Under the pieces are notes generated by a model. That model was not told the origin of the DNA. It saw nothing but the letters and a program-made list of their open reading frames with translations, and did not search any database. Of a stretch of DNA of 53,118 bases, positions 1 through 53,118 are shown piece after piece; the first letter of the stretch is position 1, and the number at the start of each line of letters is the position of its first letter. The position numbers and the translations under genes are program-made. Source of the DNA: Acidimicrobiales bacterium (GTDB lineage: Bacteria; Actinomycetota; Acidimicrobiia; Acidimicrobiales; MedAcidi-G1). Location: assembly GCA_014237715.1 (NCBI GenBank), contig JAAZZG010000012.1, positions 1 to 53,118 of the forward strand, in the 5' to 3' direction.

Positions 1-24
1 CTCTACCAATTGAGCCACTGCCCT
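1..24 (-). tRNA. partial tRNA 5' half, cut by the window edge
   Basis: Read on the minus strand, bases 24 to 1 are identical to the first 24 bases of the tRNA-Trp at 220-292: acceptor strand AGGGCAG, TG, the D-stem GCTC, the D-loop and GAG. The anticodon lies outside the window, so the amino acid is unknown; a second tRNA-Trp is the simplest guess. It may be a real divergent tRNA gene or a fold-back or graph artefact at a contig end. Confidence 0.45.
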
Positions 25-35
25 GTGTCCCGACC
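1..35. repeat. left arm of a 35-bp perfect inverted repeat
   Basis: Bases 1-35 are the exact reverse complement of 209-243. The arm covers the first 24 bases of a tRNA plus 11 bases upstream of its 5' end. Identity stops at base 36 against base 208. The two arms are 173 bases apart. Confidence 0.9.
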
Positions 36-192
36 ACGTGGACCACAAGGAGACGCGCTGAGAGCGTTTTCCTGTCGGCAGACCCCCCGAGGTTCTTCCT
101 ACGGGACGTCTGATAGCCCTATGGGAGGCCAGATCCCCCCTGCGGGAGGTCGGAACCCCGCTGGTAACCTCCGGGCGTACCGCCCCCCGATT

Positions 193-214
193 CCGACCTC
201 GGGTCGGAGGTCGG
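193..214. other. perfect 8-bp stem-loop just upstream of tRNA-Trp
   Basis: CCGACCTC (193-200) pairs with GAGGTCGG (207-214) around the loop GGGTCG. It ends six bases before the tRNA 5' end and overlaps the right arm of the inverted repeat. No T-tract follows, so it is not a classical terminator; it might help processing of the tRNA precursor. The stretch 36-192 shows no gene I can support; in particular no rpmG, often found near here, is visible. Confidence 0.5.
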
Positions 215-243
215 GACACAGGGCAGTGGCTCAATTGGTAGAG
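209..243. repeat. right arm of the 35-bp perfect inverted repeat
   Basis: Partner of bases 1-35. It contains the last 11 bases before, and the first 24 bases of, the tRNA-Trp gene. Confidence 0.9.
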
Positions 244-292
244 CACCGGTCTCCAAAACCGGCGGTTGGGGGTTCGAGTCCCTCCTGCCCTG
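220..292 (+). tRNA. trpT: tRNA-Trp (anticodon CCA)
   Basis: A complete cloverleaf can be drawn. The acceptor stem is AGGGCAG (220-226) with CTGCCCT (285-291), the D-stem GCTC/GAGC, and the anticodon stem CCGGT (246-250) with ACCGG (258-262). The loop CTCCAAA places CCA at 253-255. The variable loop has five bases, the T-arm is GGGGG-TTCGAGT-CCCTC with one G-U pair, and the discriminator is G292. The 3' CCA is not encoded. tRNA-Trp directly upstream of secE-nusG is the usual bacterial arrangement, so it may be co-transcribed with them. Confidence 0.96.
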
Positions 293-356
293 CAAGACCG
301 GTCCGACGCGGACCGCTCCCGGACACAGCCACCAGAATTTCACGAGGACATCCCCC

Positions 357-653
357 ATGTCGATGAACCGCGAACAGAAGCGCATGATGCAGCGTCAGGG
401 CGAGGTCGACGCCGACGGCGAGCCGATTCGCCAACGACGTCAGCAGCAGAACCGCCCGGCCGAGGAACGTGCCGGCTTTCGCCAGTTCGCCCGCGAGGTG
501 CGGGCCGAGCTGCGAAAGGTCGCCTGGCCGTCCCGTGCTGAGACCGGCAACTACACCACAGTGGTGATCATCACCATCGTGGCCATCACGGCCATCGTGG
601 CCGGCCTCGACTGGGTGTTCTCCCAGTCTGTTCTCGAACTGTTCGACGTCTGA
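357..653 (+). CDS. secE: preprotein translocase subunit SecE
   Basis: SecE clamps SecY in the SecYEG channel of the cytoplasmic membrane. The protein has 98 residues. A charged N-terminal arm is followed by the amphipathic helix and the family hallmark ELRKVAWPSR (51-60), then one membrane span at about 66-90. This is the single-span form typical of actinobacteria and most bacteria, unlike the three-span E. coli protein. The start ATG at 357 has a GAGGA six bases upstream; an ATG two codons later is also possible. The stop TGA overlaps the start of nusG by one base, so the two are translationally coupled, as is usual for this pair. Confidence 0.95.
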   Translation: MSMNREQKRMMQRQGEVDADGEPIRQRRQQQNRPAEERAGFRQFAREVRAELRKVAWPSRAETGNYTTVVIITIVAITAIVAGLDWVFSQSVLELFDV

Positions 654-1519
654 TGCCCACCAGCGGAGACCCCATCGTGAATATTGATCCGGACGTCCCA
701 GCCTCTGACGCAGCCGGCGCCGACGCCCCTGCAGAAGCCGTCGACCTACTACCCACTGGGACTCTGGTCCTGGATCCGACTGACGCCGGCCCGGAGGCCG
801 CATCCGAGGCGGCCCAGGCGGCCGACCAGTTGGACGAAGAGGCCGCATCCGAGGCACTGGTTGAGGAATCAGCCGAGGAAGTAGTCGTCCCGGATGAGCC
901 GGTCATCGACGAGGACGAGCTCCTCGATAGGGATTCCGATGAGGAGCCGACGCCCGTCGTGGAGAGCGCCTATGACCGGCGCGGCAACTGGTACGTCGTT
1001 CACACACAGTCGGGCTACGAGAAGAAGGTCCGCCAGAACCTCCAGGCCCGGACCGCTTCGATGCATTTGGAGGATCGCATCCTCGAAGTTGAGATTCCGA
1101 TGGAGGATGTCGACGAGTTCCGCAACGGTAAGAAGGTCACCGTCTCTAAGAAGGTGTTCCCCGGCTACCTGCTGGTGCGCTGCTATCTCGATGACGAAGC
1201 ATGGGCGGCCATCCGCGACACGCCGGGCATCGTGAACTTTGTGGGCGCCGGCGGTAAGCCGTCACGCCTGAGCCGCAAGGAGGTCGAGACCTTCCTGCCG
1301 GTGGCCGACGAGTCCGAGTCTGTGGTGCCCAAGCGCTCCAAGGCCCGGTTCGGCTTCGGCGTGGGCGACACCGTCCGCGTCAAGGAGGGGCCGTTTGCTG
1401 ACTTCTCCGGCGCCATCCAGGAGATCAACGAGGACCAGCTCAAGGTCAAGGTGCTGGTCAACATCTTCGGCCGGGAGACCCCGGTCGAGCTGGAGTTCGC
1501 CCAGGTGGCCCAGCTCTGA
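653..1519 (+). CDS. nusG: transcription termination/antitermination factor NusG
   Basis: NusG binds the beta' clamp of RNA polymerase and links it to Rho or to the ribosome through S10. The NGN domain starts at about residue 112 (NWYVVHTQSGYEKKV) and the C-terminal KOW domain spans about 235-288 (VGDTVRVKEGPFADFSG). At 288 residues it is far longer than the E. coli protein of about 180. The first 110 residues are an Ala/Glu/Asp-rich, probably disordered extension. Actinobacterial NusG proteins often carry such an arm, so length alone does not argue against the ATG at 653. A GTG at 677 in the same frame is an alternative. It overlaps secE by one base. Confidence 0.95.
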   Translation: MPTSGDPIVNIDPDVPASDAAGADAPAEAVDLLPTGTLVLDPTDAGPEAASEAAQAADQLDEEAASEALVEESAEEVVVPDEPVIDEDELLDRDSDEEPTPVVESAYDRRGNWYVVHTQSGYEKKVRQNLQARTASMHLEDRILEVEIPMEDVDEFRNGKKVTVSKKVFPGYLLVRCYLDDEAWAAIRDTPGIVNFVGAGGKPSRLSRKEVETFLPVADESESVVPKRSKARFGFGVGDTVRVKEGPFADFSGAIQEINEDQLKVKVLVNIFGRETPVELEFAQVAQL

Positions 1520-1616
1520 TCCGACGTCCGTACCGGACGACCGGCGACAGCGTGACCCCCATCGGGGTGCAGGTTGCCGATCGACCGCTCCGGCACCAGA
1601 CTTGACCGTTCCCCCG

Positions 1617-1635
1617 ATCGGCCCCGACGGCCGAT
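1617..1635. other. 7-bp stem-loop between nusG and rplK
   Basis: ATCGGCC (1617-1623) pairs perfectly with GGCCGAT (1629-1635) around CCGAC. A weaker ACCCC/GGGGT hairpin lies near 1554-1568. The 199-base nusG-rplK gap holds no gene. The stems could belong to a leader for L11/L1 control or to a partial terminator; no T-tract is present. Confidence 0.4.
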
Positions 1636-1718
1636 GACCAGGACTGGAGGCGTTCAGCCTTCCGTTCCGGCGAGAAATCCCACCACGAAACCCCGATCAC
1701 GAACAGAGAATCCGAGAC

Positions 1719-2144
1719 ATGGCGAAGAAGAAGATGATAGCGGTCGTCAAGATCCAGATTCCGGCCGGTCAGGCATCGCCGGCCCCGCCGGTGGGTACCG
1801 CGCTCGGCCCCCACGGTGTGGCGATCATGGACTTCTGCAAGGAGTACAACGCCAAGACCGAGGACAAGCGCGGCCAGATCGTTCCCGTCGAGATCACCAT
1901 CTACGAGGACCGGTCGTTCACCTTTGTCACCAAGACGCCGCCCACCTCGTTCCTGATCCGTCAGGCCGCCGGCCTCGACAAGGCATCACAGAATCCGGGG
2001 CGGGAAGAGGCCGGTTCGATCACCTGGGCCCAGGTGACCGAGATCGCCGAATCTAAGCTGCCCGACCTGAACGCCATCGACATCGAAGGCGCCAAGCTCC
2101 AGGTCGCCGGCACCGCCCGCAGTATGGGTATCGCCGTCAGCTGA
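1719..2144 (+). CDS. rplK: 50S ribosomal protein L11
   Basis: L11 binds the GTPase-associated region of 23S rRNA and forms the base of the L7/L12 stalk. All of the 141-residue protein aligns by eye with the family. The N-terminal domain contains [19 protein letters not shown], with the prolines that thiostrepton contacts. The C-terminal rRNA-binding domain ends in the conserved GTARSMGI. Start ATG at 1719 gives the normal N-terminus; only a weak purine-rich stretch precedes it. It is followed after 139 bases by rplA, the standard L11 operon order. Confidence 0.97.
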
Positions 2145-2283
2145 GCTGGCGGCTCCCGGTTCGACCGGGAATCTGAAAACTGAGACCGAGGGTCACCGCA
2201 ACAGCGGTTCCGGGATGGGGGAGGACCTCGCCCCACCGGAGACATCGACCCGCCCGAGGGAGCTGGAACAGGAAGAAGGCGAC

Positions 2284-2979
2284 ATGGGTAAGCAAGGCAA
2301 GCGGTACACGGACGCATCGTCCCGATACGACCGCGATCAGATGTATTCGGCGACCGAGGCTCTTGACCTGGCCTCGTCATTGGCCGGGGCGAAGTTCGAC
2401 GAGGGGATCGACCTGCTGGTCCGCCTTAGCGTCGACCCCCGCAAGGCCGAGGAGATGGTGCGTGGCACCGTCGCCCTCCCGTCGGGAACCGGCAAGGACG
2501 TCCGCGTCGCCGTGTTCGCGCAGGGTGAAGCCGCCAACGCAGCCCGTGAGGCGGGCGCCGACCACGTGGGTGGTGACGATCTGGCCGCCGAGGTCGAGGG
2601 CGGCATGCTCGACTTCGACGTGGCCATCGCCACCCCGGACATGATGCCCACCGTCGGAAAGCTCGGTCGGGCCCTCGGCCCGCGCGGGCTCATGCCTAAC
2701 CCGAAGTCCGGCACGGTCACCGATGATGTGGCCAAGGCGGTCGGGGAGTTCAAGGGCGGCAAGGTGGAGTTCCGCACCGACCGGTACGGCAACGTCCACC
2801 TGCCGATCGGCAAGGTCAGCTTCGACGCCGCTGCACTGGGCGCCAATCTGTCGGCGGCCCTCGACGAGATCGAGCGCCTAAAGCCATCGTCGGCTAAGGG
2901 TCGGTACTTCAAGAAGGTGTCGATCTCGTCGACGATGGGCCCTGGTATCCGCATTGATCCGGGCCGCCTCACTGACTGA
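2284..2979 (+). CDS. rplA: 50S ribosomal protein L1
   Basis: L1 forms the mobile stalk near the E site and in many bacteria represses its own operon. The protein has 231 residues from the ATG at 2284, which is preceded by a purine-rich AGAAGG. The reading frame is open from 2215, but those extra residues do not look like L1. Recognisable parts are the N-terminal YDRDQMYSATEALDL helix, the central domain with GLMPNPKSGTVT, and the C-terminal rRNA-binding strand ending in ISSTMGPGIRID. Length and sequence are those of a complete, ordinary L1. Confidence 0.96.
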   Translation: MGKQGKRYTDASSRYDRDQMYSATEALDLASSLAGAKFDEGIDLLVRLSVDPRKAEEMVRGTVALPSGTGKDVRVAVFAQGEAANAAREAGADHVGGDDLAAEVEGGMLDFDVAIATPDMMPTVGKLGRALGPRGLMPNPKSGTVTDDVAKAVGEFKGGKVEFRTDRYGNVHLPIGKVSFDAAALGANLSAALDEIERLKPSSAKGRYFKKVSISSTMGPGIRIDPGRLTD

Positions 2980-3082
2980 TCCGGTTTTCCCGGCAACCTG
3001 GATCGCCGGGTAACGGGACCAATCCCCGGTGGGGGCACCGGCCGTCGCCGGTACCCTGACCGACACAATCGACACGCTCACC

Positions 3083-3205
3083 GAAGACCTCCGGGTTGCG
3101 CCACGGCGCAGAACGAGTCCCGGTGCCCACCGGATCCGTCCGGCGCACCGATCGACCGCCCGAGCAGGGGAGACCTCCTGATCGGACCCGGGTTTGCCCG
3201 GGTCC
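3083..3205 (+). promoter_or_regulatory. candidate L10 leader (L10-(L12)n autoregulatory RNA) with attenuator-like hairpin
   Basis: The 336-base gap before rplJ holds no gene but is highly structured. Visible elements are GAAGACCTCC at 3083, a TGCGC/GCGCA hairpin (3097-3110), a two-part stem built from CGGTGC...GCACCG (3121-3150) enclosing CCGGA-TCCG-TCCGG, GGGGAGACCTCC near 3167, and a perfect 9-bp stem GGACCCGGG-TTTG-CCCGGGTCC (3184-3205). L10 bound to L7/L12 is known to repress rplJL through such leaders in many bacteria, including actinobacteria. The assignment rests on position and structure, not on a covariance search. Confidence 0.5.
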
Positions 3206-3315
3206 CGGTCTGCGGTGTGCGGCCGACCACCTGGTCGGCATGACAGGACAACCGCAAACCGGGTGGGTACGGCAGCGCCGGCCCGACCGAACAGAACAGA
3301 CGAGGAGGTGTGAGC

Positions 3316-4008
3316 GTGGGAGAAGCCCGATCCGAGAAGGTCGCGGTGGTTGACGAGGTCCGAGAGAAGTTCTCGGCCAGCGATGCCGCGGTCCTGACCG
3401 AGTACCGGGGCCTTGATGTCCCGGCCATGGCCGAACTGCGTAGGGCCCTGCGCGAGTCCGGCGGCGAGTACAAGGTGTACAAGAACACCCTGGTGCGCTT
3501 CGCCGTCGAGGAGCTGGGCCTCGAGATCGACGATCTGCTGACCGGCCCGACGGCTATCGCCTTCGTGGGCGAGCAGGCCGACGGTTCCGCCGGCGATCCG
3601 GTAGGTGTGGCCAAGGCACTCAAGGAGTTTGCCAAGGCGAACGAGGCTCTGATCATCAAGGGTGGCCTGCTGGACGAGAAGCGGCTGACCGCCGAGGAGA
3701 TCTCAGCACTGGCCGAGATCGCCCCGCGTGAAGTGCTGCTGGCTCAGCTGGCCGGCGCCATGGCTGCCCCGATGCAGCAGTTCGCCGCCCTGCTCAAGGC
3801 ACTGCCGCAGAACATGGCCTACGCACTACAGGCCCTTATCGAGCAGGGGGGTGCCCCGGGCGCTCCCACTGCGGACGAGACCGATGCGGCACCCGCCGCC
3901 GAGGAAACCGATGCTACTGAATCCTCCACGGAGGAGAAGGCAGCGGACGAAGGCACCGACACCGTCGGTGCACCTGTCAGCCAAGACGACAACGAAGAAG
4001 AGGAGTGA
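3316..4008 (+). CDS. rplJ: 50S ribosomal protein L10
   Basis: L10 anchors the L7/L12 dimers at the base of the ribosomal stalk. I prefer GTG at 3316 because GGAGG (3304-3308) then stands seven bases away; the in-frame GTG at 3310 would leave only one base. The protein has 230 residues. The globular domain carries [12 protein letters not shown], and helix alpha-8, which binds L7/L12, lies around [17 protein letters not shown]. About 55 extra residues follow ([16 protein letters not shown]...SQDDNEEEE), an acidic low-complexity tail absent from the E. coli protein of about 165 residues. It lies two bases upstream of rplL. Confidence 0.95.
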
Positions 4009-4010
4009 TC

Positions 4011-4391
4011 ATGGCGACGAAGGAAGAGATCCTGGACGCGATCGCCGGGATGACCGTGCTGGAACTTAGTGAGCTGCTGTCGGACTTCGAAGAGAAGTTC
4101 GGCGTGACCGCTGCGGCCCCGGTGGCTGTGGCTGCTGCGGCCCCGGCCGGCGGCGACGCTGGTGGCGAGGAGGAGGAGAAGGACTCCTTCGACGTCGTCC
4201 TGACTGGCGCTGGCGACAAGAAGATCCAGGTCATCAAGGAGGTGCGTTCGTTGACCAACCTCGGTCTGAAGGACGCCAAGGACCTGGTCGATGGCGCTCC
4301 GGGGAATGTGCTGGAAGGCGCTACCAAGGAAGACGCCGAGAAGGCCAAGGAGGCCCTCGAGGCCGCCGGGGCCAGCATCGAGCTTAAGTAG
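4011..4391 (+). CDS. rplL: 50S ribosomal protein L7/L12
   Basis: The multicopy stalk protein recruits translation GTPases. It has 126 residues from the ATG at 4011, with AGGAG (4001-4005) five bases upstream inside the end of rplJ. The N-terminal dimerisation helices ([20 protein letters not shown]) are followed by an Ala/Gly/Pro hinge rich in Glu. The C-terminal factor-binding domain contains [20 protein letters not shown] and ends in the usual ASIELK. Composition and length are normal. Confidence 0.97.
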
Positions 4392-4403
4392 CAACTCGTT
4401 GAG

Positions 4404-4476
4404 CGCCCCATCGTCGGGGCGTTCGTACGGACCCCGGGTCCCCGTCTTCGGACGAGGCCCGGGGTTCCGTCGTTTT
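4404..4476 (+). terminator. tandem hairpin terminator after rplL
   Basis: The first stem is CGCCCC (4404-4409) with GGGGCG (4416-4421). The second is CCCCGGG (4432-4438) with CCCGGGG (4458-4464), enclosing CCGTC-TTCG-GACG with a UUCG tetraloop, and is followed by TTCCGTCGTTTTCC. The position just after rplL and before a separate rpoB promoter suggests full or partial termination of the rplJL transcript. Confidence 0.7.
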
Positions 4477-4541
4477 CCATGAGTTGCCTGTCGCTTCGGG
4501 TTACCCGTCGGTTCCGTTCACTTCTCGATCGGGGACGGTCC

Positions 4542-4570
4542 TTGACCGGCGCGCGCTGAACCCGTACCGT
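4542..4570 (+). promoter_or_regulatory. candidate sigma-A promoter for rpoBC
   Basis: TTGACC (4542-4547), a 17-base spacer and TACCGT (4565-4570) match the vegetative pattern TTGACA-N17-TANNNT. It lies downstream of the rplL terminator and about 180 bases before rpoB. The 361-base gap 4392-4752 contains no gene; besides terminator and promoters it has two short GC hairpins near 4583 and 4608. Confidence 0.6.
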
Positions 4571-4618
4571 TCGCGTCAGATCAGCCCTATGGGGCTTGAT
4601 GGTGCTGCCCCGCAGGGG

Positions 4619-4648
4619 TTGTGCCTGCCTGCGCGCGACCGTTAGGAT
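4619..4648 (+). promoter_or_regulatory. second, weaker promoter candidate for rpoBC
   Basis: TTGTGC (4619-4624) and TAGGAT (4643-4648) are 18 bases apart, about 100 bases before the rpoB start. Confidence 0.35.
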
Positions 4649-4752
4649 CCACAGTTGCCGTGGTCGCGCCCGCCATTCGTGCTGTTTTCTTGGCGTTCGT
4701 CGACGTGTCCACGGTGACCACCACGTCCGTTTACCCTGGCCAGGAGTTCTAG

Positions 4753-7700
4753 GTGTCCTCTGCTCGCCCCCTCGTCCGGGACCGTTACTCGTTTGGCAAT
4801 CTGGAGGAAGTCCTCCCGCTGCCCCATCTCATCGACATCCAGCGGAAGTCGTTCGAGTGGTTCAGCGCAGAAGGCGTTGCTGACACGTTCCGGGACCTCA
4901 GCCCCATCACCGACTTCAGCGAGACGCTCTCGTTGGAACTCGAGTTCGACCCGACGGATGAGGACCTGTGCCCGCCGCCGAAGTTCACGATCGAGGAATG
5001 CAAGGAGAGGGACATGACCTTCTCCGCGCCCATCTTCGTGCGCGCCGCTTTCAAGAACGAAAACACCGGTGAGATCAAGGAGCAGACGGTCTTCATGGGG
5101 GACTTCCCCCGTATGACCGAAAAGGGCACCTTCGTCATTAACGGCACCGAGCGTGTCGTGGTGTCCCAGCTCGTGCGTTCCCCTGGCGTCATTTTCCAGC
5201 CCGGTGACCGGTACCGGCTGCGAAACATGTCCAAGCATCAGTTGGTCACCGGCACCATCCACCCCTACCGGGGCGAGTGGATCGAGTTCGACGTCGAGCA
5301 CAAGCCCGGCAAGCACGTCACCGCCGGAACCCGGGTAGCCCGTAAGCGCCGCATCTCGATGTTCACCCTGCTTCGTGCCCTCGGTTACGACGAGGAGAAT
5401 GAGCCGGGATTCCTGGACCGCTTCGTCCGGTACTTCGACTACCTCGAGGGCCAGTGGGAGAAGGACCAACTCCCCGAAGGGTGGCAGGATGCCGTCGAGG
5501 CCGGTGAGCGCAAGTCGCCACAGGAAGAGGCGCTGCTCGAGATCTACAAGCGGGTCCGTCCCGGTGAGCCACCGTCCGTCGAGGCCGCCCGTGCCTACCT
5601 TCGCAACGCCTTCTTCGAGTCGCGTCGCTACGACCTGTCCCGGGTCGGTCGTTACAAGCTGAACCGGAAGCTCGGCCCCGAGATCGAGAAGATCGAGGAG
5701 ATCTTCGGCCTCGAACTCGAGCGCCCCGACCCCGACTCGCCGGTCCTGACCCGGTCCGAGGTCTTGGCCACCTGTACCTACCTGCTCCACCTGGCCAAGG
5801 GTGAGCCCGGCTACCGCCTCGACGATCAGGACCACTTTGCCAACCGTCGCATCCGTTCGGTGGGCGAGTTGATCCAGAACCAACTCCGTATCGGCCTCTC
5901 TCGTATGGAGCGGGTCGTGCGCGAGCGCATGACGACCATGGACGTGGAGGCCATCGCCCCGCAGAACCTGGTCAACATCCGACCGGTGGTTGCCGCAATC
6001 AAGGAGTTTTTCGGCACCAGTCAGTTGTCGCAGTTCATGGACCAGGTCAACCCGTTGTCGGGTCTGACCCACCGTCGTCGCCTCTCGGCACTCGGCCCCG
6101 GCGGCCTGTCCCGTGAGCGGGCCGGCTTCGAGGTTCGTGACGTCCACTTCTCGCACTACGGGCGGATGTGTCCGATCGAGACCCCCGAGGGTCCCAACAT
6201 CGGCCTGATCGGTGGTCTGGCCACCTACGGCCGGGTGAACCCGTTCGGCTTCATTGAGTCGCCGTACCGCAAGGTGGTCGACGGTCGCGTCACCGACGAG
6301 ATCGTCTACATGGCGGCCGATGACGAGGAGGAGTACGTCGTCGCTCAGGCCAACGCGCCGCTTAACGACGATGGCACCTTCCGCAACGACCGCGTGCTGG
6401 TGCGCCGGTCGCCGCAGGCTGCCTCGCTGAACGACCTCAAGCTGCAGCTCGAACAGGATGTCTTCTTCGGTGCCACTACCGAGATCTCCTACGTGCCGGG
6501 TACCGAGGTCCAGCTAATGGACGTCTCGCCCAAGCAGATCGTGTCGGTGGCCACGGCTCTGATTCCGTTCCTCGAGCACGACGACGCCAACCGGGCCCTC
6601 ATGGGCGCCAACATGCAGCGTCAGGCGGTTCCGCTGGTCCGGGCCGAGGCTCCGTACATCGGCACCGGCATTGAGGCCAGCGCGGCCCACGATGCTGCCG
6701 ACATGCTGCTGGCCGATGAGGCCGGCACAGTGATGGCCATCGACGGCGTGTCGGTGACCATGAATTACGCCAAGACCGGCACGGTCACCCACCAGTTGCT
6801 CAAGTACGTCCGTTCCAATCAGGACACCTGCGTGAACCAGAAGATCCGGGTCACGCCGGGCCAGAAGGTCAAGGCTGGTCAGTTACTGGCCGATGGTTCG
6901 TCCACCGATGGTGGCGAGCTCGCGCTGGGCAAGAACTTGCTGGTGGCCTTCATGTCATGGGAGGGCTACAACTTCGAGGACGCCATCATCCTTTCGGAGC
7001 GCCTAGTCAAGGACGACGTTCTCACGTCGATCCACATCCACGAGCACACGATCGACGCCCGCGATACCAAGTTGGGCGCCGAAGAGATCACCGGCGACAT
7101 CCCGAACCTGTCCGACGAGATCCTCGCCGACCTCGACGAGCTGGGCATCGTGCGCGTGGGCGCCGAGGTGTCGCCTGGCGATGTGCTGGTCGGCAAGGTC
7201 ACCCCGAAGGGGGAGACCGAGCTCACCCCGGAGGAGCGTCTCCTGCGGGCCATCTTCGGGGAGAAGTCCCGCGAGGTACGCGACACATCGCTGAAGGTCC
7301 CGCACGGTGAGACCGGCAAGGTCATCGACGTCCGGGTGCAGAGCCGCGACGACGGCGACGAGCTGCCCCCCGGCATCAACCAGTTGGTCCGGGTCTACGT
7401 GGCCCAGAAGCGCAAGATCAGCGTGGGAGACAAGCTGGCCGGCCGCCACGGCAACAAGGGTGTGATCTCCAAGATCCTCCCCATCGAGGACATGCCGTAC
7501 CAGGCCGATGGCACACCGGTGGACATCATCCTGAACCCACTTGGCGTACCGTCACGGATGAACGTTGGCCAGGTGCTGGAAGCCCATCTTGGCTACTGCG
7601 CCCGGTGGGGTTGGGAGATCGACGGCGAAGCCGTGGGGTCAGAACCGGTGCGGGGTATCGAGAAGAAGACCCGTCCGTCCACCGAGCCCTCGGTCCACGT

Positions 7701-8376
7701 GGCCACACCTGTCTTCGATGGCGCCAAATGGGACGAAGAGGATCTTGCTGGTAAGCACCCGACCATCCAGAAGATCCTCGGCAATCTGCGACCCGAATCG
7801 GTCGACGGGGACCGGATGGTCCAGCTGGATGGCAAGACGACTCTCTACAACGGTCGGACCGGCGAGGCGTACGACAGCGAGATCATGGTCGGCTACGTCT
7901 ACATCCTGAAGCTGGCCCACCTTGTGGACGACAAGATCCACGCCCGGTCGACCGGCCCGTACTCGATGATCACGCAGCAGCCTCTCGGCGGTAAGGCCCA
8001 GTTCGGCGGCCAGCGATTCGGCGAGATGGAGGTGTGGGCACTCGAGGCGTACGGCGCCGCCTACTGCCTCCAGGAGCTCCTGACCATCAAGTCCGATGAC
8101 GTGTTGGGCCGGGTCAAGGTCTACGAGGCCATCGTCAAGGGAGACAACATTCCCGAGCCGGGCATCCCTGAGAGCTTCAAGGTGCTCATCAAGGAGATGC
8201 AGTCCCTGTGCCTCAACGTGGAGGTCCTCGCCGAGGACGGCCGCGAGATCGAGATGCGGGACTTCGACGAGGACGTCTACCGCGCCGCCGAGGAACTCGG
8301 CATCGACCTGTCCCGCCCGGAGCGGGGGTCCGACGAGGAGGATGAGCGGCGCGCCGCCGGCCTTCTCGCCCGCTGA
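4753..8376 (+). CDS. rpoB: DNA-directed RNA polymerase subunit beta
   Basis: The beta subunit forms half of the active-site cleft and binds rifampicin. It has 1207 residues from GTG 4753, with AGGAG (4742-4746) six bases upstream. The rifampicin region is clear ([17 protein letters not shown], codons 422-438), followed by [15 protein letters not shown] and [14 protein letters not shown]. The C-terminal part contains [14 protein letters not shown] and [20 protein letters not shown], which pack against beta'. Two positions in or near the drug pocket differ from the common sequence: V432 where E. coli has N518, and F466 where it has P552. The residues equivalent to D516, H526 and S531 are unchanged, so no resistance can be claimed. 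Confidence 0.98.
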
Positions 8377-8444
8377 CCCGCCCCTGAGCGACCGACACCA
8401 GCCAGACACCAGCCACGCACCGCAACGAGACGCAGGAAGACACA

Positions 8445-11400
8445 GTGCTTGACGTAAACGAATTCGATCAGCTCCGAATCGGCCTGGCCACTGCGGACGG
8501 AATCCGCATGTGGTCCAACGGCGAAGTCAAGAAGCCGGAGACCATCAATTACCGCACCCTCAAGCCGGAGAAGGACGGGCTCTTCTGCGAGAAGATCTTC
8601 GGTCCGACGAAGGACTGGGAGTGCTATTGCGGCAAGTACAAGCGGGTCCGGTTCAAGGGCATCATCTGCGAGCGTTGCGGCGTCGAGGTGACCCGGTCCA
8701 AGGTGCGGCGCGACCGCATGGGGCACATCGAGCTGGCCGCACCAGCCGTCCACATCTGGTACCTACGGGGCACCCGTTCCTGGTTGGCCTACCTGCTCAT
8801 GGGAACCGAGCCCCGTGAGGAGCTCAAGGCCAAGCAGTTGGAGAAGGTCATCTACTTCGCGGCCAACCTGGTCGTGTGGGTGGACGAGGACAAGCGTCAC
8901 GAGGATCTTCCGGAGTTGGAGTCCGAGTTGGCCGAGGAGCGCCTCGCCATCGAGGAGGAGCGCGACCGCGAGCTCAACCGTCGCCAGGAGGACCTCGAGT
9001 CCGAGCTGGCCGAGATGGAGGCCGAGGGCTCCAAGGAGTCGGACCTCAAGGCCCGCGCTAAGGCCGCCGACAAGGACCTCCAGTTCATTCGCGACCAGTA
9101 CGAGCAGGAACTCGACGTTCTGAACCGCGCATGGGACGAGTTCACCAGCCTGTTCTCCCGCCAGATCATCGAGGAGGACATGCTGTGGCGTGAACTCGAG
9201 GATCGCTGGGGTGAGTACTTCGAGGGTGGCATGGGCGCCGATGCCCTGGCCCAGCTCATCGAACGGATCGATTTCGACGACGAAGAGGTCAAGCTTCGTG
9301 TGCTGATCGATCCGCCGGAGGGCCAGAAGCCCCTGTCGGCTCAGCGCAAGCAGAAGGCCATCAAGCGCCTCAAGATCGTGGCTGCCTTCAACCGTCGTGA
9401 CGAGCACGGCCGCCGGGTCAACGAGCCGCGCGCCATGATCCTCGACGCCGTGCCGGTCATCCCGCCCGAGCTTCGTCCCATGGTCCAGCTCGACGGTGGC
9501 CGCTTCGCCACCTCGGACCTCAACGACCTATATCGCCGGGTGATCAACCGGAACAACCGCCTCAAGCGGCTGCTCGACCTGGGCGCCCCGGGGATTATCG
9601 TCAACAACGAGAAGCGGATGCTCCAGGAGGCCGTCGACGCACTGTTCGATAACGGCCGTCGCGGTCGTCCGGTGACCGGTCCGGGTAACCGCCCGCTGAA
9701 GTCCCTCTCGGACATGCTCAAGGGCAAGCAGGGTCGGTTCCGTCAGAACCTCCTCGGCAAGCGCGTCGACTACTCGGGCCGTTCGGTCATCGTGGCCGGC
9801 CCGACCCTCAAGTTCCACCAGTGCGGCTTGCCCAAGGTCATGGCGCTTGAGCTGTTCAAGCCGTTCGTCATGAAGAAGCTGGTCGACGAGGAGCTGGCCC
9901 AGAACATCAAGTCGGCCAAGCGTATGGTCGAACGGCGCAAGCCTCAGGTGTGGACTGTCCTTGAGGACGTCATCCGTGAGCACCCGGTGCTGCTGAACCG
10001 TGCCCCCACCCTGCACCGTCTAGGCATCCAGGCCTTCGAGCCGGTCTTGGTCGAGGGCAAGGCCATCCGTATCCACCCGTTGGTCTGCGCGGCGTTCAAC
10101 GCCGACTTCGACGGTGACCAGATGGCCGTCCACCTGCCGCTGTCGTCCGAGGCTCAGGCTGAGGCCCGAGTGTTGATGCTGTCGGCCAACAACGTGCTCA
10201 GCCCGGCCCACGGTCGCCCGCTGGTCACCCCGACCCAGGACATGGTCATCGGTGCCTACTACCTGACCGCCGAGGGCGAGGGCCTGACCGGTGAGGGCAA
10301 GGTCTTCCGGGACATCAACGACCTCCAATGGGCTTGGGAGACCGGGGCCGTGCACCTGCACGCTCGCATCCAGTACCGCTCGCCGGAGTACCCGGAGCTC
10401 ATCGAGACGCCGGCAAACGGCGTGGCCGCCACGTGGCACACCACTACGCCGGGCCGCGTGTTCTTCAACGCCGCCCTCCCGGGCCACGAGATCGAGCCCC
10501 TCGAGGTCGGTGGCCATCGAGCCAACATGATCATGTTCGTTAACCAGCAGGTCGGTAAGTCCGAGCTGGGCACGATCGTGGACGACCTGGCCCGTGGCTA
10601 CCCGAAGAAGGTGGTGGCCGAGTCCCTCGACGCCATGAAGGACGCTTGCTTTGACTTCGCCACCCGCTCAGGTCTGACGGTGTCCATCGACGACGTCAAG
10701 ACTCCGCCAGAGAAGGCGGCCATCCTCGACGCGCACGAGAAGCGTGCCGAGAAGGTCGAGGCCCAGTTCCGGAAGGGCATCATCACCGACGGCGAGCGTC
10801 GGCAGATGGAGGTCGAGATCTGGAACTCGGCGACCGCCGAGGTGACCGACAAGATGGTTGACGCCCTGGAGGCCGACGAGGCCAACTCGATTGACATGAT
10901 GGTCAAGTCGGGTGCTAGGGGGAACATGATGCAGGTCCGCCAGATCGCCGGCATGCGCGGCCTAGTGGCCAACCCCCGTGGTGACATGATTCCCCGCCCC
11001 ATCAAGTCCAACTTCCGTGAGGGACTGGCGATGTTGGAGTACTTCATCGCCACACCGGGTGCTCGCAAGGGTCTCGTCGATACCGCCCTGCGGACCGCCG
11101 ACTCCGGTTACCTGACCCGTCGACTGGTCGACGTGTCCCAGGAACTCATCATCAACGACGTCGACCCGTTCGCATCCGAGATGGGTGTGCGTGGTATCTG
11201 GATCGACGAGGTCCGCCCCGATGAGTCCAACCGACGGAGCCACCTCGAGACCCGGCTGTTCAGCCGGACCCTGGCTGACGACGTGACCCTGGGCGACGGC
11301 ACCGTTTTCGCCGCCGGGATGATCGTGGGCGAGCCGGAGATGATCGCCATGCGCGATGACACCACCATTGACCGGGTGCGGGTGCTGTCGCCGCTCACCG

Positions 11401-12485
11401 ATGAGTCGCCTACCGGCGTCTCGGCGGCCAGCTACGGCATGTCGCTGGCTACCAACAAGGCCATCGAGGTCGGTGAGGCGGTTGGCGTGATCGCCGCCCA
11501 GTCGATCGGCGAGCCCGGTACCCAGCTGACCATGCGCACCTTCCACACCGGTGGTGTGGCCGGCAAGGACCTCGCTGGCGGTCTTCCCCGGGTCGTCGAG
11601 CTCTTCGAGGCTCGCGAGCCCAAGGGCAAGGCCACCCTGGCCCGTATCTCCGGTGTTGTCCGTATTGCCGAGGACGAGGGTCGTGGTCGTGAGATCACCG
11701 TGGTCGCCGATGACGGCACCGAGGACGTCCATCTGATCCAGGGCCTGGCTCGTCTCGAGGTCGCCGACGGCGCCGAGGTGCGGGCCGGTGACGCCATTGT
11801 CGAGGGCCCCCGGGATCCCAAGGAACTTCTCGAGATCAAGGGTGTCCGGGAGACCCAGCAGTACCTCGTGGAAGAGGTCCAGCGGGTGTACCGCGACCAG
11901 GGCGTGTCGATCCACGACAAGCACATCGAGCTCATCGTGCGGCAGATGACCCGTCGGGTGAAGATCAACGATCCTGGTGAGTCGGACTTCTTGCCCGGCG
12001 AGCAGGTCGACCAGCGGTTGTTTGCCGAGACGAACCGCCTCTTGGTGGCCGAGAGCCGCCGTCCCGCCGAGGGGCGCCCGGAGCTCATGGGCATCACCAA
12101 GGCCTCGCTCGCCACCGAGTCGTGGCTCTCGGCGGCCTCCTTCCAGGAGACCACCCGGGTGCTCACCGAGGCGGCAATCGAGTGCCGGAGCGACAAGCTC
12201 ATCGGCCTCAAGGAGAACATCATCATCGGCAAGCTGGTGCCTGCGGGTACCGGCATGGAGGAGTACCGACGGGTAGCTACCCACGCGCCGGACTACAAGC
12301 CCATGGACTTCTACTCGTCAGCCGACGAGGAGCAGGATCTCGCCGAGTGGTTGGCCGGACAAGCCGGCCCTGGGGAGGATGCCTTCGCTGGTGCCTACGA
12401 GGCCGACGTGATCGACCTGGCTGGCGCCATGGATGCACCGGCCGGTGCGGATTCCAGCGGGGAGGCCACTCCTGTAGCCGACTGA
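8445..12485 (+). CDS. rpoC: DNA-directed RNA polymerase subunit beta'
   Basis: Beta' carries the catalytic magnesium. The 1346 residues start at GTG 8445 behind AGGAAGA. The N-terminal zinc ribbon has C60, C62, C75 and C78. The catalytic loop NADFDGDQM is at 552-560, with D554, D556 and D558. An acidic coiled coil rich in Glu (about 160-210, nucleotides 8920-9080) matches the insertion in the actinobacterial beta' clamp region. The trigger-loop area ([19 protein letters not shown]) and the C-terminal [20 protein letters not shown] are intact. It lies 68 bases downstream of rpoB and is clearly co-transcribed with it. Confidence 0.98.
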
Positions 12486-12497
12486 CCGGCCGCCGGA

Positions 12498-12522
12498 CCG
12501 ACCCTGCCGGGAGGCGGGTCGG
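12498..12522 (+). terminator. hairpin after rpoC
   Basis: CCGACCC (12498-12504), a bulged T and GCC pair with GGC (12513-12515) and GGGTCGG (12516-12522) around GGGA. It lies 13 bases after the rpoC stop. No T-run follows, as is common for actinobacterial terminators. Confidence 0.6.
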
Positions 12523-12554
12523 CCTGTGTCGTCGGTCTGGCCGGTGGTCGACGT

Positions 12555-12583
12555 TTGGACCCGGTAGGGACCACCCGTAGACT
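12555..12583 (+). promoter_or_regulatory. candidate sigma-A promoter of the str operon (rpsL)
   Basis: TTGGAC (12555-12560), exactly 17 bases, then TAGACT (12578-12583). It lies between the rpoC hairpin and rpsL, which leaves a leader of about 120 bases. That leader contains a short GGCCC/GGGCC hairpin (about 12680-12694) just before the rpsL ribosome-binding site. Confidence 0.6.
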
Positions 12584-12710
12584 CGTCCGTTGGCCGGTGC
12601 CGCGACCCGGTTCTGGGTGTGCGATGCACCCCAGAGACAATCTGAGTTTTAGTTCGAGTAAGAGATTTCCATCAGAAGTGGCCCCTTTCGGGCCGACACG
12701 AGGAGCACAA

Positions 12711-13082
12711 GTGCCCACCATCCAGCAGCTGGTCCGCAAGGGCCGCCAGTCCAAGCGCCGTAAGGAAGCCACACCGGCGCTGAAGGGCGCGCCCCAGCGA
12801 CGCGGCGTGTGCACCCGCGTGTACACCACGACGCCGAAGAAGCCGAACTCCGCCCTCCGCAAGGTGGCTCGTGTTCGTCTCACCAGTGGGAGCGAAATCA
12901 CGGCTTACATCCCCGGTGAGGGCCACAACCTCCAGGAGCACTCCATCGTGCTGGTGCGTGGTGGACGTGTGAAGGATCTCCCCGGTGTCCGCTACAAGGT
13001 GGTCCGTGGGACTCTCGACACCTCGGGTGTTAGCCAGCGCCGTCAGGCCCGTAGCCGTTACGGCGCCAAAAAGGAAGGCTGA
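12711..13082 (+). CDS. rpsL: 30S ribosomal protein S12
   Basis: S12 lies at the decoding centre and helps control accuracy. The GTG at 12711 with AGGAG (12701-12705) five bases upstream gives the expected N-terminus [12 protein letters not shown] and 123 residues. The open frame upstream (from 12555) is not part of the protein. The loops [12 protein letters not shown] and GGRVKDLPG hold Lys43 and Lys88, the residues whose change gives streptomycin resistance, so the protein is of the sensitive type. Two bases separate it from rpsG. Confidence 0.97.
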
Positions 13083-13084
13083 CC

Positions 13085-13555
13085 GTGCCGCGTAAAGGCC
13101 CCGCCATTCGTCGTGAGTTGACCCCGGACCCCGTCTACCGGTCGACCGTTGTCACCCAGCTCGTCAACAAGGTGCTGCAGCGCGGCAAGCGCTCCACCGC
13201 CGAGCGCATCGTCTACAGCGCCCTGTCCACCGTCGAGTCCAAGACCGGCTCGGAGCCGGTCGGCACGCTGAAGCGGGCCATCGACAACGTCCGCCCCCAG
13301 CTCGAGGTGCGTAGCCGCCGGGTCGGTGGCGCCACCTACCAGGTTCCGGTCGAGGTGCGTCCCCGTCGGGCTAACACGCTTGCCGTTCGCTGGCTGGTGA
13401 ACTACTCACGGGATCGCCGCGAGCGGACGATGGCCGAGCGACTGGCCAACGAAATCATGGATGCCTCCAACGGCCTCGGCTCGTCGGTGAAGCGTCGCGA
13501 AGACCTACACAAGATGGCCGACGCCAACAAGGCGTTCGCCCACTACCGCTGGTAG
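13085..13555 (+). CDS. rpsG: 30S ribosomal protein S7
   Basis: S7 nucleates assembly of the 30S head and, in E. coli, represses the str operon. The 156-residue protein starts at GTG 13085. Its N-terminal arm [16 protein letters not shown], the rRNA-binding helices ([20 protein letters not shown]) and the C-terminal [12 protein letters not shown] are all typical and complete. A 169-base gap without a gene follows before fusA; I see only a weak CCCCA/TGGGG stem in it. Confidence 0.97.
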
Positions 13556-13724
13556 GCGGTTACCCGACCATCCCCCCACCTAGACCGGCCTGGGGCGCGC
13601 ACCAGATGCGTACTCACTGGCCGCCGCCGTGGCGCTCCGACGTCTGACGGTGAACCACTTCGGGCCCCGACCCGGGACCTGACCGAACACGTCCACCGAG
13701 ACAGACGAGACACCGAGCACTGAG

Positions 13725-15812
13725 ATGGCGACGCGACACCCCCTCCAGAAAACCCGCAACATCGGGATCATGGCCCATATCGACGCGGGCAAGACCACGA
13801 CGACCGAGCGGATCCTGTACTACACCGGCGTGAACTACAAGATCGGCGAGGTCCACGACGGCGCCGCGACCATGGACTGGATGGAGCAGGAACAGGAGCG
13901 GGGAATCACCATCACCTCGGCTGCCACCAGCTGCTTCTGGGACGACCACCGGATCAACATCATCGACACGCCGGGCCACGTGGACTTCACCGTCGAGGTG
14001 GAACGTTCTCTACGCGTGCTCGACGGAGCGGTCGCCGTGTTCGACGGCGTCGCCGGCGTGGAGCCCCAGACTGAGACGGTGTGGCGCCAGGCCGACAAGT
14101 ACAACGTCCCTCGCATGTGTTTCATCAACAAGATGGACCGCACCGGTGCTGACTTCTACTTCGTTCTGGACACCATCCGTGATCGCCTGGGCTGCAACGC
14201 GGCGGTCATCCAGCTGCCCATTGGTGCCGAGGGCGACTTCGCCGGCATTATCGACCTCATCGAGATGAACGCTCTCATCTGGCAGGGTGAGGACCTCGGC
14301 GCATCCTGGGACGTCGTGGACATACCCGAGGACCTGACCGAACTGGCCGAGCAGTACCGGGCCGAGTTGATCGATGCACTGTCCGAGTTCGACGAGAACA
14401 TCCTCGAGAAGTTCGTCGGCGAGGAGGAGATCACCTCCGAGGACGTTCGCAGTGCGGTCCGCTCCGGCACCCTGTCCGGCGACTGCGTGCCGATCCTCAC
14501 CGGGTCGGCCTTCAAGAACAAGGGCGTGCAGCCGCTACTGGACGCCGTCGTCAAGTTCCTGCCGTCGCCGGTCGATCTTCCGCCGGTCGAAGGCGTGCAC
14601 CCGCGCTCGGGCGACACCCTCGATCGTGAAGCATCGGACGACGCTCCGTTCTCTGCCCTGGCGTTCAAGATCATGACCGACCCGCACGTCGGCAAGCTCA
14701 TCTATTTCCGGGCCTACAGCGGCGTGCTCGACAAGGGTTCAGCGGTGCTCAATACCCGGACCGGCAACAAGGAGCGCATTGGTCGCGTGCTCGAAATGCA
14801 CGCCAACGACCGCGAGGATCGCGACGAGGTCCGGACCGGCGACATCGTGGCCGGCATCGGCCTCAAGAACACCCGTACCGGCGACACGCTGTGTGCCCCG
14901 GACCATCCCATTGTCCTGGAGCAGTTGGAGTTCCCGGCGCCGGTTATCCACGTGGCCGTCGAGCCCCGCTCCAAGGCAGACCAGGACAAGATGAGCAAGG
15001 CGCTCTTCTCCCTGTCGGAGGAGGATCCCACCTTCACCGTCCGAAGCGACGAGGAGACGGGCCAGACGATCATCGGCGGCATGGGCGAGTTGCACCTCGA
15101 GGTGCTGGTCGACCGCATGCTCCGTGAGTTCCGGGTGGACGCCAACGTGGGCAAGCCTCAGGTGGCCTACCGCGAGACGATCACAAAGCCGGTTCTCGAC
15201 TACCGCTACACCCACAAGAAGCAGACCGGTGGCTCCGGCCAGTTTGCTGAGATCGTGGCCAGCCTCGAGCCCTACGAGAACGAAGAAGAGGACTACCTCT
15301 TCGAGGACAACGTCTCCGGTGGTCGTATTCCCAAGGAGTACATCCCGTCGGTGGATGCCGGCGTCAAGTTGGCCACCACGAACGGCCCGCTCGCCGGCTT
15401 CCAGGTGCTGGGCCTCAAAGTCAGCCTTAACGATGGCAAGGCTCACGACGTGGACTCCTCTGAGATGGCGTTCAAGATCGCCGCCCAGGCGTGGTTTCGT
15501 GAGGCCATGCGTTTGGCCAAGCCGGTACTGCTCGAGCCCGTGATGTCGGTCGAGGTTGTGACGCCCGAGGATTACATGGGTGACGTGGTCGGCGACCTGA
15601 ACTCCCGACGTGGGCGGGTGGGTCAGATGGAAGCCCGTGGGGCCAACCAGGTGGTCAGTGCACTGGTGCCGCTGTCGGAGATGTTCGGATACGCTACCGA
15701 CCTGCGGTCACGCACTCAGGGGCGTGCGACGTACACGATGCAGTTTGACTCGTACCAGCAGACGCCCGGGTCCGTACAGGAGGAGATCACCCGCCGAATC
15801 CACGGTGAGTGA
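13725..15812 (+). CDS. fusA: elongation factor G
   Basis: EF-G catalyses ribosomal translocation with GTP. The 695 residues start at ATG 13725. G1 is [15 protein letters not shown] (17-31), switch I has [17 protein letters not shown]3 is DTPGHVDF and G4 NKMDRTGAD. Domain II, the domain IV loop region and the C-terminal domain ([19 protein letters not shown]) are all present. The tip TGGSGQFA at the start of domain IV is of the canonical type. The upstream bases are A-rich but give no strong Shine-Dalgarno match. Confidence 0.97.
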
Positions 15813-15879
15813 CCTGCCCAACCCTCTCCACCAGCAAGTCCAGTCCACAGAGAAATAAGAGAACCGAGGAAGAAGCGAA

Positions 15880-17070
15880 ATGGCCAAGGCCCAATTCGAG
15901 CGAAACAAGCCCCACGTAAACGTGGGCACCATGGGTCACATTGACCATGGCAAGACCACGCTGACCGCCGCGATCACCAAGGTCCTGTCGGATCGTGATC
16001 CCAACTCCACCAACTTCACTGAGTTCGCGGACATCGACAAGGCACCCGAGGAGCGGGAGCGCGGCATCACGATCAACGTGAGCCACGTCGAGTATGAGAC
16101 CGAGAACCGGCACTACGCCCACGTCGACATGCCGGGTCACGCGGATTACATCAAGAACATGATCACCGGCGCCGCCCAGGTCGACGGTGCGATCCTCGTG
16201 GTGTCGGCCGCTGACGGCCCGATGCCCCAGACCCGTGAGCACGTGCTCCTGGCCCGCCAGGTCGGCGTGCCCAAGATCATCGTGGCGCTGAACAAGTGCG
16301 ACATGGTCGACGACGAGGAACTCCTCGAGCTGGTCGAGATGGAGGTGCGTGAGCTCCTCGGCGAGTACGACTTCCCGGGTGACGACACCCCGATCGTGCG
16401 GGTCTCGGCCCTCAAGGCCCTCGAAGGCGACAGCGACGCCGCCGACCAGGTCGTTGACCTGATGGCCCAGGTGGACGAGTACATCCCCCAGCCCGAGCGT
16501 GACATCGACAAGCCCTTCCTGATGCCGATCGAGGACGTGTTCTCGATCACCGGCCGCGGCACCGTGGTGACCGGTCGTGTCGAGCAGGGCGTCGTCAACA
16601 CGGGCGACAACATCGAGATCATCGGCCTCAAGGACACCCAGACGACGACCTGTACCGGCGTCGAGATGTTCCGTAAGTTGCTTGATCAGGGTGAGGCCGG
16701 CGACAACATCGGCGCCCTCCTGCGTGGCATCGACAAGGAGGAGGTCCAGCGCGGTCAGGTTCTGGCCAAGCCCGGTTCGATCACTCCCCACACCCAGTTC
16801 GAGGCCGAGGTGTACGTGCTGACCAAGGAGGAGGGTGGCCGTCACAAGCCGTTCTTCTCCAACTACCGCCCGCAGTTCTACTTCCGGACCACTGACGTGA
16901 CCGGCATGGTCGAGCTGCCCGCCGGTACCGAGATGTGCATGCCCGGCGACAACACGACCATGACCGTCGAGCTCATCGCTCCGATCGCCATGGACGAGGG
17001 CCTTCGCTTCGCCATCCGTGAAGGTGGTCGCACCGTCGGTGCCGGCGCCGTCACCAAGATCCTGAAGTAG
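15880..17070 (+). CDS. tuf: elongation factor Tu
   Basis: EF-Tu brings aminoacyl-tRNA to the A site. It has 396 residues. The P-loop is GHIDHGKT (19-26), switch I contains [18 protein letters not shown]3 is DMPGHADY and G4 NKCDMVDD. Domain II has [14 protein letters not shown] and domain III ends in [11 protein letters not shown]. The start ATG 15880 follows the purine-rich AGAGAACCGAGGAAGAAGCGAA. It is the only tuf copy in the window and follows fusA after 67 bases, the conventional str order. Confidence 0.98.
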
Positions 17071-17083
17071 CAGGACGACACAG

Positions 17084-17404
17084 ATGCCTGCAGGGCAGAA
17101 GATCCGGATCCGGCTGAAGGCCTACGACCACGAGGTCATCGACCAGTCGACGAAGAAGATCGTTGAGACGGTTCGACGGACTCAGGCCGACCTTCGCGGT
17201 CCGATCCCGCTGCCGACCGAGAAGCACCGCTATACGGTCATCCGTGGCCCTTTCAAGGACAAGGATTCCCGGGAGCACTTTGAGATGCGTATCCACAAGC
17301 GTCTGCTCGACATCTTGGATCCCTCGCCCAAGACGGTGGACTCGCTGCAGCGTCTGGACCTTCCGGCCGGCGTCGACATCGAGATCAAGATCCAGCAGGT
17401 GTAG
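17084..17404 (+). CDS. rpsJ: 30S ribosomal protein S10
   Basis: S10 belongs to the 30S head and is the partner of NusG in transcription-translation coupling. It has 106 residues from ATG 17084, 13 bases after tuf. Motifs are [32 protein letters not shown] and the C-terminal [13 protein letters not shown]. It normally heads the S10 operon directly before rplC. Here it forms the last gene of the str operon, closed by a strong terminator and separated from rplC by a gene on the other strand. Confidence 0.97.
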
Positions 17405-17436
17405 CGCCTCCCGGGTCTGTGACCCGAAGAACGAGA

Positions 17437-17472
17437 GTGGAAGCGTCCCTCAGGGGGCGCTTCCACCGTTTT
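17437..17472. terminator. strong, probably bidirectional terminator between rpsJ and the convergent gene
   Basis: GTGGAAGCG (17437-17445) pairs with CGCTTCCAC (17458-17466). The stem continues inward through one T-G pair and three C-G pairs to a TCAG loop, about 13 bp in all, and CGTTTTC follows. It lies 33 bases after rpsJ and just next to the stop of the minus-strand gene at 17472, so it could stop transcripts from both sides. Confidence 0.85.
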
Positions 17473-18641
17473 CAGGCAGGTTCGGGCTCGGGTTCGGGAG
17501 CGTCGGGTGGGGCGTCGCCTCGGTCGCCGTGGCCCCGCCGTTGGCTGCTGGCCTCCTGGAGGTCCTCTGACACCTCGTGGCGTTCGGCTTCTGCGGCGAT
17601 CACGGCCTGGATGGTGGCGGCGGCTGGGAGGGCGAGCAGCGCCCCGACCACGCCGAGGACGGCCGCCCCGGCGATCACAGCGCCGAAGGCCACCGCCACG
17701 TGCAGTTGCATGGTGTGGGCAGTGATCCGTGGCCCCAACACGTAGTTCTCGACCTGCTGGTACACGGCGATCACGATGACCACCCAGAGCCCGTGGACCG
17801 GCTCGCCGAGCAGGGCGATGACCAGTGGCAGGGCGCCGGCGATGAACGTCCCGACGACCGGTACGAACTGGGACATGATCCCCACCCACAGGGCCAGGGC
17901 GAGTGCCGACGGTAGGCCGATGATCTCGAAGGCCGCCCAGTGGACGAGCGACGATGCCAACGCCAGGATGCTCCGGGAGAGGATGTAGCCGCCGGTCTTC
18001 TCGATGGCCAGGTCCCAGACCTCGAGCACGTGGCGCTGATGGCGCTCGGCGAGGAACGAACAGACCAGCCGCCGCAGCTTGGGTCCCTCGGCCACCAGGT
18101 AGAAGGTGAAGAGACCGACGGTGAACAACTGGAACAGGACGTTGACCACGGTGGTTCCGAAGCGGGCCAGATCGTCGGCCACGTCACCCAGCCACCCGGC
18201 CAGGGCACCCGAGTCGTAGTTGGCCCGCAGATCGGCCAGGGCATTGTCGATGCCAAACGAGTCGGTCAGCCACTGGTCGGCGTCGGCCAGGTAGATGGGG
18301 ACGTCCTCGCTGAAGTCGGTCACCTGCTCAGCCAGGAGACTGCCCACCTGGACGCCGAAGCCGCCCATTCCGGCTACCAGCACCACCATGGTGATCGCCG
18401 TGCCCATTCCTCGGCGGAGGCCGGCCCGTTCGAGACGGTTGACCGCGGGCTCGAGGGCGAACGACAGGAAGAAGGCCACCAGCACCACCAAGATGAGCGG
18501 CCGGAGCGCCTCGAGGAGCCCTCGGAGGTAATAGAGCGCGGCGATGCCGCCCAACAGGCTCAGGATCGCCCGTCGCGCCCACGACGGGAGAGATCGCCCC
18601 TCGCCGCCGGGTGAGGGCCGGGGGTCGGGGTTACCGGTCAT
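17472..18641 (-). CDS. AI-2E family (UPF0118/PerM-type) membrane protein
   Basis: This is a predicted polytopic inner-membrane protein of 389 residues from the ATG at 18641. The frame is open further upstream, but those residues are low-complexity. The layout fits the family: two N-terminal spans ([35 protein letters not shown]), a third span, a soluble region of about 90 residues, then several more spans with the typical [19 protein letters not shown] and [13 protein letters not shown]. Members have been linked to autoinducer-2 export or Na+/H+ antiport, but the substrate here is unknown. The C-terminus is a charged tail ending in PEPEPEPA. It lies on the minus strand, converging on rpsJ and divergent from rplC. 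No clear ribosome-binding site is visible. Confidence 0.85.
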
Positions 18642-18800
18642 GTGCCGAGCCAGGCCAGGGCCCCGCGATCGTTGGAACTGGAGGGATCTCGCACCGCTGG
18701 CGACGCTATCGGCCGGCTCGGAGGCGGCCGGGGACCCCTGGTCGGTGGGAGTGTTCCGGTTGGCCGTGGCGCGTGGCACAACGACCTGATGGCCAGCCGG

Positions 18801-18829
18801 TTGTGGCCCAACCCGGACCGCCGTATCGT
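18801..18829 (+). promoter_or_regulatory. candidate sigma-A promoter of the rplC operon
   Basis: TTGTGG (18801-18806), 17 bases, TATCGT (18824-18829). Transcription would start near 18836 and leave a leader of about 210 bases before rplC. The gap 18642-19044 between the two divergent genes holds no other gene I can support. Confidence 0.6.
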
Positions 18830-18946
18830 TGTCCTCTGCACTTCAGGCAGACCGTCCGTGGTCGGCCTGCTGTGTGAATCGACGTCCGGGTAGGCGGCGG
18901 TTTCGGGAGACCGGAACCGGCGAACCGCACGGCAAAACAGAATCGC

Positions 18947-18977
18947 CGCTCCGCCGGGCTTGTGCCCGTGCGGAGCG
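18947..18977 (+). promoter_or_regulatory. long stem-loop in the rplC leader
   Basis: CGCTCCGC (18947-18954) and CGGGC (18955-18959) pair with GCCCG (18964-18968) and GCGGAGCG (18970-18977), with loop TTGT and one bulged T: 13 base pairs. In E. coli the S10-operon leader is bound by L4 for autoregulation. Here L4 is the second gene of the transcript, so a comparable attenuator is possible; this is inference. Confidence 0.5.
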
Positions 18978-19044
18978 TTCGCGTGAACGGTCCGTCAGGG
19001 CCACCAATGCCGGCAGATCACCGGCACCAGTCGCAGGAGCCATC

Positions 19045-19686
19045 ATGGCCAACAAGGCAATCGTCGGCGAAAAGGTCGGCATGACACAGGTGTGGGACGA
19101 GGACAATCGTGTCCAGCCCGTCACCGTGCTTCGTGTCCGTCCCAATCGAGTCGTACAGGTCAAGACCACCGAGCGCGACGGTTATTCAGCACTCCAGGTC
19201 ACGGTTGGCCATCGTGACGCCGAGAAGCTCACCCGCCCCGAGGCCGGCCACTTCGCCGCCGGGGGGGTCGAAGCCGGCGAGCGTCTAGTGGAGCTCCGGC
19301 TCGACGACGTGGCCGGCTACGAGGTCGGCCAGGAGATCACCGTCGAGTCGCTCGCCGATCAGGGTCACGTTGACGTGACATCGGTCAGCAAGGGCAAGGG
19401 TTTCGCCGGCGCCATGAAGCGCCACGGATTCAAGGGCCAGCGGGCCTCTCACGGTGCGCACAAGGTGCACCGCAAGCCGGGAGCCATCGGCCAGTGCGCG
19501 ACCCCGTCCCGGGTCTTTCGAGGCAAGAAGATGCCGGGCCGCATGGGCAACCAGAAGACCACCATGTTGAACCTCCAGATCGTGCAGGCCGATGCCGAGC
19601 GTGAGCTGTTGCTGGTCCGTGGTTCGGTGCCCGGTGCCCGTGGCGCCACCGTCCTCATCCGTGATGCTGTGAAGGGAGGCCGGTGA
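19045..19686 (+). CDS. rplC: 50S ribosomal protein L3
   Basis: L3 reaches toward the peptidyl-transferase centre. It has 213 residues from ATG 19045 behind CAGGAG (19034-19039). The N-terminus AIVGEKVGMTQVWDEDN is conserved, as is the central extension KGFAGAMKRHGFKGQRASHG, which holds the Gln that PrmB-type enzymes can methylate. The C-terminal beta-barrel ends in GARGATVLIRDAVK. It is the first gene of the long ribosomal operon because rpsJ lies elsewhere. The stop overlaps the rplD start by one base. Confidence 0.97.
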   Translation: MANKAIVGEKVGMTQVWDEDNRVQPVTVLRVRPNRVVQVKTTERDGYSALQVTVGHRDAEKLTRPEAGHFAAGGVEAGERLVELRLDDVAGYEVGQEITVESLADQGHVDVTSVSKGKGFAGAMKRHGFKGQRASHGAHKVHRKPGAIGQCATPSRVFRGKKMPGRMGNQKTTMLNLQIVQADAERELLLVRGSVPGARGATVLIRDAVKGGR

Positions 19687-20369
19687 TGGCGAAGATGGAC
19701 GTTCTGAGCCAGACCGGCGCTGCGGCAGGCTCCGTTGATCTCGACGATGCCACGTTCGGCATCGAGCCGAATGTTGCCGTGATGCACCAGGTCGTGACCG
19801 CTCAGTTGGCTGCCCGCCGGTCGGGCACCCAGAGCACGCTGACCCGGGCCGAGGTCCGGGGTGGCGGTGCCAAGCCGTGGGCCCAGAAGGGCACCGGCCG
19901 TGCCCGTCAGGGTTCGATCCGTTCGCCGCAGTGGCGGGGTGGCGGTGTGGCGCTGGGCCCCAAGCCCCGTAGTTACGCCCAGAAGACGCCCAAGAAGATG
20001 GTTCGCCTCGCCCTGCGTTCGGCGCTGAGCGACCGGGCGTCAGAGGGCAAGGTTGTCGTGATCGATGGCTGGGCCTTCGATGCGCCCTGCACCAAGGACG
20101 CGGTCGCCGCTCTGGCAGCCCTCGGTATCGAGGGTCGCGTCCTGGTGGTGGCCGAGCGCTCCGATGAGAACACCTGGAAGAGCTTTGCCAACCTGGGCAC
20201 CGTCCACGTGCTCTCGCCCGGCGAGCTCAACGCCTATGACGTGCTGGTGAGTGACGTCGTGGTCTTCACCAAGGCCACCTTGCCGGTTGCTGCTCCGGCG
20301 GCGCGGAAGACGGCCCCGGCCGCACCGGTTGAATCCTCCGATGACTCCGACACGGGAGAAGAAGAGTGA
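19686..20369 (+). CDS. rplD: 50S ribosomal protein L4
   Basis: L4 lines the peptide exit tunnel. The ATG at 19686 has GGAGG (19676-19680) at good distance, so I prefer it to the GTG at 19683. It has 227 residues. The tunnel loop is present as [20 protein letters not shown], followed by the family's [16 protein letters not shown]-like stretch. The last 25 residues ([22 protein letters not shown]) are an Ala/Pro then acidic tail not seen in the E. coli protein of 201 residues. In E. coli L4 is the autogenous repressor of the S10 operon. Confidence 0.96.
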
Positions 20370-20656
20370 AGGACGCACGCGACGTCATCGTGAAGCCGGT
20401 CGTGTCGGAGAAGTCCTACGCCCTGCTCGAGGAGAACGTCTATACCTTCGAGGTCGCCAAGTCGGCCTCCAAGCCTGAGATCCGTGACGCCGTCGAGTCG
20501 ATCTTCGATGTGAAGGTCCTCAAGGTAAACACCCTGAACCGCGCCGGCAAGCGGAAGCGGAACCGGCGCATGCCGACGTTCGGCAAGCGTCCGGACGTCA
20601 AGCGGGCATACATCACCCTCGCCGAGGGTGATTCGATCGAGTTGTTCGAGGTCTAG
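20366..20656 (+). CDS. rplW: 50S ribosomal protein L23
   Basis: L23 sits at the exit of the peptide tunnel and docks trigger factor, SRP and SecY. It has 96 residues from GTG 20366; four bases overlap the end of rplD (GTGA), which implies coupled translation. Motifs are [18 protein letters not shown], the extended loop [15 protein letters not shown], and the final beta strand [16 protein letters not shown]. Length is normal. Confidence 0.96.
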
Positions 20657-20660
20657 GAAT

Positions 20661-21497
20661 ATGCCGCAGCGAAAGCGCAAGCCCACCAGTCCCGGCCGTC
20701 GGTTCCAGACCGTCGCCGACTTCTCCGAGATCACCAAGACGATCCCGGAGCGGTCGCTGACCGAACAGAAGAATCGCACCGGTGGCCGTAACAACTATGG
20801 CCGCAAGACTGCCCGTCATCGCGGTGGCGGCCACAAGCAGCAGTACCGGGTTATCGACTTTCGTCGCAACAAGGACGGCGTGCCGGCCAAGGTGGCGGCC
20901 GTCGAGTACGACCCGAACCGCAGTTGCCGCATCCTCCTGCTCCATTACTTCGACGGCGAGAAGCGCTACATCCTCGCCCCCAAGGGCGTACAGGTGGGCG
21001 AGACCCTTCAGTCCGGCCAGGGCAGCGAGATCAAGCCCGGCAACGCCCTGCCGTTGCGCTACATCCCCGTCGGTACGGTCGTGCACAACGTCGAGTTGCA
21101 GCCTGAGGGCGGCGGCAAGATGGCCCGCAGCGCCGGCGCCAGCGTTCAGCTGGTGGCCAAGGAGGGCGACTACGCCACCCTGCGACTCCCCAGCACCGAG
21201 ATGCGGCGTGTCCGCATTGACTGCCGGGCCACGGTCGGCGAGGTGGGCAATCAAGAGCACGAGCTCATCAAGATCGGCAAGGCCGGTCGCAACCGCTGGA
21301 AGGGCGTCCGCCCGCAGTCCCGTGGTGTGGCCATGAACCCGGTCGACCACCCTCTGGGTGGTGGCGAAGGCAAGTCTTCGGGTGGTCGCCACCCGGTGTC
21401 ACCCTGGGGCAAGCCTGAGGGCCGTACCCGTAAGCAGGGCAAGCAGTCCGACAAGTTGATCGTGCGCCGTCGTCGTCGGCGTGGATCGCGGAGGTAA
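20661..21497 (+). CDS. rplB: 50S ribosomal protein L2
   Basis: L2 is needed for subunit joining and peptidyl transfer. The ATG at 20661, five bases after rplW, gives the usual length of 278 residues. A purine-rich TCTAGGAAT precedes it. The core holds [20 protein letters not shown], while [19 protein letters not shown] includes the conserved His close to the peptidyl-transferase centre. The Arg-rich C-terminus [13 protein letters not shown] is typical. Nothing looks truncated. Confidence 0.97.
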
Positions 21498-21503
21498 TCG
21501 GCG

Positions 21504-21782
21504 ATGCCGAGGAGTCTCAAGAAGGGTCCGTTCGTGGACGACCACCTGCTCAAGAAGGTGGACGTACTCAACGAGTCCGGCGAAAAGAAGGTCATCCGAA
21601 CGTGGTCCCGTCGGTCCACCATCGTGCCCGACATGGTCGGTCACACGATGGGTGTGCACGACGGCCGCAAGCACGTGCCGGTGTACATCACCGAGTCGAT
21701 GGTCGGCCACAAGCTGGGCGAGTTCGCTCCGACGCGGACCTTCCGACACCATGCCGGCCAGGAGAAGGGTGGTCGTCGCTGA
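21504..21782 (+). CDS. rpsS: 30S ribosomal protein S19
   Basis: S19 forms a complex with S13 in the 30S head near the A site. It has 92 residues from ATG 21504. The start [19 protein letters not shown], the core [18 protein letters not shown] and the end [12 protein letters not shown] are canonical. Its stop shares one base with the rplV start. Confidence 0.97.
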
Positions 21783-22501
21783 TGGCCGGCCTGAAGACCA
21801 ACGAGCGTCCGGGGACGCGTGCGGTCGTGAAGTACGTCCGTGTGTCGCCTAGCAAGGCCCGTGCCGTGCTGGACCTCGTACGGGGCGAGTCCTACGGTCG
21901 TGCGTCCGAGATCCTTGCCTTCTCCGAGCGATCGGTGTCCGAGGTGGTCGGCAAGTGCCTGGATTCCGCAGTGGCCAACGCCGAGAACAACGACAACATT
22001 CCGGCCGAAGAGCTCTTCGTGTCGGCGTGCTACGCCGACGAGGGCCCGACGTTGAAGCGCTGGCGCCCTCGTGCACGTGGACGCGCCACGCAGATCCTGA
22101 AGCGCACCAGCCACATCACGATTATCGTGAGCCGCTACGACGACGCCACGCTCGCCGATCTGCGTGAGCGCGAGGAGGCCAAGGGCCAGGCCGGGTCGAG
22201 CGCCCATGCCGCGGAGGCCCGTCGTCAGCGTGTGGAACGCAGCCGTGCGGCCGCTGAGGAAGCTGCGGCCGCTGAGGAAGCTGCCGACCACGACCACGAC
22301 CATGCCGATGAGGTCGAGGCCGTGGAAACCGTCGAGGCAGAGGTCACCGTGGAAGAGCAGGCCGTCGATCAGGCCGAAGAACAGGCCGAAGAGCAGCAGG
22401 ACGAAGAGCAGCAGGACGAAGAGCAGCAGGACGAAGAGCAGGCCGTCGAACAGGCCGCCGAACAGGTCGAAGAGCAGCAGGACGAAGAGGAGTCCAACTG
22501 A
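21782..22501 (+). CDS. rplV: 50S ribosomal protein L22 with a long acidic repeat tail
   Basis: L22 lines the exit tunnel; its beta-hairpin takes part in arrest-peptide and macrolide responses. Residues 1-120 are the normal protein ([19 protein letters not shown]; hairpin [19 protein letters not shown]). Another 119 residues follow, doubling the usual length of about 115. They begin with a helix rich in Glu, Ala and Arg, then repeats of Ala-Glu, DHDHDH, and several copies of QDEEQ. The DNA there has 15-bp tandem units (22388-22441) and an 18-bp duplication (22247-22282). The frame stays open to the TGA that overlaps the rpsC start, so the tail is real coding sequence. The tail's role is unknown. 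Confidence 0.95.
22247..22282 (+). repeat. 18-bp direct duplication in the rplV tail
   Basis: GCGGCCGCTGAGGAAGCT occurs twice in tandem (22247-22264, 22265-22282), encoding two copies of AAAEEA-type sequence. Confidence 0.85.
22388..22441 (+). repeat. 15-bp tandem repeat in the rplV tail
   Basis: GAAGAGCAGCAGGAC is repeated three times exactly (22388-22402, 22403-22417, 22418-22432) and followed by a partial fourth unit. Each unit encodes EEQQD. A further copy lies near 22470. Identity at the DNA level suggests recent expansion by slippage. Confidence 0.9.
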
Positions 22502-23430
22502 TGGGCCAGAAGGTCAATCCGTACGGCTTCCGCCTGGGAATCACCACCGACTGGAAGTCACGGTGGTTTGCCAGCCGAAAGGAGTACGCCGACAACGTCC
22601 TTGAGGACTGGAAGATCCGCGAGTACATCATGGAGGATCTGGCGCACGCGGCGATCAGCCGGATCGAGGTCGAGCGGACTAGCAACAAGTTGCGAATAGA
22701 CGTCCACACGGCCCGCCCGGGCATCGTCATCGGGCGCAAGGGTTCGGAGGCCGATCGCCTCCGTGCCGGTCTGACCAAGATCAGCGGCAACCATCAGGTC
22801 CAGCTCAACATCCAGGAGATCAAGGAGCCCGAGCTCGAGGCCGCGTTGATCGCCCAGGGCGTTGCCGACCAGTTGGCTGGCCGTGTCGCCTTCCGTCGTG
22901 CCATGAAGCGGGCCGTCCAGAACGCCCAGAAGGCTGGCGCTCTCGGCATCCGTGTGCAGTGCTCGGGTCGCCTCGGTGGCGCCGAGATGTCCCGGACCGA
23001 GTGGTACCGCGAAGGTCGGGTTCCGCTGCACACGCTGCGGGCTGACATCGACTACGGCTTTCGTGAGGCCCGCACCACCTACGGCCGCATCGGCGTGAAG
23101 GTGTGGATCTACAAGGGCGAGATCCTGCCCTACAAGAGCGTGCTCGAGGACAAGATCACCAAGGAGGCGGCCATGGCCGTCGGCGAGACCTCAGGGCAGA
23201 CCAAGCCTCGCACCGTGGTGTCCTCGGCTGCCGCCCCCCGGCGCCCCGAGGTTACTGAGGTGGCGGCCCCCGAATCCCCGACGCCGGAGGCCATCGAGGC
23301 TGATCCGACGCCGCTGGTGAAGGAGGGTGATGCCGAGTTCGAAAAGCTGCTCGCTGAGGAAGAGGCCATTGAGGCATCCACCAAGGAAAACCACGAGACG
23401 CCGCACTTCCGTGGCGGGGATGGTGACTGA
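22501..23430 (+). CDS. rpsC: 30S ribosomal protein S3 with acidic C-terminal extension
   Basis: S3 guards the mRNA entry tunnel and has helicase activity with S4 and S5. It starts [14 protein letters not shown] at ATG 22501. The KH domain motif GIVIGRKG is at 74-81 and the C-terminal S3 domain ([18 protein letters not shown]) at about 155-172. The normal protein ends near residue 215. Some 95 residues follow, first Ala/Pro-rich and then acidic ([20 protein letters not shown]). Extended S3 tails occur in other actinobacteria, so this is unusual compared with E. coli rather than unique. Confidence 0.96.
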
Positions 23431-23433
23431 GCC

Positions 23434-23850
23434 GTGTTGATGCCGAAGAAGGTTCGTCACCGCAAGCAGCATCGCGGTCGCCTCAAGGGAAATTCCAAGG
23501 GCCAGACCGAGATGACGTTCGGTGAGTACGGAATCCAGGCTCTTGAGCCGGGTTGGATCACCGCCCGTCAGATCGAGGCTGCCCGTATCGCCATGACCCG
23601 CCACATCAAGCGTGGCGGCAAGGTGTGGATCAACGTCTTTCCGGACAAGCCCGTCACCGAGAAGCCGGCCGAGACCCGCATGGGTTCTGGCAAGGGCAAT
23701 CCGGAGAAGTGGGTCGCCGTGGTCAAGCCCGGACGGATCCTGTTCGAACTGTCGTACAGCGACGCGGTTGTGGCCCGCGAGGCCCTCGACCGCGCCATTC
23801 AGAAGCTGCCCATCAAGGCACGCTTCGTCGAGCGTGAGGAGGGCTTCTAG
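23434..23850 (+). CDS. rplP: 50S ribosomal protein L16
   Basis: L16 contacts the A-site tRNA elbow. GTG 23434 gives [16 protein letters not shown], matching the family N-terminus; an ATG two codons later is the alternative. It has 138 residues with [47 protein letters not shown] (the region hydroxylated in some bacteria) and GRILFEL. It lies three bases after rpsC. Confidence 0.97.
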
Positions 23851-23852
23851 CC

Positions 23853-24089
23853 ATGGCGAAGAAAGAGACCCTGAACACCCTCGGTGACACTGACCTCCTG
23901 GAGCGTCTGTCCGACGCCAAGGAGGAGTTGTTCAACCTGCGCTTCCAGCTGGTCACCGGCCAGCTCGAGAACTACGCAAGGGTCGGACGGGTCAAAAAAG
24001 AGGTGGCCCGCATGTTGACCGAGCTGCGAGCCCGTGAAATCGACGCTGCGGAGGCCATTGTGGCCGGCGGCGAGGAGGTGGCCGACTGA
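23853..24089 (+). CDS. rpmC: 50S ribosomal protein L29
   Basis: L29 is a small helical protein at the tunnel exit next to L23. It has 78 residues. The family pattern LSDAKEELFNLRFQLVTGQLEN is clear, followed by RVKKEVARMLTELRARE. A short acidic Ala/Glu tail (AAEAIVAGGEEVAD) extends it slightly beyond the usual 60-65. ATG 23853 is two bases after rplP, and the stop overlaps rpsQ. Confidence 0.95.
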   Translation: MAKKETLNTLGDTDLLERLSDAKEELFNLRFQLVTGQLENYARVGRVKKEVARMLTELRAREIDAAEAIVAGGEEVAD

Positions 24090-24376
24090 TGGCCGAAACG
24101 ACCGAAACGACCGAAACGACCGAACGTCCGAACCGCCGCAAGGTGCGTGAGGGCCTCGTGGTCTCCGATGTCCAGGATAAGACGGCAATCGTCGAGACCG
24201 TCGACCGCGTCCGGCACCGTCGGTATGCCAAGACGGTCCAGCGGACCAAGCGACTCCACGTCCACGACGAGGACAACCAGCTCAGCGTGGGCGACCGCGT
24301 GCGGGTCCAGGAGACCCGACCGTTGTCCAAGTTGAAGCGATGGCGTTTGGTCGAGATCCTCGAGAGGGCGAAGTAA
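24089..24376 (+). CDS. rpsQ: 30S ribosomal protein S17
   Basis: S17 binds the 5' domain of 16S rRNA early in assembly. It has 95 residues. The core begins at [20 protein letters not shown] and continues with [22 protein letters not shown]. The first 12 residues are a TET repeat ([13 protein letters not shown]) encoded by three exact 9-bp units GAAACGACC (24095-24121). The start overlaps the rpmC stop by one base and the stop overlaps rplN. Confidence 0.96.
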
Positions 24377-24744
24377 TGATCCAGCAGGAGACCCGACTCC
24401 GGGTCGCAGACAACTCTGGTGCCCGCGAGGTGCTCTGCATCAAGGTGCTGGGCGGCTCCAAGCGTCGTTACGCCTCGATCGGCGACGTCTTCACCGCGAC
24501 GGTGAAGGACGCCAATCCCGGAGCGGCCGTCAAGAAGGGCGAGGTCGTCAAGTGCGTCGTCGTCCGGACCAAGAAGGAACGTCGTCGTCCGGACGGGAGC
24601 TACATCCGGTTCGACGAGAACGCTGCGGTGCTCATCAACGACCAGAACCAGCCTCGAGGCACCCGCATCTTCGGCCCGGTCGGGCGAGAGCTACGAGACC
24701 ACAAGTTCATGCGAATCGTGTCGCTGGCGCCGGAGGTGCTCTGA
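24376..24744 (+). CDS. rplN: 50S ribosomal protein L14
   Basis: L14 lies at the subunit interface and makes bridges with 16S rRNA. From ATG 24376, sharing one base with the rpsQ TAA, it has the standard 122 residues: [38 protein letters not shown], and the final [16 protein letters not shown]-like end. No deviation is visible. The open frame upstream of this ATG lies within rpsQ and was not used. Confidence 0.97.
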
Positions 24745-24745
24745 G

Positions 24746-25060
24746 ATGAAGATTCGCAAGGGAGACAAGGTGCGGGTCCTGACCGGCAAGGACGAGGGCA
24801 AGGAGGGCAAGGTGAGCCGAGCCATCCCCGCTGACGACAAGGTGATCGTGGATGGCGTCAACATCGCCAAACGCCACCAGAAGCCCACGAGCGCTACGGA
24901 CCAGGGCGGCATCATCGACAAGGCGATGCCGCTGCACGTGTCCAACGTGGCCATCCTGAGCCCGTCGGACGGCAAGCCGACCCGCATCGGGTACCGATTC
25001 ACCGAGACCGGTGACAAGGTCCGGATCTGCAAACGCACGGGGGTGGATATCGATGGCTGA
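24746..25060 (+). CDS. rplX: 50S ribosomal protein L24
   Basis: L24 initiates 50S assembly. It has 104 residues and a KOW motif at the start ([20 protein letters not shown]), then [14 protein letters not shown] and the C-terminal [17 protein letters not shown] 24746 lies one base after rplN. Its last eight bases overlap rplE. Confidence 0.97.
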
Positions 25061-25640
25061 GACACTCATTTCTGATTCCGGTACCACCGCAGCGGTGCGG
25101 ATGCGTGTGCGTTACAACGACGAGATCCGGAGCGCGGTGCAGGCCGAGCTGGGCCTCGCCAACGTGATGCAGGTTCCGAGGCTGTCAAAGATCGTCGTCA
25201 ACATGGGTGTCGGTGACGCCGCCCAGCAGGCGAAGCTCCTGGATGGTGCGCTGACCGATCTGGAGGCCATCACCGGCCAGAAGCCGATAGTGACTCGGGC
25301 CCGGACGTCCATCTCGAACTTCAAGCTCCGTGAGGGCCAGCCCATCGGGGCCAAGGTGACGCTGCGGGGCGACCGCATGTACGAGTTCCTGGATCGCCTG
25401 ATCACTCTGGCGATCCCCCGTATCCGTGACTTTCGCGGGCTCAGCCCTAAGTCGTTCGACGGCAGCGGTAACTACACGTTCGGCGTGACCGAACAATTGA
25501 TCTTCCCGGAGATCGACTACGACAAGGTCGATCGCACCCGGGGAATGGACATCACGATTGTGACGTCTGCGTCCGATGACGCCGAAGGGCGGGCCCTGCT
25601 CGCGGCGTTTGGTTTCCCATTCCGGAAGGAAGGGCAGTAG
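25053..25640 (+). CDS. rplE: 50S ribosomal protein L5
   Basis: L5 binds 5S rRNA and contacts P-site tRNA. I start it at ATG 25053, which overlaps rplX by eight bases, giving 195 residues. After a short variable N-terminus come [56 protein letters not shown] and the final [10 protein letters not shown]. Length is about 15 residues above E. coli because of the N-terminus. Confidence 0.96.
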
Positions 25641-25825
25641 TGGCTAAGAAAGCACTGGTCAACAAGCAGCAGAAGACCCCGAAGTTCAAGGTTCGGGCCT
25701 ATACGCGGTGTCGCCGTTGCGGCCGACCGCGCTCGGTCTACCGCGCCTTCAACCTCTGCCGGATCTGCCTGCGGAGCATGGCCCACGCGGGAGAGATCCC
25801 CGGGCTCACGAAGTCGAGCTGGTGA
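25640..25825 (+). CDS. rpsZ: 30S ribosomal protein S14, zinc-binding type
   Basis: This 61-residue short form of S14 (often called S14 type Z) carries a zinc ribbon: CRRC at 24-27 and CRIC at 40-43. The flanking sequences [19 protein letters not shown] and [17 protein letters not shown] are typical. The start GTG 25640 shares one base with the rplE TAG. A zinc-free long paralogue, known in many actinobacteria, is not in this window. Confidence 0.96.
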
Positions 25826-25837
25826 GGAGGATCTGAC

Positions 25838-26242
25838 ATGACCATGACCGATCCCGTCGCTGACATGTTGACGCGCATTCGCAACGCCAACGTGGCGATG
25901 CACGAAGGCGTCAACATGCCGTCATCGAAGCAGAAGGTGGCGCTCGCCGACATCCTCAAGTCCGAGGGTTACATCCGCGACTATGCGGTGTCGGAGGCCA
26001 AGACCGGCCCCGGCCACGTGCTGAACATCGAGATGAAGTACTCCCCCGAGCGGGAGCGCGTCATCAGCGGCGTGAAGCGGGTCTCCAAGCCCGGCCTTCG
26101 CGTGTACAGCGCCTCCAACCAGATCCCCCGCGTGCTCGGAGGTCTCGGCGTCGCCGTGATCTCCACGAGCCGTGGACTTATGAGCGACCGCGAGGCCCGC
26201 CGCCGAAGGATCGGTGGCGAGGTGCTCTGCTACGTCTGGTAG
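25838..26242 (+). CDS. rpsH: 30S ribosomal protein S8
   Basis: S8 organises the central 16S domain and in E. coli represses the spc operon. It has 134 residues from ATG 25838 with GAGGAGG upstream. [16 protein letters not shown], the middle region [16 protein letters not shown] and the C-terminal [20 protein letters not shown] are all as expected. Confidence 0.97.
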
Positions 26243-26255
26243 AGGAGGAGACGAC

Positions 26256-26795
26256 ATGTCCCGAATCGGGAAGGCTCCTATCACCGTTCCGTCCGGTGTC
26301 GAGGTCAAGATCCAGGGTCGCCAGGTGGCGGTCAAGGGTCCCAAGGGCGAGCTCGACATCGAGGTTCCCGGTGACATCACCGTCCGCCAGGACGGCGAGG
26401 TGCTCCTCGTGGAGCGCCCCGACGATGAGCGTCAGAATCGTGCCCTGCACGGTCTGACCCGGTCGTTGGTGAACAACATGGTGCTCGGCGTGACCGAGGG
26501 GTTCTCCAAGGAACTCCAGATCGTCGGCGTCGGCTACCGGGCCGCAGCTAAGGGCACCAATGCCCTAGAACTGCAGCTCGGATTCAGCCATCCGGTGAAC
26601 GTCGAGGCCCCGGACGGCATCTCGTTCGACGTGCCGGAACCGACGCGCATCATCGTGTCAGGTACTGACAAGCAGGTTGTCGGCCAGGTGGCCGCCAACA
26701 TCCGTTCGTACCGCAAGCCGGAGCCCTACAAGGGCAAGGGCGTGCGATACCTCGGCGAGCACGTGGCCCGCAAGGCCGGAAAGGCAGCCAAGTGA
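26256..26795 (+). CDS. rplF: 50S ribosomal protein L6
   Basis: L6 lies near the sarcin-ricin loop. The ATG at 26256 follows AGAGGAGGAGAC, a strong ribosome-binding site, and gives 179 residues; an earlier in-frame start (26214) lies inside rpsH and is rejected. Two tandem alpha/beta domains are visible, the second with [19 protein letters not shown] and the closing [14 protein letters not shown]. Confidence 0.97.
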
Positions 26796-27148
26796 GCAGC
26801 CTGGATCGTTCCAAGGCGCGTCAGCGTCGACACCGTCGGGTCCGCAAGTCGGTCCGGGGCTCGGAGTCCCGTCCCCGTCTTGCGGTCTTCCGTTCGGCCC
26901 GTCATATCTCAGCCCAGGTCATCGACGACCGTTCGGGTCGGACCGTGGCCGCGGCATCGACCGTTCAGGACGGTGTGGCCGAGGGTGCGACCGGGGTGGC
27001 TGCGGCCACCGAGGTCGGCCGGGTGGTCGCTGAGCGAGCCCGCGAAGCCGGAATCGCGTCGGTGGTCTTCGACCGGGGCGGATACAAGTACCACGGCAGA
27101 GTGGCGGCGTTGGCCGATGCCGCCCGTGAAGCCGGACTGGAGTTCTAG
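26792..27148 (+). CDS. rplR: 50S ribosomal protein L18
   Basis: L18 attaches 5S rRNA to the 50S subunit with L5. It has 118 residues from GTG 26792, overlapping rplF by four bases. The Arg-rich N-terminus [14 protein letters not shown], the core [18 protein letters not shown] and the C-terminal [20 protein letters not shown] are typical. Confidence 0.97.
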
Positions 27149-27723
27149 TGGCACAGCACAATAATGACGATGCCTCCCTTAGGGAGTCGCGGGTCATCCA
27201 CATCAACCGCGTGGCCAAGGTGGTCAAGGGCGGCCGTCGGTTCTCGTTCACCGCACTCGTGGTGATCGGTGATGGCGCCGGCCGGGTCGGCCTGGGCTAC
27301 GGCAAGGCCAAGGAGGTCCCGCTGGCCATCCAGAAGGGGACTGAGGAGGCCAAGCGAAACCTGTTCAAGGTGGCGTTGACCGGTTCGACCATCATCCACC
27401 CGATCCTCGGCGTCATGGGCGCCGGCCGGGTGATGTTGAAGCCTGCCGCTCCCGGTACGGGGGTCATCGCCGGTGGCGCCGCCCGCGCCATTCTCGAAGA
27501 GGCCGGCATCCACGACATCCTTTGCAAGTCACAGGGTTCGTCCAACCACATCAACGTGGCCCGGGCCACCATCGCCGGCCTCAAGGGGCTGCGACGGCCC
27601 GACGAGATCGCCCGCCTGCGTGGCCTGGACCCGGAGGAGTTCGTGCCAGGTGCCCTGCTCGAGGCGTACCGTCGTACCGAGGCCGGCGTCGGCGTCGGCT
27701 CAGACGACACCGCGGGACGGTGA
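27148..27723 (+). CDS. rpsE: 30S ribosomal protein S5
   Basis: S5 lies near the mRNA entry and takes part in decoding fidelity. It has 191 residues from GTG 27148, which shares one base with the rplR TAG. The N-terminal dsRBD-like domain holds [18 protein letters not shown], the later domain [23 protein letters not shown]. Both the spectinomycin loop and the C-terminal LRGLDPEEF stretch are present. Confidence 0.97.
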
Positions 27724-27728
27724 GTGAC

Positions 27729-27923
27729 ATGACCCAGTTGGTCGTTACCCAGATCCGCAGCGCCATCGGCGCCAAACCCAAGCAGCGGGGCACGCTCCGC
27801 GCTCTCGGCTTGGGTCGGATCGGACGAAGCAACACTCTGCCGGACCGTGGTGAGATCCGCGGCATGATTGCCCGGGTTCCGCACCTGGTCCGGGTTGAGG
27901 AACTGGCCGGGGAGGCCGAGTGA
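27729..27923 (+). CDS. rpmD: 50S ribosomal protein L30
   Basis: This small 50S protein has 64 residues from ATG 27729, five bases after rpsE. The sequence [28 protein letters not shown] followed by [13 protein letters not shown] fits the family throughout. The frame is open further upstream inside rpsE; those residues do not belong to L30. Confidence 0.95.
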
Positions 27924-27924
27924 C

Positions 27925-28410
27925 ATGAAGGTTCATGATCTACAGCCGGCTCCCGGCTCCAAGAAGCGGGCCAAGCGTGTTGGCCGAGGTATCGGCGGGA
28001 AGGGCGGCAAGACCGCCGGTCGCGGCAGCAAGGGCCAGCGGGCCCGTAACACCGTCCGCGTTGGTTTCGAGGGTGGCCAGATGCCCCTCCACCAGCGGAT
28101 TCCGAAGCTCAAGGGCTTCAAGAACCCGTTCCGCGTGGAGTACCAGGCGGTCAACCTCGACACCATCCAGGAGTGCGGCCTCGACGAGGTCTCGCCCGAG
28201 GCGCTGCACGCTCAGGGCCTGGTCGGCAAGAAGTCGCTGATCAAGGTGCTGGGTCGTGGTGAGTTGTCTCGTGCGGTCACCGTGAAGGCCCACGCCTTCT
28301 CGGCGTCGGCCGAGGGGGCTATCACGGCTGCCGGTGGGACCATCGAGAAGCTTCCGCTCCCCTTCGCAGTACGTCCCGCAGCCAGCGGTAACGCGCTGAT
28401 GAACCGCTAA
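27925..28410 (+). CDS. rplO: 50S ribosomal protein L15
   Basis: L15 spans several 23S rRNA domains. The ATG at 27925, one base after rpmD, gives 161 residues. The basic N-terminal arm [20 protein letters not shown], the loop [19 protein letters not shown] and the C-terminal domain with [17 protein letters not shown] are conserved. The next gene is secY, as in nearly all bacteria. Confidence 0.97.
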
Positions 28411-28454
28411 CCCGACCCATCCCAGTCTCGATCCGATAGGCGACAGGAGTCCAC

Positions 28455-29777
28455 GTGCTGTCCAGCATGCTGAACATGTTCCGGGTTGCCGATCTGCGAA
28501 AGCGGATCGTCTTCACCCTTCTCATGATCCTGCTCTACCGCATCGGCGCGTTCATGCCCGCTCCGGGCATCGACGTCGAGCAGGTGCAGTTGCTGCGCGA
28601 CCGCGCTGACCAGGGCGGCGTGCTGGCCTTCCTGCAACTCTTCTCCGGCGGGTCGCTGACCAGTTTCGCCGTGTTCGCACTGGGCGTCATGCCCTACATC
28701 ACCGCCTCGATCATCATGCAGGTGCTCGGCGTGGTCGTGCCCCGCATCGAGCAGTGGCAGCAGCAGGGTGCGGTCGGCCAGCGCAAGATCACCCAGTGGA
28801 CCCGCTATCTGACGGTGGTCATCGCTGTCATCCAGTCCACGAGCTTTGCCTTCCTATTCAACGACCGCGGTAACTCCATCTCCGGCCAGTCGGGTGCGAA
28901 CCTGCTGCCCGACTTCCACATCGGCACGGTCAGCGTCGTCGTATTGACCTTGACCGCTGGAACGGCACTGCTGATGTGGATGGGCGAGCTCATCACCCAG
29001 AAGGGGATCGGCAACGGCATGTCGCTGCTGATCATGATCTCGATCGTAAGTGGCTTCCCGGCTCAGGGTTCGTTGATCCAGGCTGAGAACGGGGCCATCG
29101 TCTCATTGGTCGTGCTGGCCTTCCTGATGCTGATGGTGGCGGCCATCGTGTTCGTCGAGCAGGGCCAGCGCCGCATCCCCGTGCAGTTCGCCAAGCGCGT
29201 GGTGGGGCGCCGGATGTACGGCGGCCAGAACACCTACATCCCCCTGAAGGTCAACCAGTCGGGCGTGATCCCGATCATCTTCGCCTCGTCGGTGCTGTAC
29301 CTGCCGGTCCTGGTAGCTGCGGCCCTTCCGTGGGACGGTTTCCGTGGCTGGATCGACAACAACCTGGCCCAGCCCGACAACGTCTTCTACTTCACCATCA
29401 CTGGGCTGCTGATCGTCGGCTTTGCCTACTTCTACACGGCTATCACCTTCGACCCGGTGAAACAGGCCGACACCATCCGCAAGCAGGGTGGTTTCGTACC
29501 CGGTATCCGGCCCGGTCACCAGACCGAGCGGTACCTGGCCAGGATTCTGTCCCGCATCACGCTGCCCGGCGCCCTCTTCATCGCCGGTGTGGCCCTTGTG
29601 CCGTCGATCTTGATCAACATCTTCCTAGACACCAGTGCTGGTGTGGGTGCGGGTGGAGCGGCTGGCTTCGGCTTCATCGGTATCTCGATTCTCATCGCGG
29701 CGGGCGTGTCGCTCGAGACGATGAAGCAGGTCGATTCGCAGCTCACGATGCGTAACTACGAGGGCTTCCTCAAGTAG
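28455..29777 (+). CDS. secY: protein translocase subunit SecY
   Basis: SecY is the channel of the Sec translocon; with SecE from position 357 it forms the core of SecYEG. It has 440 residues from GTG 28455, AGGAG (28445-28449) five bases upstream. About ten hydrophobic segments can be traced, beginning with IVFTLLMILLYRIGAF. The plug region and TM2 (GGSLTSFAVFALGVMPYITASII) and the cytoplasmic loop between TM8 and TM9 (FVPGIRPGHQTERYLARIL) are conserved. The stop is directly followed by the adk ATG without a gap. Confidence 0.97.
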   Translation: MLSSMLNMFRVADLRKRIVFTLLMILLYRIGAFMPAPGIDVEQVQLLRDRADQGGVLAFLQLFSGGSLTSFAVFALGVMPYITASIIMQVLGVVVPRIEQWQQQGAVGQRKITQWTRYLTVVIAVIQSTSFAFLFNDRGNSISGQSGANLLPDFHIGTVSVVVLTLTAGTALLMWMGELITQKGIGNGMSLLIMISIVSGFPAQGSLIQAENGAIVSLVVLAFLMLMVAAIVFVEQGQRRIPVQFAKRVVGRRMYGGQNTYIPLKVNQSGVIPIIFASSVLYLPVLVAAALPWDGFRGWIDNNLAQPDNVFYFTITGLLIVGFAYFYTAITFDPVKQADTIRKQGGFVPGIRPGHQTERYLARILSRITLPGALFIAGVALVPSILINIFLDTSAGVGAGGAAGFGFIGISILIAAGVSLETMKQVDSQLTMRNYEGFLK

Positions 29778-30407
29778 ATGACCGCCGTCCGACTCGTCAT
29801 TCTCGGCCGCCAGGGATCCGGCAAGGGGACCCAGGCGGGGCGTCTGGTCGAGGCCTACGGACCGGTCCACATCTCCACCGGCGACATGCTTCGTGCTGCA
29901 GTGGCTGCCGGAACCGAGTTGGGCCTCCAGGCCAAGGCGCTGATGGACGCAGGCGACCTAGTGGGCGACGACCTCATCAACTCGATCGTGGCCGAACGCT
30001 TGGTGGAGGGCGACGTGGTCGAACGTGGCTTCCTGCTCGACGGCTATCCCCGCACCCCGGATCAGGCCACAGCGCTGGAGGGATTCCTGGCCGAGGCTGG
30101 CACGCCGTTGGACGTTGCAGTCAACCTCGATGTCCCGGTCGACGAGGTCACCGCCCGCATGGTTTCCCGTGGCCGCGCTGATGACACCGAGGAAGGCATC
30201 CGCCGCCGCCTCGACCTCTACGAATCCGAGACAGCGCCGCTCCTGGCCTGGTTCGCCGAGCACGACCTGCTTGAAGTGGTCGATGGCCTGGCCGACGAGT
30301 CGACAGTGTTCGACCGCCTCACCTCGGTAATCGACGGTCGCCTCCGTGTCGGAGACGCCAGAGGGACGCGGTCGGGGATGCCTGTCAGATGCGCCCCGGG
30401 AGCCTGA
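29778..30407 (+). CDS. adk: adenylate kinase, short-LID type
   Basis: Adenylate kinase interconverts ATP + AMP and 2 ADP. It has 209 residues. The P-loop reads GRQGSGKGT (10-18), where most relatives have GPPGAGKGT; the GxxxxGK core remains. Other motifs are STGDMLRAA (32-40, AMP site), DGYPRTPDQ (88-95) and a short LID at R130GRADDT without the zinc/Cys insertion, as in mycobacteria. The last 20 residues (ARGTRSGMPVRCAPGA) are unlike the family. It abuts secY directly. The map gene usual after adk in actinobacteria is missing; 194 bases without a gene separate it from infA. Confidence 0.93.
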   Translation: MTAVRLVILGRQGSGKGTQAGRLVEAYGPVHISTGDMLRAAVAAGTELGLQAKALMDAGDLVGDDLINSIVAERLVEGDVVERGFLLDGYPRTPDQATALEGFLAEAGTPLDVAVNLDVPVDEVTARMVSRGRADDTEEGIRRRLDLYESETAPLLAWFAEHDLLEVVDGLADESTVFDRLTSVIDGRLRVGDARGTRSGMPVRCAPGA

Positions 30408-30601
30408 TGACCAGTCGTTCTGTCCGCCATACCACCGAGTCGCGGGTTGGCCCCCCGGAGGGCCCCCGATAGCGTTGTCCACTGGTCTGAGCCGGGTGTG
30501 CGCCCTTTGGAGCAGCCCCCGAAACCGGGTCCGGCGGATACCCATCCACCAACTCACCGAACATCCGCCCACCAAGTCCGAAACCAACCAGGAGCACCAC
30601 G

Positions 30602-30826
30602 CTGTCGAAGCCCAAGGAAGATGCGATCGTGATGGAGGGAACGGTTCTCGAACCGCTGCCCAACGCCATGTTCCGCGTCGAACTGGAGAACGGCCACAAC
30701 GTCCTGGCCCACATCTCCGGAAAGATGAGGATGCACTACATCCGCATCCTCCCCGGTGACAAGGTCCAGGTGGAGCTCACCCCGTACGACCTCCAACGAG
30801 GTCGGATCACCTACCGCTACAAGTAA
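30602..30826 (+). CDS. infA: translation initiation factor IF-1, probable CTG start
   Basis: IF-1 blocks the A site of the 30S subunit during initiation. Residues conserved throughout the family are present: [54 protein letters not shown]. The frame contains no ATG, GTG or TTG that would give the standard N-terminus. CTG at 30602 encodes [15 protein letters not shown], which matches other IF-1 proteins, yields 74 residues and has GGAG (30591-30594) seven bases upstream. The next starts, GTG 30629 and ATG 30632, would delete the first nine or ten residues of strand 1. The upstream codons in frame are ACG, ACC, AGC, AGG, so no other start is available. Confidence 0.9.
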
Positions 30827-30867
30827 CCGCTACCCGTAGCCGTCACGAAGAGCAGAAGAGAACAAGC

Positions 30868-30981
30868 ATGAAGGTCCGAGCGAGCGTCAAGCGCATCTGT
30901 GACAAGTGCCGGGTGATCCGGCGTCATGGACGTGTGCAGGTCATCTGCAGCAACCCCCGTCACAAGCAGCGTCAGGGTTAG
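30868..30981 (+). CDS. rpmJ: 50S ribosomal protein L36
   Basis: This protein of only 37 residues starts at ATG 30868 and ends at TAG 30979. The sequence begins [19 protein letters not shown]. The zinc ligands C11, C14, C27 and H32 are intact, so it is the C+ form. It lies 41 bases after infA and 12 before rpsM. AGAAGAGAAC precedes the start. Confidence 0.95.
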
Positions 30982-30993
30982 AGGAAGCATCTC

Positions 30994-31371
30994 ATGGCAC
31001 GTATCTCAGGCGTCGACGTCCCCCGCGAGAAGCGGGTTGTGATCGCGTTGACTTACATCCACGGCATCGGCCGCACCTCCGCACTGAACATCTGCGAGGG
31101 CACCGGCGTCGACCCCACCACCCGGGTGCGTGATCTCACCGATGACGAGGTCACGGCGATCCGGGCGTTTGTCGACCAGCAGTTCAAGGTCGAGGGCGAC
31201 CTCCGGCGTGAGGTCTCCCAGAACATCAAGCGCAAGATGGACATCGGTTGTTATCAGGGCCTGCGTCATCGCCGTGGCCTTCCGGTCCGCGGGCAGCGCA
31301 CCCACACCAACGCCCGGACCCGTAAGGGCCCCCGCAAGACGGTCGCGAACAAGAAGCAGGTCACGAAGTAA
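30994..31371 (+). CDS. rpsM: 30S ribosomal protein S13
   Basis: S13 contacts P-site tRNA and the 50S subunit through bridge B1. It has 125 residues: [20 protein letters not shown], the helix-two-turn-helix region [16 protein letters not shown], and a basic C-terminus [20 protein letters not shown] 30994 is preceded by GAGGAAG. The stop TAA overlaps rpsK by one base. Confidence 0.97.
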
Positions 31372-31769
31372 TGGCGAAGCCAAGCGCTGGGGGCCGACGC
31401 CCCCGCAAGAAGGAACGCAAGAACGTCCCCCATGGCGTTGCGCATATCAAGAGTTCCTTCAACAACACGATCATCACCATCACCGACCAGGGTGGCAACA
31501 CTCTGGCGTGGGCCTCTGCCGGAAACGTCGGCTTCAAGGGCTCTCGCAAGTCGACGCCGTTCGCTGCTCAGATGGCGGCCGAAGAGTGCGCCCGGCGGGC
31601 CATGGAACATGGTGTCCGCAAGGTCGACGTGGTGGTGCGTGGTCCGGGATCCGGTCGTGAGACCGCCATCCGGACTATCCAGAACACCGGCATCGAGGTG
31701 ACGGGGATCAAGGACGTCACGCCGATTCCCCACAACGGCTGCCGGCCGCCCAAGCGTAGGAGGGTCTGA
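31371..31769 (+). CDS. rpsK: 30S ribosomal protein S11
   Basis: S11 lies on the platform near the Shine-Dalgarno helix. It has 132 residues. After a basic N-terminus come [41 protein letters not shown] and the end [15 protein letters not shown]. It shares one base with rpsM; the next gene rpsD starts after four bases. Confidence 0.97.
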
Positions 31770-31773
31770 CTAA

Positions 31774-32391
31774 ATGTCTCGTTACACCGGCCCCCGGGCC
31801 CGCGTCTCGCGGCGTCTGGGCACCAACATCTTCGGTACCAAGGGTGAGGTCGTCGCGCTGGACAAGCGTCCGTACCCGCCCGGCGAGCACGGCCGTACCC
31901 GCCGTCGGGGCAACCCATCCGAGTACCTGCTGCAGCTTCAGGAGAAGCAGAAGGCTCGTTTCTCGTACGGCCTGTCCGAGCGTCAGTTCCGTCGTCTCTA
32001 CGAGGAGGCGAACCGCCGCCAGGGAGTGACCGGCGACAACATGCTCCAGTACCTGGAGCTTCGCCTCGACAACATCGTCTACCGGGCCGGGATGGCCGCT
32101 ACTCGGCCTCAGGCCCGCCAGTTGGTCAACCACGGCCATGTGGACGTCAACGGCAGCCGGGTCGACATTCCCAGCTACCGCTGTAGCAAGGGTGAGGTGA
32201 TCACCCTGCGTGACAAGGCCCGCAAGATGGTCGTGGTCCAGTGGAACATCGACGTGCTGGACCGTCAGGCTCCGGCGTGGATGGACATTGACGACGACGG
32301 CCATCGGGCCACCATCCGTGAAATCCCGGTCCGCGAGCAGATCGACATTCCGGTCCGTGAGCAGTTGATCGTCGAGCTCTACTCCAAGTAG
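31774..32391 (+). CDS. rpsD: 30S ribosomal protein S4
   Basis: S4 is a primary 16S binder, an accuracy protein and, in E. coli, the alpha-operon repressor. It has 205 residues. The N-terminal part (RYTGPRARVSRRLGTNIFG) lacks the Cys cluster of zinc-binding S4. The S4 RNA-binding domain is LQYLELRLDNIVYRAGMA followed by ARQLVNHGHVDVNGSRVDIPS. The C-terminal part contains the duplicated IPVREQIDIPVREQL. The start ATG 31774 follows TAGGAGGG. Confidence 0.97.
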   Translation: MSRYTGPRARVSRRLGTNIFGTKGEVVALDKRPYPPGEHGRTRRRGNPSEYLLQLQEKQKARFSYGLSERQFRRLYEEANRRQGVTGDNMLQYLELRLDNIVYRAGMAATRPQARQLVNHGHVDVNGSRVDIPSYRCSKGEVITLRDKARKMVVVQWNIDVLDRQAPAWMDIDDDGHRATIREIPVREQIDIPVREQLIVELYSK

Positions 32392-32452
32392 GGCGTCCGC
32401 CTCGCGGCGCCTCCCACTCTTTTCCGATCCCCCCGAAGCGAAGGACAATCTC

Positions 32453-33391
32453 ATGTTGGTCATTCAGCGACCCACTGTCACCGCGGTGGCAGATGCCGAC
32501 GGCAACCGTCAGCTGTTCTCCATCGAACCTCTCGAGCCCGGCTTCGGCCACACGCTCGGCAACTCCCTACGTCGGACACTGTTGTCGTCCATCCCGGGGG
32601 CTGCGGTCACCCAGGTCAAGTTCGATGACGCACTCCACGAGTTCGGCACCATCGACGGCGTGGTCGAGGACGTGACCGACATCGTGTTGAACCTTAAGGA
32701 CGTGGAGCTCCGCTGTCACAGCGACGAGCCCATCACCCTGCGGGTCGACGTGCGAGGCGACACTGAGGTGACCGCCGCGGCACTTGAGACCAACGAGCAG
32801 GTCGAGGTGCTGAACCCCGACCTCCACCTGGCCACGGTGACCGGCAAGGGTCGTCTGGCCTTGGAGCTGACCGTCGAGGTCGGCCGCGGCTACCTCGGTT
32901 CGGACCGCACCAGCGGCGATGCTGTCATCGGGGTCATCCCGGTCGACGCCCTCTTCTCGCCGGTTCGCCGGGTCTCCATCGAGGTGGAGCCCGTGTCGGT
33001 CGGTCAGACCAGGGACATGGACCGCCTTGTGCTGGATGTCACTACTGACGGTTCCATCACCCCCCGTGATGCCCTGGCTTCGGCTGGCGCCACGTTGCGG
33101 ACCCTCGTCCAGCTGGTCGAGGACATGAGCGACGAGGCCCGTGGCCTCGAGCTGGGCGAAGCCGAGGAGGTGGGTGGCGGTTCTCCGGACCTCGACCTGC
33201 AGATCGAGGACCTCGACCTCTCCGAGCGTCCCCGCAACTGCCTCAAGCGGGCCCAGGTCGACACCGTCGGCCAGCTCCTGGAGAAGACGGAGGACGACCT
33301 GCTGGCCGTCACCAACTTCGGCCAGAAGTCGCTCGACGAGGTCATCGAGAAGCTCGACGAGCGCGGCCTGACGCTGCGGGTCCGGGACTGA
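32453..33391 (+). CDS. rpoA: DNA-directed RNA polymerase subunit alpha
   Basis: Alpha dimerises to start polymerase assembly. It has 312 residues. The N-terminal domain holds [27 protein letters not shown] (dimer helix) and the region around [21 protein letters not shown] linker rich in Glu and Gly ([19 protein letters not shown]) leads to the C-terminal domain, with [20 protein letters not shown] and [19 protein letters not shown], the surface contacting UP elements and regulators. The gap to rpsD is 61 bases. Confidence 0.97.
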
Positions 33392-33395
33392 CGTC

Positions 33396-33749
33396 ATGCC
33401 GGCAACCCCCAAAAAGGGCCGTCGCTTCGGCGGCAGCTCGGCTCACCAGAAGTCGATGATGGCCAACCTCGTGGCGTCGCTGATCGCCGCTGAGGGAATC
33501 ACGACTACGGAGGCCAAAGCCAAGGCTCTGCGCCCCATCGCCGAGAAGATGATCACAAAGGCCCGCAAGGGCGGTGTCCACAACCACCGTCAGGTGGTCT
33601 CGTTCCTCCGGGATCGTGAGATGGCCGCCAAGCTCTTCGACGAGATTGGTCCCCGTTACGTCGACCGTCCGGGTGGTTACACGCGGATCCTCAAGGTCGG
33701 TCCCCGCCACGGTGACAACGCGCCGATGGCTCGCATCGAGCTCGTCTGA
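33396..33749 (+). CDS. rplQ: 50S ribosomal protein L17
   Basis: L17 lies at the bottom of the 50S subunit near the tunnel exit. It has 117 residues from ATG 33396, four bases after rpo[43 protein letters not shown] and [20 protein letters not shown] are all recognisable. A short GCCCT/AGGGC stem (about 33755-33766) follows, perhaps a weak end signal of the long operon. Confidence 0.97.
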
Positions 33750-33825
33750 CCCAGCCCTTCTAGGGCACATCCCGCTCCAGCATGTTCGGACCGGGGTGGG
33801 AGGACCAGTTCATGAGGGTCCTGTA

Positions 33826-34599
33826 ATGAGGGCTAGGGCAACCGTCGCCTATGACGGAGCCCCGTTTCACGGGTTCGCCGCCAACACGGGCGTACCCACC
33901 GTCGCCGGCCTGCTGGTCGACGTGTTGTCACGCGTCCTACGGACCGAGGTGACCCTGACGTGTGCTGGCCGTACGGACCGCGGCGTGCACGCCGCGGGCC
34001 AGGTGGTGGGCTTCGACCTCTCGGAGCGTTCGGACGCCGAACTCGAGACACTGCGCGACATCGTGAACCGGCGGATCGGACCCTCCGTGGTGCTGACCTC
34101 CATCCATCGGGCCGCCGAAGATTTCGACGCCCGGTTCTCGGCTACCAGTCGGACCTACCGGTACCGGATCCTGGATCGCCTGGAACCCGATCCGCTGCTG
34201 GTCACCCGGGTCTGGCACGTGGCCGAGCCCCTCGACGTGGCCGCCATGGAGGCCGCATCGGCCGACCTGGTGGGCCTGCACGACTTCACGTCGTTCTGCC
34301 TTCAGCAGGCTCCCCGGCCGGACGGCTCGATGCCCACCATGATGCGGAGGGTGACCGCAGCCTCGTGGCGGAGGTTGCCCGATGGCCCGTCGGGGGCGGA
34401 CCTGTTGGAGTTCGAGGTGTCCGCGTCGGCCTTCTGCCAGCGAATGGTTCGAACCATCGTAGGAACGCTGGTGGATATCGGCCGCGGCGAGATGGCCGTT
34501 GACGTGATCCCCGCCGTGCTGGCCGCCGAGGATCGACGCACTGCGGCGGATTCCGCTCCAGCCCAGGGTCTCGTCTTCTGGTCGGTCGCCTACGACTGA
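33826..34599 (+). CDS. truA: tRNA pseudouridine synthase A (positions 38-40)
   Basis: TruA makes pseudouridine at positions 38-40 of the tRNA anticodon arm. It has 257 residues. The catalytic Asp is D51 in GRTDRGVHAAGQV; later motifs are RTYRYRILDRLEPDPL, HDFTSFC and FCQRMVRTIVGTLVDIGRG. I use ATG 33826 because the sequence begins there as expected (TVAYDGAPFHGFA) and GAGGG stands seven bases away. A four-codon reading frame, ATG AGG GTC CTG TAA (33812-33826), ends on the first base of this start codon and might couple initiation; this is speculative. Confidence 0.94.
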   Translation: MRARATVAYDGAPFHGFAANTGVPTVAGLLVDVLSRVLRTEVTLTCAGRTDRGVHAAGQVVGFDLSERSDAELETLRDIVNRRIGPSVVLTSIHRAAEDFDARFSATSRTYRYRILDRLEPDPLLVTRVWHVAEPLDVAAMEAASADLVGLHDFTSFCLQQAPRPDGSMPTMMRRVTAASWRRLPDGPSGADLLEFEVSASAFCQRMVRTIVGTLVDIGRGEMAVDVIPAVLAAEDRRTAADSAPAQGLVFWSVAYD

Positions 34600-34839
34600 C
34601 GGTTTCTGCGGGCACCGGATCGGTCACACGGCCTGGAATGAGGCGTGGCGCTGGCAGTGGTTGCCGAATCCCGGTTCTGGGCCCGCTGTGGCACGCGTCC
34701 CATCCCAGGTCGACGGGTTGCCGGGGTCCTGGGCCGGCCCTAGCCTTGACCCCCGGTCGTGCCGCGTCCTCTAGGAATCCTCCTGCAGGCTTCCAGCGGC
34801 CTTCCCAACCAGTCTCCGATCAAGTACAGGCGGTCAACC

Positions 34840-35292
34840 GTGTCCACCTACACCCCCAGGGCCAGTGAAATCGAGCGCGTCTGGCACGTCGTCGACGCCG
34901 AGGGCATGATCCTCGGTCGTATGGCGTCCGAGGTCGCAGCGATCCTGCGCGGCAAGCACAAGCCGACCTTCACGCCCCATATCGACACCGGTGACCACGT
35001 GGTGATCATCAACGCCGAAAAGGTCGTGCTGACGGGCGCCAAGAACACCGACAAGAATGTTTACGACCACTCGGGCTACCCGGGCGGTCTGCGTACCCGG
35101 GCCTACGGCACCTTCCTGGCCGAGAAGCCCGAAGAGGCCGTCCGCCGGACCATCCGGGGGATGATTCCCAAGAATCGCCTGGGTCGCCAGCAGCTCACCA
35201 AGCTGAAGGTGTACCGCGGCGCCGATCATCCCCACGAGGCACAGCAGCCCCAGCCGCTGGCCATCGATCACGCACGGGCCCGCACGGCCTAA
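34840..35292 (+). CDS. rplM: 50S ribosomal protein L13
   Basis: L13 is an early 50S assembly protein. The GTG at 34840 gives the expected N-terminus MSTYTPRASEIERVWHVVDA and 150 residues; only a weak ACAGG precedes it. Motifs are GRMASEVAAILRGKHKPTFT, HVVIINAEKVVLTGAK and AVRRTIRGMIPKNRLGRQ. The gap of 240 bases after truA holds no gene. A possible promoter, TTGACC at 34746 with TAGGAA near 34772, has a long spacer and is uncertain. Confidence 0.96.
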   Translation: MSTYTPRASEIERVWHVVDAEGMILGRMASEVAAILRGKHKPTFTPHIDTGDHVVIINAEKVVLTGAKNTDKNVYDHSGYPGGLRTRAYGTFLAEKPEEAVRRTIRGMIPKNRLGRQQLTKLKVYRGADHPHEAQQPQPLAIDHARARTA

Positions 35293-35318
35293 GCGGCCGG
35301 CCCTGACAGGAGCACCTG

Positions 35319-35711
35319 ATGCCCAGCCCCCTCATCCAGTCCACCGGTCGTCGCAAGGAGTCGGTCGCTCGTGTGCGCCTGCGCCCCGGCAACGGCACGG
35401 TCACCGTCAACGGTCGTACGGCCGAGGACTACTTCCCATCGGAGAGCCACCGTTTGGTGTTCACCGAGCCGCTGCGGGTCACCGCCACGGAGGGCGCCTA
35501 CGACATCGACGCCACCCTGCACGGCGGCGGCATCGCTGGCCAAGCGGGGGCCATGCGCCTCGGCATCGCCCGTGCGCTCGAAGCCCTAGAGCCCGAGCGT
35601 CGTCCGGCTCTCAAGGAGGCCGGCCTGCTTACGCGCGACGATCGCAAGAAGGAGTCCAAGAAGTACGGGCTCCACAAGGCCCGCAAGGCTCCGCAGTACT
35701 CCAAGCGCTAA
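35319..35711 (+). CDS. rpsI: 30S ribosomal protein S9
   Basis: S9 reaches the P-site tRNA with its C-terminal tail. It has 130 residues: [50 protein letters not shown], and the basic end [17 protein letters not shown], whose last Arg contacts tRNA. It starts at ATG 35319 behind ACAGGAGCACCTG, 26 bases after rplM. Confidence 0.97.
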
Positions 35712-35728
35712 TCGGCGGCGTGGGGGGT

Positions 35729-35744
35729 CGGGGATTGGTCCCCG
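35729..35744 (+). terminator. small hairpin after rpsI
   Basis: CGGGGA (35729-35734) pairs with TCCCCG (35739-35744) around TTGG. It could end the rplM-rpsI transcript. It is only 22 bases before glmM. Confidence 0.4.
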
Positions 35745-35766
35745 GCTGGCTCCTACGCTGCCCGAC

Positions 35767-37197
35767 ATGACCGGACGCGCAGTGCATCCGCCTTCTTCAG
35801 GACCGGCAGCATCAGGACAGGTACTGCGATTCGGTACTGACGGCATCCGCGCCCGGGCCGGTTCCGTTCTCGATGAGCCGGCGGTAAGGGCCCTGGGGCG
35901 TGCAGCGGCGGCCCATCTGGGAGCCGATTGTGTGGTCATCGGCCGCGACACCCGTGAGTCAGGTCCTGCTCTTGCCCGTGCACTAGCCGAAGGCCTGGTG
36001 GACGGTGGTCTCGACGTCACCTCCCTGGGCGTTGTCCCCACACCTGCCGTCGCACACGAGTGCCAGATCGATGGGGTGGCCGGCGCGGTGGTCTCGGCGT
36101 CGCACAACCCGTGGTTCGACAACGGGATCAAGTTGTTCGCCGCTGGAGGCCGAAAGCTTGATGACCGAGTGCAGTCGGCGATCCAGGATGCGTGGGACGC
36201 CTGCCCCCGCCTCGATGGTCCGGGGGTGGCGCCGGACTGGGACGACCCCTCCGAGGGGACCGCCGCTGGTCGTCGGTGGGTCGACGCGTTGATCAGATGG
36301 GCAATCGATGAGGGGCCTCTCGATGGACAGGAGGTCGCTGGGCAGCAGGTCGACGAGCGACCCTTGGCCGGACGATCCCTAGTCGTGGACTGCGCCAACG
36401 GTGCCACCTCAGCGTTCGCGCCCGACGTCCTGCGTCGACTGGGTGCCGAGGTGGGCGTTCTACACGCCTCGCCTGATGGCCGCAATATCAACGAAGGGTG
36501 TGGCTCGACGCACCCGGACGACCTTCGGGCCGCCGTGCTCCAGACGGGGGCTGACGCCGGCCTGGCCTTCGATGGCGACGGCGACCGGGTGATTGCCGTG
36601 GGCGACGACGGGGCCCTGCTCGACGGTGATGACCTGCTGGCTGTGTGCGGCATCGATCTCCACGATCGTGGGCTGCTGACCGGCGACACCATGGCCGTCA
36701 CCGTCATGGCCAACCTGGGTCTGCGGCGTGCGTTAACCGACCACGGCATCGCCGTGCACGAGACGGCCGTCGGCGACCGCTACGTCCTCGAGGCGTTGGA
36801 GGCCAATGGCTGGGTCCTGGGTGGCGAGCAGTCCGGCCACGTGATCTTCCGCTCCATGGCCACCACCGGCGACGGCCTATTGACGGGCATCCAGGCCCTG
36901 GTGGCGGCGGGCCGTGCCGGCCGAACCCTCGGCGGCCGGGTGGCTGACCTGATGGTGCGCGCCCCCCAGGTGCTACACGCCGTGCCGGTGTCAGCCGATG
37001 GTGTCGCGGTGGTCGCATCGATGGCCGACGAGGTGACCGAGGCCGCCGCCCAGTTGGGCTCGGCAGGCCGCGTGCTGGTGCGCCCTTCGGGGACCGAACC
37101 GGTGGTCCGGGTCATGGTCGAGGCCTTCGACGCGGCCGAGGCCGCAGCGGTGGCCGACCGTCTTGTCGAGGGCGTTCGCCGGGCCGACCGGACCTGA
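35767..37197 (+). CDS. glmM: phosphoglucosamine mutase
   Basis: GlmM converts glucosamine-6-phosphate to glucosamine-1-phosphate for UDP-GlcNAc and peptidoglycan. It has 476 residues. The N-terminus RFGTDGIRA, the phosphoserine loop SASHNP (110-115, catalytic S112), the metal loop DGDGDR (269-274), the sugar loop GEQSGH and the phosphate loop RPSGTEP are all intact. A short extra loop at about 184-198 (LDGQEVAGQQVDERP) is the only oddity. No Shine-Dalgarno sequence precedes ATG 35767. TACGCT (35754-35759) ends seven bases before it, so a leaderless transcript is possible. The next gene makes its substrate. Confidence 0.96.
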   Translation: MTGRAVHPPSSGPAASGQVLRFGTDGIRARAGSVLDEPAVRALGRAAAAHLGADCVVIGRDTRESGPALARALAEGLVDGGLDVTSLGVVPTPAVAHECQIDGVAGAVVSASHNPWFDNGIKLFAAGGRKLDDRVQSAIQDAWDACPRLDGPGVAPDWDDPSEGTAAGRRWVDALIRWAIDEGPLDGQEVAGQQVDERPLAGRSLVVDCANGATSAFAPDVLRRLGAEVGVLHASPDGRNINEGCGSTHPDDLRAAVLQTGADAGLAFDGDGDRVIAVGDDGALLDGDDLLAVCGIDLHDRGLLTGDTMAVTVMANLGLRRALTDHGIAVHETAVGDRYVLEALEANGWVLGGEQSGHVIFRSMATTGDGLLTGIQALVAAGRAGRTLGGRVADLMVRAPQVLHAVPVSADGVAVVASMADEVTEAAAQLGSAGRVLVRPSGTEPVVRVMVEAFDAAEAAAVADRLVEGVRRADRT

Positions 37198-37316
37198 CCC
37201 CGTACGATTCCTAGAGTTTCCATAAACCGGGCGGGCCTGCGATCTTGTGCCGACGATGACCGGCCGGTGACGACCAACCAACGACAGGCATCGAGCAACA
37301 GGAGGGTGATCAACAC

Positions 37317-40300
37317 ATGTGCGGCATAATCGCGATCCTCCGAAGGCCGTCCTCCCGGGACGTTCCGACCGCGGAGTCGATCCTGACGCTGCTCGTCGAC
37401 GCCACCGCACTGCTCGGCGGACCCGACGGTTCGCAGATGGCTGACCGGGTGGCCGCGGCCGCTGGTCAGATTGCTGAGGCCGATCGTCTGCTGGGAGGCC
37501 TCCCCGGGCTCCTGGCCCTCGATCGGGATTCTGGTCTAGCCGGGCGGATCACTGCGGCACTGGCTGATCTCCCGGATCAGATCGCTGGCATGGAAGCGGT
37601 GCTGGAGCGCCGGGTGACCACTTTCGACGGATCGGATTCATCCGACGGAGTCGAAGCGGCCAATGCTGCCCTGGTGGGACTACGTGATGCCGTCTGGGCC
37701 GTGACCCGGGACAGGATCGGCACCCACGTCGGAGTGGTGTCACTGCGTTCGTCTCGTATCGCACCGAGCGACGCCGGGCTGGGCGTCCTCCTCTCGATCC
37801 AGCAGGCCCTGTCGGCTGTCGACCGCCTCGAGGTCAGGGGCCGGGATTCGGCCGGTATCCAGGTGACGGTCTGGAATCACGATCTGGCCGTTGACGACCC
37901 GGAGGTGGTCGGCCGAACGGTCGATGGTTTGCACCGCACGGGCAGTGTCCGGGTGCTGGACGGCGGTGGTCTGGCCTTCGTGGTCAAGGCGGCAGCCGAG
38001 ATCGGCGAGTTGGGCGACAACACGGCGGTCCTACGTGCGTCGTTGGCCGCCGACGGCCTTCTGGCCCGGGCTCTGGTCGCCCCCGGCGTGGAGGGGTCGA
38101 TCCTGGGACACACCCGGTGGGCCAGCGTGGGCCTGATCTCCGAGTCCAACGCCCATCCGGTGGATTCCGTCCGGGCCGATGGCGTGGTAGTCCCGCTGGT
38201 CACCGCGGTACTCAACGGTGATGTCGACAACCACGCCGACCTGATGGTGTCCGAGGGCCTCAGCGTGGCTCCGGAGATAACCACCGACGCCAAGGTGATA
38301 CCGGTGCTGTGTGCCACCCATTTAGCCGCCGGCCACGATCGTGCCGAGGCATTCCGCCGGGCGGTGAGCGTGTTTGATGGGTCAGTGGCCATCGGGGCGG
38401 CGACCGGCGACGCGCCCGACCGGCTCCTCCTCGCCCTGCGAGGCAGCGGCCAGGGTCTCTACGTGGGTCTGGCCGAGGACGCCTACGTCGTGGCCTCGGA
38501 GCCCTACGGGGTGGTGGAGTTGACGACTGAGTTCGTCCGGATGGATGGCGAGACACCGGCCGATCCGGACGATCGGGGGGCCAGCCGGGGCCAGATCCTG
38601 GAGCTGGATGGTGCGCTGGCCGGGACACTCGACGGGATAGTCCGACGGTCGTATGACGGACGCTTGTTGCCGGTCACCGAGGACGATGTGGCCCGAGCCG
38701 AGATCACCACCCGGGACATCGACCGGGGCGACTACCCCCACTTCCTCCTCAAGGAGATCGGCGAGTCGCCGGACTCGGTCCGGGCCACCCTGCGTGGCCG
38801 ACTTGTTCCTGCCGGCGATACCCCCGCAGGTTGGCGGGTCCGTCTGGGTGAGGACGCGCTGGGAGCCGATGTGCGGGCCGGCCTGTCCGACGGATCGATT
38901 CGACGGATCCTGATCATCGGCCAGGGCACTGCGGCCATCGCCGGTGGCTCGGTGGCCCGTGCCCTCGAGGCTGAACTGGCCGAGTCCAACGGCATCATCG
39001 TGGAGGACCTACCGGCCACCGAACTCTCGGGCTTCGGCCTGACGCCAGACATGTCCGACACCCTCGTAGTGGCCATCAGCCAGTCGGGCACGACGACCGA
39101 CACCAACCGCACCGTCGACCTGGTGCGGGTCCGGGGTGCCCGGGTGGTGGCGATCGTGAACCGGCGCAACAGCGACCTGGTCGACCGGGCCGACGGTGTG
39201 CTGTACACGTCCGATGGTCGCGACGTAGAGATGAGCGTGGCCTCCACGAAGGCCTTCTACGCCCAGGCGGTGGCCGGGATCCTGCTAGCCGTGGCCATTG
39301 CTGATGCGGCCGGAGCCCCCGGTGCGCCCGATCGGGCCGACGTGCTGACCGGGTTGCGGGCCCTGCCCGACGCGATGGTCGAGGTGCTGGGGATGCGTGA
39401 CCAGGTGGCGTCGATTGCCTCACGGCACGCCCCGGGTCGGCGCTACTGGGCCGTGGTGGGTAGCGGACCCAACCTGGTGGCAGCCCGCGAGATCCGGATC
39501 AAGCTGTCCGAGCTCTGTTACAAGTCGATCGCTGCGGATGTCACCGAGGACAAGAAGCACATCGACCTCTCGTCGGAGCCGTTGATCCTTGTGTGCGCCA
39601 CCGGCCTGGTCGGCTCCACGGCCGATGACGTGGCCAAGGAGGTGGCCATCTACCGGGCGCATAAGGCGCTGCCAGTGGTGGTGGCCGACGCTGGCTCGTC
39701 GAGATTCGCCGATGCCCACGACGTGGTGTCCGTACCACCGGTGCATCCCCGTCTGGCTTTCCTGCTGTCCACCATGGTCGGCCACCTGTTCGGCTACGAG
39801 GCGGCCCGGGCCATTGACGCTCAGGCCCACGTACTGCGGTCAGCCCACGCGGCGATCGAGGCCGAGGCCGAGCGCCGCCTGGCCGGCGGAGCGGTCCAGG
39901 CGACGTCGTACGACCCGGGGACTGGATCCGCCGCCCCTGAGGCGTTGCCCGATGCGTTGACCCCAGGCTTGGCCACCGAGTTGGGCGCCGCCGCCGGTAC
40001 CTTCGCCGACGAGTTGCGAAACGGGCGGCTCAACGGACACCTCGAGGCGTCCACCGCGGTGCGCCTGTCGACGTTGTTTCGGTTCGCTCTGGGCGCCGTG
40101 CCGTTGGAGTCGTACCAGTTGGAGTTCGGTCGGGTCGGCACGCCTGCACTGGTGCTGGACGATCTGGCCGCCGCGTTGACCGTGGCAATCGAGGAGCTCA
40201 CCAGACCCATCGACGCCATCAAGCATCAGGCCAAGACGGTGACCGTGGGCATCTCGAGGACTGACGAGACCCTGTTGGACGCCCGCTTGGCCCGCGAGGT

Positions 40301-40844
40301 GCTCGACGCCGGGGCGCCCCGTGATTCGCTCAGCTACCGGACACTTCGGGCACTGGTTGCCCTGGATCCGGCGGTGTCCGACGTCGCCGGCTACACCCGC
40401 TACCGGGTGGACGGCCTGGACGGGGCTTCGCCCACCGCGGCGATCGTGGACCGCGGTGGGGTGTCGACGGGCATCCGCTCGCGTACTGATAGGGACCCGG
40501 CCCTGCGGGGTACCAAGCATCGGGTGGCAGTGGACCGTGACGTCTTGGTGACCCGGGGTGCCCGCGACGACCGGATCATCGTGCTGGTGCCCGAGGTCAA
40601 GGACCGCGAGACGGTGGGTATCACCCTGCTGCACGTGGTGTTGCGCGAGCGCCTCACCCCGGACGTCCTGCGTGGCGTGCTGCAGGGTTACGGCAACCGC
40701 TATTCCGCGGTGCGTGACGCGGTCTGTGAGACTGAGCCCGACCTGCGAGACGACTTGCTAGCCGAGGTGCCGGTGGTCGACCTGTTGACTGACCCGGTGC
40801 CGGACATTGCTGACCGACTTCGGGTCGATCAGCTCCGGGCCTGA
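37317..40844 (+). CDS. glmS: enlarged glutamine-fructose-6-phosphate aminotransferase (GlmS-like, 1175 aa)
   Basis: GlmS makes glucosamine-6-phosphate from fructose-6-phosphate and glutamine. Normal length is about 610; this one has 1175. The glutaminase domain is split: Cys2 (MCGIIAILRR) is followed by about 140 extra helical residues before LEVRGRDSAG (171-180). Then come GHTRWA (264-269), LNGDVDNH (299-306) and D324, so the glutaminase residues are present. SIS1 has ISQSGTTTDTN (587-597) and VASTKAF (641-647). SIS2 has SELCYKS (731-737) and KKH (746-748), matching the isomerase Glu and His. The family's C-terminal LAKSVTVE corresponds to QAKTVTVG at 971-978 (K973), but about 115 residues are inserted before it (about 845-960) and 195 unrecognised residues follow it. 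The start ATG follows AGGAGG. Position after glmM supports the assignment. Confidence 0.85.
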   Translation: MCGIIAILRRPSSRDVPTAESILTLLVDATALLGGPDGSQMADRVAAAAGQIAEADRLLGGLPGLLALDRDSGLAGRITAALADLPDQIAGMEAVLERRVTTFDGSDSSDGVEAANAALVGLRDAVWAVTRDRIGTHVGVVSLRSSRIAPSDAGLGVLLSIQQALSAVDRLEVRGRDSAGIQVTVWNHDLAVDDPEVVGRTVDGLHRTGSVRVLDGGGLAFVVKAAAEIGELGDNTAVLRASLAADGLLARALVAPGVEGSILGHTRWASVGLISESNAHPVDSVRADGVVVPLVTAVLNGDVDNHADLMVSEGLSVAPEITTDAKVIPVLCATHLAAGHDRAEAFRRAVSVFDGSVAIGAATGDAPDRLLLALRGSGQGLYVGLAEDAYVVASEPYGVVELTTEFVRMDGETPADPDDRGASRGQILELDGALAGTLDGIVRRSYDGRLLPVTEDDVARAEITTRDIDRGDYPHFLLKEIGESPDSVRATLRGRLVPAGDTPAGWRVRLGEDALGADVRAGLSDGSIRRILIIGQGTAAIAGGSVARALEAELAESNGIIVEDLPATELSGFGLTPDMSDTLVVAISQSGTTTDTNRTVDLVRVRGARVVAIVNRRNSDLVDRADGVLYTSDGRDVEMSVASTKAFYAQAVAGILLAVAIADAAGAPGAPDRADVLTGLRALPDAMVEVLGMRDQVASIASRHAPGRRYWAVVGSGPNLVAAREIRIKLSELCYKSIAADVTEDKKHIDLSSEPLILVCATGLVGSTADDVAKEVAIYRAHKALPVVVADAGSSRFADAHDVVSVPPVHPRLAFLLSTMVGHLFGYEAARAIDAQAHVLRSAHAAIEAEAERRLAGGAVQATSYDPGTGSAAPEALPDALTPGLATELGAAAGTFADELRNGRLNGHLEASTAVRLSTLFRFALGAVPLESYQLEFGRVGTPALVLDDLAAALTVAIEELTRPIDAIKHQAKTVTVGISRTDETLLDARLAREVLDAGAPRDSLSYRTLRALVALDPAVSDVAGYTRYRVDGLDGASPTAAIVDRGGVSTGIRSRTDRDPALRGTKHRVAVDRDVLVTRGARDDRIIVLVPEVKDRETVGITLLHVVLRERLTPDVLRGVLQGYGNRYSAVRDAVCETEPDLRDDLLAEVPVVDLLTDPVPDIADRLRVDQLRA

Positions 40845-40863
40845 GTCCGGCGCTTCACCGACC

Positions 40864-41229
40864 ATGATCGGCATCGGAGTGGACCTGGTCGACATCGACC
40901 GGTTCCGAGGCTCGTTGGATCGCACTCCGTCTCTACGCGACCGGTTGTTCCGACCGGCTGAGCGGGCCTACGCCGATGCCCATGTGGACCCTGCCAGCCG
41001 CTACGCGGTGCGGTTCGCGGCCAAGGAGGCGGCACTCAAGGCCCTCGGTCTGGGTCTCGGCGGGATGGCCATGTATGACATCGAGGTGGTGCGCGACGGG
41101 CTGGGGCCTCCTTCGTTGGTACTCCACGGCGAGTCGGCCGAGGTGGCCCGGCGGGCCGGCGTGAGCCGCTGGTTGGTCACCCTGAGCCACACCGACACTC
41201 TGGCCCAGGCGACCGTCGTCGCTCTCTGA
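40864..41229 (+). CDS. acpS: holo-[acyl-carrier-protein] synthase
   Basis: AcpS transfers phosphopantetheine from CoA to apo-ACP. It has 121 residues from ATG 40864. GVDLVDIDRF (5-14) holds the metal-binding Asp, and RFAAKEAALKALG (50-62) the conserved Glu and Lys. The open frame starts earlier inside the previous gene, but the family begins at MIGIGVDLV. It follows the glmS stop by 19 bases and precedes nnr by 14, a conserved acpS-nnr-alr order. Confidence 0.95.
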   Translation: MIGIGVDLVDIDRFRGSLDRTPSLRDRLFRPAERAYADAHVDPASRYAVRFAAKEAALKALGLGLGGMAMYDIEVVRDGLGPPSLVLHGESAEVARRAGVSRWLVTLSHTDTLAQATVVAL

Positions 41230-41243
41230 GGAGTCGATCCGAC

Positions 41244-42695
41244 ATGATCCCGGTGTGTACGCCGGACGAGATGGCCGCCGTGGATGCCGCGGCAACTGAG
41301 CCGCTAGACGCCCTGATCGGACGGGCGGGTGCAGCGGTGGCCCGTGCCGTGCTGGACGAGTTGGGTGGGGGATACGGACGTCGGGTGGCCGTGCTTGCCG
41401 GCAAGGGATTCAACGGCGCAGATGGCCGGGTGGCGGCCGATCTGCTGGCCCGCCGGGGGGTGCGGGCAACGGTTGTCGATGCTGCCGCAGCCTCGGGCCA
41501 CCTACCGACCGCCGGGGATCACGCGGTGGACCTGGTAGTGGATGCCGCTTACGGCACCGGGCTTGGCCGCCCTTTCGATGCACCCACCGTCGTCGCTCCG
41601 GTACTGGCCGTGGACCTCCCGTCGGGCCTCGACGGTCTGACCGGCGAGGCGCGGGGTCGGCCCCTAAGCGCCCGTCGGACCGTGACCTTTGCCGCCCTCA
41701 AGCCCGGCCTGTTGTTCGGTGACGGTCCGGCGCTGGCCGGACGGGTCGAGGTGGTGGACCTGGGTCTCGACGTGTCGGGGGCGACGTCCTATCTTCTGAC
41801 CGACGGCGACATCGCCGGTCTGGTGCCCCCACGCCCAGCCGATGCCCACAAGTGGCAGCGGGCCTGCTGGGTCATCGCTGGCTCATCGGGCATGGAGGGG
41901 GCCGCTGGTCTGGCCGCCACCGCGGCGCTGCGGGCCGGAGCGGGCTACGTTCGCCTGTCAGTACCCGGCGACGGTGGCCCGGGTATCCCCGACGAGCCGG
42001 GTGTCCCCGCCGAGGTAGTGCGGATGCCTGTCACCGTTGATCTGGAGTTGGACGGTCCCGAGGGCTCGGACCGGGACCGGTTCGCCTCGATGGTGGTCGG
42101 CCCTGGGTTGGGGACCGCCCCCGAGATGGCCGACGCGGTGCGACGGCTGGTGGCCTCATCGGGCCCGCCGCTGGTCGTCGATGGTGATGGCCTGACCGCC
42201 CTCACCATGCTGGCCGGCGGATCGGTGGCTACCGTGGGGAGGCCACTGATCCTGACCCCGCACGACGGAGAGTTCACCCGCCTGGCCGGTGGCCCGCCCG
42301 GTTTGGACCGCATGGCTGCCGCCCGTGCTCTAGCCGCCGATACCGGCGCAGTGGTGCTCCTGAAGGGTCCGACCACGGTGGTCGCCGCACCCGATGGTCG
42401 GGTCCGGCTCGCTGCAGCGGGCGACGCCCGTCTGGCCACCGCCGGATCCGGCGATGTGCTGGCGGGGATCATCGGGGCCTTCCTGGCCCGGGGGGCCGCG
42501 CCGCTGGAGGCTGCGGCTGCCGCCGCCCACGTGCACGGACGCCTGGTCACCGCGCCGGGCATCGACGGCCTTCCGACAGTGGGTTCGTCCACCGGGGTGG
42601 TGGCGGGCGATCTTGCGGCGAGGCTGGTGTCCGTGCTGACCGACCTGTCCGTCGATGCCATCGATGCCGTCGAGGCCTCAGGGGGCGCAGGCTGA
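41244..42695 (+). CDS. nnr: bifunctional NAD(P)H-hydrate repair enzyme Nnr
   Basis: Nnr repairs hydrated NAD(P)H. An N-terminal epimerase (YjeF_N, about 1-190) converts the R to the S form and the C-terminal ADP-dependent dehydratase (about 195-483) restores NAD(P)H. The dehydratase is well conserved: ILTPHDGEFTRLAG, VLLKGPTTVVAAPDG, ATAGSGDVLAGIIGAFLARG. In the epimerase the usual NNGGDG loop reads FNGADG (56-61), while VVDAAYGTGLGRPF and DLPSGLDGLTG remain. Activity of that half is therefore less certain. It has 483 residues; the stop overlaps alr by one base. Confidence 0.92.
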   Translation: MIPVCTPDEMAAVDAAATEPLDALIGRAGAAVARAVLDELGGGYGRRVAVLAGKGFNGADGRVAADLLARRGVRATVVDAAAASGHLPTAGDHAVDLVVDAAYGTGLGRPFDAPTVVAPVLAVDLPSGLDGLTGEARGRPLSARRTVTFAALKPGLLFGDGPALAGRVEVVDLGLDVSGATSYLLTDGDIAGLVPPRPADAHKWQRACWVIAGSSGMEGAAGLAATAALRAGAGYVRLSVPGDGGPGIPDEPGVPAEVVRMPVTVDLELDGPEGSDRDRFASMVVGPGLGTAPEMADAVRRLVASSGPPLVVDGDGLTALTMLAGGSVATVGRPLILTPHDGEFTRLAGGPPGLDRMAAARALAADTGAVVLLKGPTTVVAAPDGRVRLAAAGDARLATAGSGDVLAGIIGAFLARGAAPLEAAAAAAHVHGRLVTAPGIDGLPTVGSSTGVVAGDLAARLVSVLTDLSVDAIDAVEASGGAG

Positions 42696-43819
42696 TGCGT
42701 CCCACCTGGGTATCGGTCGACCTGGATGCCGTGGCCCACAATGTGGCCGTATTTGACGCCCTGGTGGGTGACGCCGCGGTCTGCGCGGTGGTCAAGGCTG
42801 ACGGATACGGCCACGGCGCTCCGGCGGTGGCCGACGCCGCGGTACGGGCCGGGGCCACCTGGTTGGCCGTGGCTCTGGTCGAGGAGGCCGCCGAGCTCCG
42901 GGCCGCCGGGCTGACCGCGCCCATCCTGGTGCTGTCCGAACCAAGGCCCGACGAGATGGCCGAGGTGGTGGCCCTCGGTGGGGTGCGCCCCACCCTCTAC
43001 ACCCCGGCCGGGATCGACGCCTACGCGGCCGCGATCCGCACGGTTCGGGACGGGTTCGAGGCCGGCCTGTCGGCCGTCCATCTGAAGGTCGATACCGGCA
43101 TGCACCGGGTCGGGGTGCGGCCCGAGGAGGCACTGGCCACGGCGCGCCACATCTGCGATGCCGGCCTGGTCCTCGAGGGCGTGTTCTCGCACTGTTCGAC
43201 GGCCGATGTGCCCGACGATCCGTTCACCGGGGTGCAGGTTGACCGCTTCGACGCCGTGCTGGCCACCCTGGCCGCCGCGGGTATCGAACCGCCGGTCGTC
43301 CACCTAGCTAACACGGCCGCTTCGGTCACCCGGCCCGACACCCACCGGTCGTTGGTCCGGGTCGGCATCGGGATATACGGCGTGTCGCCCGGCCCGGACG
43401 TGGCCGGGGCCTGCCGGGCCCTCGACCTACGTCAGGCCATGTCCATCCGCAGTGAGGTCACCCACCTGCATGTCGTGCCGCCAGGCGAGGGCGTGGGGTA
43501 CGGCCACCGCTGGGCGGGCGACCACGAGACCATCCTGGCCACCGTGCCCATGGGCTACGCCGACGGCCTGGCCCGGGCGTGGGGTCTGGGTGGCGAAGCG
43601 TTGGTGGGTGGTCAACGCCGGCCGCTACGTGGCGTCGTCTCGATGGACGCCCTGATGGTCGAGGTCGACGGGTCGGTCTCCCTCGGTGACGAAGTGATCC
43701 TTCTGGGCAGCCAGGGCGACGAGGAGATCGGGGCCGGCGAGGTCGCCGACGCCATCGGGATCATTCCGTGGGAGGTCCTCTGCTCGCTCAGCCACCGCCC
43801 ACCTCGGCGTTACCCCTAG
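42695..43819 (+). CDS. alr: alanine racemase
   Basis: Alr is the PLP enzyme that makes D-alanine for peptidoglycan. It has 374 residues. PLP-binding Lys is K34 in AVVKADGYGHG. HLKVDTGMHRVG (129-140), GVFSHCSTAD, the RVGIGIYGVSPG loop and the second catalytic Tyr, Y269 in GVGYGHRW, are all present. The C-terminal beta domain has VVSMDALMVEVDG and GDEVILLGSQG. The ATG at 42695 shares one base with the nnr stop, so the pair is co-translated. Confidence 0.96.
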   Translation: MRPTWVSVDLDAVAHNVAVFDALVGDAAVCAVVKADGYGHGAPAVADAAVRAGATWLAVALVEEAAELRAAGLTAPILVLSEPRPDEMAEVVALGGVRPTLYTPAGIDAYAAAIRTVRDGFEAGLSAVHLKVDTGMHRVGVRPEEALATARHICDAGLVLEGVFSHCSTADVPDDPFTGVQVDRFDAVLATLAAAGIEPPVVHLANTAASVTRPDTHRSLVRVGIGIYGVSPGPDVAGACRALDLRQAMSIRSEVTHLHVVPPGEGVGYGHRWAGDHETILATVPMGYADGLARAWGLGGEALVGGQRRPLRGVVSMDALMVEVDGSVSLGDEVILLGSQGDEEIGAGEVADAIGIIPWEVLCSLSHRPPRRYP

Positions 43820-43827
43820 GTCTGACA

Positions 43828-44997
43828 ATGGCCCGGGTCCTGCTCGTCGAACCGTTTCACGGCGGGTCCCACGGTGCGTGGGCCGATGGTCTGGTCGTCC
43901 ACAGCCGCCACGAACTGGTCGTCGTCTCGCACCCGGCCGCCGCGTGGCGCTGGCGGATGCGCGGTGGGGCACTCACCCTGGCCGAGGAGGCCCGTCGGGC
44001 GGTGGCCGAGCACGGCCTACCCGACGTGGTGGTGGTCTCAGGCATGGTCGACCTGGCGGGCTGGCTGGGCCTGACCCGACGCTTCCTAGGTGATCCGCCG
44101 GTGGTGCTTTACCTGCACGAGAACCAGCTGCTGTATCCGGTGAGTCCCAACCAGAAGGGGTCGGCGTCCGACGAGCTGCCGTTGGTCAACTGGATGGGGA
44201 TGGCCGTCGCCGACCAGGTGTGGTGCAACTCGGCGTTCCAACGCGACGGGCTGTTGGCCGCCCTGCCCGACCTTCTGGATCGTGCCCCCGACCATTCTCA
44301 TGTCGGATTCCTGGGCGAGGTAGCCGACCGGTGTTACGTGGTGCCCGTGGGCGTCGACCTGGCCGACGTGCCCATTCCTAAAGGGACGGTTCCTGAAGAG
44401 ATCGTTCCCGCCGATCCGGCGGGCCCGCTGGTGCTCTGGAACCAACGCTGGGATTACGACAAGAACCCGAAGGCTGTGCTGGATGCGCTACGCCACCTGG
44501 CCGACGAGGGCGTGGCCTTTCGGGTGGCCCTGGTGGGCGAGAATGAACGGGTCGACCCGAGGGAGTTCGTCGAGGCCCGGGACCACCTCGGCGACCGGGT
44601 GGTGGCCTGGGGGTTCCAGGACCGAGCCGCCTACGTCGACCTGTTGAACCGGTCCGATGTGGTGGTAAGCGCGGCGCACCACGAGTTCTTCGGGATCGCC
44701 GTGGTGGAAGCCATGGCCGCTGGCTGCGTGCCGGTCCTCCCGACCGGGCAGAGCTACCCGGAGCTGGTGGGATCGTGGGCCGATGGCGCCCTCTATCCGG
44801 ACGGCGACCTGCGGACCCGCCTGCGTGACGTGCTGATCGACCTCGATGGCTGGCGGGCCCGGGTGGTCGGCCTGGACGAGGCCATCCGACGGTTCGACTG
44901 GCGCACCGTGATTGCCGACTACGACGATCGCCTGGAGACACTTGCCGCCGGCACCGACCGTGACATCACGAGCGGCACCACCGGGGGCCGGGACTAG
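43828..44997 (+). CDS. glycosyltransferase with DUF3524 N-domain (QTMAN/GTDC1-like)
   Basis: The 389-residue protein is a GT-B enzyme. The N-terminal half carries the marks of DUF3524, now named the tRNA-queuosine alpha-mannosyltransferase domain: VEPFHGGSHGAWADGL (7-22), AWRWRMRGGAL (39-49), LYLHENQLLYP (94-104), NWMGMAVADQVWCNS (121-135). The C-terminal half is GT4-like, with LWNQRWDYDKNP (203-214) and the E-x7-E motif EFFGIAVVE (286-294). In animals GTDC1/QTMAN mannosylates queuosine-34 of tRNA-Asp; the bacterial substrate is not certain. I start at ATG 43828, nine bases after alr, because the family sequence begins there. Nearby tRNA-modification genes (tsaE, tsaB, tsaD) are compatible with a tRNA role. 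Confidence 0.8.
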   Translation: MARVLLVEPFHGGSHGAWADGLVVHSRHELVVVSHPAAAWRWRMRGGALTLAEEARRAVAEHGLPDVVVVSGMVDLAGWLGLTRRFLGDPPVVLYLHENQLLYPVSPNQKGSASDELPLVNWMGMAVADQVWCNSAFQRDGLLAALPDLLDRAPDHSHVGFLGEVADRCYVVPVGVDLADVPIPKGTVPEEIVPADPAGPLVLWNQRWDYDKNPKAVLDALRHLADEGVAFRVALVGENERVDPREFVEARDHLGDRVVAWGFQDRAAYVDLLNRSDVVVSAAHHEFFGIAVVEAMAAGCVPVLPTGQSYPELVGSWADGALYPDGDLRTRLRDVLIDLDGWRARVVGLDEAIRRFDWRTVIADYDDRLETLAAGTDRDITSGTTGGRD

Positions 44998-45008
44998 CGT
45001 CGGCTGAC

Positions 45009-45905
45009 GTGAGGATTCCCATCGACGGCCTGCGGGTCGGCAACTACACCGATATCGAGGCACGCACCGGCTGCACGGTCCTGCTGTTCCCCGAGGGGAC
45101 GGTGGCCTCTGGCGAGGTCCGTGGCGGTGCCCCGGCCACACGCGAGTTCGACCTGCTGGCTCCCGAGCGAGTGGTGGAGCGGCTGGACGCCCTTGTGCTG
45201 TCCGGTGGTTCGGCCTTCGGCCTGGCGGCCGCCGACGGAGTGGTCTCGCATCTCGCCGATGCCGGAATCGGTTTCGCCACCGACGGCGGTCCGGTGCCCA
45301 TTGTGGTCGGTCTTGCGCTCTACGACCTTCTGGAGGGGGACGGTTCGGTTCGTCCCGTGGCCGCCGACGGTCGAGTCGCTGCCGAAACGGCTACGGCGAC
45401 CACCGAGATGGCGGTGGCCACCGGGCTGGTCGGGGCCGGCACGGGTGCCACGGTCGGGAAGTGGCGGGGCCGGACCCATGCCCGACCCGGTGGCGTGGGG
45501 GTGGCCGTGGTCGCCCACGGCGGGGTCACGGTGGCCGCCGTTGTAGTCGTCAACGCGGCGGGCGACGTCGGTGATCCGGCCACGTCGGCCGCGGTCGCCG
45601 ATGGGGTGTTCGGCGGTTGGCCGGTGGCTGGAGATGTCGGAGACGCCTCGGATCTGCCGGGCCTGCGGGGCAACACCACCATCGGGGCGGTGGTCACCGA
45701 CGCCGCCCTGACCAAGGGAGAGTGCCTGCTCATGGCCCAGTCGGCCCATGACGGTCTGGCCCGGGCCGTATTCCCGCCCCACATGCGATCCGACGGAGAC
45801 GCCTTCGTCGCCGCGGCCACCGGCCGCGCCGAAGCCGCCGACATCGACGTGCTGCGGGTGCTGGCCGTGGCCGCCGTCGAGCGGGCCGTGGTACGGGCCT
45901 GCTGA
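45009..45905 (+). CDS. P1 family (DmpA/S58-type) peptidase
   Basis: It belongs to the autoprocessing aminopeptidase family typified by DmpA. The 298-residue protein begins with IPIDGLRVGNYTDIEARTGC. It carries the hallmark LSGGSAFGLAAADGV (64-78) and the predicted self-cleavage site before T223 in GNTTIGAVVTDA (221-232), followed by AQSAHDGLARAVFPPH and DGDAFVAAATG. The substrate is unknown; relatives cleave D-amino-acid or beta-peptides. The start GTG 45009 has no Shine-Dalgarno sequence; TAGCGT (44995-45000) ends eight bases before it, which suggests a leaderless transcript. Confidence 0.88.
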   Translation: MRIPIDGLRVGNYTDIEARTGCTVLLFPEGTVASGEVRGGAPATREFDLLAPERVVERLDALVLSGGSAFGLAAADGVVSHLADAGIGFATDGGPVPIVVGLALYDLLEGDGSVRPVAADGRVAAETATATTEMAVATGLVGAGTGATVGKWRGRTHARPGGVGVAVVAHGGVTVAAVVVVNAAGDVGDPATSAAVADGVFGGWPVAGDVGDASDLPGLRGNTTIGAVVTDAALTKGECLLMAQSAHDGLARAVFPPHMRSDGDAFVAAATGRAEAADIDVLRVLAVAAVERAVVRAC

Positions 45906-45946
45906 CGGGACCCGTTCTGAGGGGATCGGGTCGATAATCTGCCCGG

Positions 45947-46522
45947 GTGACGACCGCCCCCGAGTCATTGGCTCTTCTGGCCGACGAGGCTGCTTCCTGC
46001 ACGGCCTGTGGGCTGGCCGAGGGTCGCACGCAGGTCGTCTTCGGTACCGGTGCCCCCGACGCCGACGTGGTATTCGTCGGTGAGGCGCCCGGCGCCCGCG
46101 AGGACGAGCAGGGCGTGCCCTTCGTGGGTCGCTCCGGCCAACTCCTGGATCGCCTGCTGGCCGAGGAACTGGGCGTCGAACGGTCCGATGTCTACATTGC
46201 CAACGTCGTGAAGTGCCGCCCGCCCGACAACCGTGATCCCCGTCCCGATGAGATCGCCGCCTGCCGGCCGTGGCTGGCCCACCAGCTGGACCTTGTGGAT
46301 CCTGCGGTCATCGTCACACTGGGGAACTTCGCCTCCCGGCTCCTCCTGGACACCGCCACCGGCATCACGAAGCTGCGGGGCGCCGACTACCGCTACGGGA
46401 ATCCGCCCCGCCACCTCGTGCCCACCTTCCACCCGGCGGCCGCTCTGCGTGGTGGGGCCGCCGTGCTGGCCGACATGCGGTCCGACTTCGGACGGGCCCG
46501 CAGCCTGATGATGGTCGCATGA
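45947..46522 (+). CDS. family 4 (type) uracil-DNA glycosylase with Fe-S cluster
   Basis: This enzyme removes uracil from DNA at the start of base-excision repair. It has 191 residues. The four cluster ligands are C18, C21, C90 and C106. Motif 1 is GEAPGAREDEQGVPFVGRSG (45-64), and the C-terminal motif is VPTFHPAAALR. NVVKCRPPDNRDP also marks the family. The start GTG 45947 lacks a ribosome-binding site. GATAAT (45933-45938) lies eight bases before it, a good -10 for a leaderless mRNA. It sits between the peptidase and tsaE. Confidence 0.92.
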   Translation: MTTAPESLALLADEAASCTACGLAEGRTQVVFGTGAPDADVVFVGEAPGAREDEQGVPFVGRSGQLLDRLLAEELGVERSDVYIANVVKCRPPDNRDPRPDEIAACRPWLAHQLDLVDPAVIVTLGNFASRLLLDTATGITKLRGADYRYGNPPRHLVPTFHPAAALRGGAAVLADMRSDFGRARSLMMVA

Positions 46523-46535
46523 ACGGGCGTCCGAG

Positions 46536-47054
46536 ATGACGACGGACCTGCCCCTCCTGACGGTGCCGACCACCTCGGCCGAAGGTACTCAGGCCGTAGC
46601 CGCCGCGCTGGCCGGGCTGTCGCGTGCTGGAGACCTGCTGGTGCTGTGTGGTGACCTGGGGGCCGGCAAGACGGCGTTCACTCAGGGGTTCGGTCGGGCC
46701 CTCGGGGTGACCACACCCATCACCTCGCCCACTTTCACCCTGGCCAACCGCTACACGGGTGACGAGTTGACCGTTCACCACCTCGACGTGTACCGGCTCT
46801 CCCACATCGACGAGGTTCGTGACCTCGGCCTCCACGAGCTGGTCGATGATCGGTCAGTCACCCTCATCGAGTGGGGGGATGTCATCTCCGGTGCTCTGCC
46901 CGGCGGCTACCTCGAGGTCCGCCTCACCCTCGGCGAGAGCTCTGACGACCGGGTACTGGAGCTCCGGACCGTGGGGGCCGACTGGTCCGACCGCGAGGTG
47001 GCCCTGTTGGCCCTTGAGGCGCCCGTCGGTGGAGACGGGGGAATCACATGTTGA
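46536..47054 (+). CDS. tsaE: tRNA t6A biosynthesis ATPase TsaE
   Basis: TsaE works with TsaB and TsaD to form N6-threonylcarbamoyladenosine at position 37 of tRNAs. It has 172 residues. Walker A is GDLGAGKT (39-46); SPTFTLANRY is the family's switch-like segment, with HLDVYRL and LIEWGD (Walker-B-like) after it. The extended C-terminus is ordinary. The last seven bases overlap tsaB. Confidence 0.95.
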   Translation: MTTDLPLLTVPTTSAEGTQAVAAALAGLSRAGDLLVLCGDLGAGKTAFTQGFGRALGVTTPITSPTFTLANRYTGDELTVHHLDVYRLSHIDEVRDLGLHELVDDRSVTLIEWGDVISGALPGGYLEVRLTLGESSDDRVLELRTVGADWSDREVALLALEAPVGGDGGITC

Positions 47055-47749
47055 TCCTGGGCATCGAGAGTGCGGGTGCTCAGGTGGGCTGTGCGGTGGG
47101 CGGTCACGAGGGTGTGCTGGCTTCGGCCCACGCCGGCCGGGGGCGCCGTCACGCTGAGGCGTTGGCTCCCCAGATCGACTTCGTCCGCCGCCAGGCCGGC
47201 ATCGAACTGTCCGAGGTGGGCGCGGTGGCCGTCGACGTCGGTCCCGGCCTGTTCACCGGCCTTCGGGTCGGGATCGCCACTGCGGTGGCTCTCGCCCAGG
47301 GTCTCGGCGTGCCCATGATCCCGGTGCCCAGCCTCGACTTGATGGCCTTCCCGGCCCGCTGGACGACCCGCCTGATCGTCCCGGCGCTCGACGCCCGTCG
47401 GGGCGAGCTGTTCACGGCGTTGTTCCGCAAGGTGCCGGGCGGCATCCAGCGGGTCCGCGACGCCAACGTCTGCACGCCCGATGAGTTGTCGGCCGAGTTG
47501 GAGGCCCTCGACGAGCCGGCGCTGCTGCTGGGTGACGGGGCGCTGCGCCACGCCGAAGAGTTCGCCGGCTTGAAGAGCATCGAGATGGCCGAGCAGGGTC
47601 TGGCCAACCCGAGTGCTCGGTCGCTGGTGCAGTTGGCCCACGCCCGCGCCATGCGCGAGGAGTTCGTCCAGCCGTGGGAACTCGAGCCGGTGTATCTACG
47701 CCAGCCCGATGCCCAGATCAACTGGGCGACCCGAGCCGGTGGGGCGTGA
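47048..47749 (+). CDS. tsaB: tRNA t6A biosynthesis protein TsaB
   Basis: TsaB is an ASKHA-fold protein that dimerises with TsaD and scaffolds the t6A complex. It has 233 residues. The conserved N-terminal lobe is LILGIESAGAQVGCAVGG, then RHAEALAPQIDFV and the signature VGPGLFTGLRVGIATAVALAQG. The start ATG 47048 overlaps tsaE by seven bases. The C-terminal half ends in PVYLRQPDAQINW, the usual closing stretch. Confidence 0.95.
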   Translation: MLILGIESAGAQVGCAVGGHEGVLASAHAGRGRRHAEALAPQIDFVRRQAGIELSEVGAVAVDVGPGLFTGLRVGIATAVALAQGLGVPMIPVPSLDLMAFPARWTTRLIVPALDARRGELFTALFRKVPGGIQRVRDANVCTPDELSAELEALDEPALLLGDGALRHAEEFAGLKSIEMAEQGLANPSARSLVQLAHARAMREEFVQPWELEPVYLRQPDAQINWATRAGGA

Positions 47750-48264
47750 TTCCGGTGGCCGCCCCGCAGGTCGTGTTGCGACCCATGGGCGAGTGTGATG
47801 TGGACGCCGTCAGGGCCTTGGATGCCCTCGTCCAGCCCACGCCGTGGTCCGAGACCTTCCTGCGTGACCAACTGGCCGATGCAAAGACCCGGACCCTCCT
47901 GGTGGCCGAGGGGGCTGACGGCGCCCCGGTAGGTCACGCGGCGCTCATGGTGGTGGCCGACGAGGGGCACGTCACGTCCATTGCCGTGGATCCCACCCAC
48001 CAGCGTCGTGGGATCGGAGCCTGCCTGCTGGCTGGCCTGTGCCGCGACGCCCGGGCTCGGGGCCTGTCGTCCATGACGCTGGAGGTCCGGACGTCCAATG
48101 CGGCGGCTATCTCGCTCTATCGCCGGTTCGGGTTCGCCCCGGCCGGAGTGCGGCCCGCCTACTACACAGATGCCGATGGCACGACGACCGATGCTCTGGT
48201 GATGTGGATCCATGATGTCGACGATCCGGCGTTCGATGAACAGTTTGAGAAGGACCAGAGTTGA
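47746..48264 (+). CDS. rimI: ribosomal protein S18 alanine N-acetyltransferase RimI (GNAT)
   Basis: A GNAT acetyltransferase; by context and by the C-terminal Tyr pattern it is RimI, which acetylates the N-terminal Ala of S18. It has 172 residues from GTG 47746, which overlaps the tsaB stop (GTGA). GTG 47755 is the alternative. Acetyl-CoA motif A reads VTSIAVDPTHQRRGIGACLL; motif B is LEVRTSNAAAISLYRRFGFA, followed by RPAYYTD. The tsaB-rimI-tsaD order is the classic actinobacterial one. Confidence 0.92.
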   Translation: MIPVAAPQVVLRPMGECDVDAVRALDALVQPTPWSETFLRDQLADAKTRTLLVAEGADGAPVGHAALMVVADEGHVTSIAVDPTHQRRGIGACLLAGLCRDARARGLSSMTLEVRTSNAAAISLYRRFGFAPAGVRPAYYTDADGTTTDALVMWIHDVDDPAFDEQFEKDQS

Positions 48265-49340
48265 TGGGTGACACGGTTTCGGGCGACACGGTCACGGCAA
48301 ACACGATTCTGGGAATCGAGACGTCATGCGACGAGACGGCGGTCGCCGTCGTTGAGCGGGCCACCGTGGTCCGGTCGTCAGTGGTGTCCAGCCAGGTCGA
48401 GCAGCACGCGGTGTTCGGTGGGGTGGTCCCGGAGATCGCCGGGCGGGCTCATGTGCGCGATTTGGTGCCCGTTCTGGCCGAGGCGCTAGCCACCGCCGGG
48501 ATCGAGGGCCCGGGAGGAAGCGCCGGCGGGATCGACGCGGTGGCCGCCACCACCGGCCCTGGCCTCGTTGGGTCACTCCTTACCGGGGTGAGCGCCGCCA
48601 AGGCCCTGTCGCTGGTGTGGGGCGTGCCGTTCGTGGCTGTCAACCACCTCGAGGCCCACCTGTATGCGTCGTTTCTCGAGGAGCCCGATCTGGAGTTGCC
48701 GCTGGTCGTCCTGCTGGTGTCCGGCGGCCACACGATGCTGGTCCTCATGGAGGGCCATGGCCGCTACCGCCTACTGGGTTCCACGCTGGACGACGCAGCC
48801 GGCGAGGCCTACGACAAGGTGGCCCGCTATCTGGGTCTCGGCTATCCGGGCGGCCCGGCCATCGATGCCCTGGCCATGGATGGTGACCCGACGGCGTACG
48901 CCTATCCCCGCTCCATGGTCCAGGAGAATCCGGCCACCCTGTCCGACGACCGCCGATATGCCTTCTCGTTCAGCGGTCTGAAGACCGCTGTGGTGAACCA
49001 CGTGCGTAACGAACCTGATGCGCCGACCGCTGACGTGGCCGCTTCGTTCCAGGCTGCTGTGGTCGATGCGCTGGTGACCAAGGCACGGTGGGCGGTGGAG
49101 GCTACGGGGGCGGTGGGAGCGTGCCTAGGTGGAGGCGTTGCCGCTAACTCGTTGCTGCGAGAACGGTTTGCAGGGATGTGCAACGAGGCCGGGGTGCGAT
49201 CCTTCGTGCCGTCGCGGGCGATGTGCACCGACAATGCGGCCATGGTGGCCGCTGCGGGCTGGTGGCGCCTGCACTCCGACGGGCCTAGCCCGCTGGACAC
49301 CGGCGCCGACCCCAACCTGGCCCTGCCGCTCATCGCCTGA
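48264..49340 (+). CDS. tsaD: tRNA N6-adenosine threonylcarbamoyltransferase TsaD
   Basis: TsaD transfers the threonylcarbamoyl group to A37 of tRNAs. It has 358 residues from ATG 48264, which shares one base with the rimI TGA. The core begins ILGIETSCDETAVAVV (15-30). The metal ligands are in HLEAH (128-132). SGGHTML (153-159) and GEAYDKVARYLGLGYPGGP follow, and the ATP-site stretch GGVAANSLLRERF is near the C-terminus. The first 13 residues (GDTVSGDTVTANT) are an extra Thr-rich leader. Confidence 0.96.
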   Translation: MGDTVSGDTVTANTILGIETSCDETAVAVVERATVVRSSVVSSQVEQHAVFGGVVPEIAGRAHVRDLVPVLAEALATAGIEGPGGSAGGIDAVAATTGPGLVGSLLTGVSAAKALSLVWGVPFVAVNHLEAHLYASFLEEPDLELPLVVLLVSGGHTMLVLMEGHGRYRLLGSTLDDAAGEAYDKVARYLGLGYPGGPAIDALAMDGDPTAYAYPRSMVQENPATLSDDRRYAFSFSGLKTAVVNHVRNEPDAPTADVAASFQAAVVDALVTKARWAVEATGAVGACLGGGVAANSLLRERFAGMCNEAGVRSFVPSRAMCTDNAAMVAAAGWWRLHSDGPSPLDTGADPNLALPLIA

Positions 49341-49354
49341 CCAGATGCGGCGAC

Positions 49355-49390
49355 GGCCGCGCCGCCGGGGGAGTCCCCGACGACGCGGCC
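49355..49390. terminator. hairpin between the convergent genes tsaD and lipoprotein
   Basis: GGCCGCG (49355-49361) pairs with CGCGGCC (49384-49390), and GGGG (49367-49370) with CCCC (49375-49378) around GAGT. It lies 14 bases after tsaD and 23 bases after the stop of the minus-strand gene, a place suited to stop both. No T-run. Confidence 0.6.
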
Positions 49391-49413
49391 GCCTCAGGCC
49401 GCTGGCAGCCGGC

Positions 49414-51978
49414 TCAGCCGCGTGCGGCTATAACCGCCTCCCGGATGGAATCGAAGAGGACGGTGGAGTCCGTCGAGAGTGCCCGCCCGTCCAGGAAGGT
49501 GGCCTCGAGGAACACCACGACGCCGAACCCGTCGTCGCGATTCAGGGCCATCGCGCCACCCCAGATGCCACCGTTCAGGGTCGCTCCGGTGTCACGGTCG
49601 GTGACCCACCCCATGCCGTAGCCCCAGGTATCCCCGAAGAAGTCGACGTTGCCGCCGCCGTACACCCGGGCGATCCGGTCCTCGGTCATCAGGTCGATGG
49701 CCTCGGCCGAGAGCACCTGCTGGTCGCCGCACATGCCGTCGCGCAGGTGCATCAGCACCAGGGCGGCCTGGTCGTCGGCCGTGGCGTACGCGCCGCCCAG
49801 GATCGACGGGTTGTCGGTGGCGGTCAGCGTCGACGGGTCCCCGCCGAACTCCGACAGGTAGCCCCAGGTGACGGGATCGAGAGTGAACTCGTTCCACGGG
49901 TTCTTGTAGGCCAGCGCGTCCATGTCGCACGGCTGGACCCAGGTCTCGTCGACCAGTTCGGCCCACGACTTGCCCGAGACCGCCTCGGCGATGGCTCCGG
50001 CCACCTGGAGGTCGGCGCCGGTCTGCGGCCACCGGAACTCGGTGTCCGGGGCGATCAGGTCGGCGTCGTCGTCGGGGCTGGTGACGATCGCCTCGCCGCA
50101 CGCCTGCAGCGAGTCGGTGTAGTCGTTCGCGCACTGGTATGGGACGTACCAGCCGGAGGCCGGTCCACCCAGCATTCCCGAGCTGTGGGACAGGAGTTGG
50201 GCGACGGTCACGTCGGGCATGCCCGATCCCCACGACACGGCGTCCGAGATCGGGGCGTCGATGTCCAGCAGGCCGTCGTCGTGGAGTTTCATCAGGACCC
50301 CGGCCGAGAACGTGTCGCCCAGGCTCCCGAGGAGTGAGATCCGTCCGGGGGCGAACTCACCGAAGTCGGACCGGTGGACGATGCCGTCGTCGCGGTCGAC
50401 GACGATCACCGTCGCGCCGTTGAGGCCCCGCTCGTTGACGAACCCCTGCATGTGCTGGTCGGTCGCCGAGAAGTCGTACACCCGTGGTTCGGCCAGCACG
50501 TCGCCGACCACGTTGCCGCCGGCCGGCGAGTACTCGTAGATCACGTTGGCCAGCGAGGCGTCGGTGTCGCCGGAATCGGCATGGCCGATGACGGTGATCT
50601 TCTGTGAACCACAGTCACCGAACTCGTCGCACGACAACAGGCCCGTGAAGCCCTGGTAGTCGCGGACCCCGCTCAGGAACTCGCGTATCCCGGCCCGGTC
50701 GATGACCAGTGCCCCGTCGTCGTCGAGGTAGCTGGCCGCGTCGATGGCCTCCACCAGCAGCGTCGTGGCGTCCACGCTGTGGGCCCAGAACGCCGCTGAC
50801 GGCTTCTCGCCGTAGACCATCACGTAGTGTGGCAGGAACCCGTCAGCGCTGCCGCCGATGATCGTCTGGTTCCGGTTGTTGCCGAAGCGAAGGTCCGGAC
50901 CGGAGAAGTACAGGCCCTCGGACTCGGGCAACTCCATGAAGTTCGACACCATCAGGCCGTCGGCGGCCATCAGGGTCACGTCATCCATGCCGGCCACGTC
51001 GCCCACCTGCTGGACGATGAAGTCGCCCTCCGGCTGGAAGATCGGGAAGAACAGCAGTTCCGGTGACCCGGCGGCGATCTCGGTCAGGACCGGGACCATG
51101 TCGGTGTCGCCCTTGTTGACCGCCGTGAACCCGGTCACCGTCCCACCACCGGCCTCGAACGCGTCGGCGAACGCCCGGGCCAGGCCCTGGGTGTACGGGT
51201 CGCCGTCATGGATGGCCGCAGCCGTGGTCACGCCCAGCACGTCGAGGGCGAACCCGGCGGCCGCCGCGCCCTGGAACAGGTCGTTGTGGGCCGTGCGGTA
51301 GTAGCCGGGGTAGTTGTTCTCACCGGCCGTGCCGGCCAGGTCGCTGGTCAGCGACGGCGACGTGTTGGACGGCGAGATCATCACCATGCCGGCCTCGCTG
51401 ATCAACGGCGCCGCCGCGGCGGCCGCACCGGAGCAGCTGGTACCGATCACGCCGACCACGTCCTCGTCGGCCACGATCATCTGGGCGGCCGCCGCACCAC
51501 CGTCGGCGCTGCACAGGTCGTCCAGACCGGTGCCCATCGAGACCTGGAATCCCTTGACCTTCCCTGAAGAACTACCCATCTGATTGAGGGTGATGTAGAT
51601 GGACCGCTGGTTGGGCAGGCCCAGGAAGGCCACGTCGCCGGAGATGGCGTTCAACGACCGGATCTGGATGTCCTCGCCAGGCTCCACGCGGACCAATCCC
51701 AGCGAGCCGTCGCCCAAGTGGCCGGCCGTAACCGCCTCCTCGGCGGGCTCCTCGGCGGCCGGTTCGTCGGCCGGTTCGTCGGCCAGTGCCGCCGTGGTGG
51801 CCGGTGCAGCCGTCGTCGCCGGGGCCGCGGTGGTGGCTGGAGCGGCGGTGGTGGCTGGAGCGGCCGTCGTCGCCGCCGCCGTCGATTCGTCACCCCCGTC
51901 CGAGCCGCAGGCCGCGGCCACGAGGCCGAGCGCGGTGAGAATCGCGAGCGTGGACAGTGCCTTACGGAACCACTTCAT
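49414..51978 (-). CDS. lipoprotein: branched-chain-type solute-binding domain fused to a degenerate serine beta-lactamase-like domain
   Basis: A secreted, membrane-anchored protein of 854 residues. The signal peptide MKWFRKALSTLAILTALGLV ends at a lipobox with C24. Then comes a flexible linker of ATTAAP repeats and an acidic stretch (to about 90). A Peripla_BP_6-type ligand-binding domain spans about 100-500 (IRSLNAISGDVAFLG, VVGVIGTSCSGAAAAAAPL, AAIHDGDPYTQGLA). From about 503 to the end it resembles PF00144 beta-lactamases (LLSHSSGM at 595-602; VLMKLHDDGLLDIDAPI), but SxxK reads SLGD (552-555), the YxN Tyr is replaced (WPQ, 650-652), and the third motif reads NGG (802-804). The fold seems kept and catalysis lost. 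Eight Cys after C24 suit disulfides. No permease or ATPase genes are adjacent. Start ATG 51978, with AAAGG upstream on its strand. Confidence 0.85.
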   Translation of the reverse strand: MKWFRKALSTLAILTALGLVAAACGSDGGDESTAAATTAAPATTAAPATTAAPATTAAPATTAALADEPADEPAAEEPAEEAVTAGHLGDGSLGLVRVEPGEDIQIRSLNAISGDVAFLGLPNQRSIYITLNQMGSSSGKVKGFQVSMGTGLDDLCSADGGAAAAQMIVADEDVVGVIGTSCSGAAAAAAPLISEAGMVMISPSNTSPSLTSDLAGTAGENNYPGYYRTAHNDLFQGAAAAGFALDVLGVTTAAAIHDGDPYTQGLARAFADAFEAGGGTVTGFTAVNKGDTDMVPVLTEIAAGSPELLFFPIFQPEGDFIVQQVGDVAGMDDVTLMAADGLMVSNFMELPESEGLYFSGPDLRFGNNRNQTIIGGSADGFLPHYVMVYGEKPSAAFWAHSVDATTLLVEAIDAASYLDDDGALVIDRAGIREFLSGVRDYQGFTGLLSCDEFGDCGSQKITVIGHADSGDTDASLANVIYEYSPAGGNVVGDVLAEPRVYDFSATDQHMQGFVNERGLNGATVIVVDRDDGIVHRSDFGEFAPGRISLLGSLGDTFSAGVLMKLHDDGLLDIDAPISDAVSWGSGMPDVTVAQLLSHSSGMLGGPASGWYVPYQCANDYTDSLQACGEAIVTSPDDDADLIAPDTEFRWPQTGADLQVAGAIAEAVSGKSWAELVDETWVQPCDMDALAYKNPWNEFTLDPVTWGYLSEFGGDPSTLTATDNPSILGGAYATADDQAALVLMHLRDGMCGDQQVLSAEAIDLMTEDRIARVYGGGNVDFFGDTWGYGMGWVTDRDTGATLNGGIWGGAMALNRDDGFGVVVFLEATFLDGRALSTDSTVLFDSIREAVIAARG
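51784..51876 (-). repeat. 18-bp tandem repeat encoding the ATTAAP linker
   Basis: Five 18-base units read on the minus strand encode ATTAAP; the last has Leu for Pro. Units differ at third codon positions, so the repeat is older than the one in rplV. Confidence 0.85.
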
Positions 51979-52084
51979 GGTGATCCGCCTTTCCGCCGGT
52001 GGGTGGTTCCCACTGAACCACCACAAGTCGGCCGATCCCCAACCGATCCACCTGATTACAAGATCATCATGGTTAATGGGGGGG

Positions 52085-52112
52085 TGTCAATCGCCGAACG
52101 TTCCCCTATCGT
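52085..52112 (+). promoter_or_regulatory. candidate sigma-A promoter of groES
   Basis: TGTCAA (52085-52090) and TATCGT (52107-52112) are 16 bases apart. The start point would fall inside the CIRCE operator just downstream, the usual arrangement for HrcA control. The gap 51979-52228 contains no gene; an AT-rich patch at 52051-52078 may hold the lipoprotein gene's promoter, but I cannot fix its elements. Confidence 0.55.
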
Positions 52113-52138
52113 TGGCACTCGCATGGGGAGACTGCCAA
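52112..52138. promoter_or_regulatory. CIRCE operator (HrcA site) upstream of groES
   Basis: TTGGCACTC (52112-52120), nine bases, GACTGCCAA (52130-52138). The general consensus is TTAGCACTC-N9-GAGTGCTAA, and actinobacterial variants use TGGCACTC/GAGTGCCA. The two arms are complementary except at one position (C at 52132 where G is expected). It lies 90 bases before groES. HrcA would repress groESL here until heat stress. Confidence 0.85.
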
Positions 52139-52228
52139 TCGGTGGTCAGGCCTCGGCGAGCCATCTAGAACCCCATCCAGACGCCTGGGACTACACGGTC
52201 CGGCGTCGTCTTGAAAGGGAATCATTCG

Positions 52229-53118
<890 letters not shown>

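Follow-up and report, generated by a model that had tools for sequence, protein, structure and literature searches.

Gene organization and architecture of the enlarged GlmS

The window is the whole stretch of DNA that was analysed, 53,118 nucleotides from an Acidimicrobiales bacterium, in which the genes are arranged in the order truA, rplM, rpsI, glmM, glmS, acpS, nnr and alr. GlmS makes the cell-wall sugar glucosamine-6-phosphate (GlcN6P), the first step on the way to UDP-GlcNAc and peptidoglycan. An uninterrupted reading frame of 1175 residues starting at ATG occupies the glmS position and encodes an enlarged GlmS-type protein, nearly twice the size of the standard enzyme; its two flanking ORFs are what we take to be glmM and acpS (Table 1).

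Table 1. Positions in the window of the enlarged glmS, its parts and its conserved neighbours
Feature	Positions	Strand	Basis
Enlarged glmS, 1175 aa	37317..40844	+	Open ORF and homologue alignment
Residues 1-17, catalytic Cys2 and first glutaminase strand	37317..37367	+	C2 in 130/130 enlarged sequences; strand 3-9 in model
Insert 1, residues 18-151, helical bundle between first strand and pre-R-loop helix	37368..37769	+	
Residues 152-463, remaining glutaminase domain (R-loop RGRDSAG 174-180, Q-loop HTRW 265-268, NG 300-301, D324)	37770..38705	+	
Small insert, residues 187-217 (about 31 aa)	37875..37967	+	Mostly gap in standard sequences
SIS isomerase domain, residues 464-836	38706..39824	+	
Insert 2, residues 837-960, helical stretch between SIS domain and C-tail	39825..40196	+	Alignment and model
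Internal C-tail, residues 961-981 (LTRPIDAIKHQAKTVTVGISR), catalytic Lys973	40197..40259	+	95% mean pairwise identity
C-terminal module, residues 982-1175, predicted PAS/GAF-like alpha/beta fold and helices	40260..40841	+	Model, Foldseek and VIA matches
glmM, conserved upstream neighbour	35767..37197	+	ORF list and neighbour search
acpS, conserved downstream neighbour, start taken at MIGIG	40864..41229	+	ORF list and neighbour search

Solely GATase_6 (residues 261-395) and SIS (529-659) are recognized by Pfam in the 1175-residue protein. NCBI GlmS models match its core, and among solved structures it is best matched by E. coli GlmS and human GFAT-1. The TIGR01135 glmS model aligns with residues 262-832 with a score of 205 bits, below its cut-off of 418 bits. 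This low score and a size far off the standard could point to a chimaera or an annotation error. Such an artefact can practically be dismissed, as 129 further distinct homologues share its core and insert 1; they come from many assemblies and mostly occupy a conserved slot. The 130 enlarged sequences, from which the broken sequence L035 was left out, span 1038-1199 residues; the core and insert 1 are present in all of them, and the C-terminal module in 129.

Compared with standard GlmS and GFAT (TIGR01135; E. coli, 2j6h; human GFAT-1, 6r4g), the enlarged form has three large modules and an internal C-tail. The first-pass annotation had described a glutaminase domain interrupted after residue 17, extra residues before the C-tail and a further segment beyond it. 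This layout was recovered, with lengths of about 134, about 120 and 194 residues. At the position of insert 1, the 26 standard GlmS sequences of the class have at most four residues. Insert 1 is modelled as six helices (residues 19-143; pLDDT block means of 63-97, 9 of 13 above 90). Its length varies from 112 to 150 residues across the family, and G64, D124, W127 and D132 are kept at 98% or more. None of the added segments matched a domain already described in GlmS in the libraries searched, and no description of this architecture was found in the open-licence literature. The enlarged GlmS is a new variant of GlmS, wider than one gene.

Two smaller features come in addition to the three modules. 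The small insert at 187-217 has 5-38 residues in the enlarged family and at most 13 in standard sequences, and the stretch at about 855-880 of the window protein is absent from most relatives.

Catalytic and gate residues

Residues were mapped with the E. coli chain in a HMMER alignment and with the 26 standard GlmS of the class. In the glutaminase domain, Cys2, Arg267, Trp268, Asn300/Gly301 and Asp324 of the window protein correspond to C1, R73, W74, N98/G99 and D123 of E. coli. In the SIS domain, Ser588-Gln589-Ser590, Thr593, Glu732, His748 and Lys973 correspond to S347-Q348-S349, T352, E488, H504 and K603. These E. coli residues are presumed to have the roles usually ascribed to them. The earlier claim that all catalytic landmarks of GlmS are present was confirmed and can be extended to the family. 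The mapped catalytic residues are invariant in all 130 enlarged sequences, among them the nucleophilic cysteine after the methionine, the glutamine-site residues R73, N98, G99 and D123, the SIS residues E488, H504 and K603 and the SQS sugar-phosphate motif; for the SIS residues and the motif the structural alignment agrees.

Four other positions set the enlarged form apart from the standard GlmS of its own class. Y28, T76 and E351 are replaced by Arg176, Ser270 and Thr592 in 130/130 enlarged sequences, and L601 by Gln971 in 129/130; none of these replacements occurs in the 26 standard sequences. Ala539 in place of S303 was discarded as a special mark, as alanine is also found in 8 of the 26. 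According to PMC7948480, the gate tryptophan of hGFAT2 is in contact with the equivalents of Y28, L601, A602 and R26 (contacts converted to E. coli numbering within this analysis). Because Y28 and L601 are among these contacts, their replacement amounts to a paired change at the ammonia gate, where two neighbours have turned polar together and the tryptophan is retained. The internal C-tail and the changed gate residues provide a natural experiment on the closure of the GlmS site and on ammonia channelling.

Genomic context and distribution

The occurrence of seven chosen neighbours was counted within about 4 kb of glmS. Of the loci examined in the class, 26 of 28 enlarged and 18 of 24 standard ones have a same-strand glmM match upstream, and 24 of 28 and 20 of 24, respectively, have an acpS match downstream. 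Enlarged and standard glmS usually occupy one slot, glmM-[glmS]-acpS. A special scaffold with GlmM had been proposed from the proximity of the two genes, but adjacency is no pointer to it because standard glmS usually adjoins glmM too. A search of the window against Rfam returned one tRNA and nothing else, hence no glmS ribozyme.

The first-pass annotation had recommended looking for a second, standard glmS. None was found in the window's genome (92.6% complete), where two weak matches were inspected, and TIGR00502 NagB was absent from the search of this genome. As there is neither another glmS nor a TIGR00502 NagB, the enlarged gene very likely serves as the working glmS of the organism. It is the sole copy and sits in the operon slot of glmS. 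A missed second copy is conceivable for one genome of this completeness, but hardly across all 118 genomes with the enlarged form.

These 118 come from 296 genomes of the class, which also include 159 with standard GlmS, none with both and 19 with neither or a partial match (enlarged, match to the window protein at E <1e-50; standard, GlmS model score over the cut-off; same 296 genomes). No family holding both kinds was seen in the tables of these genomes. The TIGR01135 equivalog cut-off is reached in none of the 118, so that pathway annotation can miss GlmS in these bacteria, a large group known mostly from metagenome-assembled genomes.

The survey was extended over the window's phylum, where a C-terminal profile matched 31 of 396 genomes, 22 within the class and 9 outside. 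Five of the latter, all of family f91, carry the enlarged gene, and none of the five has a standard GlmS that passes the cut-off; at the three f91 loci L205-L207 the enlarged glmS has other neighbours. One genome outside the class (G335, 5% contamination) has a match to the C-terminal profile plus a standard GlmS. In a genome collection, at least 566 of the 592 stretches that matched a pattern code for a protein related to the C-terminal part (best 80 listed). The closest named relative of the last 340 residues among the matches listed is on a contig of Acidimicrobiaceae bacterium UBA12569, with 97% identity, which places the window within or close to Acidimicrobiia.

The enlarged GlmS is a clade-wide lineage, mutually exclusive with the standard form in the class (0 of 296 genomes with both). 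Many Acidimicrobiia and some relatives appear to use it in place of the ordinary enzyme. The role of the protein as GlmS is well supported by this complementarity, by synteny and by the invariant catalytic residues. It is termed here a GlmS-like sister lineage, which judging from its sequence and genomic context works as GlmS. The name was chosen because the protein scores below the curated cut-off and its C-tail is terminal in a single relative, from genome G242, while its catalytic residues and its genomic place are those of GlmS.

Evolutionary origin

In a quick tree of the core (32 enlarged and 26 standard rows), the two kinds fall on the two sides of one branch with an SH-aLRT of 100. Mean core identity is 30% between the kinds, and 64% and 52% within the enlarged and standard groups. 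Neither result supports a recent insertion into a local glmS. Simple vertical descent of the glmS type is not clean either. On a quick-search tree of rplM, rpsI and glmM (46 rows, with several long branches and 24 open forks), six changes of type are needed, a number as low in none of 500 shuffles, and at least two are forced by starred branches. These changes suggest that glmS may have been replaced in place more than once.

The C-tail and the C-terminal module

Conservation was compared between ten regions as mean pairwise identity over 117 representatives. The 21-residue C-tail ranks highest with 95%, including the GISR that follows the classic end, against 53% for the C-terminal module, 47% for insert 2 and 33% for insert 1. 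Being the most conserved region of the enlarged protein, the C-tail is probably still in use even though it is no longer the terminus.

Residues 838-1175 were modelled with a pLDDT of 92.1. The C-terminal module is predicted to adopt a PAS/GAF-like fold, its best structural match by Foldseek and VIA, over residues 989-1174, being the N-terminal PAS-type region of the large NAD-glutamate dehydrogenase L-GDH180 (7jsr). No kinship in sequence with the module of large glutamate dehydrogenases was detected (hhalign probability of 0.5% against nine sequences). No Pfam PAS or GAF model matched the window protein or appeared among the families listed for 36 family members. Scattered weak Pfam matches were obtained for the C-terminal region (best E 0.0026 in 1 of 36 members) and for insert 1 (best E 0.0064 in 1 of 39). 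Against PDB sequences, the C-terminal region and the module gave just a weak nucleoporin match (E 0.16 and 0.52), and insert 1 matched designed helix bundles (E 0.0025) and, weakly, coiled-coil-like proteins or MutL; the matches of insert 1 are read as reflecting composition. The module and insert 1 show no kinship with each other. A mobile or viral origin of the module was rejected, as none of 18 pattern stretches in viral contigs was confirmed as a relative; nothing in a viral structure library matched the module below E 0.001 (best 6.1e-3).

In one sequence (L036; genome G242, family f14), the protein has 1038 residues, and its stop codon immediately follows the C-tail (...AKTVTVGISRR). The downstream frame, which overlaps the end of glmS, resembles nnr, and tblastn with the module gave no credible match at this locus. 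A genome of the same genus, G252, encodes the full-length protein. L036 may be an apparent natural deletion of the module, or an assembly fault; its end is taken to mark the boundary of the module. If the loss is true, the module is dispensable for the existence of the enzyme.

That the G242 protein stops exactly here, and that pLDDT falls below 50 at residues 972-982, might also indicate that the chain is cleaved after the C-tail in the cell, yielding an ordinary GlmS and a free domain. Such processing is quite improbable, given that the GISR beyond the classic tail end is conserved at no less than 98% and that each of the 31 matching genomes has a single match among the scored candidates, with no additional free-standing module.

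Proposed function of the added modules

PAS/GAF domains often dimerise. A structural role of the modules, which would set the oligomeric state or stabilise the R-loop and C-tail of a working GlmS without any sensing, is consistent with this habit and with the helical nature and variable sequence of inserts 1 and 2, as expected for packing elements. It is conceivable but rather unlikely. Twenty residues of the C-terminal module are kept at 98% or more, seven of them charged (R1056, K1067, D1084, R1086, E1093, R1128 and E1138), which suits a site better than a spacer, and one species lacks the module.

The conserved charged residues could also belong to a second catalytic step, or to an altered substrate, the product being other than GlcN6P or passed on within the protein. 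The adjoining glmM, and GlmU matches of no more than 44.6 bits in the window's genome, are in line with this added activity, which the first-pass annotation had also raised. It is nevertheless considered very unlikely. No enzyme family matches the module convincingly, the residues of the catalytic site and of the sugar-phosphate motif agree with GlmS, and G242 does without the module. The modules were also rejected as a stand-in for GlmU, as a GlmU match better than 1e-60 is present in 99 of the 118 genomes with enlarged GlmS and lacking in the other 19. A GlmU match is likewise missing from some genomes with standard GlmS (e.g. G059, G126 and G287), and the curated GlmU cut-off is passed by just 171 of 296 genomes, the window's order being mostly slightly below.

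A sensing role is favoured, on the basis of the predicted PAS/GAF-like fold and of the location of the inserts beside the R-loop and C-tail in the chain. UDP-GlcNAc had been suggested as one of the signals. In human GFAT-1, His463 contacts UDP-GlcNAc (PMC7000685), whereas the alignment places Tyr630 at this position in the enlarged GlmS, and the eukaryotic site is not evidently kept.

On balance, it seems somewhat more likely than not that the enlarged protein is the sole working GlmS, of a separate lineage, in which modules flank the channel loops and the C-terminal one regulates the enzyme through the C-tail. The two-domain amidotransferase core would be retained, with added modules at the loops of the ammonia channel: a helical bundle ahead of the R-loop, a helical stretch ahead of the C-tail and a PAS/GAF-like domain directly after it. 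The C-terminal module would bind a small molecule or report the assembly state. Through the attached C-tail, it would set the closure of the fructose-6-phosphate site and the passage of ammonia, so that UDP-GlcNAc supply would answer to its signal. Insert 1 would brace the R-loop side. The modules may thus form a built-in regulatory device on the R-loop/C-tail gate.

More tentatively, it may be proposed that GlmS itself is the point at which this whole lineage of Actinomycetota regulates the amino sugars for its cell wall. A PAS/GAF-like sensor attached to the C-tail would tug at it or let it go and would in this way turn ammonia transfer on and off across a rebuilt, polar Trp-Arg-Gln gate instead of Trp-Tyr-Leu. 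Such control would be unlike GlmR, the glmS ribozyme or the eukaryotic UDP-GlcNAc feedback.

Human GFAT-1/2 resemble the enlarged GlmS in that sequence has been added to a GlmS core; PMC7948480 and PMC7000685 connect one loop of GFAT and its interdomain linker with regulation. They differ in the sites and size of the insertions and have no domain after the C-tail. L-GDH180 is similarly an enzyme of nitrogen metabolism with an attached sensor-like module, but its catalytic partner is different and its PAS-type module is N-terminal. Unlike GAF, PAS and dCache sensors, the C-terminal module has no kinase or receptor as its partner. With its sensor-like fold, the module is a candidate for allosteric control exerted directly on the enzyme, which can be put to the test, and the relative without it offers a ready comparison for its role.

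GlmU in genomes with enlarged GlmS

The search of the whole genome that contains the window returned no strong match to GlmU, the best E-value being 8.1e-12. This top match lies within a 348-residue open reading frame that looks like a glucose-1-phosphate nucleotidyltransferase. This genome belongs to family f1, and none of the five genomes of that family gave a strong GlmU match (best E-value 1.9e-17). In the class-wide table, a GlmU match stronger than 1e-60 is absent from 19 of the 118 genomes with enlarged GlmS, including all four of family f7 and both of those in family f14. Such a match is missing from some genomes with standard GlmS as well.

Another f14 genome, G181 (1.8 Mb, 98% complete), yielded neither enlarged nor standard GlmS, nor a strong GlmU match, in the searches of the class genomes. 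It may belong to an amino-sugar auxotroph, or an assembly gap may be responsible.

Atypical genes and records

The C-module is absent from L036, the short enlarged GlmS of genome G242, where the 3' end of glmS overlaps an nnr-like frame. No acpS was found between the two within the stretch read, and it is possible that the C-module and acpS were deleted together. The enlarged gene of G149 is broken into two overlapping frames, in an assembly of two contigs; the gene may be genuinely split, or the break may stem from a sequencing error.

G335 (contig C313; loci L143 and L204), which lies outside the class, is the sole genome seen with both enlarged and standard GlmS. It contains a third, SIS-only match, and its contamination amounts to 5%. 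None of the seven neighbor genes sought was found near its enlarged gene.

Six sequences (L083, L097, L102, L063, L064, and L119) present an enlarged gene of the Acidimicrobiia type under the titles Bifidobacterium breve, Thermoanaerobacterales, Dehalococcoidia or Acidobacteria. As L102 and L083 appear to correspond to contigs of G263 and G145, respectively, two genomes assigned to the window's order in the genome set, the titles of at least these two sequences are probably wrong.

Insert 2 of the window's GlmS includes a short additional stretch that is missing from most aligned relatives, and part of which has a pLDDT below 50 in the predicted structure.

Positions of sequence features in enlarged glmS genes
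Feature	Sequence	Nucleotides	Residues
Additional stretch in insert 2	Window	39879-39956	about 855-880
Region with glmS 3' end and nnr-like frame	L036 (G242, contig C38)	about 4060-4200	
Break into two frames, SIS domain	G149 (L035, L182)		near 752
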